This document shows positions 1 through 42,745 of a DNA stretch of 42,745 nt, in pieces. Position numbers and translations under genes: made by a program. This stretch comes from Fusicatenibacter saccharivorans (GTDB taxonomy: Bacteria; Bacillota; Clostridia; Lachnospirales; Lachnospiraceae): positions 1 to 42,745 of the forward strand of contig NZ_JADNOP010000022.1 in NCBI RefSeq assembly GCF_015557635.1, given 5' to 3'. The notes beneath the pieces were generated by a model, which was not told the DNA's origin, ran no database searches, and saw nothing but the letters and a program-made list of their open reading frames with translations. How positions within the stretch are numbered: position 1 is the stretch's first letter; every line of letters begins with the position of its first letter.

Positions 1-44
1 AGGCTTTATTTTGTTATCCTCACCACTTCCGACTACTCTATTCT

Positions 45-61
45 CCCCAGCATAGCTGGGG
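45..61. repeat. Perfect GC-rich hairpin downstream of efp
   Basis: A 7-bp perfect inverted repeat, CCCCAGC / GCTGGGG, with a 3-base loop. Neither side is followed by a clear T tract, so it is not a convincing intrinsic terminator. It lies beyond the efp terminator and may belong to a unit left of the window. Nothing else is seen in bases 1-80. Confidence 0.4.
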
Positions 62-79
62 GATTAGACTTTTCATTTA

Positions 80-120
80 TTTAGAAAACCGTGTCCGCCA
101 CAAAGAAAGTTGTGACGGAC
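80..120 (-). terminator. efp intrinsic terminator
   Basis: Read on the minus strand, an 11-bp stem (GTCCGTCACAA pairing with TTGTGGCGGAC, one G-U pair) is followed by ACGGTTTTCT. It starts about 20 bases after the efp stop codon. Confidence 0.75.
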
Positions 121-140
121 AACGGCGGGAACAGTCTTAC

Positions 141-698
141 TTATACACGGGACAGATATTCACCTGTTCTGGTATCAATTTTGATTTTGTCTCCCTGGTT
201 TACGAACAGCGGAACGCTTACGGTAGCACCAGTCTCAACGGTAGCCGGTTTGGAAGCACCCTGTGCGGTATCTCCCTTGAAGCCTGGCTCAGTCTCGGTG
301 ATCTCAAGCTCTACAAACAGAGGCGGTTCGATTGCGAATACATTTCCGTTGTAGGAACATACTTTAACCATTTCGTTTTCTTTTACAAATTTCAGAGCAT
401 CTCCGATGGTCTCTTCGTTCAGAGCGATCTGCTCATAGTTTTCTACGTTCATGAAGTAGAATAAATCACCATCGCTGTACAGATACTGCATGTCTACACG
501 CTCGATACGAGCCTGCGGGAATTTCTCAGTCGGACGGAAGGTACGCTCTACCACACCACCGTTGATGACATTTTTTAATTTTGTTCTTACGAATGCAGCT
601 CCTTTACCAGGTTTTACATGCTGAAATTCAAGAATCTGAACGACCTGACCATCGATCTCGAGGGTAACGCCGTTTCTAAAATCTCCTGCTGAAATCAT
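141..698 (-). CDS. efp: Elongation factor P
   Basis: EF-P binds ribosomes stalled on polyproline stretches and stimulates peptide bond formation. The 185-residue length and the whole-protein pattern fit the family: an N-terminal KOW-like barrel, then two OB-fold barrels ending in the typical GEYLSRV tail. The tip loop HVKPGKG carries Lys32, the position modified in many bacteria; no modification enzyme gene is visible here. The start ATG has GGAGG about ten bases upstream. The gene has its own promoter in front and its own terminator behind, so it looks monocistronic. Identification is very secure. Confidence 0.97.
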
Positions 699-757
699 TC
701 TGATTTTTCCTCCTTAACATAGTACGATGCGCCAAATGCGCACCATAGGCTTATCTT

Positions 758-786
758 ATAATATAATATTTTTCCCGATTTTTCAA
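758..786 (-). promoter_or_regulatory. Probable sigma-A promoter of efp
   Basis: On the minus strand TTGAAA, a 17-base spacer, then TATTAT. The transcript would have a leader of about 55 bases that includes the inverted repeat TGCGC-ATTTG-GCGCA. The -35 box overlaps the last codons of yqeG. Confidence 0.6.
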
Positions 787-1343
787 CTGTTTTTTTTCGT
801 AATCCTGCCGCGGGCCAGATCACGCTCATAAAAGAACAGTACAATGTGCTCCAGATACCGTTTCAGAACGATCTGAATTTCCTCTTTCGGATTGATCGGC
901 TCGGTCAGAATATTGTAAAGTCCGGTCCGTTTTGCACCGTACACATCGGTGAAAAGCTGATCCCCGACAAAGACCGCCTGCTCCTCTTTAATCCCCATTC
1001 TCCGGCATGCCTCCTGGTAGTTTTTCACCGAAGGCTTGTGCGCATTTTCGATATAGATAGAACCGACCGCATCGGCAAACGGAGCCACACGCGGTTTCTG
1101 ATTGTTGGAAAGCAGACAGGTGGAAAAACCAGTCTCCCGAAGAGACGCAAAGAACGCAGCCGCCTCCTTCGTTGCCGGCGCACCGTGCGGAACAAGCGTA
1201 TTATCGATATCAAAAATCACGCCCCGGTATCCTTTCCGGTACAGATCCGCGTAATCGATCGTATAGGCACTTTTTTCTCTCCGGTCCGGGTAAAACATCC
1301 GCATCAGTATAGTTCCCCGGTTCTTCTGGTTTTTTCCACTCAT
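783..1343 (-). CDS. yqeG: YqeG family HAD-type phosphatase
   Basis: A haloacid dehalogenase superfamily class III hydrolase of the YqeG family, 186 residues. Visible motifs are FDIDNTL (motif I, nucleophile Asp45 and Asp47), LLSNNQ (motif II), the HKPS lysine (motif III) and VGDQLFTD (motif IV), all in the expected order. The natural substrate of this family is not settled. It lies 38 bases downstream of the patatin gene on the same strand, so the two are probably cotranscribed. A second ATG at codon 14 or 16 is possible; the first has a modest GGAGA site. Family assignment is secure, function general. Confidence 0.9.
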   Translation of the reverse strand: MSGKNQKNRGTILMRMFYPDRREKSAYTIDYADLYRKGYRGVIFDIDNTLVPHGAPATKEAAAFFASLRETGFSTCLLSNNQKPRVAPFADAVGSIYIENAHKPSVKNYQEACRRMGIKEEQAVFVGDQLFTDVYGAKRTGLYNILTEPINPKEEIQIVLKRYLEHIVLFFYERDLARGRITKKNS

Positions 1344-1381
1344 CTTCTTTCTCCAATCCTCTTTTCGTTTATACAGTAACT

Positions 1382-2269
1382 TTATTCTTCTTTCAGAAAC
1401 TCCTGCAGAGCCTCAAAATTTGCTTTCATCTGGTCATAGCCGTGCTGGTAAAATTCCCGCAGCTTCTCCTCGTCCTTTTCGAGACGCGATACCGCCGGTA
1501 TCTCCGGGCGGATCACAAAGACGGAGCCTTCTTCTTCCCATTTTTCGATGCATTCGAGCACCTGGTTATAATGTTTCGCGCGGTTTACAAGTGCACGCAC
1601 AAGATTCGGGTATTTGCGGAATGCCGCCACATACAGCTCCCAGCCTCTCGTTCCCTCTTTTTTGCGGTAACCGAAATTCCGTGTCAGAATAATGACATTT
1701 TTTCGGTGTCCCGTCTTTAAGGAACGGATAATCGGGATCGAATCGGCAACACCGCCGTCGACGTACTCGTTTCCGTCGATCTCCACCATCGGGCAGGCGA
1801 TCGGCATGCTCGATGATGCACGGCCAATTGCAAGCAGACGTTCTTTATTTTCGCGGTCATCCAGATATTCCGCGCGTCCCGTCTCACAGTTTGTCACAAC
1901 CAGCTCACACGTCTGCGGCGATGCAAAATACGTATCAAAATCAAATGGAAAAATCTCATACGGATACCGTTCGAACACCATATCCATGTCGAGCAGTGCT
2001 TTTTTCTCAACGATTGTCTTGATATTCTTATTGACGTAGCGGTTTTTCTCATCCGTGACAATCATACAGTCCCTCGTTCTGCCAATCTGGCGCGATACAT
2101 AGTCCAGCGCATTGCAGGCTCCGGCGGAAACGCCAATCACATGAGGGATATAATACTCCTGCTCCATCAGAAAGTCCAGCGCTCCTGCTGTAAAGACGCC
2201 GCGATTGGCCCCTCCTTCCAGTATGACTGCTCCGGATTTTGTTATGCTGTAATTTTTTGTCTCATTCAT
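1382..2269 (-). CDS. Patatin-like phospholipase
   Basis: A 295-residue patatin-family lipid acyl hydrolase. The oxyanion glycine motif GGANRGVFTAG is near residue 19, the nucleophile elbow GVSAG holds Ser48, and the DGG motif holds Asp171, giving the Ser-Asp dyad of the family. It has no signal peptide or obvious membrane segment, so it should be cytoplasmic, like the YjjU/YlbK type of bacterial patatin. The start has AGGAG five bases upstream. It is followed closely by yqeG. The substrate cannot be told from the sequence. Confidence 0.9.
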   Translation of the reverse strand: MNETKNYSITKSGAVILEGGANRGVFTAGALDFLMEQEYYIPHVIGVSAGACNALDYVSRQIGRTRDCMIVTDEKNRYVNKNIKTIVEKKALLDMDMVFERYPYEIFPFDFDTYFASPQTCELVVTNCETGRAEYLDDRENKERLLAIGRASSSMPIACPMVEIDGNEYVDGGVADSIPIIRSLKTGHRKNVIILTRNFGYRKKEGTRGWELYVAAFRKYPNLVRALVNRAKHYNQVLECIEKWEEEGSVFVIRPEIPAVSRLEKDEEKLREFYQHGYDQMKANFEALQEFLKEE

Positions 2270-2324
2270 TCTCCTGCACTCTCCTATTTTTCACAATGAC
2301 ACATTACTTCCTGCACAGAGCAAT

Positions 2325-2360
2325 GCCGGAGCAGATCGGAAAATCCCGACACGCTCCGGC
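2325..2360. repeat. Strong GC-rich hairpin between citrate synthase and patatin
   Basis: GCCGGAGC pairs with GCTCCGGC, with a smaller CGG/CCG pair inside. It lies just after the citrate synthase stop. There is no T tract on either strand, so it could be a transcript 3'-end stabiliser or a non-canonical terminator rather than a standard one. Confidence 0.45.
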
Positions 2361-2373
2361 CCTTCTGCCTGTT

Positions 2374-3732
2374 TTATCTGTTTTCCAGCGGAACATAGTC
2401 CACTTCATCTTTGACACTCTTGTACGCCGGGCGGATGATCTTGTCGGTGTTGATCAGTTCCTCCATCCGGTGTGCACTCCAGCCGACGATACGCGCGCAG
2501 GCGAACATCGGGGTGTAGAGCTCCAGCGGAAGATCCAGCATGCTGTAAACGAAGCCGCTGTAGAAGTCGACGTTTGCGGATACACCTTTGTAAATATGGC
2601 GCTCCTCGCCGATGATCTTCGGAGCCAGTTCCTCGACCATAGCGTACAGCCGGTAATCTTTCTCTCTGTGTTTTTCTTTTGCCAGCTGCTCAACGAAGCT
2701 CTTAAAGATGCGCGCACGCGGGTCGGAAATGGAGTAAACCGCATGGCCCATACCGTAAATCAGACCTTTCTGGTCGAACGCCTCTTTGTGCAGCAGCTTT
2801 CTTAAGTAATTCGATACTTCTTCCTCATCCGTCCAGTCTTTGACGTGTGACTTCATATCGTCGAACATCCGCACAACCTTGATGTTTGCACCGCCGTGCT
2901 TCGGTCCCTTTAAGGAGCCGAGCGCCGCTGCAATTGCGGAGTACGTATCGGTTCCGGAAGAAGAAACAACATGTGTTGTAAAGGTCGAGTTGTTACCGCC
3001 GCCGTGCTCCATGTGGAGAACGAGGGCAAGATCGAGGATCTTCGCCTCCAGCGGAGTGTACTTCTGATCCGGTCGGAGCATCAGAAGAATATTTTCTGCA
3101 GTCGAAAGCTTCTTCGACGGGTTGTGGATATATAAACTTTTTCCCTTGATATAATGGTTGTACGCCTGATAGCCATAGACGGACAGCATCGGGAAAACAG
3201 AAATCAGGTTAATGCACTGGCGAAGCACATTCGGAAGGGAGGTATCATCTGCGTGGTTGTCGTACGCGTACAGGGTCAGAACGCTTCGGGACAGAGTGTT
3301 CATCATGTCCTTGGTCGGCGCTTTCATAACAACGTCACGCACAAAGTTCTTCGGCAGGGACTGCTGCTGTTTTAAGATTGTCTTAAAATGATTGAGCTGC
3401 TCTTCATTCGGCAGATTTCCAAATAAGAGCAGATACGCAACTTCTTCGAATCCCATACGGTTTTCACTTAAAAAGCCCTGGGTCAGTTTTTCCACGTTGA
3501 TGCCGCGGTAGTACAGACGTCCGTCACACGGCGTTTTGACGCCGTCAATGATATCCGAAGACACAACGTTTGAAATCTGTGTCAGTCCCGCAAGGACGCC
3601 AACGCCGTTGATATCGCGCAGTCCGCGTTTTACATCGTATTGCCCATACAGCGAAACATCCATTTTGGAGTTATCCAGACAGATGTTTGTCAGTTCCTCT
3701 ATTTCCGGTGTTACTTTCATGCTAAAAGCCAT
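2374..3732 (-). CDS. Citrate synthase
   Basis: Condenses acetyl-CoA (or a related acyl-CoA) with oxaloacetate. All three catalytic blocks are present: HGGGNNS with the first His, GMGHAVY with the second His, and NVDFYSG with the catalytic Asp. The protein is about 452 residues, typical of the long clostridial citrate/2-methylcitrate synthase group. I chose the third codon (an ATG at 3732) as start because AAGGGG lies seven bases before it; the ATG at 3738 is only one base from that site. No aconitase or isocitrate dehydrogenase is adjacent, so the pathway role (glutamate synthesis or methylcitrate) is open. Confidence 0.93.
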   Translation of the reverse strand: MAFSMKVTPEIEELTNICLDNSKMDVSLYGQYDVKRGLRDINGVGVLAGLTQISNVVSSDIIDGVKTPCDGRLYYRGINVEKLTQGFLSENRMGFEEVAYLLLFGNLPNEEQLNHFKTILKQQQSLPKNFVRDVVMKAPTKDMMNTLSRSVLTLYAYDNHADDTSLPNVLRQCINLISVFPMLSVYGYQAYNHYIKGKSLYIHNPSKKLSTAENILLMLRPDQKYTPLEAKILDLALVLHMEHGGGNNSTFTTHVVSSSGTDTYSAIAAALGSLKGPKHGGANIKVVRMFDDMKSHVKDWTDEEEVSNYLRKLLHKEAFDQKGLIYGMGHAVYSISDPRARIFKSFVEQLAKEKHREKDYRLYAMVEELAPKIIGEERHIYKGVSANVDFYSGFVYSMLDLPLELYTPMFACARIVGWSAHRMEELINTDKIIRPAYKSVKDEVDYVPLENR

Positions 3733-3775
3733 ATGCATTCCCCTTTCTCTTCTCTCTTTTTACTTACTTTCACTC

Positions 3776-3785
3776 ATTATAGCAT
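3776..3785 (-). promoter_or_regulatory. Extended -10 promoter of citrate synthase
   Basis: On the minus strand TGCTATAAT, an extended -10 box with no good -35 partner at 17 bases. It lies about 45 bases upstream of the start codon. Confidence 0.5.
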
Positions 3786-3862
3786 TAAACCAGGGGATTC
3801 GTATACTGAAATTTTTATAAACATTCGGAAAATTTTCGTAAGATTTTGTCTCACAAAAGGTA

Positions 3863-4498
3863 TCAGGCTTCTGTTTTACATGCATCGAAGGCTTGATCCA
3901 GTGCGTCCAGGAAGTCTCCCATCACGTAATACAGCGTCTCAAACCGCAGATAATCGAGGACGTTTTCATCCCACATAAACTTCAGCACCGGCGGGAATTC
4001 CTCATCGGACTCCCAGAACTGGAAGACGAGCGGCAGAAACGGAAAGACATGAAAAACAAAAGCAGCGTCTCCCGGGGAATATGGTTTTCCGCTAAGGGAA
4101 ACGCATGCTTTTTTCAGCTGTTCCACATGCCCGTCATACCGTGCGGCGCGGCTGTCGTGAACGCCGGACGCAATCGTGCGGCCTTTGATCGTTCCCTTTA
4201 AGGAATTGGTGCGCGCATACGTGCCGGCGAGCACAATCTCCTTCTTTCCGCAGCAGAGCAGGTCGAAAATCGTCAGTGTCTCATTGAAACTGCCCTGGTG
4301 CACATGAAGAAAATGGTCTTTTGAGCCCTCTACAACGCCGGTATGGCGGTTCACTCTCCACTCCTCAAAAAGGTACGGCACATAGAAATAATCGTCATCA
4401 AAGGCAAAGCCATACTTCCCTTCGATCTCCTTCTGATCGTACGTCAGAAAGCGCTTCTGCATCTGATCGCGCATTTTAATATAGTTCGACACTTCCAT
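3863..4498 (-). CDS. DUF3786-like protein of unknown function
   Basis: A soluble protein of 211 residues. The C-terminal part, with PFLPLVFQFWESDEEFPP followed by a WDEN segment, resembles the DUF3786 family; I recognise the pattern but cannot confirm it without a profile search. A CC pair occurs near residue 82. There are no membrane segments and no catalytic motif I can name. It starts 14 bases after nrdR and is probably cotranscribed with it. Function unknown. Confidence 0.8.
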   Translation of the reverse strand: MEVSNYIKMRDQMQKRFLTYDQKEIEGKYGFAFDDDYFYVPYLFEEWRVNRHTGVVEGSKDHFLHVHQGSFNETLTIFDLLCCGKKEIVLAGTYARTNSLKGTIKGRTIASGVHDSRAARYDGHVEQLKKACVSLSGKPYSPGDAAFVFHVFPFLPLVFQFWESDEEFPPVLKFMWDENVLDYLRFETLYYVMGDFLDALDQAFDACKTEA

Positions 4499-4512
4499 TT
4501 TTTTGCCTCCCG

Positions 4513-4965
4513 CTATTTGTCGAGCATCTTTTTCAGCTCGTCCATGAACGTGTTGACATCCTTGAACTCGCGGTAAATCGACGCAAAACGGACGTACGCC
4601 ACCTGATCCAGGTCTTTTAAGTAATGCATGACCTTCTCTCCGATCACAGAGCTTGGAATCTCGCGTTCCTCGCCGTTGAAAAGCTCCGTCTCCACCTTGT
4701 TGACCATCTCGTTGATCTTCTCGGCGGACACCGGCCGTTTGTGGCAGGCGCGCAGGATGCCGGTCTCGATTTTCGAGCGGTCATACTGCTCGCGGTTCAT
4801 ATCTTTTTTGATGACGATCAAAGGGATCGTCTCCACTTTTTCGTATGTCGTAAAGCGTCTGCCGCAGACATCGCACATCCGGCGGCGGCGGATCGCATTG
4901 CTGTCTTCAATCGGGCGTGAATCCACAACCCGGGTATTATCCTGATTACAAAATGGACATCTCAT
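4513..4965 (-). CDS. nrdR: Transcriptional repressor NrdR
   Basis: NrdR represses ribonucleotide reductase genes by sensing ATP/dATP. The 150-residue protein begins with a zinc ribbon (CPFC at residues 3-6, CDVC at 31-34), followed by the RRRRxC and RFTTYE signature, then an ATP-cone domain from about residue 49 to 139. Length and order match the family exactly. It heads a two-gene unit with the DUF3786 gene and is divergent from the YlmC-like gene, an arrangement common in Clostridia. No ribonucleotide reductase gene is in the window. Confidence 0.97.
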   Translation of the reverse strand: MRCPFCNQDNTRVVDSRPIEDSNAIRRRRMCDVCGRRFTTYEKVETIPLIVIKKDMNREQYDRSKIETGILRACHKRPVSAEKINEMVNKVETELFNGEEREIPSSVIGEKVMHYLKDLDQVAYVRFASIYREFKDVNTFMDELKKMLDK

Positions 4966-5017
4966 ATCTTTCGTCCTCGTTTCTAAATAAGTATTTCGGA
5001 AAGTTTTCTACTTTTAC

Positions 5018-5045
5018 AGTATACGCATTTTTCCGTGAAATTCAA
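5018..5045 (-). promoter_or_regulatory. Probable sigma-A promoter of nrdR
   Basis: On the minus strand TTGAAT, a 16-base spacer, then TATACT, about 55 bases before the nrdR start codon. Confidence 0.65.
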
Positions 5046-5107
5046 GTCAACTGCAGCAACATTTTCGCATATGTTTTTCCATAGGAATCTGTAAAAAGGA
5101 GCACCGC

Positions 5108-5359
5108 ATGCGCGTTGTAGATCTCCGCCAGAAAGAAGTTATCAATATCTGTACCTGCAAAACGCTCGGCTGTCCGATTGATGTGGAATTCAATCCAAAA
5201 ACGGGACATCTTACCGGACTCGTTCTTCCGGGTCCTGTGAAATTCTGCGGCTTTTTCTGCCACGGCGAGGATTTTGTGATCCCATGGGACCGCATCTGCC
5301 AGATCGGCAACGATATCATTCTTGTCGAAATTCCGGAAAAAGAGAAAAAGCAGCCCTGA
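5108..5359 (+). CDS. YlmC/YmxH family PRC-barrel protein
   Basis: A small protein of 83 residues with one PRC-barrel fold, beginning MRVVDLRQKEVINI and ending with a typical WDRICQIGNDIILVE strand pair. YlmC/YmxH proteins are widespread in spore-forming Firmicutes and are linked to sporulation, but their exact role is not established. The start has AAAGGAG seven bases upstream. The gene is divergent from nrdR, and its stop codon abuts the stop codon of the converging acylphosphatase gene, with no room for a separate terminator. Confidence 0.88.
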   Translation: MRVVDLRQKEVINICTCKTLGCPIDVEFNPKTGHLTGLVLPGPVKFCGFFCHGEDFVIPWDRICQIGNDIILVEIPEKEKKQP

Positions 5360-5665
5360 TCAACGGATATGAAAACCGAATTCCGATTCCAGCGGAATCT
5401 TCGTCCATTTTGCATCCGTGATTTCGATGTAGCTGGAGGTGCGGATCCTTTTGATCATCTCCGTGATCGTCTCCTCATCACCCTGCACCTCCATCTCCAC
5501 CGTCTCATCCCAGCAGTTTCTCACCCAGCCGGTCAGTCCGAGCTGGTAGGCAGCATAATACGCCCGGTAACGGAACCCCACGCCCTGCACCTGGCCGTAG
5601 AAAATCACATGGTACCGGATTTCTTCTTTTTCGTCTCTTCTGTCTCGTTTCTCTGTCTCGTTCAT
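5360..5665 (-). CDS. acyP: Acylphosphatase
   Basis: Hydrolyses carboxyl-phosphate bonds such as acetyl phosphate. The signature GQVQGVGFRYRA holds the phosphate-binding loop and catalytic Arg, and WVRNCWDETVEMEVQG holds the catalytic Asn. The domain fills the last 90 residues; a short charged N-terminal extension precedes it. I placed the start at the ATG at 5665 because GGGAGG lies nine bases before it; an upstream ATG at 5689 would add eight residues and has no good binding site. It follows the GNAT gene directly and is probably cotranscribed. Confidence 0.92.
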   Translation of the reverse strand: MNETEKRDRRDEKEEIRYHVIFYGQVQGVGFRYRAYYAAYQLGLTGWVRNCWDETVEMEVQGDEETITEMIKRIRTSSYIEITDAKWTKIPLESEFGFHIR

Positions 5666-5692
5666 ATTTCTCTGCCTCCCAACAGTCATTGC

Positions 5693-6859
5693 CTAAAATT
5701 CGTCTGCCGTCGCACAGTACAGCGGAAGCGGGAACCAGTCGGATGGAATGTTCTTCCAGATTTCAGATGGAACCTTGCTTCCCTTACTTGCCAGCGGTGA
5801 AAGAAGCAGTTCCTGCGCCTGCTCCCGGTTGAGTACATCTGCCCCCGGATGGGCTTCCCGTGTCACGGTCACAGTTCCATCTTTTACCGTCACGGTCAGC
5901 GGCTGTCCCTCCAGTACGGCGAACCACGTTCCATCGCTGATGCCCATCGTCTCTGCTTTCATGGTCAGCATTGCCTCGATGACGTCTGCAAATTGGAAAA
6001 TACGGTACATCGCGGAACCGCAGCGCTCTTTTGTGAAGCTTTCGCAGACTTCCGATAACGCTGCTGCTTTTCCGGTCTCATACACCGGAATGGAAATGAA
6101 AAGAGAGTCAAGCGCATTTTCTTTTAAATAAGCGGCAAGTGCAGGAACGAAATCCTGTTCCTCCAGCACTTCTGCTTCCACAACCTGGTTTCCGCCGCAA
6201 AGTGCCAGATATCCGATCCGCTCACCGTTTTTCCAGATTGCAATTGCCTGCTCGCCGAACGTTTTCAGGCAGGCTTTCACATCCTCTCTTACCACGTAAA
6301 GCGGTTTTTCCTCATTCAGCTTCTTTGCAAAGGCTGCCGCCTCTTCGTCCGCTTCGCCGTTTTCCGGAAACAGCGGCGCAAAGGTGTAAGCGGAGAGTTC
6401 CCCGTTTTTCCAGGTATGGCGCACATTTGCCACATCCAGGTAAAACGTGTATTTTTCACTTCCCGGCGTAAAGCCAAAGTAGGCATACCGCTGTCTCTGG
6501 CCGTCCAGTGCCAGAAGATCACACGTTCCTTCCAGATCCGTAATCCAGTCGCCAAGAAGACGCTTCATGTGGCCTTCGCCCCTTGCCTTTGGATGCACGG
6601 AAACGCTTCCCACATATCCTGCGCGGAGCAGCTTACCCCCTGCTGCCATTTGCTGCGGAAGCACCGCAATCTCGGCCCGGAGTCTGCCGTTTTCCGCAAC
6701 AGCGACGCGGTGGATCCGTGCCATTTCCGGTCCTGCCTGATAAACCCTTGGAATTAACTGCTCAAAGTCGTGCGGACGGTGTGCCGTGCTGAACACGTAG
6801 TTTGCAAGTTCGATGCAGTCCTCCCACTCTTCCGGCTTTGCAAGTCTGTACTCTGTCAT
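5693..6859 (-). CDS. GNAT acetyltransferase of the Eis-like type
   Basis: A 388-residue protein with two parts. The N-terminal half is a GNAT domain, with the acetyl-CoA loop in VSVHPKARGEGHMKRLL near residues 86-102 and a second, degenerate GNAT-like region around 190-260. The C-terminal about 100 residues look like a sterol-carrier-type (SCP2) domain. This layout is that of the Eis/Acetyltransf_9 group, some of which acetylate aminoglycosides or protein lysines; the substrate here is unknown. AGGAGG is seven bases before the ATG. Acylphosphatase follows. Confidence 0.88.
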   Translation of the reverse strand: MTEYRLAKPEEWEDCIELANYVFSTAHRPHDFEQLIPRVYQAGPEMARIHRVAVAENGRLRAEIAVLPQQMAAGGKLLRAGYVGSVSVHPKARGEGHMKRLLGDWITDLEGTCDLLALDGQRQRYAYFGFTPGSEKYTFYLDVANVRHTWKNGELSAYTFAPLFPENGEADEEAAAFAKKLNEEKPLYVVREDVKACLKTFGEQAIAIWKNGERIGYLALCGGNQVVEAEVLEEQDFVPALAAYLKENALDSLFISIPVYETGKAAALSEVCESFTKERCGSAMYRIFQFADVIEAMLTMKAETMGISDGTWFAVLEGQPLTVTVKDGTVTVTREAHPGADVLNREQAQELLLSPLASKGSKVPSEIWKNIPSDWFPLPLYCATADEF

Positions 6860-6915
6860 AATGAAAAAACCTCCTGATCCTAAAAACCCTTTTGTTTTTG
6901 CTCTTCTTTTTCTCT

Positions 6916-6944
6916 ATCCTAACGGATTTTTGTCCTTTTGTCAC
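6916..6944 (-). promoter_or_regulatory. Probable promoter of the GNAT-acylphosphatase unit
   Basis: On the minus strand GTGACA, a 17-base spacer, then TAGGAT, about 57 bases before the start codon. Confidence 0.5.
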
Positions 6945-6984
6945 GAAAATTCCGAACAAATTGCAATATTTTTGCTATATCTGG

Positions 6985-7030
6985 TAAAAAAAAGAAACGC
7001 GCCCGGAAATTTTCATTCCAGGCGCGTTTC
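6985..7030 (-). terminator. copA intrinsic terminator
   Basis: On the minus strand a 15-bp stem starts GAAACGCGCC and ends GGCGCGTTTC with a short A/T loop. It runs straight into eight or nine T residues. A textbook terminator just after the copA stop. Confidence 0.92.
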
Positions 7031-7052
7031 CCTTTTCTCAATGTTTTCTGTT

Positions 7053-7280
7053 TTACTGGATTCCTTTTACGGTGTAATCCTGTGCCTCTACGGCTGTTTT
7101 CAGCACATCGTCTGATACCGGAGCTGCCAGTGTTACAACGGCTGTTCCTTTTTCATGGCTTACTTCTGCGGATGCAACACCCTCGATTGCCTCAAGTGTT
7201 TTCTTCACTCTTGCCTCGCAGTGGCCGCACATCATGCCCTCGATTGTCATGGTTTTTACCATTCCCTGTTCTGTTGTCAT
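7053..7280 (-). CDS. Possible separately translated CopZ-like chaperone (internal start in copA)
   Basis: Met772 of the ATPase is preceded, inside the coding region, by a perfect AAAGGAGG at 7289-7296 with an 8-base spacing. Starting there gives a 75-residue protein with one GMMCGHC metal-binding domain of full CopZ length. The sequence shows both the continuous frame and the strong internal site; translation of a free chaperone is inference. E. coli copA also makes a short metal-binding product, but by frameshifting. Confidence 0.5.
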
Positions 7281-9593
7281 GTTCAGATCCTCCTTTGGAA
7301 TTTCGTTTTTGATTCTTTTATCTTTTGACGCGTCGTGCATCCGAAACAGATTCAGACGCAGGGCGTTTGTCACAACGCAAAGGCTCGAAAGGCTCATCGC
7401 CGCCGCACCGAACATCGGGTTCAGCTTCCAGCCGAACAGCGGGATCCATACGCCCGCAGCCAGCGGAATACCGATGATATTGTAAATGAAGGCCCAGAAC
7501 AAATTCTCGTGAATGTTCCTGAGGGTCGCACGGCTTAAGCGGATCGCTGCCGGTACATCGGAGAGGCGGCTCTTCATCAGGACAACGTCTGCCGCATCGA
7601 TCGCGATATCGGTTCCTGCTCCGATGGCAATACCGATATCCGCACTGGTCAGAGCCGGTGCATCGTTGATGCCGTCTCCTACCATCGCTACTTTTCCTTT
7701 TTCTTTCAGGCGGCTGATGACCGCTTCTTTTCCATCCGGCAGAACGCCTGCGATGACTTCGTCCACACCTGCCTGTGCGCCGATGGCACGCGCGGTGCGC
7801 TCATTGTCTCCGGTCAGCATCACGACACGGATTCCCATATTCTGCAGTTCTTTCACCGCACGCGGGCTGTCCTCTTTGATGACATCCGCAACCGCGATCA
7901 TACCGAGCATCTTTCCGTCTTCACTGAAGAACAGCGGTGTCTTTCCTTCTTCGGAAAGTTTTGCTGCCTGCTCTTCCATCTGTTTCGAGAGAACCGCTTT
8001 TTTCGTAATCAGTGCGCGGTTGCCTCCGCAGAGCTCTTTTCCGTTCCGTTTTGCCACAAGGCCGTTTCCAGGAAGCGCAGAGAAATCACTGACTTCTTCG
8101 CGGGCCAGGCCTTTTTCCTCTGCAAGTGCAAGAATCGCACGGGCCAGCGGATGCTCACTTTTGTGCTCCAGTGCAAAGGCACCTTTTAAAAGCTCCTCCT
8201 CACTTACACCGTCCGCCGGGACAAGATCGGTTACCTGCGGCTCGCCGCTTGTGATGGTTCCAGTCTTATCGAGTGCAACGATCTGTGTTTTTCCTGTCTT
8301 CTCGAGAGAAACTGCGGTTTTGAACATCGTTCCGTGTTTTGCTCCCATTCCGTTTCCGACCATGATCGCAACCGGTGTTGCAAGGCCGAGCGCACACGGG
8401 CAGCTGATAACGAGAACGGAAATACCTCTTGCAAGAGCAAAGCCGACGCTCTCTCCTGCAAACAGCCAGATCACAATCGTAGCAAGTGCAATGCAGATAA
8501 CGGCCGGCACAAAAATACCGGAAACTTTATCGGCCACTTTGGCGATCGGCGCTTTTGTCGCTGCCGCATCGCTGACCATCTGAATGATCTGGGAGAGTGT
8601 TGTGTCTTCTCCGACTCTCGTCGCCTCACAGGTCAGGAAACCGGACTGGTTTAAGGTCGCCGCCGATACGCGGTCGCCGGCCTCTTTATCCACCGGAATA
8701 CTCTCGCCAGTCAGCGCGGATTCGTTGACGGCACTCGTTCCCTCCAGGACAACGCCGTCCACCGGAATATTTTCGCCCGGGCGGACGATGAAATGATCGC
8801 CCTTTTTCACCTGATCAATGCCGACTTCCACTTCTTTTCCGTCTCTTAAGAGAACAGCGGTCTTCGGAGCCAGCTTCATCAGACTCTTTAACGCATCGGT
8901 CGTTTTTCCTTTGGAAATCGACTCCAGCATTTTTCCGACGGTAATCAGGGTCAGAATCATGGCTGCGGACTCGAAGTAAAATTCATGCATATAGCTCATG
9001 ACTGCATCCATGTCCCCCTGTACCTGCGCTCCCGTCATGGCAAACAGGGCGTAGACGCTGTATACAAACGATGCGGTAGAACCAAGCGCTACCAGCGTGT
9101 CCATGTTCGGTGCTTTATGCCAGAGGCTCTTGAAACCGCTGATAAAGAATTTCTGGTTGATGACCATGACCGCAATGGTAAGCAGGAGCTGTACCAGTCC
9201 CATTGCGATGTGGTTTCCTTCAAAGAATTTCGGCAGCGGCCATCCCCACATCATATGGCCCATGGAGAAATACATGAGCGGAATCAAAAGAAGAACGGAG
9301 CTCACCAGACGGCGTTTCATGACCGGTGTTTCCTTGTCTTTCAGCATCTCTTCGTATTCTGCTGTGGAAGCCGACTGTGATGTGCTTCCCTTCTCGCCTT
9401 TTTTCGACGCACCGTAGCCTGCATTTTCCACGGCGGCAATAATCTCTGCCGGGGAGGCCGTTCCCTCCACGCCCATGGAATTTGTCAGAAGGCTGACTGC
9501 GCAGGATGTGACACCGGGTACCTTTGACACGGCTTTTTCGACACGGGTCTGGCAGGCGGCGCAGCTCATACCGGTTACATTGTACTGTTCCAT
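7053..9593 (-). CDS. copA: Copper-exporting P1B-type ATPase with CopZ-like C-terminal domain
   Basis: Exports monovalent copper (or silver) from the cytoplasm. The 846-residue protein has an N-terminal metal-binding domain (GMSCAAC, residues 8-14), eight predicted membrane segments, the CPC transport motif near residue 398, the phosphorylation motif DKTGT near 440, the SEHP motif, and GDGINDAP. Unusually, after the last membrane helix a charged linker leads to a second heavy-metal-associated domain (GMMCGHC) at about 778-846, like a CopZ chaperone fused at the C-terminus. AAAGGAAG lies seven bases before the ATG. Two CsoR-like operators overlap its promoter, pointing to copper control. Confidence 0.96.
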
Positions 9594-9634
9594 CGTATGT
9601 CTTCCTTTCTGTAGTTCTGGATTTTCTTTTTCGT

Positions 9635-9651
9635 ATACCCCAATAGGGTAT
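9635..9651. promoter_or_regulatory. CsoR-like operator 1
   Basis: The inverted repeat ATACCC-N5-GGGTAT, matching the known CsoR type (TACCC and GGGTA arms). It lies just downstream of the expected copA transcription start, 37 bases centre to centre from operator 2. Confidence 0.7.
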
Positions 9652-9666
9652 CTTATTTTCTTCTAC

Positions 9667-9695
9667 ACTATATACCCTGTCCGGGTATTTTGCAA
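9667..9695 (-). promoter_or_regulatory. copA: copA promoter
   Basis: On the minus strand TTGCAA, a 17-base spacer, then TATAGT. CsoR-like operator 2 fills nearly the whole spacer, so a bound repressor would block RNA polymerase. Confidence 0.75.
9672..9688. promoter_or_regulatory. CsoR-like operator 2
   Basis: A second ATACCC-N5-GGGTAT repeat with the same arms as operator 1 and a different centre, inside the copA promoter spacer. No csoR gene is in the window, so the regulator would act in trans. Confidence 0.75.
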
Positions 9696-9770
9696 GTGTT
9701 TTTTCAAAAAATTTCCACTTCTCTTCTGCCATCCCCCGCACAATCCGGCCGGACCCTCCTCAGAAATCCC

Positions 9771-9799
9771 TTGACAACCCGGCGCATGTATTTTATATT
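9771..9799 (+). promoter_or_regulatory. Promoter of the LysR gene
   Basis: TTGACA, a 17-base spacer, then TATATT. The implied start near 9806 leaves a leader of about 195 bases before the ATG. Confidence 0.7.
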
Positions 9800-9822
9800 G
9801 AAGCAATCATGGATGATTTTTT

Positions 9823-9951
9823 GTTACAGTTCACAGGTACCCTGCGAACTGTAACATTCGCATCCCTCATTTAAAGTTTTGCTTCGCAAAAGGAGGGCTG
9901 CTCACACCTGAATCATGTTCTTACGCAGCGAAACAGCAAGTGTTTCACTGC
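9823..9951 (+). other. Structured 5' leader of the LysR gene (three hairpins)
   Basis: Three hairpins follow each other in the presumed transcript: 9823-9855 (GTTACAGTTC with GAACTGTAAC, continued by CAGG/CCTG), 9864-9897 (CCCTC...TTTTGC-TTC-GCAAAA...GAGGG), and 9925-9951 (GCAGCGAAAC with GTTTCACTGC). The second hairpin hides an AAAGGAGGG sequence that has no start codon near it. I do not recognise a known riboswitch class. Confidence 0.45.
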
Positions 9952-9999
9952 TGAGTAAACAGTAACGGATTTTTCTTTTTTCATCCTTCGGAGGTTTTT

Positions 10000-10887
10000 A
10001 TGATTACATATGATTATTATCGCATTTTTTACTTCGTAGCACAATATCACAGCTTTACAAAAGCCGCGGAAATTCTGAAAAACAACCAGCCCAACATCAC
10101 ACGGTGCATGAACAATCTGGAAAGTGAGCTTGGCTGCAAACTTTTTATCCGTTCCCACCAGGGTGTCACACTGACAGCGGAGGGCGAAAAGGTGTATGAG
10201 CGTGTGGCCGTTGCCTACGAACAGCTCCGCACGGTTGAGGAGGAGCTGGCTCTTGAGCGGTCTCTTGAGAGCGGCCTTATCACAATTGGTGCGAGCGAGA
10301 CGGCACTTCGTCTGATGCTGCTCTCCCGCCTGGAGCACTTCCACACCCGCTATCCGCACGTCCGCCTGCGCATCTCCAACCACTCGACGCCGCAGGCCAT
10401 CCAGGCGCTCGAAAACGGTCTGGTCGACTTCGCAGTCGTCACAAGCCCGGTGGAAATCCGCAAACCGCTGCACAAGATCCCGATTTTCCCATTCCAGGAA
10501 ATTCTGATCGGCGGATCGAAATATGCATCCCTTTCCGCAGAGCCGCATCATCTCGGCGAATTGTCAGAATATCCTTTTATCTCGCTTGCCAAAGACACCG
10601 GCACGCGGGAGCTGTACGCCGAGTACTTTCTGAATCACAGCCTCGCCTTCCACCCCGATATGGAGGCGGCGACGACGGATCAGATTCTTCCTATGGTCGA
10701 GTATAACCTCGGCATCGGATTTTATCCGGAGGAGCTGGCACGCGATGCCTTAAAGAGCCGTACCGTCTGTCGGATTCCGCTCATCGAGGAGGCCCCCAAA
10801 CGTGAAATCTGTCTTATCATCAACCCACGGCAGCACCAGAACGCGGCGGCAAAAGAGCTGATCGGGGAGCTTCTGGAACGCGTATAA
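10000..10887 (+). CDS. LysR-type transcriptional regulator
   Basis: A 295-residue LysR-family regulator. The winged HTH covers about residues 1-60 (YYRIFYFVAQYHSFTKAAE, then the recognition helix with NITRCMNNLE). The effector-binding domain runs from about residue 88 to the end and includes the usual ENGLVDFAVV segment. Its effector and targets are unknown. It stands alone on the plus strand with its own promoter, an unusually long structured leader, and a terminator shared with the converging DUF1275 unit. The start has GGAGG six bases upstream. Confidence 0.93.
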   Translation: MITYDYYRIFYFVAQYHSFTKAAEILKNNQPNITRCMNNLESELGCKLFIRSHQGVTLTAEGEKVYERVAVAYEQLRTVEEELALERSLESGLITIGASETALRLMLLSRLEHFHTRYPHVRLRISNHSTPQAIQALENGLVDFAVVTSPVEIRKPLHKIPIFPFQEILIGGSKYASLSAEPHHLGELSEYPFISLAKDTGTRELYAEYFLNHSLAFHPDMEAATTDQILPMVEYNLGIGFYPEELARDALKSRTVCRIPLIEEAPKREICLIINPRQHQNAAAKELIGELLERV

Positions 10888-10918
10888 GATTTTATGAACT
10901 TTTGTTTGAAACAGAAAA

Positions 10919-10984
10919 AGACCCTGTCTACCGGCGGACGGAACATCGCTGCTCCATCCTTCCCGTATACAGGGTCTCTTTTTT
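10919..10984. terminator. Bidirectional terminator between LysR and DUF1275 unit
   Basis: AGACCCTGT pairs with ACAGGGTCT around a longer partly paired loop. A-rich sequence lies to the left and a T run (CTCTTTTTTTT) to the right, so it can serve both converging units. Confidence 0.8.
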
Positions 10985-10986
10985 AT

Positions 10987-11268
10987 TTATGCCTGCTGTC
11001 TGGAAATCTGCTCTTTTTTATGCGGCATGGCAAAGACCATCGCCGTGTAGGAAAGCATTGCGCCTGTGATGTAGAAGAACATCAGAAATCCGCTCCGGTT
11101 CAGCACAGCGATGCGGACGATTCCAATCCAGAAACCGACGTTGGACGCCAGGGAGAACACACGCGCAAACATCATGTTTTTCTCCTCACCCTTTGCCAGG
11201 CGGACGATCAGCAGCAGCATGGCCGCTGAAAAGAATAGTGTCATACAGCACTCCAGAAATACTTCCAT
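10987..11268 (-). CDS. Small membrane protein, unknown function
   Basis: A 93-residue protein with about three hydrophobic segments (near residues 4-24, 38-57 and 61-80) and a charged C-terminus. I do not recognise a family. It follows the DUF1275 gene after 35 bases on the same strand, with AAGAAGG eight bases before the ATG, so it is probably cotranscribed and may act with that membrane protein. Confidence 0.75.
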   Translation of the reverse strand: MEVFLECCMTLFFSAAMLLLIVRLAKGEEKNMMFARVFSLASNVGFWIGIVRIAVLNRSGFLMFFYITGAMLSYTAMVFAMPHKKEQISRQQA

Positions 11269-11303
11269 TTTTTCAGCCTTCTTTCTTCACTCTCTCTTAT
11301 TTC

Positions 11304-11996
11304 TCAGCGGTACTTTTCCAGTGACATCAGAAGGAAGCTCACCAGAAGAAGTCCGCAGGAAATCCAGATTACGTGGATTCCATACAGCATGGAGAACACG
11401 CCTCCGATTCCGGCGCCGATGGCGAAAGCCAGAATCACGCCGAAATAGTATCCGGCCTGACGGAGCTGTTCTTTTTTCTTATCCCGCAGATACATGGACA
11501 GCGCTGCGGTTCCGCTTCGCAGGTTTCCGATGCACATGGTGCTTGCATACGAATAACCGCCGACCTTGCGGAAGGTCTGTACCTGAATCGCGCACGCAAA
11601 CGATACGAGCATCGCCGCGAGCATATTATAAGAGGACGGAATAAATCCGACGATCGCAAGGATCACAATTTCCGCCGCGAGAAGTACCTGCCGCCAGTGC
11701 AGCCTCTTTGCATATCGGTAATGCTCCTGGAAATTTTCTGCCAGAAATACACCCATCGCAAAAAAGAGGATCGGGAAGAGATACCGAAGGCCTGCCGTAA
11801 AGTTTCCTTCCAGAAAGTTCTGGCTCATCAGCACAACGTTTCCCGTCTGGGCATTTGAGAATACTTCATCTCTGCAATTGTACGTGTAGGCATCCTGAAA
11901 ACCGCCGGACAGCGCCAGAAACATACTGTTAATAAATGCTTCCGACATCTGATTTTCCGAGAGCAGGCGTCCTACAAAGCTTGCTTTCTTTTCCAT
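11304..11996 (-). CDS. YoaK family (DUF1275) membrane protein
   Basis: A 230-residue integral membrane protein of the YoaK/DUF1275 family. The typical N-terminal block, ALSGGFQDAYTY then NAQTGNVVLMS, is followed by further hydrophobic segments and the conserved FRKVGGYSYASTMCIGNLRS region. About six membrane helices are expected. The transported molecule is unknown. It heads a two-gene unit with the small membrane protein. A GAAAGGGAAA site lies before the ATG. Confidence 0.92.
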   Translation of the reverse strand: MEKKASFVGRLLSENQMSEAFINSMFLALSGGFQDAYTYNCRDEVFSNAQTGNVVLMSQNFLEGNFTAGLRYLFPILFFAMGVFLAENFQEHYRYAKRLHWRQVLLAAEIVILAIVGFIPSSYNMLAAMLVSFACAIQVQTFRKVGGYSYASTMCIGNLRSGTAALSMYLRDKKKEQLRQAGYYFGVILAFAIGAGIGGVFSMLYGIHVIWISCGLLLVSFLLMSLEKYR

Positions 11997-12058
11997 ACAT
12001 TTTCCCTTTCTTTCAACAGACGGCCCGGCTTTTTGGTGCCTGCCGTTTTGCTTCCCTT

Positions 12059-12087
12059 ATTATAACCGCCCGCTTTTTGAGATGGAA
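12059..12087 (-). promoter_or_regulatory. Possible promoter of the DUF1275 unit
   Basis: On the minus strand a perfect TATAAT, with a weak TTCCAT 17 bases upstream. The -10 box carries most of the support. Confidence 0.4.
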
Positions 12088-12164
12088 AAACGGATATCGT
12101 ATTATGCTCATATATTTTTCATATGACTATATTGATATAAAATTATTTTAATATGATACACCGT

Positions 12165-12215
12165 AAAAAAGGGAGAAATTTTGTCACTTTGCACAAACAA
12201 AATTTCTCCCTTTTT
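12165..12215 (-). terminator. ABC exporter terminator
   Basis: A nearly perfect 19-bp stem, with AAAAAGGGAGAAATTTTGT on one arm and its complement on the other, around a 12-base loop. It is flanked by A and T runs, so it works on either strand. It lies 30 bases after the end of the second ABC gene. Confidence 0.93.
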
Positions 12216-12245
12216 GTAAATTGTCTTTATTGTTCTAAAATTTTC

Positions 12246-14144
12246 TTACTTTCTTCCTCTCTGTTTCTCACTCTGCTCGCGGTGGTACTGCAGCGTGTAG
12301 AGCTGGTAATATCTTCCCTGCGCTGCTAAAAGCTCCTGATGCGTTCCATGCTCCACGATTTTTCCGTGGGACAGTACGATAATCTCATCCGCATGCTGGA
12401 TCGTCGAAAGACGGTGCGCTACGATCAGCATCGTTCCGATGTTCTTCATCTTTTCCATGGAATCCTGGATCAGAAGCTCGGTTTCGGTGTCGATGTTCGC
12501 CGTCGCCTCGTCAAGGATCATGACCGAAGGCTTATGGATGATGGTACGCGCAAACGAGAGAAGCTGGCGCTGTCCGGCGGAGAAGTTGTTTCCTCTCTCC
12601 CGCACCGGCTCGTCGAGGCCGTGATCCAGCTTGTTGATAAACTGGTCAGCATTCACGTAATGGCAGACGTCCATGATCTCCTCATCGGAAATCCCCTCCT
12701 CGCGGAGAATAATGTTGCTGCGGATCGTTCCCGAGAACAGGAAGACATCCTGCAGCATCTGGCCGAATTTTTTCCGCAGGGAATCGATCTTGATCTTTCG
12801 GATGTCGATGCCGTCGATCAGAATCTCACCCTTCTGGAACTCGTAGTTCCGGCAGATCAGGGAAAGAATCGTCGATTTTCCGGAACCGGTGGAACCCACA
12901 AATGCGATTGTCTCTTTCGGGTTGACGTGGAACGAAACGCCTTTTAACACCCACTCGCCCGGGATATAGGAAAACCATACGTCGCGGAACTCAATTTCGC
13001 CCCTGATGCCGGTAAGCTCGATCGCATCCGGCGCATCCTGCATTTTTGGCTCGAGATCCAGAATCGAGAATACTTTCTCGGCGGATGCAAATGCGGACTG
13101 CAGCCAGTTGAACTGCTCCGCCAGGTTCTGGATCGGGTTGAAGAATTTTGAAATATACATGTAAAAGCTGACGATCATACCGCTGGTAAGCGTCTGGCCG
13201 AGGAACGACGTTCCCTCCAGATAGCCCTTGCCGCCTAAATACAAAAGGCAGAGCACGGAGCTGATATACAGCATGTAGACGAGCGGACGGAAAATACCAA
13301 ACACGAAAATCTGCTCCTGCTGTGCGCGGCCGAGTGCGTTGCTCTTGTCGGTAAACTCGCGCATCTTGGCATCCTCGCGGTTGAAGATCTGTGTGATTTT
13401 CATACCGGAAAGGTTCTCCGACAGATACGTGTTGATGTCCGTAGTACAGTCTTTTACTTTCCGGTGTGCTCTTCGCGAGAATTTGCGGAAAATAATCGAG
13501 AACAACACAATAAACGGCACGAAGCAGAGCACCATCAGCGTCAGCTCATAGTTCAGAAACAGCATCGCAATCAGAATACCGATGATCACGAAGAAGTTCT
13601 TCAGAAGATTGACCAGAAGGTTGGTGAACATCAGCGAAATCGCGTTCGTATCGTTTGTCGTTCTCGTGACAAGCTTTCCGACCGGAATCTCATTTAACTG
13701 CTCGTGGGAAAGGCGCTCGATGTGGACGAACAGATCCTCCCTCATATTGGAAATGATTTTCTGACCCGTCTTCTGCAGAATCACGGCCTGGAAATACGTG
13801 CACGCCATCGAGACAAGAAGGATTGCCGCATAGCCCGCTACCCACAGAAACAGGGTATTCAGCGCGAATTTTCCAACGACGAGCTCCTCAATTTTGCCGA
13901 CGATCAGCGGCGAAATGATATCGTACGCGATCGAAAACAGCATCAGAAAACCAACAACGATAAACTGGCGGTAAAACGGCTTTGCGTAATCCATCAGACG
14001 CTGCATGATTTCACTGTCTTTCATGTTCCGCTCAAAGCCGGTTTCTTTTTCTCCATCTTTCACTACAAACGCGGCCACAATCAGCAGGGTGGAAATCACG
14101 CCGATGATCGCGCCGACCCAGAGAATCGGATAATAATTGTGCAT
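12246..14144 (-). CDS. Heterodimeric multidrug ABC exporter, canonical-ATPase-type subunit
   Basis: A 632-residue half transporter with one extra N-terminal membrane segment before a six-helix ABC exporter domain and a C-terminal nucleotide-binding domain. Walker A is GSTGSGKST, the signature loop reads FSAGQ instead of LSGGQ, and Walker B MILDEAT keeps the catalytic Glu. This is the layout of the BmrD/LmrD-like partner, with its own good Walker B but an altered signature. It follows the first subunit after two bases and ends at a strong terminator. The substrate is unknown, probably drugs or amphipathic compounds. Confidence 0.93.
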   Translation of the reverse strand: MHNYYPILWVGAIIGVISTLLIVAAFVVKDGEKETGFERNMKDSEIMQRLMDYAKPFYRQFIVVGFLMLFSIAYDIISPLIVGKIEELVVGKFALNTLFLWVAGYAAILLVSMACTYFQAVILQKTGQKIISNMREDLFVHIERLSHEQLNEIPVGKLVTRTTNDTNAISLMFTNLLVNLLKNFFVIIGILIAMLFLNYELTLMVLCFVPFIVLFSIIFRKFSRRAHRKVKDCTTDINTYLSENLSGMKITQIFNREDAKMREFTDKSNALGRAQQEQIFVFGIFRPLVYMLYISSVLCLLYLGGKGYLEGTSFLGQTLTSGMIVSFYMYISKFFNPIQNLAEQFNWLQSAFASAEKVFSILDLEPKMQDAPDAIELTGIRGEIEFRDVWFSYIPGEWVLKGVSFHVNPKETIAFVGSTGSGKSTILSLICRNYEFQKGEILIDGIDIRKIKIDSLRKKFGQMLQDVFLFSGTIRSNIILREEGISDEEIMDVCHYVNADQFINKLDHGLDEPVRERGNNFSAGQRQLLSFARTIIHKPSVMILDEATANIDTETELLIQDSMEKMKNIGTMLIVAHRLSTIQHADEIIVLSHGKIVEHGTHQELLAAQGRYYQLYTLQYHREQSEKQRGRK

Positions 14145-14146
14145 TT

Positions 14147-15919
14147 CTACTCCTCCCCCGCTTCCTCTTCAAGTTTCTGCAGATCGACCATCTTGCGGTA
14201 CGCCGTGCAGGTCCGGTACAGATCCTCGTGTTTTCCGACTGCATGGACTTCTCCGTCCTCGACGAACACGATCTTGTTCATCTGCTCCACCGTTGAAATC
14301 CGGTGTGCGATCAGAATTGTCGTCAGTCCCTCACGTTTTTTGAGATTGTCGAGAATCGTGCGCTCTGTTTTGGTATCGACCGCAGAGACGGAATCGTCGA
14401 GAATCAGAATCGGTGCGTGTTTCATCAGCGCACGCGCAATCGAGATTCGCTGCTTCTGTCCGCCGGAAACCGTCACACCGCGCTCGCCAAGAACGGTGCG
14501 GTAGCCCTCTTTGAACTCTGCGATATTGTCATGGACATCGGACATCATCGCCGCATCCTCAATGGCCTCCTGGTTTTCGTCATCAAAGGCGAAGGAAATA
14601 TTGCCGGAAATCGTGTCGGAGAACAGGAAGTTGTCCTGCGGCACGTAGGCACAGCCCTCACGCACGGAGTGGATGGAAACGGTGTTGACATCGTGGTCAT
14701 CAATGAACAGCGTTCCGTCCGGCACGTTGTAGGTGCGGAGCAGCAGATCGACGATGGTCGTTTTTCCGGAACCAGTCTTTCCGACGATGCCGACACTCTC
14801 GCCCGGCTCAATGGTAAACGATACGTTTTTCAGCACATCGTACTCCCCGTCCGGATAGCGGAAGGTCAGATTGCGGAACTCGATTTTTCCATGGATGGAC
14901 GGCAGATCCTGCACACCGCCGCGGTCCTTCACATCGACTTTTGCGTCAAGCAGTTCCGTAATACGGTTTAAGGACGCTTTTCCACGGGATGTCTTCTCGA
15001 TCAGCATGGAGACCGCCATGATCGGCCATACAACGGCCGAGAAATAGCCGATATACTCGACAAGCTGGCCGGCGTCGAAGCTTCCGCAGTAAACGAGATA
15101 GCCGCCGTAGCCTAAGATTACGCAGATGACGGACTCGACAAACAGCGTTACCATAATGTTCAGCAGTGTGGAAATTTTGGTATATTCTACGTTGATGTCC
15201 TCGTTCTCGCGGTTCAGTCTACGGAACATCATCAGCTCTTTCGTCTCTTTGACGAATGCTTTGATGACAGCAAGACCGGAATAGTTTTCCTGCGCGAAAT
15301 CGGACAGCTCGGAAAAGGCCGCCTGGCGCTCTTCCCACTTTTTCATCAGGTATTTGCCGAGCGTTGTGCCGGCGGCCATCAGAAATGCCATCGGGATCAT
15401 GGAAAGGCCGGTCAGGAAGTGGTTCATGCGCCACATTTTGATCACGGCAAGCAGTCCTAAAAACAGCGCATCGCAGAACATCAGAATACCGTCGCCGAAG
15501 CACTCCTGCACGGTATCGAGATCGTTCGTGTAAAGGCTCATCAGGTTTCCGACTTTGTTGACCTGATAATACTCCTGGGACAGCTCCTTGCTGTGCGCGA
15601 ACATGCAGGTACGAAGATCGGTCACCACGCGGATCGCGGAGCCGAAAAAGCAGACTCGCCACAGGAAACGGCCGACTACCATGACGATAATGGTAATAAT
15701 CATGGGCCGGCAGACCTGATCCAGCAGAAATTCCATATCAAACACCGCCGCCTGGCCGTTGACCAGAACAGGGTCGCCGTTCATGCCGTTGATGACCATG
15801 CGGTACAGCTCCGGTATGAAAAGCTGGAAATAATCTACGAGAATCAGCGCTGCAAGACCGAGAATCAGAATGGGCGCATTCTTCAGGTAGTATTTGTTAA
15901 TGTACTTTCCAAATATCAT
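14147..15919 (-). CDS. Heterodimeric multidrug ABC exporter, degenerate-Walker-B subunit
   Basis: About 590 residues: an N-terminal six-helix exporter domain and a C-terminal ATPase domain with Walker A GKTGSGKTT, signature VSGGQKQR and Walker B LILDDSVSAVD, where Asp replaces the catalytic Glu. With the SAGQ signature of the partner this makes one degenerate and one competent ATP site, as in BmrCD, LmrCD and TM287/288. I placed the start at 15919, where GAGGGAG lies seven bases upstream; an ATG at 15949 lacks a good site. The stop of a leader ORF overlaps this ATG. Confidence 0.93.
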   Translation of the reverse strand: MIFGKYINKYYLKNAPILILGLAALILVDYFQLFIPELYRMVINGMNGDPVLVNGQAAVFDMEFLLDQVCRPMIITIIVMVVGRFLWRVCFFGSAIRVVTDLRTCMFAHSKELSQEYYQVNKVGNLMSLYTNDLDTVQECFGDGILMFCDALFLGLLAVIKMWRMNHFLTGLSMIPMAFLMAAGTTLGKYLMKKWEERQAAFSELSDFAQENYSGLAVIKAFVKETKELMMFRRLNRENEDINVEYTKISTLLNIMVTLFVESVICVILGYGGYLVYCGSFDAGQLVEYIGYFSAVVWPIMAVSMLIEKTSRGKASLNRITELLDAKVDVKDRGGVQDLPSIHGKIEFRNLTFRYPDGEYDVLKNVSFTIEPGESVGIVGKTGSGKTTIVDLLLRTYNVPDGTLFIDDHDVNTVSIHSVREGCAYVPQDNFLFSDTISGNISFAFDDENQEAIEDAAMMSDVHDNIAEFKEGYRTVLGERGVTVSGGQKQRISIARALMKHAPILILDDSVSAVDTKTERTILDNLKKREGLTTILIAHRISTVEQMNKIVFVEDGEVHAVGKHEDLYRTCTAYRKMVDLQKLEEEAGEE

Positions 15920-16131
15920 ATATTTTCTCCCTCTTTTTGTTTTTGCCATTGTCTGCTATGATCTTTCTGACCATAACAGTCCTTCCCTTTTCCAAAGCGT
16001 TTTCGCCCCGGAATGCCTCCTTTCTTCTCCTGCATTTCACAGCTCCGATGCAATTTTAACAGAGATAAACAGAAGGAACTGGACTTTGAAAAATCCAATT
16101 CCTTCTGTTCCAATTCACATTCCTGCTCCAA
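15916..16131 (-). CDS. Possible leader ORF overlapping the ABC exporter start
   Basis: A 71-codon frame from a TTG at 16131 whose TGA overlaps the exporter start as ATGA; an in-frame ATG near 16032 would give a shorter, Lys/Gly-rich peptide. It spans the leader hairpin at 16070-16107. No protein family is recognised and the ribosome site of the TTG is weak. It is listed because the overlap and position recall BmrB, the leader peptide that controls bmrCD in Bacillus subtilis. Confidence 0.3.
   Translation of the reverse strand: MEQECELEQKELDFSKSSSFCLSLLKLHRSCEMQEKKGGIPGRKRFGKGKDCYGQKDHSRQWQKQKEGENI
16070..16107 (-). other. Leader hairpin, possible attenuator of the ABC exporter
   Basis: On the minus strand CAGAAGGAATTGGA pairs with TCCAGTTCCTTCTG (one G-U pair), followed by the moderately T-rich TTTATCTCTGTT. 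It lies inside the leader between the promoter and the exporter start. Confidence 0.45.
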
Positions 16132-16152
16132 AAGCGTTCCGCTTCTTCTTTG

Positions 16153-16170
16153 CAGGACACCGTTGTCCTG
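16153..16170 (-). other. First leader hairpin of the ABC exporter transcript
   Basis: A 7-bp perfect stem, CAGGACA / TGTCCTG, with a 4-base loop, about 20 bases after the presumed transcription start. Confidence 0.4.
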
Positions 16171-16191
16171 TGAATGTTTGTTCTATTTTTT

Positions 16192-16220
16192 AGTATACGG
16201 TTCTTTTTCTCTCCCGTCAA
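16192..16220 (-). promoter_or_regulatory. ABC exporter promoter
   Basis: On the minus strand TTGACG, a 17-base spacer, then TATACT. The implied transcript has a leader of about 265 bases before the first exporter start. Confidence 0.75.
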
Positions 16221-16249
16221 GCATTTCACGCGTTTTTCTGTTTTCTTTT

Positions 16250-17776
16250 TTATTTTTTGCCGTTTTCCGCTTTTTTTGCGCAAAATCTGCGCATTCCGGT
16301 TAAAACAGCCAAAAGAAGAAGAAGGCTGACGCCAAGTGTGATCCACCACGTTCTGGTCACGGCTGCAATCAGATATCCCACCAGGCAGACACACGCCGTA
16401 ACGGCCGCATACTGCATCTGCGTCGATACGTGGTTCAGATGGTTGCTCTGCGCACCCGCACTTGACATAACCGTCGTATCCGAGATCGGCGAAATATGGT
16501 CACCGCAGACCGCCCCTGCCAGGACGGCGGATACCGAGATAATCATCATCTCCAGATTTGTTCCGGCTGCGAACATGCCCGTTGCAATCGGCACAAGAAT
16601 CGCGAACGTTCCCCAGGAGGTTCCCGTCGAAAAGGAAAGGAACACCGCCACGGCGAACAGCACCACCGGGATAAAAATACTTGCGGATGCATGGTCTCCC
16701 ACGACGCTTCCGACAAACTGGGCCAGGCCCATCGCATCACCGACGCCTTTTAAGGTCCACGCAAAGACGAGAATCGTAACCGCCGGAACCATCAGCTTGA
16801 AGCCCTCGGACAGGCTGTCCATAAAGCTCTTGAAGGTGATGACCTTCCGCGGCAGATACAGCGCCATCATAAACAGGATCGTCACGACGGAGGCAAAAAT
16901 CAGACTCGTCTCTGCATCACATCCTGCGAACGCGGAAATCACATTGTCCGCGCCGCCGAGGAAGCCAGTGTAAACCATCGCTCCGATCGCTGATACAATC
17001 AGTACGGCAACCGGGAGCACGAGGTCGATGACTTTTCCGTTCGGATTGACCTCCTGCTCGGAAACCTGCTCAAACTCCTCGCCTCCGGTCGTGAAAAGAT
17101 CACCTTTGGCGGCATTATCCTCGTGGAGCTTCATCTGACCAAAATCAAAGCCGGTGTAGCAGATGTAAAAGACCATCGCAATTGTAAGGATCGCATACAG
17201 GTTATACGGAATTGTCCGCAGAAACAGCTGGAATCCGCTGATTCCCGCATCCGCCGGCACATACGAGTTGACGGCTGCCGCCCAGCTTGAGATCGGCGCG
17301 ATAATGCAGACCGGCGCTGCGGTGGAGTCGATGATGTATGCGAGTTTCGCGCGGGAAACCTTGTGGCTGTCCGTGACCGGGCGCATGACAGAGCCGACTG
17401 TCAGACAGTTGAAATAGTCATCCACAAAAATCAGAACACCAAGCCCCATCGTTGCCAGAAGCGCACTCCGCTTCGTTTTGATCTTCGTCCCCGCCCATTT
17501 TCCATACGCCGCCGAGCCGCCGGATTTCGCCATCAGCACGACAACCATGCCAAGCAGGATATCGAAGATCAAAATGTTGATGTTCATGCTGTTCCGTAAA
17601 ATTTCAAAGAAGCTTGTGAACGCATCCCACGGATGGAAGCCGGTGTACAAAAGGACACCGACTGCCGATCCGATGAACAGGGAACTGTAAACTTCTTTTG
17701 TTACAAATGCAAGCAGAATTGCAAGCAGCGGCGGGACGAGTGCCCACCAGGTTCCGATAAACATTGAACCATTCAT
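16250..17776 (-). CDS. nhaC: NhaC family Na+/H+ antiporter
   Basis: A 508-residue integral membrane antiporter with roughly twelve helices. Family motifs are visible: FVDDYFN near residue 115, SFSTGTSWGTF in the second half, and CGDHISPISDTTVMSS. It follows the second LeuC-like gene by 34 bases in the same direction and looks like the last gene of that operon, which suggests that substrate transport or ion balance is coupled to the dehydratases. NhaC relatives can exchange organic anions as well as sodium, so the substrate is not certain. No terminator is seen right after it. Confidence 0.92.
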   Translation of the reverse strand: MNGSMFIGTWWALVPPLLAILLAFVTKEVYSSLFIGSAVGVLLYTGFHPWDAFTSFFEILRNSMNINILIFDILLGMVVVLMAKSGGSAAYGKWAGTKIKTKRSALLATMGLGVLIFVDDYFNCLTVGSVMRPVTDSHKVSRAKLAYIIDSTAAPVCIIAPISSWAAAVNSYVPADAGISGFQLFLRTIPYNLYAILTIAMVFYICYTGFDFGQMKLHEDNAAKGDLFTTGGEEFEQVSEQEVNPNGKVIDLVLPVAVLIVSAIGAMVYTGFLGGADNVISAFAGCDAETSLIFASVVTILFMMALYLPRKVITFKSFMDSLSEGFKLMVPAVTILVFAWTLKGVGDAMGLAQFVGSVVGDHASASIFIPVVLFAVAVFLSFSTGTSWGTFAILVPIATGMFAAGTNLEMMIISVSAVLAGAVCGDHISPISDTTVMSSAGAQSNHLNHVSTQMQYAAVTACVCLVGYLIAAVTRTWWITLGVSLLLLLAVLTGMRRFCAKKAENGKK

Positions 17777-17810
17777 GTCGTCTGTTTTCCCTTTCTGCTG
17801 TTAAGTTCGT

Positions 17811-19058
17811 TTACACTTCCGGCGTCACAATTTTTCCAGCTACTGCACATGCTGCCGCTGTCTTTGGAGATGCCAGATAAATTTCAACTTTAGAAGTACC
17901 CATTCTTCCAAGAAAGTTTCGGTTGTTCGTTGCTACAACACGCTCGCCGTCAGAGAGGATTCCGCCCGCTCTTCCGCAGCACAGGCCGCAGCCTGGATGT
18001 GTAATCATGGCGCCTGCCTCTGCCAGTGTATCGAGAATGCCCATTTTGCTTGCCTGCAGATAAATCTTGCGGCTTGCCGGTGTTACGATCAGTTTTACGT
18101 AGTCGGCTACTTTTTTACCTTTTAAAACCTCGGCTGCCGCCTGCAGATCCTCGAGACGGCCGTTCGTACAGGAACCAATGAAGACCTGATCGATCGGGGT
18201 TCCCTCGAGAACGCTGGTATCACGGATCTTGTCTACCTGGGACGGGCATGCCATAACCGGCACAAAATCCTCGGCGCGGTAGGTGATGGTGCACAGATAT
18301 TTTGCATCCTCATCGCCTTTTAAGCTCTTCTGATAGTCATTGAGTTCGATCCCGCAGTATTCTGCGGTCTTCTCATCCGGGGTAAAAAGTGCACATTTGG
18401 CACCTGCCTCGATCGCCATGTTGGCAATCGTCATACGGCTTGCCACGGTCATATTTTCTACGGTGCTTCCTGAGAACTCCAGTGCGCGGTACGTTGCGCC
18501 GTCTGCACCGAGGTCACCGATCAGACGCAGGATAATGTCTTTTGACATCACATTTTTCGGCAGCTCGCCTTCGATGACAACTTTGATCGTCTCCGGCACT
18601 TTGATCCACATCGTACCCGTTCCAAGGATGCTCGCCATCTCTGTGTAGCCGATTCCGGAAGAGAATGCACCGACACAGCCGTATGTCGTCGTGTGGCTGT
18701 CGGTTCCGAAAACAACGTCGCCCGGTTTTACGTAACCTGCCTCTGTCATTAACTGATGGCAGATTCCGTCGCTTCTGTGTACGTTTTTCATGCCATATTT
18801 CTTTGCAAATTCATCGCCTTTGTGGAAATGTCTCGTATCGTCCACCCGGCTTGCCGGAACGAGGTGGTCGTAGATCAGAACGACTTTATCCGGGTCCCAC
18901 AGTTTGGTAAAGCCCATCTCCTCGAATTTATCGCCGACAAACGGGATGAAGATATCATGAATCATGACTCTGTCCACGTTGACCGTCACAATGTCGCCCG
19001 GTTTTACGTCTTTTCCGGTGTTGTGGCGGATGATTTTTTCAATTACTGTATTGCCCAT
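17811..19058 (-). CDS. LeuC/HacA-type dehydratase large subunit (second pair)
   Basis: Large subunit of a 3-isopropylmalate dehydratase/homoaconitase-type [4Fe-4S] enzyme, 415 residues. Cluster ligands are in GSCTNGR (about residue 294) and in the PGCGLCCG segment (about 350-357). FGTDSHTTTYG and the C-terminal NRNFLGRMG are also conserved. This is the short LeuC type shared with archaeal LeuC/HacA. It pairs with the small-subunit gene just upstream. Substrate candidates are 3-isopropylmalate, citramalate, dimethylmalate or homocitrate; no leuA or leuB is nearby to decide. Confidence 0.93.
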   Translation of the reverse strand: MGNTVIEKIIRHNTGKDVKPGDIVTVNVDRVMIHDIFIPFVGDKFEEMGFTKLWDPDKVVLIYDHLVPASRVDDTRHFHKGDEFAKKYGMKNVHRSDGICHQLMTEAGYVKPGDVVFGTDSHTTTYGCVGAFSSGIGYTEMASILGTGTMWIKVPETIKVVIEGELPKNVMSKDIILRLIGDLGADGATYRALEFSGSTVENMTVASRMTIANMAIEAGAKCALFTPDEKTAEYCGIELNDYQKSLKGDEDAKYLCTITYRAEDFVPVMACPSQVDKIRDTSVLEGTPIDQVFIGSCTNGRLEDLQAAAEVLKGKKVADYVKLIVTPASRKIYLQASKMGILDTLAEAGAMITHPGCGLCCGRAGGILSDGERVVATNNRNFLGRMGTSKVEIYLASPKTAAACAVAGKIVTPEV

Positions 19059-19076
19059 CGTTTCTTCCTCCCGCTC

Positions 19077-19568
19077 TTAGTCCAGTCCGTTGCGCTTGCG
19101 CATTGCCTTTACCAGGCCGCCTGCCTGAATGATATCCATCAGGTTCTCCGGCAGAGCTGCGATCGGGTATGTTTTTCCGTTGTAATCGACATGCTCATTC
19201 ATCTTGACGGTGATGGTGTCGCCCTCTTTGATATCGTCGTGCAGATCCGGCTGCTCGATCAGAAGAAGACCGTTGTTGATAGAGTTGCGGAAAAAGATCC
19301 GGGCAAAGGACTTCGCGATGACGCAGGAAATGCCGAGCGCCTTGATGATCTCCGGTGCCTGCTCTCTCGAGGAGCCGCAGCCGAAGTTCTTTCCTGCCAC
19401 GATGATGTCGCCCTTTTCGATCTGTCCGGCCAGTTCCGGGCGGAGCGGGGAAAAGCCGTACTGTTTCATATCGTCAATTGTCTTTAAAGCAAGATACTCG
19501 GTCGGGATAATGATATCGGTATCAATATCGTCTCCAAGCACCCATACTTTTCCTGTAAATGCTTCCAT
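19077..19568 (-). CDS. LeuD-type dehydratase small subunit (second pair)
   Basis: Small swivelling-domain subunit, 163 residues. It begins with KVWVLGDDIDTDIIIPTEYL and carries the family block KNFGCGSSREQAPEIIKALG followed by SFARIFFRNSINNGL, which binds substrate together with the large subunit. GGGAG lies eight bases before the ATG. It sits between the two large-subunit genes, 18 bases ahead of the one it presumably partners. Confidence 0.94.
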   Translation of the reverse strand: MEAFTGKVWVLGDDIDTDIIIPTEYLALKTIDDMKQYGFSPLRPELAGQIEKGDIIVAGKNFGCGSSREQAPEIIKALGISCVIAKSFARIFFRNSINNGLLLIEQPDLHDDIKEGDTITVKMNEHVDYNGKTYPIAALPENLMDIIQAGGLVKAMRKRNGLD

Positions 19569-19613
19569 ATGTTTATTCTCCCAAAAATATTATATATCCC
19601 TCAAAGAAAATGG

Positions 19614-20864
19614 TCAGATCTGATCTGCCGTCGCAATCTTTCCGGCAATTGCAGATGCGGTTACGGTTGCAGCAGAGCCCAAGTATACTTTGGAGCTTGG
19701 ATGACCGGCACGGCCCTTGAAGTTACGGGTTCCGGTGCTGATCAGCACTTCGTTCTCGCCGATGACACCCTGGCAGCTTCCCCAGCAGACGCTGCAGTTC
19801 GGGTTCATGACGATGGCTCCGGCCTCCATGAAGGTGTCGATGATGCCTTCTTTTAATGCCTGGCGGTAGATCGTCTGGCTTGCCGGAACAACGAGGAAAC
19901 GGACGCCCTCTGCGACTTTCTTTCCGCGGATGATCTCTGCGCCGACGCGGAGATCTTCGATTCTTCCGTTGTTGCAGGATCCAAGGAATGCTTCGTTGAT
20001 CGGCGTTCCGCAGGTCTCTTCTGCCGGAACAACGCGGTCTACGAAATCCGGTTTTGCAACAACCGGGCGGACTTTGGAAAGGTCAAAGGTGTACTCTCTG
20101 ACGTATTTTGCGTCCGGATCGCTGTGAAAGATTTCTTTTGGCTCTCTTCCGTGCTCTTTCAGGTACTCGATGGCTTTCTCATCTGCCTCAAAGATACCGG
20201 TCTTGGCACCGGCCTCAACTGCCATGTTGCAAAGTGCCATACGGTCGCTGATGCTTAAAGTCTTTGCACCCTCACCGGTAAACTCCATCACCTGGTAGTT
20301 GCATCCGTTTGCGCCGACCTCGCCGATGATGGTGAGAATCAGATCTCTCGCATAAACGCCCTCCGGCAGTTTTCCTACAAGATTGAATTTTACGCTTTCC
20401 GGTACGAGTACCCAGGAAGTTCCCGTTACCATGCCGTACAGGAAATCGGTACAGCCGACACCGGTGCCGAATGCGCCGAGTGCTCCGTAAGAGCAGGTAT
20501 GGCTGTCAGCGCCGAAGATCAGCTCGCCCGGGCGGACATAGTTCTCAATCATCACCTGATGGCATACACCTTTTCCTTCCCAGAAGTCAATGTTGTTCTC
20601 TCTTGCAAAATCACGCATCTTTTTCTGGGATGCTGCTGTTTTCGGGCTGTCGGACGGCACGTTGTGGTCGACGATGAAAACGAGCTTTTTCGGATCCGCA
20701 ATGTGCGGGTGGTTTAATTTGTTGCGGTACATATCAACCGTCAGATGGGTGGTTCCGTCGTTGCTCATCAGACGATCCAGTGTTACGGTGTGGATATCTC
20801 CCGGCTTTACTTCCGGAACGCCGGCTGCAGCGGCGATAATTTTCTCTGCAATTGTCATTCCCAT
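19614..20864 (-). CDS. LeuC/HacA-type dehydratase large subunit (first pair)
   Basis: A second large subunit of the same family, 416 residues, only moderately similar to its neighbour. Cluster ligands are GSCNNGR and NPNCSVCWGSCQG, and GADSHTCSYGALGAFG is the substrate-channel block. The CSVCWG sequence replaces the CGLCCG of the other copy, so the two are not recent duplicates and may act on different hydroxyacids. The start has a GGAGGAG site eight bases upstream and lies five bases after its small subunit. Confidence 0.93.
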   Translation of the reverse strand: MGMTIAEKIIAAAAGVPEVKPGDIHTVTLDRLMSNDGTTHLTVDMYRNKLNHPHIADPKKLVFIVDHNVPSDSPKTAASQKKMRDFARENNIDFWEGKGVCHQVMIENYVRPGELIFGADSHTCSYGALGAFGTGVGCTDFLYGMVTGTSWVLVPESVKFNLVGKLPEGVYARDLILTIIGEVGANGCNYQVMEFTGEGAKTLSISDRMALCNMAVEAGAKTGIFEADEKAIEYLKEHGREPKEIFHSDPDAKYVREYTFDLSKVRPVVAKPDFVDRVVPAEETCGTPINEAFLGSCNNGRIEDLRVGAEIIRGKKVAEGVRFLVVPASQTIYRQALKEGIIDTFMEAGAIVMNPNCSVCWGSCQGVIGENEVLISTGTRNFKGRAGHPSSKVYLGSAATVTASAIAGKIATADQI

Positions 20865-20869
20865 GGTTC

Positions 20870-21352
20870 TTACTCCTCCTCGCGGTTCAAAGAGGCAATC
20901 AAGCCTCCCTGATTCAGTATGTTCTGCATATATTCCGGCAGTTTGGTGCAGGTGTACGTTTTGCCGTTCACCTCTGCGGTTCCCTCGGACATATGGAGGA
21001 CCATGGTGTCCCCGTCTTCTACGGCATCCGGCAGGTCTTTACAGACAATCGCCGGCAGACCGATGTTGATGGCATTGCGGAAAAAGATTCTGGCGAAGGA
21101 TTTTGCGATGACGGCCTGCACGCCGAGTGCTTTTAAGACGCCTGGTGCCTGCTCTCTTGAAGAACCGCAGCCGAAGTTTTCTCCTCCTACGACAAAATCT
21201 CCCGGTTTTACTTTTTTTGCAAAGTCCGGATCTAACGATTCAAACGCATGACCTTTCATCTCATCCAGATTCGGCAGAAGCAGATACTGGGATGCGATGA
21301 TCTGGTCTGTATCAAGGTCATTATGAAATTTAAAAATTTTACCCTGTTCCAT
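20870..21352 (-). CDS. LeuD-type dehydratase small subunit (first pair)
   Basis: A 160-residue small subunit and the first gene of the five-gene operon. It starts GKIFKFHNDLDTDQIIASQYL and has ENFGCGSSREQAPGVLKALG followed by SFARIFFRNAINIGL. It resembles the other small subunit in the core but differs in the ends and loops. The operon order is small, large, small, large, nhaC, all on the minus strand behind one clear promoter. Confidence 0.94.
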   Translation of the reverse strand: MEQGKIFKFHNDLDTDQIIASQYLLLPNLDEMKGHAFESLDPDFAKKVKPGDFVVGGENFGCGSSREQAPGVLKALGVQAVIAKSFARIFFRNAINIGLPAIVCKDLPDAVEDGDTMVLHMSEGTAEVNGKTYTCTKLPEYMQNILNQGGLIASLNREEE

Positions 21353-21396
21353 TTTCTTTCTTTCGTTCCTTTCGCATAAAAATTCTGACGAATCTT

Positions 21397-21424
21397 ATTG
21401 TATCACAAAAGATATGGTTTGCAA
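21397..21424 (-). promoter_or_regulatory. Promoter of the dehydratase-nhaC operon
   Basis: On the minus strand TTGCAA, a 16-base spacer, then TACAAT, with TGA before the -10 giving an extended box. It lies right after the pcp terminator. I see no T-box, tRNA-like specifier or leader peptide in the 45-base leader. Confidence 0.65.
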
Positions 21425-21436
21425 AAGAGAAAATAG

Positions 21437-21481
21437 CAAAAAAAGCAGACCGCCGCACCAAAATTCCGGTACGACGGTCTG
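21437..21481 (-). terminator. pcp terminator
   Basis: On the minus strand CAGACCG-T-CG-T-ACC pairs with GGT-G-CG-G-CGGTCTG, followed by CTTTTTTTG. It is ten bases after the pcp stop. Confidence 0.9.
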
Positions 21482-21491
21482 AAAGTCTGTT

Positions 21492-22136
21492 TTAGTGGGT
21501 AGTTCCCATTGCTTCTTTTACTTCTTCTTTGTTGGTTACGACTGCCTCGATGCAGTATTCCAGAGATTTTGCAATCGTTTCCAGCGGCATGCTTGCCATG
21601 GTGCTTGCTTTTCCGACTACCTGCTCGCATGCGAACGGTACGTGGATGAAACCTGCGCGGATGTTCGGATATTTCGTTGCGCACAGGTGAAGCACATTGT
21701 ACATGACGCAGTTGCATACGTAGGTGCCTGCGGTGAAGGATACGTGGCACGGAAGGCCGTGTTCGCGGACGTTCTGAACCATTGCTTTGACCGGAATCGT
21801 TGCAAAGTATGCGGTCGGGCCGTCTGCCTGCAGCGGTTCATCGGACGGCTGCTCTCCGGCGTTGTCCGGGATTCTTGCGTCTGCAAGGTTGATGCCGACT
21901 TTCTCTACGGTTACGCATGCGCGTCCGCCTGCCTGTCCGACATCGATGACAACATCCGGATTGTGCTCTTTGATGGCTGCTTCCACACAGGAAATACTTC
22001 TGGTAAACTCGGTCGGGATCTCAACTTTTACGATCTCTGCTCCGGCGATGGTATCCGGCAGAAGTTTGATGGCCTCGAATGCCGGGTTCACGCTCTCTCC
22101 TCCAAATGGGTCAAATCCTGTTAATAAAACTTTCAT
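21492..22136 (-). CDS. pcp: Pyroglutamyl-peptidase I
   Basis: A cytoplasmic cysteine peptidase that removes N-terminal pyroglutamate. The 214 residues match family length. It begins MKVLLTGFDPFGGESVNPA and carries the catalytic triad in the expected places: Glu in VEKVGINLADARIPDN (about residue 78), Cys in AGTYVCNCVMY (about 141) and His in GFIHVP (about 165). AAGGAG is eight bases before the ATG. The remnant of another peptidase-like gene lies 48 bases upstream on the same strand. Confidence 0.96.
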   Translation of the reverse strand: MKVLLTGFDPFGGESVNPAFEAIKLLPDTIAGAEIVKVEIPTEFTRSISCVEAAIKEHNPDVVIDVGQAGGRACVTVEKVGINLADARIPDNAGEQPSDEPLQADGPTAYFATIPVKAMVQNVREHGLPCHVSFTAGTYVCNCVMYNVLHLCATKYPNIRAGFIHVPFACEQVVGKASTMASMPLETIAKSLEYCIEAVVTNKEEVKEAMGTTH

Positions 22137-22184
22137 CGTTTTTTCTCCTTTTGTCTCTTAATTTTTGTCTCCTGGTTCTGTCCT

Positions 22185-22535
22185 TTAGTATAACACAGGC
22201 TCGGGTGCAATAATCTTTCCCCGGTCCATAATCTGACGGTTATCGGTAAAAATATCGGGTTCCCGGCAGACCAGGTCGAAGTGGCCTTTCGCATTCTGCA
22301 CGCCGCCGAGCGCGATATTGCGTCCAAGCCCTACGTGGAAGGTTCCATACGCGGATTCATCCTCAATGTAGCAGTTGCCGAGGCAGTTCGAGCACGAATT
22401 CAGTCCGATGCCAAGCTCTCCTGCGATATAAATCCGTGGATCGAAATATTCCTCCATGTACTTCTTTAAGCGGATGCCGGTCGGTGTCTCCTCGATATCG
22501 ACATATGTTGTAACTGTAACCAGCGGTTGGATTCG
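22185..22535 (-). pseudogene. C-terminal remnant of an M29/NicX-like aminopeptidase-type protein
   Basis: The last about 115 codons of a larger gene. The frame runs from a TGA at about 22538 through VDIEETPTGIRLKKYMEEYF, GELGIGLN, DESAYGTFHVGLGRNIALGG and a final acidic-proline tail. This resembles the C-terminus of thermophilic-type M29 aminopeptidases and the related NicX-like proteins. An internal ATG at 22457 opens only the last 90 residues. No N-terminal part is found upstream, where the sequence is AT-rich and without a frame. It is probably a deletion remnant. Family assignment is moderate. Confidence 0.6.
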
Positions 22536-22707
22536 TCATCCAAAATCCGCCGTTTTCCGCACTGCATCATGAATTCAATTCTACTAAAATGTTCAAAAGA
22601 TATCAACCTGTTTCTGATTTTTCTATGAAATTTGCACAATTCTTCCAATAAAAATCAATTTTGCGTCCGTACTGTCTGAAAATTTTGCAGAAAATTTCTT
22701 TTTCCTC

Positions 22708-22769
22708 AAAAAGAAAAAGAGGCGTTCACAGCCAGCAGAAACATTTCTTTCCTGCGGACCGTGACAGCC
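22708..22769 (-). terminator. Asparaginase terminator
   Basis: On the minus strand a long imperfect stem from GGCTGTCACGG to CTGTGAACGCC with a CGCAG/CTGCT core, followed by TCTTTTTCTTTTT. Confidence 0.8.
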
Positions 22770-22790
22770 TTTTTGCCGTCTTTCTTTTTC

Positions 22791-23786
22791 TTATTTCCAG
22801 ACCGTATCGTAGTTGATCGGTTTATAGAATGCTTTTTCCCGGCTCTCATGATCATCCGGACGGTTGCCGAGAAGCCACATGGTTTTAGTTGCGACTGCCT
22901 CCGGGGTCATATCGTATGACTCGAGAATGTTGCACAGGGTTTTCATCTCATGGCCGACTTCATAGACGGTCATATCGCTTCCCTCGTGAGAAACCTGGGT
23001 ACACATGATGATGAGTTTTTCCGGGTACTTCTGGCAGAGCTCGTAAAACGGCTCCTTGATGCTCGCCGGAATACCGCCGACACCGAAGCTCTCCACAATG
23101 ATCGCATCGTAGTGCTCAAAAATCGCCGGAAGCAATACCGGGCTGATTCCCGGGATCAGTTTCAAGAGAAAAACGTTATCGCTTAAGTTTTCATAAAAAC
23201 GAACCGGCTTTTCATACGGCAGCATCGGCAGATACCGCAGAATCCTGCGGTCCTGTATTACCGCAAGGTACGGGAAATCGATGCTGGAAAAGGCATTGTA
23301 GCTCTTCGTCCGCACCTTCTTCGCGCGCGTTCCCGCGATGACTTTTCCGTCGAACACAATCTGTACACCCTGGGATGCATCATCACAGGCGTAATAAAAG
23401 CTATCGGACAGGTTTGTCTTTGCATCCGTGATATCCAAATTGATCGGCCGCTGTGCTCCGGTGATGACGATCGGCTTTTCCGAATTCTGAATCATATAGG
23501 AAAGCGCCGCCGCGGTGTACGCCATCGTATCAGTTCCGTGCGCGATGACGAAACCGTCGTAATCCTCGTAATGCTCCTTCGCCACTTTCACCAGCGTGCT
23601 CCAGTTCTCCGGAACCACATTCGAGCTGTCCAGATTAAACGGATTCACCGCCGTAATCTCACAGAGGCCTTCCACCTCCGGAATATAAGACAATAACTCC
23701 TCCGGCGTAATCTGCGGAGTCAGACCATTTTCCGTCTTCTTCGAAGCGATTGTGCCGCCGGTTGCGATAAATAAAATCTTTTTCAA
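22791..23786 (-). CDS. ansA: Type I L-asparaginase
   Basis: Hydrolyses L-asparagine to aspartate and ammonia. The two active-site threonine blocks are present: IATGGTIAS (residues 7-15) and AHGTDTMAYT (about 83-92), and the Lys of the TGAQRPI region follows. The 331-residue length and lack of a signal peptide fit the cytoplasmic type I (AnsA) group. The start codon is TTG, supported by CAGGAG about nine bases upstream. It is single, with a terminator behind. With pcp it suggests amino-acid and peptide use. Confidence 0.95.
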   Translation of the reverse strand: MKKILFIATGGTIASKKTENGLTPQITPEELLSYIPEVEGLCEITAVNPFNLDSSNVVPENWSTLVKVAKEHYEDYDGFVIAHGTDTMAYTAAALSYMIQNSEKPIVITGAQRPINLDITDAKTNLSDSFYYACDDASQGVQIVFDGKVIAGTRAKKVRTKSYNAFSSIDFPYLAVIQDRRILRYLPMLPYEKPVRFYENLSDNVFLLKLIPGISPVLLPAIFEHYDAIIVESFGVGGIPASIKEPFYELCQKYPEKLIIMCTQVSHEGSDMTVYEVGHEMKTLCNILESYDMTPEAVATKTMWLLGNRPDDHESREKAFYKPINYDTVWK

Positions 23787-23894
23787 TGTAAATCACTCCT
23801 GTTTTCTCGTTTGGTAACAAGTTTTCTTTATCTTAGCAGACTTTGGGGACGGCGTAAATGATGAATTTGGAAATCGAGAAACCAATCCTTTCCA

Positions 23895-23923
23895 TTGACG
23901 CGAAAAATTCCGTTTGCTATACT
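23895..23923 (+). promoter_or_regulatory. Plus-strand promoter in front of a tiny ORF
   Basis: TTGACG, a 17-base spacer, then TATACT: as good as the best promoters in the window, though no large plus-strand gene follows. The first ATG downstream is at 23984. Confidence 0.65.
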
Positions 23924-23983
23924 GAATTTTAGACACAGAAAATCCTTATCTACGAATTTTACATTCAGAAAGCCAGGCTTCCT

Positions 23984-24166
23984 ATGCATCATGAAAATCA
24001 TCCCAGTCATCCATATCTTTATTCTTTTCTTCTTGTTTTCGGTCTGACGCTGATCTGCGCTCTGCCTGCGGGATCTTCGTATTGATCGGAGCGTGAAAAA
24101 CAGGAAGCTGCCGAACAGCGCAGAATCCAGGAGCTGCATAATGAATTTCTGACTCAGAAAGATTAA
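23984..24166 (+). pseudogene. Small membrane-protein ORF interrupted by an in-frame TGA
   Basis: The frame from ATG 23984 to TAA 24166 codes for about 33 residues with one hydrophobic helix (PYLYSFLLVFGLTLICALPAG). A TGA follows at 24083, and the same frame then continues as a charged, coiled-coil-like stretch of 26 residues ending EFLTQKD. Hydrophobic helix plus charged tail is a sensible small membrane protein if the TGA were TGG. A good promoter lies 60 bases upstream but no clear ribosome site. It could be a nonsense-mutated gene, or only the first 33 residues may be made. Confidence 0.35.
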
Positions 24167-24202
24167 ACACATGTTAAACATACGTGAAACGCCCTTTACC
24201 GG

Positions 24203-24418
24203 CTACGCCTTCAGCAGCACCTTCTGCCCGCAGACCGGGATTTCCTCGAGATACTTAAAATACCACTTCTTCCTCCGCGCCGAATACCGCACCACCACCG
24301 GAATCCAGCAATTTTCCACTTTCAGATACACATACTGCCCGGAAGCCATTTCCACCTCGCCGTTCTGCTGCTCTACAAATGCACGGTTTTTCTTTATTTT
24401 TACAATGCCTTTCGTCAT
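24203..24418 (-). CDS. Small conserved-looking protein, possibly DUF5348-like
   Basis: A 71-residue protein, basic and rich in beta-strand pattern (GIVKIKKNRAFVEQQNGEVE, then a WIPVVV strand and a KKWYFKYLEE segment). I place the start at the ATG at 24418 because AAAGGA lies eight bases before it. The SH3-like small-barrel pattern resembles DUF5348-type proteins, but I cannot confirm that. Function unknown. Confidence 0.6.
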   Translation of the reverse strand: MTKGIVKIKKNRAFVEQQNGEVEMASGQYVYLKVENCWIPVVVRYSARRKKWYFKYLEEIPVCGQKVLLKA

Positions 24419-24504
24419 AATGATCATCCTTTCTGAACGGGTTTGAAAAGATACTCTACCTGTATTGTATGCAGAGGGGATAGGAAATTTCCACTTTTCA
24501 GGGG

Positions 24505-24542
24505 CAAAAAAACAGGACACGGGATTCCCCCATTGTCCTGTT
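24505..24542 (-). terminator. Terminator of the decayed TetR region
   Basis: On the minus strand AACAGGACA pairs with TGTCCTGTT around a 14-base loop, followed by six or seven T residues. It would end minus-strand transcripts coming from the remnant at 24607-25057. Confidence 0.8.
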
Positions 24543-24606
24543 CTCCTTTTATCACACACCTGCTTACCCCTCAGCATCGTTCTGCTGCCAAACTTTATCG
24601 CTCGAA

Positions 24607-25057
24607 TCAGAACAGCTGCCCCGGCAATTTCAGCTTTTCCTTTTTGGGGAATGCGGCTTCAAATTTTTCAAAAGCTTCCGGGTTCTTCTCACAGATAAAA
24701 CTCCAACGCCAGCTGCATGGCCGTTTCATCAGAATCCGCCAGCTTACGAAAAATCACCGCCATATATTTCAATGGTCCGCACGCCAGATAATCATGATGA
24801 AGCTGCGCAAGTTTTGGATCGCGGTATTGTTCCAGCGTCAGCATTTTGCGAAAATTGGCAGAGAATGTTTCTTTCGTCCAATGCTCAAACTGCGCCATGC
24901 TGTAATCATGAATCTGTGCAATCGGGGTCTGCAGATAGAAGTGTAATGGGGTCTGGTACCAATGTGCAGCTCCTCGTTGTCCAGAGACGCATCCCTGTGA
25001 TCGACTCTTCCGGCTTTCCGGATCTGGCCTGTCTGTGCTTTTTTCAGGCAGCCACAT
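24607..25057 (-). pseudogene. Decayed TetR-family regulator fragment
   Basis: In the frame 24689-25057 the segment NFRKMLTLEQYRDPKLAQLH and the following residues up to QLALEFYL look like the C-terminal ligand domain of clostridial TetR regulators. No HTH is found upstream; the preceding 40 codons are low-quality sequence. After the stop at 24689 a second frame adds EKNPEAFEKFEAAFPKKEK and ends at 24607; it does not look like TetR and is probably the tail of a different gene joined by a deletion. The whole looks like scar sequence. Confidence 0.45.
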
Positions 25058-25126
25058 TCCCGGCAGCCCGACTCACTGATTATCGTAACACGTAACCTCT
25101 CTTTGTGAAACCCCGGAGTCAAAAGC

Positions 25127-25176
25127 AAAAAATCTCAAAACCAGTTGCTCTTGTTCTCCTGGTTTTGAGATTTTTT
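25127..25176. terminator. Terminator of the MFS transporter
   Basis: An 18-bp perfect stem (AAAAAATCTCAAAACCAG and its complement) with a 14-base loop, flanked by A and T runs and so active on both strands. It lies 15 bases after the MFS stop. Confidence 0.92.
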
Positions 25177-25190
25177 ATACTGTGTATCTT

Positions 25191-26492
25191 TTATTTTTCA
25201 CCCGCCATCGGCTGATGGTCTGCAATTTTCAGAAAAACAAATCCAAGTGCAAAGAAAACCGCCAGACATGCAACCGCTACGTTGATCGTTCCTCCCGCCA
25301 GCTTTACAACTGCAATGACTACAGATCCAAGGAAGGAAGCGCCCTTGGCAAAAATATCGTAGATGCCAAAATATTCTCCCGAATTCTCCGCCGGAATAAT
25401 TTTGGAATAATACGACCGCGACAACGACTGAATTGATCCCTGAAAGCATCCCACTCCAAATGCCAGAATCGCAAAGTGCACCAGCGTCCGCAGTGTCAGC
25501 GCATAGAGGCAGATGACAAAATAGCCTGCGATGCAGATCAGAATCAGGGATACCGTATCTTTTTTCCGCGACAGTTTTGCAAAAAACAGAGATCCTCCAA
25601 AAGCGACAACCTGCGTGGCAAGCAGGAAAACAACCTGTCCGACCGTATTCAGGTTCAGATCGGTTCCGATGTTGATGCAGTTGTCAATGATCGTTCCGAC
25701 CCCATCAATATAGAGAAAGAATCCAATCAGAAAGAAAAATACTTTCCGGTCCGAAACTGCGATTTTTTTCAGGGTTCTGAATATTTTTCCAAACGTCTGA
25801 CCAACGGTAACCGTTCTCATTTCCACGTAATTCTTCTGCCGATACTCCTTCAGCAACGGCAGCGTCACCACCAGCCACCAGAGAGCCGTCACGCCAAAGC
25901 CAATCATCTTAGAGACAAAATCCGGCAGCACCCGGACCATATCCGGCCCCAGAACGTAAGCAATCAGTGCTACAAGAAACGGAATGCAGGATCCCAGGTA
26001 TCCCCACGCATAGCCATAGGAGGATACCTCATCCATACGTTCCTCCGTTGTCACATCATTCAGCATGGAATCGTAAATCGTCAGCGATGCATTATAGCAG
26101 ACTCTTGTCACAATGTAAATGACCAGAAACAGCACCCAGCTCGTTGCAACGCCATTCAGCACACATCCTGTGATGCCAAGACCTGCCGTTGTGGTAAAAA
26201 AGATCTTTTTCTTATCCTTACGATCCGCCAGCACACCGCAGACAGGACCGATCAGTGCCACCACCACCGTAACAATGGAAATGGCAATCGAATAATACGC
26301 CGTCGCCTGATCCGAACTGATTTTTCCCGGCCCTGTACCGATTGCCAGACTCTTAAACCAGATCGGAATCAGCGAACAGGCAAGCATAATAAATGCCGAA
26401 TTTCCCACATCATATAAAACCCATGCAAACTCCTGCTCCGTCAGATTTCGAAACACTTTTGTCCGATGAAGAGCCCGAAACAGACCACTCAT
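25191..26492 (-). CDS. UMF1 (Atg22-like) family MFS transporter
   Basis: A 433-residue major facilitator with twelve predicted helices. The N-terminal EFAWVLYDVGNSAFIMLA is the signature of the UMF1 family, related to the fungal vacuolar effluxer Atg22. GVLADRKDKKK is the loop 2-3 motif. The start at 26492 has GGGGA seven bases upstream; the frame stays open another 44 codons with no ribosome site, and a promoter lies inside that extension. Bacterial members probably export small molecules, but no substrate is established. It is a single gene between its own promoter and terminator. Confidence 0.9.
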   Translation of the reverse strand: MSGLFRALHRTKVFRNLTEQEFAWVLYDVGNSAFIMLACSLIPIWFKSLAIGTGPGKISSDQATAYYSIAISIVTVVVALIGPVCGVLADRKDKKKIFFTTTAGLGITGCVLNGVATSWVLFLVIYIVTRVCYNASLTIYDSMLNDVTTEERMDEVSSYGYAWGYLGSCIPFLVALIAYVLGPDMVRVLPDFVSKMIGFGVTALWWLVVTLPLLKEYRQKNYVEMRTVTVGQTFGKIFRTLKKIAVSDRKVFFFLIGFFLYIDGVGTIIDNCINIGTDLNLNTVGQVVFLLATQVVAFGGSLFFAKLSRKKDTVSLILICIAGYFVICLYALTLRTLVHFAILAFGVGCFQGSIQSLSRSYYSKIIPAENSGEYFGIYDIFAKGASFLGSVVIAVVKLAGGTINVAVACLAVFFALGFVFLKIADHQPMAGEK

Positions 26493-26532
26493 ACTACAAT
26501 CCCCACTTTCTTTTATTTTGTCATGCAGTATC

Positions 26533-26560
26533 AGTGTAGCATAGATTTCTTGATATTCAA
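26533..26560 (-). promoter_or_regulatory. MFS transporter promoter
   Basis: On the minus strand TTGAAT, a 16-base spacer, then TACACT with TG one base before it. It is 40 bases before the chosen start and so supports that start. Confidence 0.6.
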
Positions 26561-26662
26561 AGTATTTTTTTGTATGAAAGTAGCCAAAATCATTTGCGAA
26601 ACGCCAGTTTTCCCATCCTTCCATGATCCGCCGGAAATTTCACAGCAGATCATTTCGATTTC

Positions 26663-26761
26663 TCAGATTAATGCCGGTGTCTGCGCCAAAACGGAAAGGA
26701 TCGCAATCACCGCAAAAATCACAGCAGCTGCCACTGCAGCAATCATAATTTTTCTTTTCAT
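26663..26761 (-). CDS. 32-residue hydrophobic membrane peptide
   Basis: A short ORF too small for usual calling: MKRK followed by a single long hydrophobic helix of Ala, Val and Ile (about residues 5-26) and a short tail ending TPALI. AGTAGG is six to seven bases before the ATG, and a consensus promoter sits 72 bases upstream. It looks like a one-helix membrane peptide, or a signal peptide whose gene has been truncated. It lies upstream of, and in the same direction as, the MFS gene. Confidence 0.5.
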   Translation of the reverse strand: MKRKIMIAAVAAAVIFAVIAILSVLAQTPALI

Positions 26762-26832
26762 AGCATACCTACTTTCTCTATCATGTTTGCGGAATATTTT
26801 GTTTTCGTAATCATATCTTTTTTTCTAAAGAC

Positions 26833-26861
26833 ATTATACCCTATGCATAGGAATACATCAA
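26833..26861 (-). promoter_or_regulatory. Strong promoter with palindrome in the spacer
   Basis: On the minus strand TTGATG, a 17-base spacer, then TATAAT. The spacer contains the perfect 12-base palindrome CCTATGCATAGG (26840-26851), a likely repressor site. It drives the small peptide ORF and perhaps the MFS gene. Confidence 0.7.
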
Positions 26862-26883
26862 ACTTTTCCAGTCCAGGCCATTT

Positions 26884-26909
26884 CCAGACAGCTTTTAAAA
26901 ACAGTCTGG
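26884..26909. repeat. Inverted repeat CCAGAC...GTCTGG
   Basis: A 26-base near-palindrome with CCAGAC and GTCTGG arms and a TTTTAAAA centre. It lies ten bases before the large plus-strand terminator hairpin. Confidence 0.45.
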
Positions 26910-26918
26910 CATGACTCC

Positions 26919-26978
26919 AAACGATTACAGGCGCAGGCGGTCATAACCGTCTGCGCCTGTAGTCGTTTCACTTTTTTT
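26919..26978 (+). terminator. Strong plus-strand terminator with no plus-strand gene before it
   Basis: A 23-bp stem (AAACGATTACAGGCGCAG... with its complement, three mismatches) and a 4-base loop, followed by CACTTTTTTT. All annotated genes to the left are on the minus strand for more than 2 kb, apart from the tiny ORF at 23984, so it may end a small RNA or be left from a lost gene. Confidence 0.8.
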
Positions 26979-27001
26979 GCAGATGTTTTATAAGAATCTG
27001 A

Positions 27002-27030
27002 TTACTATTTTTTTATTTCTCTGCTATACT
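27002..27030 (+). promoter_or_regulatory. Possible promoter of the polyferredoxin gene
   Basis: An extended -10 box, TGCTATACT, with a weak TTACTA 17 bases upstream; about 84 bases before the ATG. Confidence 0.45.
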
Positions 27031-27113
27031 TATGCTAAGATACCAGACACGCTCTTGCACCGGCCTGGCAGTCCGTGCATTGAGAAAAAATAAGAAAGCA
27101 GAGGATCAAAGAG

Positions 27114-27959
27114 ATGACGAAAATCCCAAACAGACTTCACAAATACGTGCCATCTATGCTGCTGTTTCTGCTGTTTGAAGCAGTGGCAGTTACGCTGTGG
27201 CTCACAAAGGACAATTTTTTCTATCTGCTGAATTTCAGCTACATCGGAGCCTGCCTTGGGCTTGGAACGGCACTGTTTACCGCCGGGAAACGGTATGCCC
27301 GGCATTTCGTCCAGTTGGCAGTGGGCAGCTATATGTTGCTGTACCTTGGCGTGATTTCCCGTGAAAATATGCAGATCGAAGGGTTCTGGTACTACCTGTT
27401 TCTCGGCGTTTTCGAAGCAGCAACTATCCACTACGCGGTTGCAAAGATTTTCGGACCGCTGCTTTTTGGGCGTGGCTGGTGCGGCTACGCCTGCTGGACA
27501 GCTATGGTGCTGGACTTTCTGCCCTACAATCAGCCGCAGAAGCCACGAAAAGAAAAGCTGGGCATCCTTCGCTATGTGATGTTTCTTCTGTCTCTGGCGT
27601 TGGTGTCCGGGCTCTTTCTGATGCAGGTGGCACATTTGGAACAAATGATGTTCTGGCTTTTTCTTGCCGGGAATGCGCTTTATTACCTTGTCGGTATTGT
27701 GTTTGCCTTCCTGTTTCAAGATAATCGGGCGTTCTGCAAATATCTGTGTCCCATTACGGTTTTTCTCAAACCTATGAGCTATTTTTCTCTTCTGCGCGTC
27801 CACTGCGATGAGGATAAGTGCGTCCATTGCAGGAAGTGTCTGCAGGTCTGCCCCATGAACGTGGAGGTTAATAAGGAAACCCGCAAGCGGAAAAACGGAA
27901 CAGAGTGTATTCTCTGCTATGAATGCACGAAAGTTTGCCCCTCAAAAGCACTGCATTAA
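27114..27959 (+). CDS. NapH/YccM-like membrane polyferredoxin
   Basis: A 281-residue membrane iron-sulfur protein. About five or six helices fill residues 12-240; a cysteine loop GRGWCGYACW lies near residue 120 and FCKYLCP near 208. Two classical [4Fe-4S] ferredoxin motifs (CVHCRKCLQVCP and CILCYECTKVCP) form the cytoplasmic C-terminus. Relatives pass electrons between quinones or flavins and redox partners. The partner is unknown, since no flavoprotein or reductase lies beside it. GAGG precedes the ATG. It is the only gene of its unit. Confidence 0.9.
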   Translation: MTKIPNRLHKYVPSMLLFLLFEAVAVTLWLTKDNFFYLLNFSYIGACLGLGTALFTAGKRYARHFVQLAVGSYMLLYLGVISRENMQIEGFWYYLFLGVFEAATIHYAVAKIFGPLLFGRGWCGYACWTAMVLDFLPYNQPQKPRKEKLGILRYVMFLLSLALVSGLFLMQVAHLEQMMFWLFLAGNALYYLVGIVFAFLFQDNRAFCKYLCPITVFLKPMSYFSLLRVHCDEDKCVHCRKCLQVCPMNVEVNKETRKRKNGTECILCYECTKVCPSKALH

Positions 27960-28048
27960 CCGTTTTTCCTCATCCGTAAGTTTATTCCTCGCTTCGGCTG
28001 ATTGATCATATATAGTACATTAATGATTGGAATTATCTATATCTTCTT

Positions 28049-29083
28049 TTAGCATTCTACTGCTACCTTAATTACACCGTCCCGCTTACCTTCAAAGAGT
28101 TCATAGGCTTCCTCTATCCTTTCTAAGGGATAGGTATGGGTGATAAGCGGCTCTGTGTTCAGTTTTCCCTCTGCAATCAACCGTAATGTTTCTTCACAGT
28201 CACAGCCATCCACCCCTCCGGTTTTAAAGGTAAGATTTTTTCCATACATATCCGGAAGCGGCAGGATCTGTGCCTGATCATAAAGAGCAACCACCGTCAC
28301 CAGACCATTGGGTCTCGCGCATTCCCAGGCCAGACGGAAGGTAGCTTCCGCCCCCGCAACCTCCAGCACAACGTCAGCTCCCCCATGATCGCTGTTTGCC
28401 CGTACAAACGCTTCACACTTCTCCGGAGAAACCAACAAAATCTCCGGATAATGCTGTCGGATAAACTGCAGACGATTTTTATCCTTTTCACACACAATAA
28501 TCCGTCTTGGTTTTTTCAGCATTACCGAAAGCAGGGTACAGATACCGGTGGGGCCGGCTCCGATGATCAGCACCGTGTCCTGCTCTGAGATCTCTGAAAT
28601 ACGCGCTGCCCAGTAACCGGTAGCCAGAACATCGCCCACCAGCAATGCCTGTCGATCCGTAACGCCATCCGGAATCTTATTCAGTCCCTGATCTGCAAAG
28701 GGCACACGCACATATTCCGCCTGGCCGCCATCAATCCGGCAGCCCAGCGCCCAACCGCCATTTTCATCTGTACAGTTATTCACATACCCTTTCTTGCAGA
28801 AAAAGCATTCACCGCAGAAGGTCTCCACGTTTACTGTCACCCGGTCTCCCGGTTTTACCTTGGTAACTGCCTTTCCAACCTCTTCCACAATCCCCACCAT
28901 CTCATGGCCAACCGTGATCCCGGGTACTGCCCGCGGAACGCTGCCATGCTTGATATGCAGATCGCTGGAGCAAATGCTGGCGAGTGTCACTTTGACAATA
29001 GCATCCCGCTCCTGCATCAGGGTCGGTTTTGGCTTCTCTCTTAATTCGAATTTTCCTTTTGAAACGTAGGTATACGCCTGCAT
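28049..29083 (-). CDS. Zinc-dependent medium-chain alcohol dehydrogenase
   Basis: A 344-residue MDR-family dehydrogenase. The catalytic zinc site is Cys in ASICSSDLH and GHE in TVGHEMVG. The structural zinc lobe is CGECFFCKKGYVNNC. The NAD(P) loop is IIGAGPTGI near residue 172. It most resembles the threonine dehydrogenase/butanediol and secondary-alcohol group. I use the ATG at 29083, since the end of the VWA gene supplies its GGAGG site. It follows the VWA gene by four bases and is translationally coupled to it, an odd pairing. Confidence 0.92.
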   Translation of the reverse strand: MQAYTYVSKGKFELREKPKPTLMQERDAIVKVTLASICSSDLHIKHGSVPRAVPGITVGHEMVGIVEEVGKAVTKVKPGDRVTVNVETFCGECFFCKKGYVNNCTDENGGWALGCRIDGGQAEYVRVPFADQGLNKIPDGVTDRQALLVGDVLATGYWAARISEISEQDTVLIIGAGPTGICTLLSVMLKKPRRIIVCEKDKNRLQFIRQHYPEILLVSPEKCEAFVRANSDHGGADVVLEVAGAEATFRLAWECARPNGLVTVVALYDQAQILPLPDMYGKNLTFKTGGVDGCDCEETLRLIAEGKLNTEPLITHTYPLERIEEAYELFEGKRDGVIKVAVEC

Positions 29084-29087
29084 ATTT

Positions 29088-29738
29088 CTATTTTCCTCCA
29101 CGTTTTTTATAATCCTCATCTATACGTTTTTTCCAGTCTGCGTTCAACGGGGCACTGCACCGGACAGAGCTGATTGCTTCGCTGACCACCTCATAATTCA
29201 ACGCAGTTCCTTCGCTGTCGCACTGATAGTTGACTGCACGGTCTGCACCGATTCCGAACTGGCTTGCGGTCTCTACCGCGTCAATATTAGCACCGAGGAA
29301 CAAAAACTCCCAACCGTATTTCGCTTTCTGCCGCTCGATCATCTGCCTCACTTTTTCGCTGTTGTACCGGCGGCTGGCATTTTCCATTCCGTCCGTAGTG
29401 ATTACGAACATGGTGTGTTCCGGTACATCCTCCGGTCTTGCATACTTATGAACATTTCCAATGTGATGAATCGCACCGCCGATGGCATCTAAGAGCGCTG
29501 TGCATCCGCGAACTGTATAATCCCGGTCGGTCATCGGTCGGATTTTCTTTACATCTACACGGTCGTGCAGGACTTCACTCACATTGTCAAACAGTACCGT
29601 TGAGATCAATGCTTCGCCCTCTGCTTTTTTCTGCTGCTCAATCATAGAATTGAATCCGCCGATGGTGTCCCGTTCCAGTCCGTTCATGGAACCGCTGCGG
29701 TCTAAGATAAAAACGATCTCTGTTAAATTCTTTCTCAT
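29088..29738 (-). CDS. VWA domain protein with complete MIDAS
   Basis: A cytoplasmic von Willebrand A protein, about 216 residues. The metal-ion-dependent adhesion site is intact: DRSGSMNG near residue 13, Thr in RGCTALLDA (about 80), and Asp in TTDGMEN (about 117). It resembles the TerY-type small VWA proteins of stress and tellurite-type clusters. The start at 29738 has GGAGGAGG eight bases upstream; a TTG six codons earlier is less likely. It sits between the macrodomain gene and the dehydrogenase on the same strand. Confidence 0.88.
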   Translation of the reverse strand: MRKNLTEIVFILDRSGSMNGLERDTIGGFNSMIEQQKKAEGEALISTVLFDNVSEVLHDRVDVKKIRPMTDRDYTVRGCTALLDAIGGAIHHIGNVHKYARPEDVPEHTMFVITTDGMENASRRYNSEKVRQMIERQKAKYGWEFLFLGANIDAVETASQFGIGADRAVNYQCDSEGTALNYEVVSEAISSVRCSAPLNADWKKRIDEDYKKRGGK

Positions 29739-29754
29739 ATGCTTGTCCTCCTCC

Positions 29755-29927
29755 AAAAAGATCTCGCCCTTGCGGGCTCGCTGTCGCGGTATTCGCCAAG
29801 GTTTCGAGCAAGCTCGAACTTTGGCTCATTACACGCGCATATGGCTGCTCGGTTTTGTACCTTACAGTCATAGTATAGCGATTTTCTTTTGTGGAGTGGT
29901 CGCATGGAAAGCGACATTTCTTTGTTC
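29755..29927 (-). promoter_or_regulatory. Leader of the VWA gene with hairpins
   Basis: On the minus strand a TATACT -10 box (29872-29877) has a poor -35. Downstream are a perfect TTCGAGC-AA-GCTCGAA hairpin (29803-29818) and a GCCCGCAAGGGC hairpin (29766-29777) followed by ATCTTTTTGG, which runs directly into the ribosome site. It could be an attenuator or a leaky terminator between the macrodomain and VWA genes. Confidence 0.4.
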
Positions 29928-30944
29928 TTATGCTCCGATCAGACTCTGGTCAAAGGCAAACAGTGCCTCGTTAATTTCATACACATTATAGTTTCCCCGT
30001 TCGACAAAATATTCTACAATGATGTCAAATTTACTTGAATGGGACAATGTGAATCCTGCCTTGCCGAGCATCTCCTGCATCTGGGCAAGCGGCAGCTCCA
30101 AAGCGAGGGCAAATGCCAGCACCGTAGGTTTGGATGGCTTATAGAATCTATCCGAACGGATTTTTGAGAAGAGCTTCCTGTCAATATTTGCTTTCTTGTA
30201 GCACTGTGCATCCGTCATACCGCTTTCCTCAATCTTTCGAAGCAGCATTTCTGAAAAGCTCTCATCCATCTGCCCCAGCGCCTCTTCCAGAGACTGACTG
30301 CTGCAGGATTTACAAATTGCTTCGGGCGGCAGCGGGACAGATGCAGCTTCAAAGCAGGATTCCTCTTGCCATGCTTCGGAACACCGACTCTGTTCTGCCC
30401 TCCTGTCGGTATGTTCTTCCACATACCTGTCATCTATGTACACTGCGATGTCATCAAACAGCTTTCCGCTAATCTGATATGTCTTTCGGTCAAAAATAAC
30501 GATATAGACCATCATCTCGTTTTCCAGCAAAAATTCGCTGATGGTATCGACTGCAACCTTCAGAGCCTGGTCTTTTGGATAGCCGTAAACACCGGAGGAA
30601 ATCAGCGGAAAGGCTACAGACTGACAGCCATTTTCTTTCGCCAGATTCAAAGATGTCCGATAGCAGGATTCCAGAAGCTCCTGCTCCCGATGCCTGCCAT
30701 CCCGCCAGCGCGGACCGACTGCATGGATCACATATTTGCAGGGCAGACGGTATCCCTTTGTAATTTTTGCACTGCCGGTTTCGCAGCCATGCAGCGTACG
30801 GCATTCTGCAAGCAGTTCCGGTCCGGCCGCACGATGAATGCAGCCGTCCACACCGCCGCCGCCCAAAAGGGACGTGTTGGCAGCATTGACGATTGCGTCA
30901 ACGTTCATTTTTGTAATATCGTTTCTGATCATTTGCAACGGCAT
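29928..30944 (-). CDS. Macrodomain (ADP-ribose-binding) protein with C-terminal helical/HTH-like domain
   Basis: A 338-residue protein. Residues 1-170 form a macrodomain of the YmdB/MacroD type, with [20 protein letters not shown] (ADP-ribose site), HAVGPRW and [12 protein letters not shown] in order, as in enzymes that remove ADP-ribose or deacetylate O-acetyl-ADP-ribose. A low-complexity linker with several Cys follows. The last about 110 residues are helical, with a Cro/XRE-like stretch ([20 protein letters not shown]). I start at 30944, where GGGAGG lies eight bases upstream. The neighbouring VWA gene recurs with this type of protein. Confidence 0.88.
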
Positions 30945-30969
30945 GAAGCACCCCTCCCATTCGTCCAGC

Positions 30970-30992
30970 AGTTGAAAATCAACATTAGTAAA
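30970..30992. repeat. 23-base direct repeat, copy 1
   Basis: AGTTGAAAATCAAC plus ATTAGTAAA; the first part is itself an inverted repeat (GTTGA-AAA-TCAAC). It lies just upstream of the macrodomain gene. Copy 2 at 31127 has one mismatch. Confidence 0.75.
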
Positions 30993-31076
30993 TAGAATAT
31001 CCCATAACATAAGCTTCTTTAAAAACACTTTGATTCTTGACTCCAGGAACTTTATCGAGATATTCCATGTCATTAC

Positions 31077-31110
31077 TTGCAATCTTAACTCTTTTTAAGT
31101 TAAGATGCAA
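31077..31110. repeat. Inverted repeat upstream of the macrodomain gene
   Basis: TTGC-A-ATCTTAACT pairs with AGTTAAGAT-GCAA, 13 bp with one bulged base and a 7-base centre. No T tract follows, so an operator or cruciform is more likely than a terminator. Confidence 0.5.
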
Positions 31111-31126
31111 TATTTGAGTTAAAAGT

Positions 31127-31149
31127 AGTTGAAAATCAACATTATTAAA
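31127..31149. repeat. 23-base direct repeat, copy 2
   Basis: AGTTGAAAATCAAC plus ATTATTAAA, 157 bases from copy 1. The two copies flank AT-rich sequence with the 31077-31110 inverted repeat. Confidence 0.75.
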
Positions 31150-31151
31150 AA

Positions 31152-31253
31152 TCATTTTCGAAAAAAGTCCGGTGTAGCATGAGCATTACACCCACACTGC
31201 ACCGAACCTTCCACATCATCAACTGCTCTGTCTATTTTCTTCTTCCTGCTCAT
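31152..31253 (-). CDS. Possible 33-residue peptide with a CGC motif
   Basis: A short frame from ATG 31253: MSRKKKIDRAVDDVEG, then a segment with two cysteines (QCGCNAHA) and an FFRK end. The ribosome site is weak and the 3' end runs through a terminator-like hairpin. It could be a real small peptide or the tail of a lost gene. Not recognised. Confidence 0.25.
   Translation of the reverse strand: MSRKKKIDRAVDDVEGSVQCGCNAHATPDFFRK
31161..31192 (-). terminator. Terminator-like hairpin
   Basis: On the minus strand GGTGTA pairs with TACACC (with further inner pairs), followed by GGACTTTTTTC. A second arm about 20 bases away (CGGTGCAG) can pair with the same strand, so two folds compete. Confidence 0.55.
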
Positions 31254-31318
31254 GCAGCTGCTCTTTTTTCTACTCGTCCCCTTTCAGGATTTCTTTGCCA
31301 CAATGTCAAGTGATGAAT

Positions 31319-31373
31319 TAAAAAAAGACAAGCAACATCAAAGAAAAATTTCTTTCACAGCACTTGCCTTTTT
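31319..31373 (-). terminator. Terminator after the iron alcohol dehydrogenase remnant
   Basis: On the minus strand an A/T-rich stem (AAAAAGGCAAG with CTTGTCTTTTT, plus an inner GAAA/TTTC pair) followed by seven T residues. Confidence 0.65.
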
Positions 31374-31411
31374 CTATTATATTATCGTTATAAAAGCTCC
31401 TACTTGAATGC

Positions 31412-31681
31412 TTACAAACTGTTCTTCAAAATCTCCAATACCTCATCATGATTCAACACCTTATATCCACCTTCCATGATGATGGTTCCATTTGCAATAC
31501 CATGCAACATTTCTTCTGTTGCCCCCAACTCATGGAGATTCATTGTAAGTCCCAGTTCTTTCATCCAAACTTCCATACAGGAAAGCCCTTCTCTGGCAAC
31601 CTGTTCATCAGCTTTTCCAGCAGGATTGACCTCCCACACATTCACAGCAAAACGGCAAAACTTGCTAAGACCATAAGGCAT
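31412..31681 (-). pseudogene. C-terminal fragment of an iron-containing alcohol dehydrogenase
   Basis: An 89-codon frame. KFCRFAVNVWEV, EGLSCMEVWMKELGLTMNLHEL and the final VLNHDEVLEILKNSL match the C-terminal helical part of group III (iron-containing) alcohol dehydrogenases of the YqhD/Bdh type. The nucleotide-binding half and the iron-binding histidines are missing, and the sequence upstream is AT-rich with no frame. It keeps its terminator. It is a truncated remnant and unlikely to be active. Confidence 0.75.
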
Positions 31682-31714
31682 AATATACCGATATTGAACT
31701 TATTATAAATGAAT

Positions 31715-33058
31715 CTATATCACCTGAAATGTTTTCCATTTTCCGGACTTCTGCCTCCAGAAGAAAATGACCGCCCGAATGCTCCAGTCACAAACCATTG
31801 CAATAGCAATCCCGATCACGCCCATTTTCAAAACAATTCCCAAGAGCCATGATAAAAGCAGACGCACCGCTATCGTGGAGATAACCGAAACATACATGGT
31901 AAATTTCACATCACCCGCTGCCCGCAGCCCATTACTAAGCGCACCGGAAAAGGGATATGCTGCTGCATTAAACACGTTATGGATTAAAACCAGCCAGATT
32001 ACAAGCCGTTTGGTCTCCGGCTGCAAAGCATAAAATTTCATAAAGAATGGAGTCAGAAGAAAAATCAAAAGATTCCATGCCGATGAAATCAGCAATGTGA
32101 TTCTTGTCAATCTCTTAAAATAATGCTCCGCAGCATCTGCATCCCCATTTCCCATACACTGTCCAATGACCGTTATAAATACGGGACCCATAGAGACTCC
32201 CGCCAGCGCAGCCAATGACCAGATACTTTGTGCAACACCATTTGCAGCAATCTGATATGTTCCAAAAAGTGCAACGATACCGCTTAATGCTACTTTGACT
32301 AACTGGAATATACCGTTTTCCATCCCATTTGGAATAGCGATTTTTAGAATTTGTTTCATGAAATCCACATTCCACCGGAAAATCCACTTGCAGCGATAGA
32401 ACACTTCATTTTTTCTCTGAAAACAAAGTACTGTAATCATCACGGCTGAAAATGTCCGAGCGATCAGTGAAGGGTATGCAACACCTGCAACACCTGCACG
32501 CAAAACAAGTACACCAATGAAATTTCCAATAACATTGATGATATTGGAAATTACCGACAAATACATGGTCACACTGGTTTTTCCAATACTGCGAAAAAGG
32601 GCAGCGCCAGCATTGTAAACCGCCAATGCCGGATAGGAATATGCAGAAATCCTAAGGTATGTAATACAAGAGTGCATCACAGAATCTTCCACTTTACCGA
32701 ACATCAGACGAAGCATCCCTTCATTTCCAATTAGAACCATCACTACGATCAGTATGGAAAAAATCGCAGAAAATGAAAGAAGCTGACTGGCGGATTCTCC
32801 AGCGTCATCATTTTTCTTTCTACCAATATACTGGCTGATCACAACCGCCCCTCCAGATGCCAATGCTGTAAACAGATAAATAAAAATAGTATTGAACTGA
32901 TTTACCAGTGAAACACCGGATACTGCCACTTCTCCTGCGTAGCTGACCACCAGTGTGTCCGCCATCCCTACAAGCATTATCAGCAGCTGCTCTAAAAACA
33001 GGGGAATAATCATAGCCATCAACTTCTCGTTTGAAAACAGAGTTGTTTGCTGATTCAC
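31715..33058 (-). CDS. MATE family efflux transporter
   Basis: A 447-residue membrane protein with twelve predicted helices, in the two-bundle MATE (MatE-MatE) layout. The first helix region PLFLEQLLIMLVGMADT and the NQFNTIFIYLFTALASGGAV segment are typical of the DinF/NorM-related clostridial MATE group, which exports cationic drugs with Na+ or H+. GAGGAGG is about ten bases before the ATG. It lies 20 bases after a small gene that is probably cotranscribed, and downstream of a LysR gene that may control it. Confidence 0.94.
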   Translation of the reverse strand: MNQQTTLFSNEKLMAMIIPLFLEQLLIMLVGMADTLVVSYAGEVAVSGVSLVNQFNTIFIYLFTALASGGAVVISQYIGRKKNDDAGESASQLLSFSAIFSILIVVMVLIGNEGMLRLMFGKVEDSVMHSCITYLRISAYSYPALAVYNAGAALFRSIGKTSVTMYLSVISNIINVIGNFIGVLVLRAGVAGVAYPSLIARTFSAVMITVLCFQRKNEVFYRCKWIFRWNVDFMKQILKIAIPNGMENGIFQLVKVALSGIVALFGTYQIAANGVAQSIWSLAALAGVSMGPVFITVIGQCMGNGDADAAEHYFKRLTRITLLISSAWNLLIFLLTPFFMKFYALQPETKRLVIWLVLIHNVFNAAAYPFSGALSNGLRAAGDVKFTMYVSVISTIAVRLLLSWLLGIVLKMGVIGIAIAMVCDWSIRAVIFFWRQKSGKWKTFQVI

Positions 33059-33078
33059 GCCTTTTCCTCCTCTTATTG

Positions 33079-33273
33079 TTATTTTTTTGTTTTACAGATC
33101 ATATAATCGATTGCATCAAGTGACTGCTGCTTTTCATGTACCTCATCAAGCAATTTGTACCGATATTTTCGCAACATCCTTATCTGCATTTCTTGATCTT
33201 CGCATCCTGAAATTTTTGCGATTTCTTCTTTGCTTAATCCGGCGTTTATACGGGAATCATAATCCGGTTTCAT
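33079..33273 (-). CDS. Small helical protein of unknown function
   Basis: About 64 residues, charged and almost wholly helical (SKEEIAKISGCEDQEMQIRM, then a YRYKLLDEVHEKQQ helix and a Cys-Lys tail). It could be an adaptor or a degenerate MerR-like coiled coil; I cannot name a family. The ATG at 33273 has AGGAGGG eleven bases upstream. It lies between the LysR terminator and the MATE gene, in the same direction as both. Confidence 0.65.
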   Translation of the reverse strand: MKPDYDSRINAGLSKEEIAKISGCEDQEMQIRMLRKYRYKLLDEVHEKQQSLDAIDYMICKTKK

Positions 33274-33292
33274 GAAATGGCACTCCCTCCTC

Positions 33293-33350
33293 AATAAAAA
33301 ATATAGGTGCAGAAATTAAAGCTGTTTGCTTTATCTCTACACCTATATTA
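33293..33350 (-). terminator. Terminator after the LysR gene
   Basis: On the minus strand a stem of 20 or more pairs (AATATAGGTG...CACCTATATT with an inner AAAGC/GCTTT) followed by TTTTTATT. Confidence 0.85.
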
Positions 33351-33386
33351 TAATTTTCTAATTGAATTATATCAAATACTTAGTTT

Positions 33387-34277
33387 TTATGGTTTGTCCA
33401 TGCCTAAAAAGCATTGAATATGTTTGATGAATTTTGTGGTTGCTAAGCTAAACGGCTGACCACGTTTCCATGCTAATACACTTGTTGCTGTAAGTGGCGG
33501 ATCAAGCGGTCTGAATGTAACCTTTGATTGATTCCAGAACGGTACAGCCCCTTCAATCACCAATGAATATGCCAAGCCTCCATTCACCATAATTGCGCTG
33601 TTCGTACTTAAATTGCTGGTAAAAACAATATCCAGTTTCTCATAGTAGTTGCCAAACCAACTTGCCAACTCACTCTGCACATTCATACGCCTAGGAAGAA
33701 TCAAAGGCAGTACAGACAAATCTTTTGCGCTTACCGTTTCTTTCTTGGAGAGTGGATCATCCGATTTCATCAGAACCACCCATTTTTCCCTTATATTCAA
33801 GCGAATAAATTCATATTTTTCCATATCAACCGGCTCAAGAAGCAAACCAATATCCAGTAGTCCCTTCTCCATTTGTTCCTTTACCAAATCTGCTGTGGCT
33901 GTAAAAATGTCAAAAGTAACACGGGGATATTTCCGACGAAAGGACTCAATTATTTTAGGAAGAAGTTGTACAGCAGCAATTTCTCCACACCCAATGGAAA
34001 TTTTACCTTCCACCTGTTCCTCTTGCTCCACTAATTCTTTTTCTGTCTTATCTACAAGCTGCAAAATTTCTTCCGCACGACGGCGAAGAAGTATTCCTTC
34101 ATTTGTCAATTTGATTTTCCGTGTCCCTCTATCAAACAGCTTTACACCAATATCTTCCTCCATCTGTGCAAGCTGACGTGAAAGTGTCGGCTGCGTGATA
34201 TGTAAAACTTCTGAGGCTTTTGTGATACTTTCTTCCCTTACTACAGTCAGAAAATATCGAAGAACTCTAATTTCCAC
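33387..34277 (-). CDS. LysR-type regulator, likely of the MATE unit
   Basis: A 296-residue LysR regulator of the CynR/GltC-like group. The HTH is at residues 1-60 (RYFLTVVREESITKASEVLH and TQPTLSRQLAQMEEDIG). The effector domain follows from about residue 91, with the usual GLLDIGLLLEP segment. It is upstream of, and in the same direction as, the small protein and the MATE pump but separated from them by a strong terminator, so control rather than cotranscription is likely. The inducer is unknown. Confidence 0.93.
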   Translation of the reverse strand: MEIRVLRYFLTVVREESITKASEVLHITQPTLSRQLAQMEEDIGVKLFDRGTRKIKLTNEGILLRRRAEEILQLVDKTEKELVEQEEQVEGKISIGCGEIAAVQLLPKIIESFRRKYPRVTFDIFTATADLVKEQMEKGLLDIGLLLEPVDMEKYEFIRLNIREKWVVLMKSDDPLSKKETVSAKDLSVLPLILPRRMNVQSELASWFGNYYEKLDIVFTSNLSTNSAIMVNGGLAYSLVIEGAVPFWNQSKVTFRPLDPPLTATSVLAWKRGQPFSLATTKFIKHIQCFLGMDKP

Positions 34278-34521
34278 GAAAAATACCTCCCAAATTCATC
34301 ATGCTTAATAAGTATATTTTAACGTATCTATACTCGAAAGGCAATAAAAAACATCTGCTCATCGTATGCTTACCGGTAATATAATTTTATGTAAAACTTG
34401 ATAAACACCTATCATTTAATCGTTCTGTCTACATTGTAGAGCGGGGAAAATCGAAAAACAATGGACGGAGTACAAGTCCTTCCAAGAGGGATAAGAAAAC
34501 TTCTGAATGGGTAAACAGTGC
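34278..34521. other. Intergenic stretch with no convincing gene
   Basis: Left of the radical SAM terminator lies 244 bases of AT-rich, then purine-rich sequence. A short plus-strand frame ending QWTEYKSFQEG looks like the last residues of a lost gene, but nothing upstream supports it. A likely LysR leader and promoter region lies at 34278-34320. Confidence 0.3.
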
Positions 34522-34564
34522 TAAAAAAGGTTCTGACATTGAAGCACAGCTCCATGTCAGAACC
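34522..34564 (-). terminator. Terminator of the radical SAM gene
   Basis: On the minus strand a perfect 11-bp stem (GGTTCTGACAT / ATGTCAGAACC) followed by six T residues. Confidence 0.93.
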
Positions 34565-34579
34565 CATTTATTTCACAAA

Positions 34580-35497
34580 TTATTTTTGGGGGTTGCGTCG
34601 CCCGGTGTTTTCCGAGCCACGCACTTCCTCATGGTAAAAGTAATCCACAATGACCGGGTGCCCAGGCTCTGCTCGTCCGTAGGGCAGCTCGTTGTCCACG
34701 AAGGGACAGCTGTTTTCTTTCGCCAGCCGTTCCGCTTGATCCTCCAAACCACGGAAGTAGCTTCTGTCTCTCTTGTTGTAGATAGCGTCGTACAGCGGAA
34801 CCAAGTCAGGATGTTTTTTACGTATATAGTCAAGGATGTCTTTTTTGAATCCGCCTCGCAGGTTTAGATTTTCTAACCATATCAGGTCGCATTGATTTCT
34901 GACCTGATGGAAGATAGCCTCAAAATCCGTGATACCCGGAAAGACAGGGGCAATAAAGCAGACGGTGCAAATGCCCGCATCATAGATCTGCTTCATGGCA
35001 TCCAGCCGTCGCTTGATGCTGACGGCATTGTCCATATCATTTCTAAAGCCTTCGTCCAATGTATTGATCGACCAAGAGACCGTGACCTTTCCCAATTTTT
35101 TCAGAAGGTCAATGTCACGGATTACCAAGTCTGACTTGGTACAGATGAGAATTTCTGCTTCACTGCCCCGGAGCTGTTCAAGAAGCTTTCGGGTGTTCTG
35201 AAACTGAGCCTCCTGGGGCAGATATCCATCGGTCACTGAACCGATGACTACGCGCTGCCCTTTGTATTTTTGCGGATTTTTGATTGCTGGCCAATGTTTC
35301 ACATCCAGGAATGTCCCCCACGGTTCGGTGTGCCCGGTAAATCGCTTCATAAACGAGGCGTAGCAGTATTTGCAGCCATGGGTACAGCCCACATAAGGAT
35401 TGACGGAATAGCCTCCCACCGGCAGGGCGGATTTTGTCATAATATTTTTGGTTTCTACATCCTGAATCAGAATGCTGCTCTCTTTTACTTCTGTCAT
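34580..35497 (-). CDS. SPL-like radical SAM protein
   Basis: A 305-residue radical S-adenosylmethionine protein. The cluster motif CTHGCKYCYA is near residue 40. It resembles the spore photoproduct lyase-like/Rv2578c group (COG1533), common near other radical SAM and DUF5131 genes, with no confirmed reaction for most members. I start at the ATG at 35497 (GGAGG ten bases upstream). The frame stays open further upstream, where another gene's C-terminus lies in a different frame. The start overlaps the TGA of that remnant as ATGA, so the pair was once coupled. Confidence 0.9.
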   Translation of the reverse strand: MTEVKESSILIQDVETKNIMTKSALPVGGYSVNPYVGCTHGCKYCYASFMKRFTGHTEPWGTFLDVKHWPAIKNPQKYKGQRVVIGSVTDGYLPQEAQFQNTRKLLEQLRGSEAEILICTKSDLVIRDIDLLKKLGKVTVSWSINTLDEGFRNDMDNAVSIKRRLDAMKQIYDAGICTVCFIAPVFPGITDFEAIFHQVRNQCDLIWLENLNLRGGFKKDILDYIRKKHPDLVPLYDAIYNKRDRSYFRGLEDQAERLAKENSCPFVDNELPYGRAEPGHPVIVDYFYHEEVRGSENTGRRNPQK

Positions 35498-35707
35498 GTC
35501 TTCTGTTCCTCCAATACCCGGTAAAAAGCCGGGGGAAATTCTTGTACCATCTGTGCCTCTCCCATAATAGGAAGCAGATCTTCCTTCATAAATACAGGGA
35601 TGCCAAGCGAATGGGCCTGATGTGTCAGGTTCCACACCCATTCCGGTTTCAATACGGCTTTGCCCTTCCTATGTCCGGTCTCAGTCCCAATGACGATCCA
35701 CTCAATT
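35494..35707 (-). pseudogene. C-terminal remnant of a DUF5131-like radical SAM family protein
   Basis: About 70 codons in frame, beginning IEWIVIGTETGHRKGKAVL, then an HSLGIPVFMKED stretch and a VLEEQK tail. This is the pattern of the C-terminus of DUF5131 (phage Gp37/Gp68-like) proteins. It is cut sharply at 35707, where the frame meets a stop and the flavin reductase end follows 45 bases on. The first three quarters of the gene are missing. The junction marks a deletion or insertion boundary. Confidence 0.7.
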
Positions 35708-35751
35708 TAATACAAACAGCCACCGCTGATGCCGCCTTACCGTTTTAAGAT

Positions 35752-36255
35752 TTAGCCTTCTGCCGCAGGTGCAACTTTCCCGAAGCCGTTCCAGGCATAC
35801 AGGCCCTTCTTGTCCCCATCGCCCAGGAACTTGTCCACCTGACAGATGTGCAGGATATGGTCGCCCACCTCCACCGACTGCTGCAAGGTAGCCACCATCG
35901 CCAGCCGGGTGTCCGCCGGAATCTGGATGTCGCTGCCCTCCACAGCCATCATCTCGATGTTGTTGGCGGCCACCTTATCGGTCTCGGCACCGGTAGATGC
36001 TCCGCAGGCCATTACTGCGCCTGCCAGACTCTCACCGGGAACAGTGACAATGACTTTGCCGGTCTCACGCACACGCTTGCCGGTGTGGGACTGTTTGCCA
36101 GTGGCGAAGCCCACCATAGGCGGATTGAAGGAGAGGTAAGACACAAAGCAAATGGGAGCCAGGTTCGTAGAACCATCCTCCTTTTTAGAGCAGATCAGTG
36201 TCAGCGGATTGGGGGAGGTCAGAACAGTAGCCTCCATAATGTTCAGTTCTTTCAT
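35752..36255 (-). CDS. Flavin reductase-like (FMN-binding split-barrel) protein
   Basis: A 167-residue flavin-binding split-barrel protein. Block 1 (PNPLTLICSK, then a VSYLSFNPPMVGFA stretch) and block 2 (GKVIVTVPGESLAGAVMACG) are those of the flavoredoxin/FlrA-like group. The protein probably binds FMN and moves electrons between NAD(P)H or ferredoxin and a partner. It is divergent from the HxlR regulator, with a clear promoter between them, the classic layout for HxlR control by redox or electrophile stress. Confidence 0.9.
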   Translation of the reverse strand: MKELNIMEATVLTSPNPLTLICSKKEDGSTNLAPICFVSYLSFNPPMVGFATGKQSHTGKRVRETGKVIVTVPGESLAGAVMACGASTGAETDKVAANNIEMMAVEGSDIQIPADTRLAMVATLQQSVEVGDHILHICQVDKFLGDGDKKGLYAWNGFGKVAPAAEG

Positions 36256-36318
36256 AAAATTCAGACCTTTCTAAGAGATTTCAGTCGTTGACTGTATGGC
36301 CAACCAGTGATATATTTA

Positions 36319-36346
36319 TTATATCTGATAGTAATTTTTGTTCAAG
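36319..36346 (-). promoter_or_regulatory. Flavin reductase promoter
   Basis: On the minus strand TTGAAC, a 16-base spacer, then TATAAT. It sits in the middle of the divergent region shared with the HxlR gene and is a likely HxlR target. Confidence 0.7.
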
Positions 36347-36409
36347 TACGCAAATTATTTATACCTGGTATCAAAAAATATACTGCAAAAGACGAGGAAC
36401 GATCCAATT

Positions 36410-36763
36410 ATGACTTATGAAGAATTCAAAGAAAAGGTTGGCAGTGTCATTCTAACCGGCGAGGGAAACTGCCCGGTCACGCCGGTGGTTCAAATGCTGC
36501 AGGGCAAATGGAAACTCCAAATTCTCTATGAACTGTGCATCAAGTGTCCTATGCGGTTTGGGGAACTGAAAAAAGTTCTCAAACCCATTACCAACACAGC
36601 TCTGACCAACGCGCTGAAAGAGCTGGAAGCGGACGAATTGGTTCAGCGTATCCAATATAATGAAATGCCTCTGCGAGTGGAGTACTCCCTCACCGAAAAA
36701 GGGCGGGACCTGCTGCCGGTCTTTTACGCCATTTCCCAATGGGGAATGAAATATATACCATGA
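36410..36763 (+). CDS. HxlR-type regulator
   Basis: A 117-residue winged-helix regulator of the HxlR family. Cys22 lies in GEGNCPVTPVVQMLQGKWKL (the redox-type Cys of the HypR/YodB group is near this place), followed by MRFGELKKVL and a wing with MPLRVEYSLTEKGRDLL. I use the ATG at 36410; an upstream ATG at 36338 would add 24 unusual residues. The gene is divergent from the flavin reductase, which it probably controls. Confidence 0.9.
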   Translation: MTYEEFKEKVGSVILTGEGNCPVTPVVQMLQGKWKLQILYELCIKCPMRFGELKKVLKPITNTALTNALKELEADELVQRIQYNEMPLRVEYSLTEKGRDLLPVFYAISQWGMKYIP

Positions 36764-36793
36764 TTCTAACTATATTAATATCTGCCTGATAAT

Positions 36794-36836
36794 AGCCGGG
36801 AGGCATTGACAATTTGAGTCAACTTCCCGGCTTTTT
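36794..36836 (+). terminator. HxlR gene terminator
   Basis: AGCCGGGA-G-G pairs with C-TTCCCGGCT with an inner TTGA/TCAA, followed by five T residues. Confidence 0.85.
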
Positions 36837-36930
36837 ATGCATTCTCTACTGCTGCAAAGGATTCAGGAAGCAACCTGATTCATGAGAGTTTATGCATTTG
36901 TATAGTCATTTTGAACCTGCTCCGAAATCG

Positions 36931-37767
36931 TCATACCTCACACGCCTCCCGGAGAGCAGGCAGCAGCTCATCCAGCCGCCCGTCCAGTCCGAAGGACTTC
37001 TCTTTGATATTGTCCGCAATGTAGATCTCCCCCAGATTGATGGTCACATAAGTGGCGTTTGGCTCGCCGGCCACCAGGCGCATCATCGGAGCCTTGATCA
37101 GCTGATTGCGCCAGCCAATGCCCAGCTCCAAAACCACCAGTTTCTTCCCGTGGTAGGTTTTCAGAAAGTTTTGGAACCGTGCCTGGGCAGCGGTATCCGG
37201 AATCATTCTCTGACCCGCACCCATGTGGATGTCCATGGGACCGCCGCACTTGGGACAGCGCGGCACCAATTCTGTAGGCACATGACCGCTCTGTTCAGCA
37301 GCCGATAATTTTTCTGCCACCTCCAGACTAGGATATATGGTGTCGTGGCAGGGGCGGGCACACTGCATAGTAAACCAGTTGCCCTCAATCTCATAGATTT
37401 TCGTCGGATCGAAGCCACACAGTTCAAAGTGACCTTCTCCGTTTGATGTGACGACAAAGTAATCTTTCTCTCCCACAATGGCCTTCAAATCGTTCATCAC
37501 CGGCGTAGGCTGGTACTGCCCGCAGTAATGATGGATGAGCCGAGCCCAGAAGGCCCATTTTTCCTCCTCGCTGGGCCATCCAGCCATCATGCCCTGCAAA
37601 ATACACCCAAGGCCGTATTTCCGTTTAAAATCCCCAAACAGTCTTTCAAAGGCTGCATTGTCCGCAAACAAATGCAGTCCTTCGGTGATGGACAGTCCGT
37701 TACTGGCCCCGATCAAGATAGCGTCCGCTTCTCTGAATTTTTCCGCAATAGGGTTCCAATCAATCAT
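36931..37767 (-). CDS. Class M-like sirtuin paralog 1 (Glu at the catalytic His position)
   Basis: A 278-residue Sir2-fold protein. The NAD loop is GASNGLS (residues 20-26), the TSNGEGHF segment at 107-114 replaces the usual TQNxDxL, and the catalytic-His position carries Glu (IEGNW, about residue 128). Four zinc cysteines are present: CARPC (136-140) and CPKC (171-174). It is probably not a deacylase; by family analogy it is an ADP-ribosyltransferase or an NAD-binding partner. It is the third gene of the operon, 16 bases after paralog 2, with AAAGGGG nine bases before its ATG. The changed TTN motif makes it the most divergent copy. Confidence 0.87.
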   Translation of the reverse strand: MIDWNPIAEKFREADAILIGASNGLSITEGLHLFADNAAFERLFGDFKRKYGLGCILQGMMAGWPSEEEKWAFWARLIHHYCGQYQPTPVMNDLKAIVGEKDYFVVTSNGEGHFELCGFDPTKIYEIEGNWFTMQCARPCHDTIYPSLEVAEKLSAAEQSGHVPTELVPRCPKCGGPMDIHMGAGQRMIPDTAAQARFQNFLKTYHGKKLVVLELGIGWRNQLIKAPMMRLVAGEPNATYVTINLGEIYIADNIKEKSFGLDGRLDELLPALREACEV

Positions 37768-37783
37768 ATTCGTTCGCCCCTTT

Positions 37784-38665
37784 CTATTTTATGTTTGCTG
37801 CGATGGAGCGCTCCTGCCGGAGGGCAGCTAGAGTTTCCGCCAAATCTCCTTGCAGATACAGGCTGCGTCCCCGCAGATGCTCTGGCCTATGAGATGACTC
37901 TCGATTAAGACATGCATAAAAGACGTTTTCATTTTTGGCAGTAAGTTCCCAGAAGGGCAGTTTGATGATACTGGGCGTCATCTCACCCACGCCAAGTTCC
38001 AACAGCAGGACTTTTTTGTCGGACTGATCCATTATCCAGCGTCGCAGGAATCTATGGTAGCGGTGCAGGTTATCCTGCCAGAAGGTTCCCTCCAGAAAGG
38101 TATCATCTCGTACCCAAGGCACCAGCACCCGCCCGCAATCCGGGCAACGAGGAACAGCCTCCTCCGGCAGGCGAACACCTGCCAGGCAACCAGTCAGTTC
38201 CTTCACCAGTTCGCGGTTTTCCCAAATATCATCCCGACAGGGCTGGCTGCACTGGCAATAGCTAAAGTCTCCCTGAAAGGCGCAAATTTGTTCCTGGGGA
38301 AATACCCGAAAAAACTGCTGATCGACATTAGTGGTCAGCACAAAGACCGGTTTATCTGCAACAAGCGTTTGCAGATCCAGATAGGGCTGCCCCGTAGGGG
38401 CTTCCCACATGAAGCGGATATATTGACTGTAATACCCCCACTGTTCCCCATAGCTGGAAAAGCAATGGTAGAATCCAGCCAGCGGAGAGGTAAAGCCATA
38501 CTGTTCGCGAAAGGGAGCCAATGCCTCCGAAAGTGCCGGGGACCAATGGTAGTGGTCGTATCCAGCCGCGTTTGACAGGCCGGAGCCGCCTCCGATCACA
38601 ACAGCATCTGCTTGATCAATACGCTCGGCAAGTTCCTGAAGCGTCGCTTGGTTTGCAACCCTCAT
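37784..38665 (-). CDS. Class M-like sirtuin paralog 2 (Gln at the catalytic His position)
   Basis: A 293-residue Sir2-fold protein. GGGSGLS (25-31) is the NAD loop and TTNVDQQF (111-118) the NAD/substrate loop. QGDFSYCQCSQPC puts Gln131 at the catalytic His position and is very like the corresponding QGDY segment of SirTM proteins. Zinc cysteines are C139/C143 and C174/C177. SirTM proteins ADP-ribosylate lipoylated GcvH-L in S. aureus and S. pyogenes; no GcvH-L or lipoate ligase gene is here, so the target is open. It overlaps paralog 3 by four bases (ATGA). Confidence 0.88.
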   Translation of the reverse strand: MRVANQATLQELAERIDQADAVVIGGGSGLSNAAGYDHYHWSPALSEALAPFREQYGFTSPLAGFYHCFSSYGEQWGYYSQYIRFMWEAPTGQPYLDLQTLVADKPVFVLTTNVDQQFFRVFPQEQICAFQGDFSYCQCSQPCRDDIWENRELVKELTGCLAGVRLPEEAVPRCPDCGRVLVPWVRDDTFLEGTFWQDNLHRYHRFLRRWIMDQSDKKVLLLELGVGEMTPSIIKLPFWELTAKNENVFYACLNRESSHRPEHLRGRSLYLQGDLAETLAALRQERSIAANIK

Positions 38666-39642
38666 CGATCGTTATCTCCGCTGTCCATGGTATCCCGTGC
38701 ATCCCGCAGCACTTGAGCAATGTCGGCCACAATGGTCATGCCCTTGTCCTCCAACTGCTTGGGCAGGAAGTCATACTTGTTGTTGACAGCAATATATCGA
38801 GCATGGGGAAAGCTGAGGGTCATGTTCCAGAAAGGTTCTTGGATAAACATGGGAGTCATTCGGCCCACGCCCAGCTCCAGGAACAGAATTTTGCTGTCTT
38901 TGTGTTCCAGCACATAGCGAGAAATTTTTTCGTACTGTTCTTCGTATTTCTTTCCTTGCAGAAAATTCCCATATCCTCGCACCCAAGGGAATGCCTCACC
39001 GCCGCAGTGAGGGCACCGGGGAATGAGATCCGTGGGAATCTTCGTGTCACTCCCCATAGCGGCTACCATATCAGCCACCGGCTTTACCGCATCCCAAGTG
39101 TCATCGGTACAACAGGCGGCACACTGGAAGAAGCGGTGATCCCCCTGAATCTCTGCCACCTTCTCCTCCGGGTAGAGTTTGACAAACTGGGTATCCTGGT
39201 TCGTGGTGAGGATGAAGAAGTCCTTGCCTTTCAGCAAAGCGTCTAAATCCAAATAGGAATGACGCACAGGTGCGGTCTGGGTGGTGTGAAGGAATGTGGC
39301 GAGATACCCCCAATACTCTTCCCTTGTCTTCCAGGGGTGCATCATCCCTGCAAAAGCACCTTTGAAGTGGTACTTCTCGGCAAAAGGGCGGAAGTATTTG
39401 CGGTAAGAGTCGTTGTCCTCGTAGTAAAAATCTCCACCACCGGCAGCGGACAGGCCGGAGGCCCCGCCCACTACCACACAGTCAGCTTCCTTTACCTCCT
39501 GTACCAAACGATGGATCTGTTCGCTATACGGCAGCGGCTTTTTGTCAGTCAGCTGATAAGGCGTACCGCCGGAAGCATAGATATGATAGTGCCTGGAATA
39601 ATTCATCTGGGTCTGCATGACCAGATCATCATAGAAGTTCAT
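38662..39642 (-). CDS. Class M-like sirtuin paralog 3 (Gln at the catalytic His position), first gene of the operon
   Basis: A 326-residue Sir2-fold protein with about 50 extra N-terminal residues, helical and Tyr-rich. GGASGLS (59-65) is the NAD loop and TTNQDTQF (146-153) the NAD/substrate loop. Gln166 in IQGDH is at the catalytic His position. Zinc cysteines are C174/C177 or C178, and C210/C213. I use the ATG at 39642 (AAAGGA nine bases upstream). It is the promoter-proximal gene; the three copies differ enough to be old duplicates rather than a recent triplication. Confidence 0.88.
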   Translation of the reverse strand: MNFYDDLVMQTQMNYSRHYHIYASGGTPYQLTDKKPLPYSEQIHRLVQEVKEADCVVVGGASGLSAAGGGDFYYEDNDSYRKYFRPFAEKYHFKGAFAGMMHPWKTREEYWGYLATFLHTTQTAPVRHSYLDLDALLKGKDFFILTTNQDTQFVKLYPEEKVAEIQGDHRFFQCAACCTDDTWDAVKPVADMVAAMGSDTKIPTDLIPRCPHCGGEAFPWVRGYGNFLQGKKYEEQYEKISRYVLEHKDSKILFLELGVGRMTPMFIQEPFWNMTLSFPHARYIAVNNKYDFLPKQLEDKGMTIVADIAQVLRDARDTMDSGDNDR

Positions 39643-39665
39643 TGTCACCATTCCTTTCAAGTGGG

Positions 39666-39678
39666 TGTTATTTTTATT
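39666..39678. promoter_or_regulatory. Probable Rrf2 operator, sirtuin side
   Basis: TGTTATTTTTATT on the plus strand, downstream of the sirtuin -10 box near the expected transcript start. The same 13 bases occur in inverted orientation at 39732-39744. Confidence 0.55.
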
Positions 39679-39691
39679 CTTACTTCAAATT

Positions 39692-39720
39692 ATTTTAGCA
39701 TCCTCTTGCGTCACTGTCAA
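39692..39720 (-). promoter_or_regulatory. Sirtuin operon promoter
   Basis: On the minus strand TTGACA, a 17-base spacer, then TAAAAT: near consensus. Its spacer contains the -35 box of the divergent Rrf2 promoter. Confidence 0.8.
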
Positions 39721-39734
39721 TATGTTGTTATAAT
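39706..39734 (+). promoter_or_regulatory. Rrf2 gene promoter
   Basis: TTGCGT, a 17-base spacer, then TATAAT. The -10 box overlaps the second copy of the 13-base operator, suggesting autorepression. Confidence 0.75.
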
Positions 39735-39744
39735 AAAAATAACA
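39732..39744. promoter_or_regulatory. Probable Rrf2 operator, regulator side
   Basis: AATAAAAATAACA, the exact reverse complement of the box at 39666-39678. It overlaps the Rrf2 -10 region. Confidence 0.55.
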
Positions 39745-39769
39745 TCAAAGCAAAAAAGGAGATCAGGCT

Positions 39770-40312
39770 ATGAAATATTCTACCCGCCTTAGCGATGCTG
39801 TTCATATTCTGGCTTTTATCGCTCTGTACCCAGACTGCGACCTGACCAGTAACAAGCTGGCAGAGAGCATTCAGACGAATCCTGCCTATGTGCGCCAGCT
39901 CATGTCCGCCCTGCGGAAGGGAGGACTGCTGGTCAGCGTGAAGGGACATCCCCGACCTGCTCTGGCTCGTGAGCCGGAGAAAATCACTCTACTGGATGCC
40001 TATCGGGCAGTAGAGGGCAACAAGCCCCTGCTCCATCAGGACATCCACACCAATCCTGCCTGTGGCGTGGGTGTAAATATTCAACTGGTGCTGCGGGATT
40101 TTTACTTGGACATTCAAAAAACAGCGGAACAAAGAATGCAAGGAATCACGTTGAAAGATGTGCTGGAACAATATCACATGACTCCCATTGGTTACTCCTG
40201 TCCTTTTGCCAAACGTATGCGGGAGCTGGTGCAGAAAGAGATAGGTGATGGTGTCCGTATCTTGGATTACACCCATGACGCTGGTCCTGAACCAGAAATA
40301 TTTCAGAAGTAA
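39770..40312 (+). CDS. Rrf2 family regulator
   Basis: A 180-residue Rrf2 winged-helix regulator. The HTH covers residues 1-65, with TSNKLAESIQTNPAYVRQLM as the recognition region and GHPRPALAREPEKITLLD as the wing. A single Cys in NPACGVGVNIQ (about residue 99) stands at the YwnA-type position, not in the three-Cys IscR cluster pattern. The C-terminus is about 40 residues longer than usual and has another Cys in SCPFAKRM. Redox or electrophile sensing is plausible. AAGGAG precedes the ATG. It is divergent from the sirtuin operon. Confidence 0.92.
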   Translation: MKYSTRLSDAVHILAFIALYPDCDLTSNKLAESIQTNPAYVRQLMSALRKGGLLVSVKGHPRPALAREPEKITLLDAYRAVEGNKPLLHQDIHTNPACGVGVNIQLVLRDFYLDIQKTAEQRMQGITLKDVLEQYHMTPIGYSCPFAKRMRELVQKEIGDGVRILDYTHDAGPEPEIFQK

Positions 40313-40365
40313 AGTTTCTTTTTCCTTCAGCCTATGGTAAGATAGACTTTAAGGAGGAGTGCTAA

Positions 40366-40752
40366 ATGATTCAGAACCCCTTACCACACGACCACGGACA
40401 AACTATCGAGCAGGAACTGGAACATATGCCCAGCGTAGAAAACTTTCAAACCGTAGCTGATATTTTCAAGCAGCTGGGGGATGGCAGCCGTATTCGCATT
40501 TTTTGGTTGCTTTGCCACTGTGAGGAATGTGTTATCAATCTTTCAGCCATGGTAAATATGAGCAGTCCTGCAGTTTCTCACCATCTCAAGCAGTTGAAAT
40601 CAGCAGGTCTGATCGTTAGCCGCCGGGACGGAAAAGAGGTCTATTATAAAGCGGCCGATACCGAGCAGGCCCGAAATTTCCATCACATGATTGAGTGGCT
40701 TGTAAAAATCGCCTGTCCGTCGCAAGTAGAAAAACAAAAAGGAACGCCATGA
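40366..40752 (+). CDS. ArsR/SmtB family regulator with CxC motif
   Basis: A 128-residue winged-helix repressor. LGDGSRIRIFWLLCHCEECVINLS carries CHCEEC, a candidate soft-metal site, followed by SSPAVSHHLKQLKSAGLI as the recognition helix and the wing RRDGKEVYYKA. An N-terminal His-rich stretch (PHDHG) could add ligands. This is the CadC/SmtB/NmtR-like group, but no metal pump lies beside it. AAGGAGG is seven bases upstream. Its TGA overlaps the ATG of the AraC gene, so the two are translationally coupled. Confidence 0.92.
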   Translation: MIQNPLPHDHGQTIEQELEHMPSVENFQTVADIFKQLGDGSRIRIFWLLCHCEECVINLSAMVNMSSPAVSHHLKQLKSAGLIVSRRDGKEVYYKAADTEQARNFHHMIEWLVKIACPSQVEKQKGTP

Positions 40753-41771
40753 AAAAAGAAGAATCCAAAGTTATCGCTCAAAAATTTCAAAAGATTCCAA
40801 ACGGCACCCTCGCCTTGAAGCATTGCCGGGCTGGCGGAACGGGTACCACACTCTTTGGAGAACAGTTTCGAGCGGTTACCGCTGGAAAAGGGGTTATGGA
40901 GGCATATGAAACTTTTCCTGGAATAGAGGTATCCTTCAATGTTTTTCTTGCTTCAGAGATCAAGTTTCAGCATGATGCTTCGGATTCTGTTTTAGAAATT
41001 TACTATTGTTGCAGTGGTCGCGTGGGTTGGAATATGCAAGACGGTACTGCCGTCTATTTAGGTAGAGGTGATGTGACAGCACACAGTATGGCCTGCTGCG
41101 CGGATTCCGCCATGATGTTTCCCCTAGGATATTCAGAGGGAATTTCCATTTCCGTGGATCTGAAACAGCTCTCTTCCATTTGCCCGGAAGTTTTAAAGAA
41201 TGCCGGTGTGGAGGCAGACCAGTTACGGGATCGATTTTGCTCCGGAAAGCCATCCGCAATCCCGTCCTGTTCCGATTTAGAGCATATTTTTGCTCCACTC
41301 TTTTCTGCTCCTGTATCCGTTCGAATTTCCCTCTTGAAATTGAAGGTGCTGGAAATTTTGATTTATTTGAGCAATATGAAATCGGAGCATAAAGAATTGA
41401 CTCAATACTTCTCCCAGCAAACCGAATTGATAAAAGAAATTCATCAACAGTTGACAGAGCACTTGGATCAACGATTTACGATTGCAGAACTTTCCAAACA
41501 GTATTTGATAAATACCTCCACTCTAAAGGAGATATTCAAGGCAGTCTACGGCCAGCCTATCGCCACCTATATGAAGGAATTTCGAGTGCGTCAGGCTATG
41601 AAATTATTACGGGAAACAAATGACACTATCGCGGATATTGCTTCCCAGGTAGGCTACCAAACCCAGGGGAAATTTTCAAGCGCTTTTCAGTCTATAGTCA
41701 AAATGTCACCCAGAGAATACAGAAAAATCCAGGGTATAGCTCCATCGGATTCCTTTAGCAAAACACTGTAA
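40749..41771 (+). CDS. AraC-type regulator coupled to ArsR
   Basis: A 340-residue AraC-family activator. The first about 220 residues are a sensor part with many Cys (CCSG, CCAD). The last 100 form the double HTH: FTIAELSKQYLINTSTLKEI, then NDTIADIASQVGYQTQGKFS and the typical SPREYRK end. AAAGGA is seven bases before the ATG. The ArsR-AraC coupling suggests that the metal or thiol sensor sets the level of this activator. Targets are not visible; the gene is the last intact one before the remnant region. Confidence 0.92.
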   Translation: MKKEESKVIAQKFQKIPNGTLALKHCRAGGTGTTLFGEQFRAVTAGKGVMEAYETFPGIEVSFNVFLASEIKFQHDASDSVLEIYYCCSGRVGWNMQDGTAVYLGRGDVTAHSMACCADSAMMFPLGYSEGISISVDLKQLSSICPEVLKNAGVEADQLRDRFCSGKPSAIPSCSDLEHIFAPLFSAPVSVRISLLKLKVLEILIYLSNMKSEHKELTQYFSQQTELIKEIHQQLTEHLDQRFTIAELSKQYLINTSTLKEIFKAVYGQPIATYMKEFRVRQAMKLLRETNDTIADIASQVGYQTQGKFSSAFQSIVKMSPREYRKIQGIAPSDSFSKTL

Positions 41772-41866
41772 TGAAAAATTCTGGTAGACTACTGCCAACA
41801 AAGCCAAGTTCTTCACTTTTGATGTATAGTCAATCAGCGTTGTCATCCTAATCTGTGCTGACTGCA

Positions 41867-42004
41867 TCAGCAGCCGTTTTCCACATACTGAACATAGGAG
41901 ATCAAACCGTCTGTTCTTACAGCATCCAGTGTTTTTACGCTGATTCCCAGTATACTGGCTGCTTCCTTCCTTGTAATCAGTTTATCCATCGCCTTCTTCG
42001 TCAT
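41867..42004 (-). pseudogene. Excisionase-type HTH remnant
   Basis: A 45-codon frame whose core DKLITRKEAASILGISVKTL is a helix_turn_helix_17/excisionase (Xis) DNA-binding motif, ending YVQYVENGC. Intact relatives continue for another 15-20 residues, so it may be truncated. No integrase is near. The start is not firm: ATG at 42004, or at 41989 in better context. Together with the following fragments it marks a scar of mobile DNA. Confidence 0.5.
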
Positions 42005-42274
42005 AGTTCATAGCGAAAGCTCCCTTCCTGTGATAGCTACATACTACCACAAAAGTAATTATCTTTCACTGACAACTATCCTAACACACAGGGATAACTT
42101 GAATAGAGTAAAATGCTCGCATCTATCATTTCAAGCAAGAGAAAATGAAGTGAAATGCTTGCATTCTCTAATGATTATTATGAATTGATTTTTAGGGCAA
42201 CACAATCCGTCGAATTATTTTGCGCTTACTTTCAAAGAATCTTGAAACGCATATTTTTAAAAATGCAGATGTAG

Positions 42275-42433
42275 ACTGTCAAGGAGCTGGAAGCGGATAA
42301 ACTGATCGTCCGCACCGAGTATCCGCAGATTCCGCCGAAGGTGGAATATACGCTTTCGGAACGAGGAAAAACGCTGATGACTGTGCTGGATCAGCTCTGT
42401 GTCTGGGGCGAGGAGAATCGACTGACAGAGTGA
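42275..42433 (+). pseudogene. C-terminal fragment of an HxlR regulator
   Basis: Fifty-two codons: KELEADKLIVRTEYPQIPPK, then VEYTLSERGKTLM and a tail ending RLTE. This is the wing and C-terminal helix of an HxlR regulator, similar in pattern to the intact gene at 36410 but not identical. A TAG precedes it and the HTH part is missing. Confidence 0.8.
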
Positions 42434-42610
42434 CAACTTCCAATGGAGCAGTGAAGCACACTGCCGCCTGTGAGAAATCCTACATCTCTGGGGTGATAAG
42501 AAAAAGTACAGAGAAACCATATTTTCAGAAAGCACTGCCGGGTGCTGTATCAGCATGATACTTGGCAGGCTTTATCCATATCAGTGTATGGAGATTGGAG
42601 ACAACAGCAA

Positions 42611-42745
42611 ATGAAAGAAAACTGTCTATGGTATTGGCAAAAAAAGAGACAGGGCAAATGTCGAAAGGATAGTCCAGAATTAAAGGATGCACTCCTCAGG
42701 AGGATGCTTCCACCAAACAATGAATCTATTACCAAGATATCCAGA
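42611..42745 (+). mobile_element. IS3-family-type transposase OrfA, 5' part (runs off the window)
   Basis: Forty-five codons from ATG 42611 to the edge. The segment RRMLPPNNESITKISR is typical of the HTH start of IS3-family OrfA proteins (LPPNN followed by a helix). GGAG is ten bases upstream. The left inverted repeat of the element could not be placed with confidence in 42434-42610. Confidence 0.6.

Follow-up and report, generated by a model that had tools for sequence, protein, structure and literature searches.

Class M sirtuins (SirTM) act as protein ADP-ribosyltransferases and lack deacylase activity. They occur in operons with a macrodomain that are either independent or extended, and Lachnospiraceae are among the carriers (Rack 2015, PMC4518038). 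Mutation of Asn118, Gln137 or Arg192 sharply reduces SirTM activity, and Arg192 contacts Gln137 and holds it in place (Rack 2015, PMC4518038; active-site residues are numbered here as in SpySirTM from that paper). The SirTM mark was not reversed by YmdB or MacroD1 (Rack 2015, PMC4518038), and the macrodomain of a minimal operon is reported to be unable to demodify GcvH-L (Ariza 2024). An earlier note on the DNA analyzed here stated that known SirTM operons combine a single sirtuin with GcvH-L, LplA2 and a macrodomain. This is incomplete, as independent operons have been described (Rack 2015, PMC4518038) and sirtuin/macrodomain pairs also occur in the bacterial family to which this DNA belongs.

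The window (the whole stretch of DNA that was analyzed, 42,745 nucleotides) carries a tandem sirtuin operon at 36931-39642 on the minus strand, which is transcribed in the order C-B-A:

38662..39642, minus strand: gene C, class M-like sirtuin, 326 aa from ATG, with a Cys4 site
37784..38665, minus strand: gene B, class M-like sirtuin, 293 aa, Gln at the catalytic position
36931..37767, minus strand: gene A, sirtuin, 278 aa, Glu128 at the catalytic position

The start of B and the stop of C overlap by 4 bp, and B is separated from A by 16 bp. An alternative upstream TTG start would extend the C protein to 332 aa. At its N terminus, C carries a conserved extension of some 40 aa, and its key residues are Gln166 (catalytic position), Asn148, Asp150 and Arg222. 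The motifs read from the sequence are EGN in A and QGD in both B and C, each followed by the Cys4 site.

The earlier note described three tandem paralogs devoid of the catalytic His, with Gln in two and Glu in the third beside a Cys4 site. Both observations hold, not only for the ORFs and motifs of the window but throughout the relatives. None of the 164 rows for A, B and C contains the catalytic His (one C row has an X), while all 21 CobB-type rows have it. These residue rows leave out 24 short or broken pieces (below 230 aa in length, or with two or more X), and 5 of the 164 retained rows hold an X. The class M feature QG in place of HG is seen in B (22/22) and C (80/81); A has Glu instead (61/61). 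In the C family, the equivalents of Asn118, Asp120 and Arg192 are present in 81/81 rows and that of Gln137 in 80/81, the remaining row reading X. In the B family, Asn, Asp and Gln are found in 22/22 rows and the Arg192 equivalent in 19/22. The A family retains the Asn118 equivalent in 61/61 rows, but Asp120 is replaced by Glu in 59 of them (Glu111 in the A protein of the window) and by Asn in the other two. The Arg192 column of the A family is devoid of Arg in 61/61 rows (nine of these are gaps). Seven A proteins have an Arg at most three columns away, so that in these the loss depends on the alignment and the Arg may be shifted. The four zinc cysteines are present in every A, B and C row, save for the first Cys in one A protein. 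The pyrophosphate motif GVGx[NT]TP is matched by none of the three (A, GIGWRN; C, GVGRMTP; B, GVGeMTP), B and C being near misses. Purifying selection acts on these genes, with w between 0.05 and 0.25 in all A, B and C comparisons that gave a value (10 of 12), and between 0.10 and 0.25 in the three comparisons for A. Because the Glu is invariant and A is under purifying selection, A appears to be a fixed variant; the possibility that it is a decaying copy was rejected on the same grounds.

Profiles from Pfam and NCBIfam scarcely detect A, B and C. The best PDB match of each is SirTM from S. pyogenes (5a3a), with phmmer E-values of 1.1e-40, 6.9e-40 and 4.3e-45 for A, B and C, respectively, and the second is a fungal SirTM fusion, Mfs1 (8rsn). 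Human SIRT5 appears for C only from E 0.04 upward and is absent for A up to E 10; the search for B extended to E 0.1. The structures predicted by AlphaFold2 for A (pLDDT 95.1) and C (pLDDT 93.3) also retrieve 5a3a at rank one in a fold search, with TM values of 0.86-0.89 for A and 0.76-0.86 for C. A first tree of 110 rows had long branches and placed CobB beside B/C at 93/88, and thinned trees were used instead; two divergent sequences that lack the Gln (L027, L028) were removed from these. The trees contain CobB and SirTM references; human sirtuins and those of classes I-IV and U are absent. The CobB set comprises 21 of 29 SIR2 loci, L156-L163 having been removed by a motif filter (L157-L163 form a weaker SIR2 group). 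Of the 23 rows taken as "canonical", 15 adjoin a macrodomain match, as judged by comparing coordinates by eye. In the tree of 66 rows, A, B, C and the SirTM-like sirtuins from the same bacterial family form one clade each, and SirTM from S. aureus (taken from L167) groups with the SirTM-like clade (94/79). A tree of 70 rows agrees, with weaker support for the B clade (86/47). In both trees, the CobB set is set apart by a branch of length 6.25-6.44 with support of 100/100. An AU test (p 0.156) neither shows nor rejects A, B and C as a single clade, and how A, B, C and SirTM branch relative to one another is uncertain. The three proteins represent separate families that are class M-like by sequence, by tree and, for A and C, by fold. 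Phylogeny, which the earlier note had proposed as a check, thus does not place them with the CobB deacylases, and its view of three different sirtuins stands, since each has a clade of its own. Its reading of the missing His as a class M hallmark is borne out by the Gln of B and C, by the match to 5a3a and by the tree; it does not extend to A, since Glu is not part of that hallmark and A deviates at several active-site positions.

The earlier note also regarded the operon as free of the usual partners and proposed looking for GcvH-L and LplA2 next to it in relatives. Putative GcvH-L and LplA2 queries from S. aureus (taken from L167 and named by size and order) had no match at any of 88 loci, three of which are repeats: L035, L037 and L038 duplicate L128, L125 and L109 and are not part of the residue, Cys98 and operator row counts. 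The genome of the window, which is 99.98% complete, has no match at all to the LplA family, and nothing above the cut-off for GCV_H (two weak matches, 20.9 and 20.5 versus 22.2 bits) or for Zn-Macro (NF003163). Because of this, the lipoyl mechanism probably cannot operate in this genome. Membership in an extended SirTM operon was rejected, as GcvH-L and LplA2 were found neither in the operon nor, above cut-off, in the genome. A redox protein of the C_GCAxxG_C_C type is encoded inside some of the operons; it was discarded as a target since this genome has no match to that family. Macrodomain queries match at only 4 of the 88 loci. At L111 the macrodomain gene adjoins a sirtuin that groups with SirTM, at L075 it is next to a sirtuin fragment at the end of a contig, and at L039 it is more than 11 kb away. 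The fourth is in the window:

29928-31082, strand not given: macrodomain gene with a MacroD-type score, below the Zn-Macro cut-off, 6 kb from the operon

This gene was rejected as the missing eraser, being of MacroD type and 6 kb distant; furthermore, one genome with the tandem (G033, 99% complete) has no NF003163 match whatsoever. The sirtuin operon and a SirTM/Zn-Macro pair occur together in three genomes (G027, G031, G032), whereas two others (G000, G033) have the operon alone. The absence of GcvH-L, LplA2 and Zn-Macro is thus confirmed, but SirTM operons without GcvH-L and LplA2 have already been published. What is unusual here is the absence of Zn-Macro and the paralog with Glu, not the lack of GcvH-L and LplA2.

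Among 250 genomes of the same bacterial family, C has a match in 19 (E up to 1e-90). Of these matches, 14 are strong and full (at least 566 bits), three are partial (G179, G208, G252), and two at 312-353 bits (G257, G267) are possibly not true C. A is found at 365 bits or more in 17 of the 250 genomes. Both genes are carried by 16 genomes (16 of the 19 with C, 16 of the 17 with strong A), where they lie on one contig with a gap of at most 1.2 kb (coordinates compared by eye). When GTDB species genomes were searched with C, 240 relatives were obtained. The top 80 of these 240, which were retained, include Lachnospiraceae, Faecalibacterium, Gemmiger, Fournierella, Desulfovibrio, Collinsella, a Succinivibrionaceae MAG and others; many of these loci are on MAG contigs, and their flanks are of unequal length. 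The operon is also found in cultured gut species, e.g. Coprococcus catus and Blautia luti. At the 59 loci where C is flanked by at least 2 kb on each side, A (whole or as a piece) is nearby in 54 and B in 20; four loci have neither, and one has only B. In the window and the best 80 of the 240 loci, C-A (36/81) and C-B-A (12/81) are the gene orders seen most often. Given these frequencies, the conserved unit is C plus A, with B being optional. The earlier note had taken the triple as the unit and had called for a survey of its occurrence; three genes are indeed present here, but the triple is one form of a C-A core, and the survey finds it less often than the pair.

Copies of C in Faecalibacterium sp. 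I4-1-79 (complete chromosome) and Clostridium fessum share 98% identity with that of the window. This identity suggests recent transfer. A megablast search of 33300-42000 against plasmids gave no matches. Gene C has one match in a phage collection, the record being an unverified contig.

Upstream of the operon, a regulator gene is encoded divergently, with candidate control elements in between:

39692..39720, minus strand: sigma-70-like promoter TTGACA-N17-TAAAAT with TG, 11/12 matches
39726..39744, no strand: operator-like dyad TGTTA-N9-TAACA, a candidate based on its motif
39770..40312, plus strand: Rrf2-family regulator, divergent from the operon, with Cys98

The last 40 or so residues of this Rrf2 protein match the end of a CGGC-domain protein, an apparent in-frame fusion in this genome. 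At 76 named loci, the sequence in front of the first sirtuin gene extends for at least 1 kb. An Rrf2 gene is adjacent and divergent in 58 of these, a TetR gene is present in 8, and 10 have neither; a count of 64/80 had included CGGC tails and was replaced by 58/76. Similar gene sets occur in diverse gut bacteria, in most cases next to a redox-sensor-type regulator. Cys98 is the sole invariant Cys in all 61 aligned Rrf2 proteins (those of the 58 adjacent loci, the window, L039 and L049). The pattern TGTWA-N9-TWACA occurs in 59 of the 61 Rrf2/sirtuin intergenic regions, a figure inflated by kinship among the loci, compared with a mean of 0.085 and a maximum of 2 in shuffles. It is absent from two Collinsella loci (L117, L121) and also occurs in 5 of the 21 loci at which no adjacent Rrf2 gene was detected. 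In the window, the dyad sits 5 bp upstream of the sigma-70-like promoter; a promoter scan of 301 bases gave two sites versus a shuffle mean of 0.9. A wider regulon was not apparent, the operator pattern having 3 sites in the genome versus 6 in a reversed control. HypR binds TGTAA-N9-TTACA, SifR binds a near-palindrome of the same form, and quinones react with SifR at a single Cys, C102 (PMC9218516). By analogy, the invariant Cys98 and the HypR/SifR-type operator indicate redox control of the operon by a putatively thiol-sensing Rrf2 protein.

We propose that the operon encodes a redox- or electrophile-induced, class M-derived sirtuin system, in which C (and B) would act as ADP-ribosyltransferase and A as a Glu-containing co-subunit; in our judgement, this has an even chance of being correct. 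At rest, the Rrf2 repressor would occupy the candidate operator beside the promoter. Modification of its invariant Cys by an oxidant or electrophile would release it, as extrapolated from HypR and SifR. C, together with B where present, would then use NAD+ for mono-ADP-ribosylation of a protein. C and B are proposed as the transferases because they retain the Asn, Gln and Arg that SirTM requires (Arg always in C and mostly in B), and the macrodomain-free C/A pair is best read as a class M variant that probably has ADP-ribosyltransferase activity. In this genome, lipoylated GcvH-L is unlikely to serve as the acceptor. A, being nearly always next to C, would be a partner and, most likely, a co-subunit that adjusts or completes C activity by way of its modified NAD site. 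Several points run counter to this proposal. Both the characterized SirTM target (lipoyl-GcvH-L) and the Zn-Macro eraser are absent, and the modification would be one-way because there is no dedicated eraser. The N/T of GVGx[NT]TP is absent from B and C, A is missing from 5 of the 59 C loci, and A might itself be a catalyst instead of a subunit.

The C/A pair could also be a regulated NAD+ glycohydrolase with a role in stress or defence that is active only as a mixed complex, like FAM118A/FAM118B. These two proteins have very weak activity singly and far more together (PMC12700824), and this precedent is in line with the tight linkage of C and A. Such a function is unlikely, however: no PADLOC model matches A, B or C at E up to 1 (assignment as an anti-phage system was rejected on this ground), B and C keep the SirTM-type Gln and Arg, the regulator is of redox type, and the active-site His is retained in FAM118.

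Alternatively, A may be an enzyme in its own right. Glutamate acts as a base or as a ribose-holding residue in ART-fold transferases and in CD38. A might thus hydrolyze ADP-ribosyl bonds or NAD and serve as an eraser in place of the macrodomain. Consistent with this, the A family combines the invariant Glu and the retained Asn118 with the exchange of Asp120 and the loss of Arg from the aligned column, and neither the genome of the window (above cut-off) nor G033 has a Zn-Macro match. On the other hand, we know of no sirtuin that removes ADP-ribose, the fold is uninformative about the direction of the reaction, and the Arg loss depends on the alignment in 7 of the 61 proteins. Catalysis by A is similarly unlikely. 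It is tempting to speculate about a two-sirtuin writer/eraser pair, in which C adds ADP-ribose and A, through a catalytic Glu, removes it or handles an NAD intermediate, and which would take the macrodomain's place in the redox signalling of gut anaerobes. To our knowledge, A would then be the first sirtuin family with a catalytic glutamate, and we consider this version rather improbable.

It is very improbable that these proteins are diverged deacylases whose active site is unusual: a weak match to PRK00481.1-3 (E 7e-7 to 5e-6, 26-29 of 243 bits) points that way, but the His is absent from all rows, the long CobB branch is fully supported, and the genome has a CobB-type gene of its own, its one SIR2-family match; deacylase identity was set aside on the tree and the absent His. 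An ordinary SirTM system with lipoyl partners elsewhere in the genome would agree with the class M kinship but is hardly tenable in view of the LplA, GCV_H and Zn-Macro results in a nearly complete genome.

The A family is a widespread sirtuin family under selection that carries Glu, is linked to a Gln paralog and is apparently free of lipoyl chemistry and of a macrodomain eraser. The operon also provides a natural contrast for the roles of Gln137 and Arg192, and its occurrence in cultured gut species makes it directly accessible to study. In the searched parts of the open-access literature on class M or tandem SirTM, and on sirtuins with Rrf2 or C_GCAxxG_C_C, no description of a C/A-type operon was found.

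Compared with known systems, FAM118A/FAM118B are cooperating sirtuin paralogs, as proposed here for C and A, an analogy only, since they are ThsA-like, keep the His and are from vertebrates (PMC12700824). The regulatory region shares with HypR and SifR the 19-bp dyad TGTWA-N9-TWACA, and with SifR the single invariant Cys (PMC9218516). It differs from that of HypR, as the Rrf2 protein of the window scores 39.7 of 180 bits, far below the equivalog cut-off, HypR uses two Cys, and the target operon is another one. The minimal SirTM/Zn-Macro pair (Rack 2015, Ariza 2024) is found in the same bacterial family but consists of one Gln sirtuin and a macrodomain, whereas here two or three sirtuins occur without a macrodomain. 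From SirTM of S. pyogenes and S. aureus (5a3a; Rack 2015), the system differs by the absence of Zn-Macro, GcvH-L and LplA2, by several paralogs per operon, by the Glu in A and by separate clades; it shares with them the fold, Asn118 and the Cys4 site and, in B and C, Gln137 and mostly Arg192.

In the window, the operon of three tandem class M-like sirtuins (A, B and C) adjoins genes for HxlR, flavin reductase and radical SAM mobile pair B, which are next to the sirtuins in other genera too (loci L056, L061 and L062). Radical SAM mobile pair A is present at these three loci; a search of the window found none. The features concerned, including a macrodomain gene and the gene after it, are:

Window 34580-36763: HxlR, flavin reductase and radical SAM mobile pair B, beside the sirtuins
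Window 29928-31082 (-): MacroD-type macrodomain ORF with a C-terminal extension
Window 29088-29756 (-): small protein after the macrodomain ORF (weak VWA match)
L037 8441-14584 and L038 11697-14795: MinD/CooC-like ATPases, MoxR-type AAA, CobT-like VWA protein and DUF3786, adjoining the sirtuin operon

The last of these sets is found beside the sirtuin operon at several loci, L037 and L038 among them, and is possibly a metalloenzyme maturation system. Its ATPases were matched at 24 of the 88 loci compared, these matches being partly generic. A gene for a C_GCAxxG_C_C redox-active protein lies between A and C in L035 and L037 (repeated as L128 and L125, respectively), L130 and L133, and adjoins a lone B-like sirtuin in L040. 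Macrodomain ORFs of similar length to that of the window also occur in several relatives, some of which are without the sirtuins.

The divergent regulator gene (window 39770-40312) looks like an in-frame joining of the last ~40 aa of a CGGC-domain protein to the Rrf2 protein. In relatives such as L058, the CGGC-domain protein is encoded by its own gene, which is placed behind that for Rrf2. Decay of the operon is suggested in a sister species of the same genus (genome G003), where L049 (8384-9623) carries fragments of A, B and C next to an Rrf2 gene that is apparently whole. Another SIR2-family protein, with a weaker match and ~250 aa long, is encoded in G001-G006, all from the same genus, and in G010 (L157-L163); among the SIR2-family matches listed, it has no entry for G000, apparently the genome of the window.

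One record named after a phage (OR849908.1, "Staphylococcus phage SA 1298 Kay"; L167) contains a SirTM operon like that of S. aureus; the record probably represents contamination by chromosomal DNA. Its sirtuin and macrodomain aside, the ORFs of this record have presumed identities, assigned by size and order.

The name SirTM denotes the class M sirtuins (Rack 2015, PMC4518038). PMC11820453 spells it out as "Sirtuin from Thermotoga maritima" and ties it to telomere maintenance, an account that does not fit that of Rack 2015.
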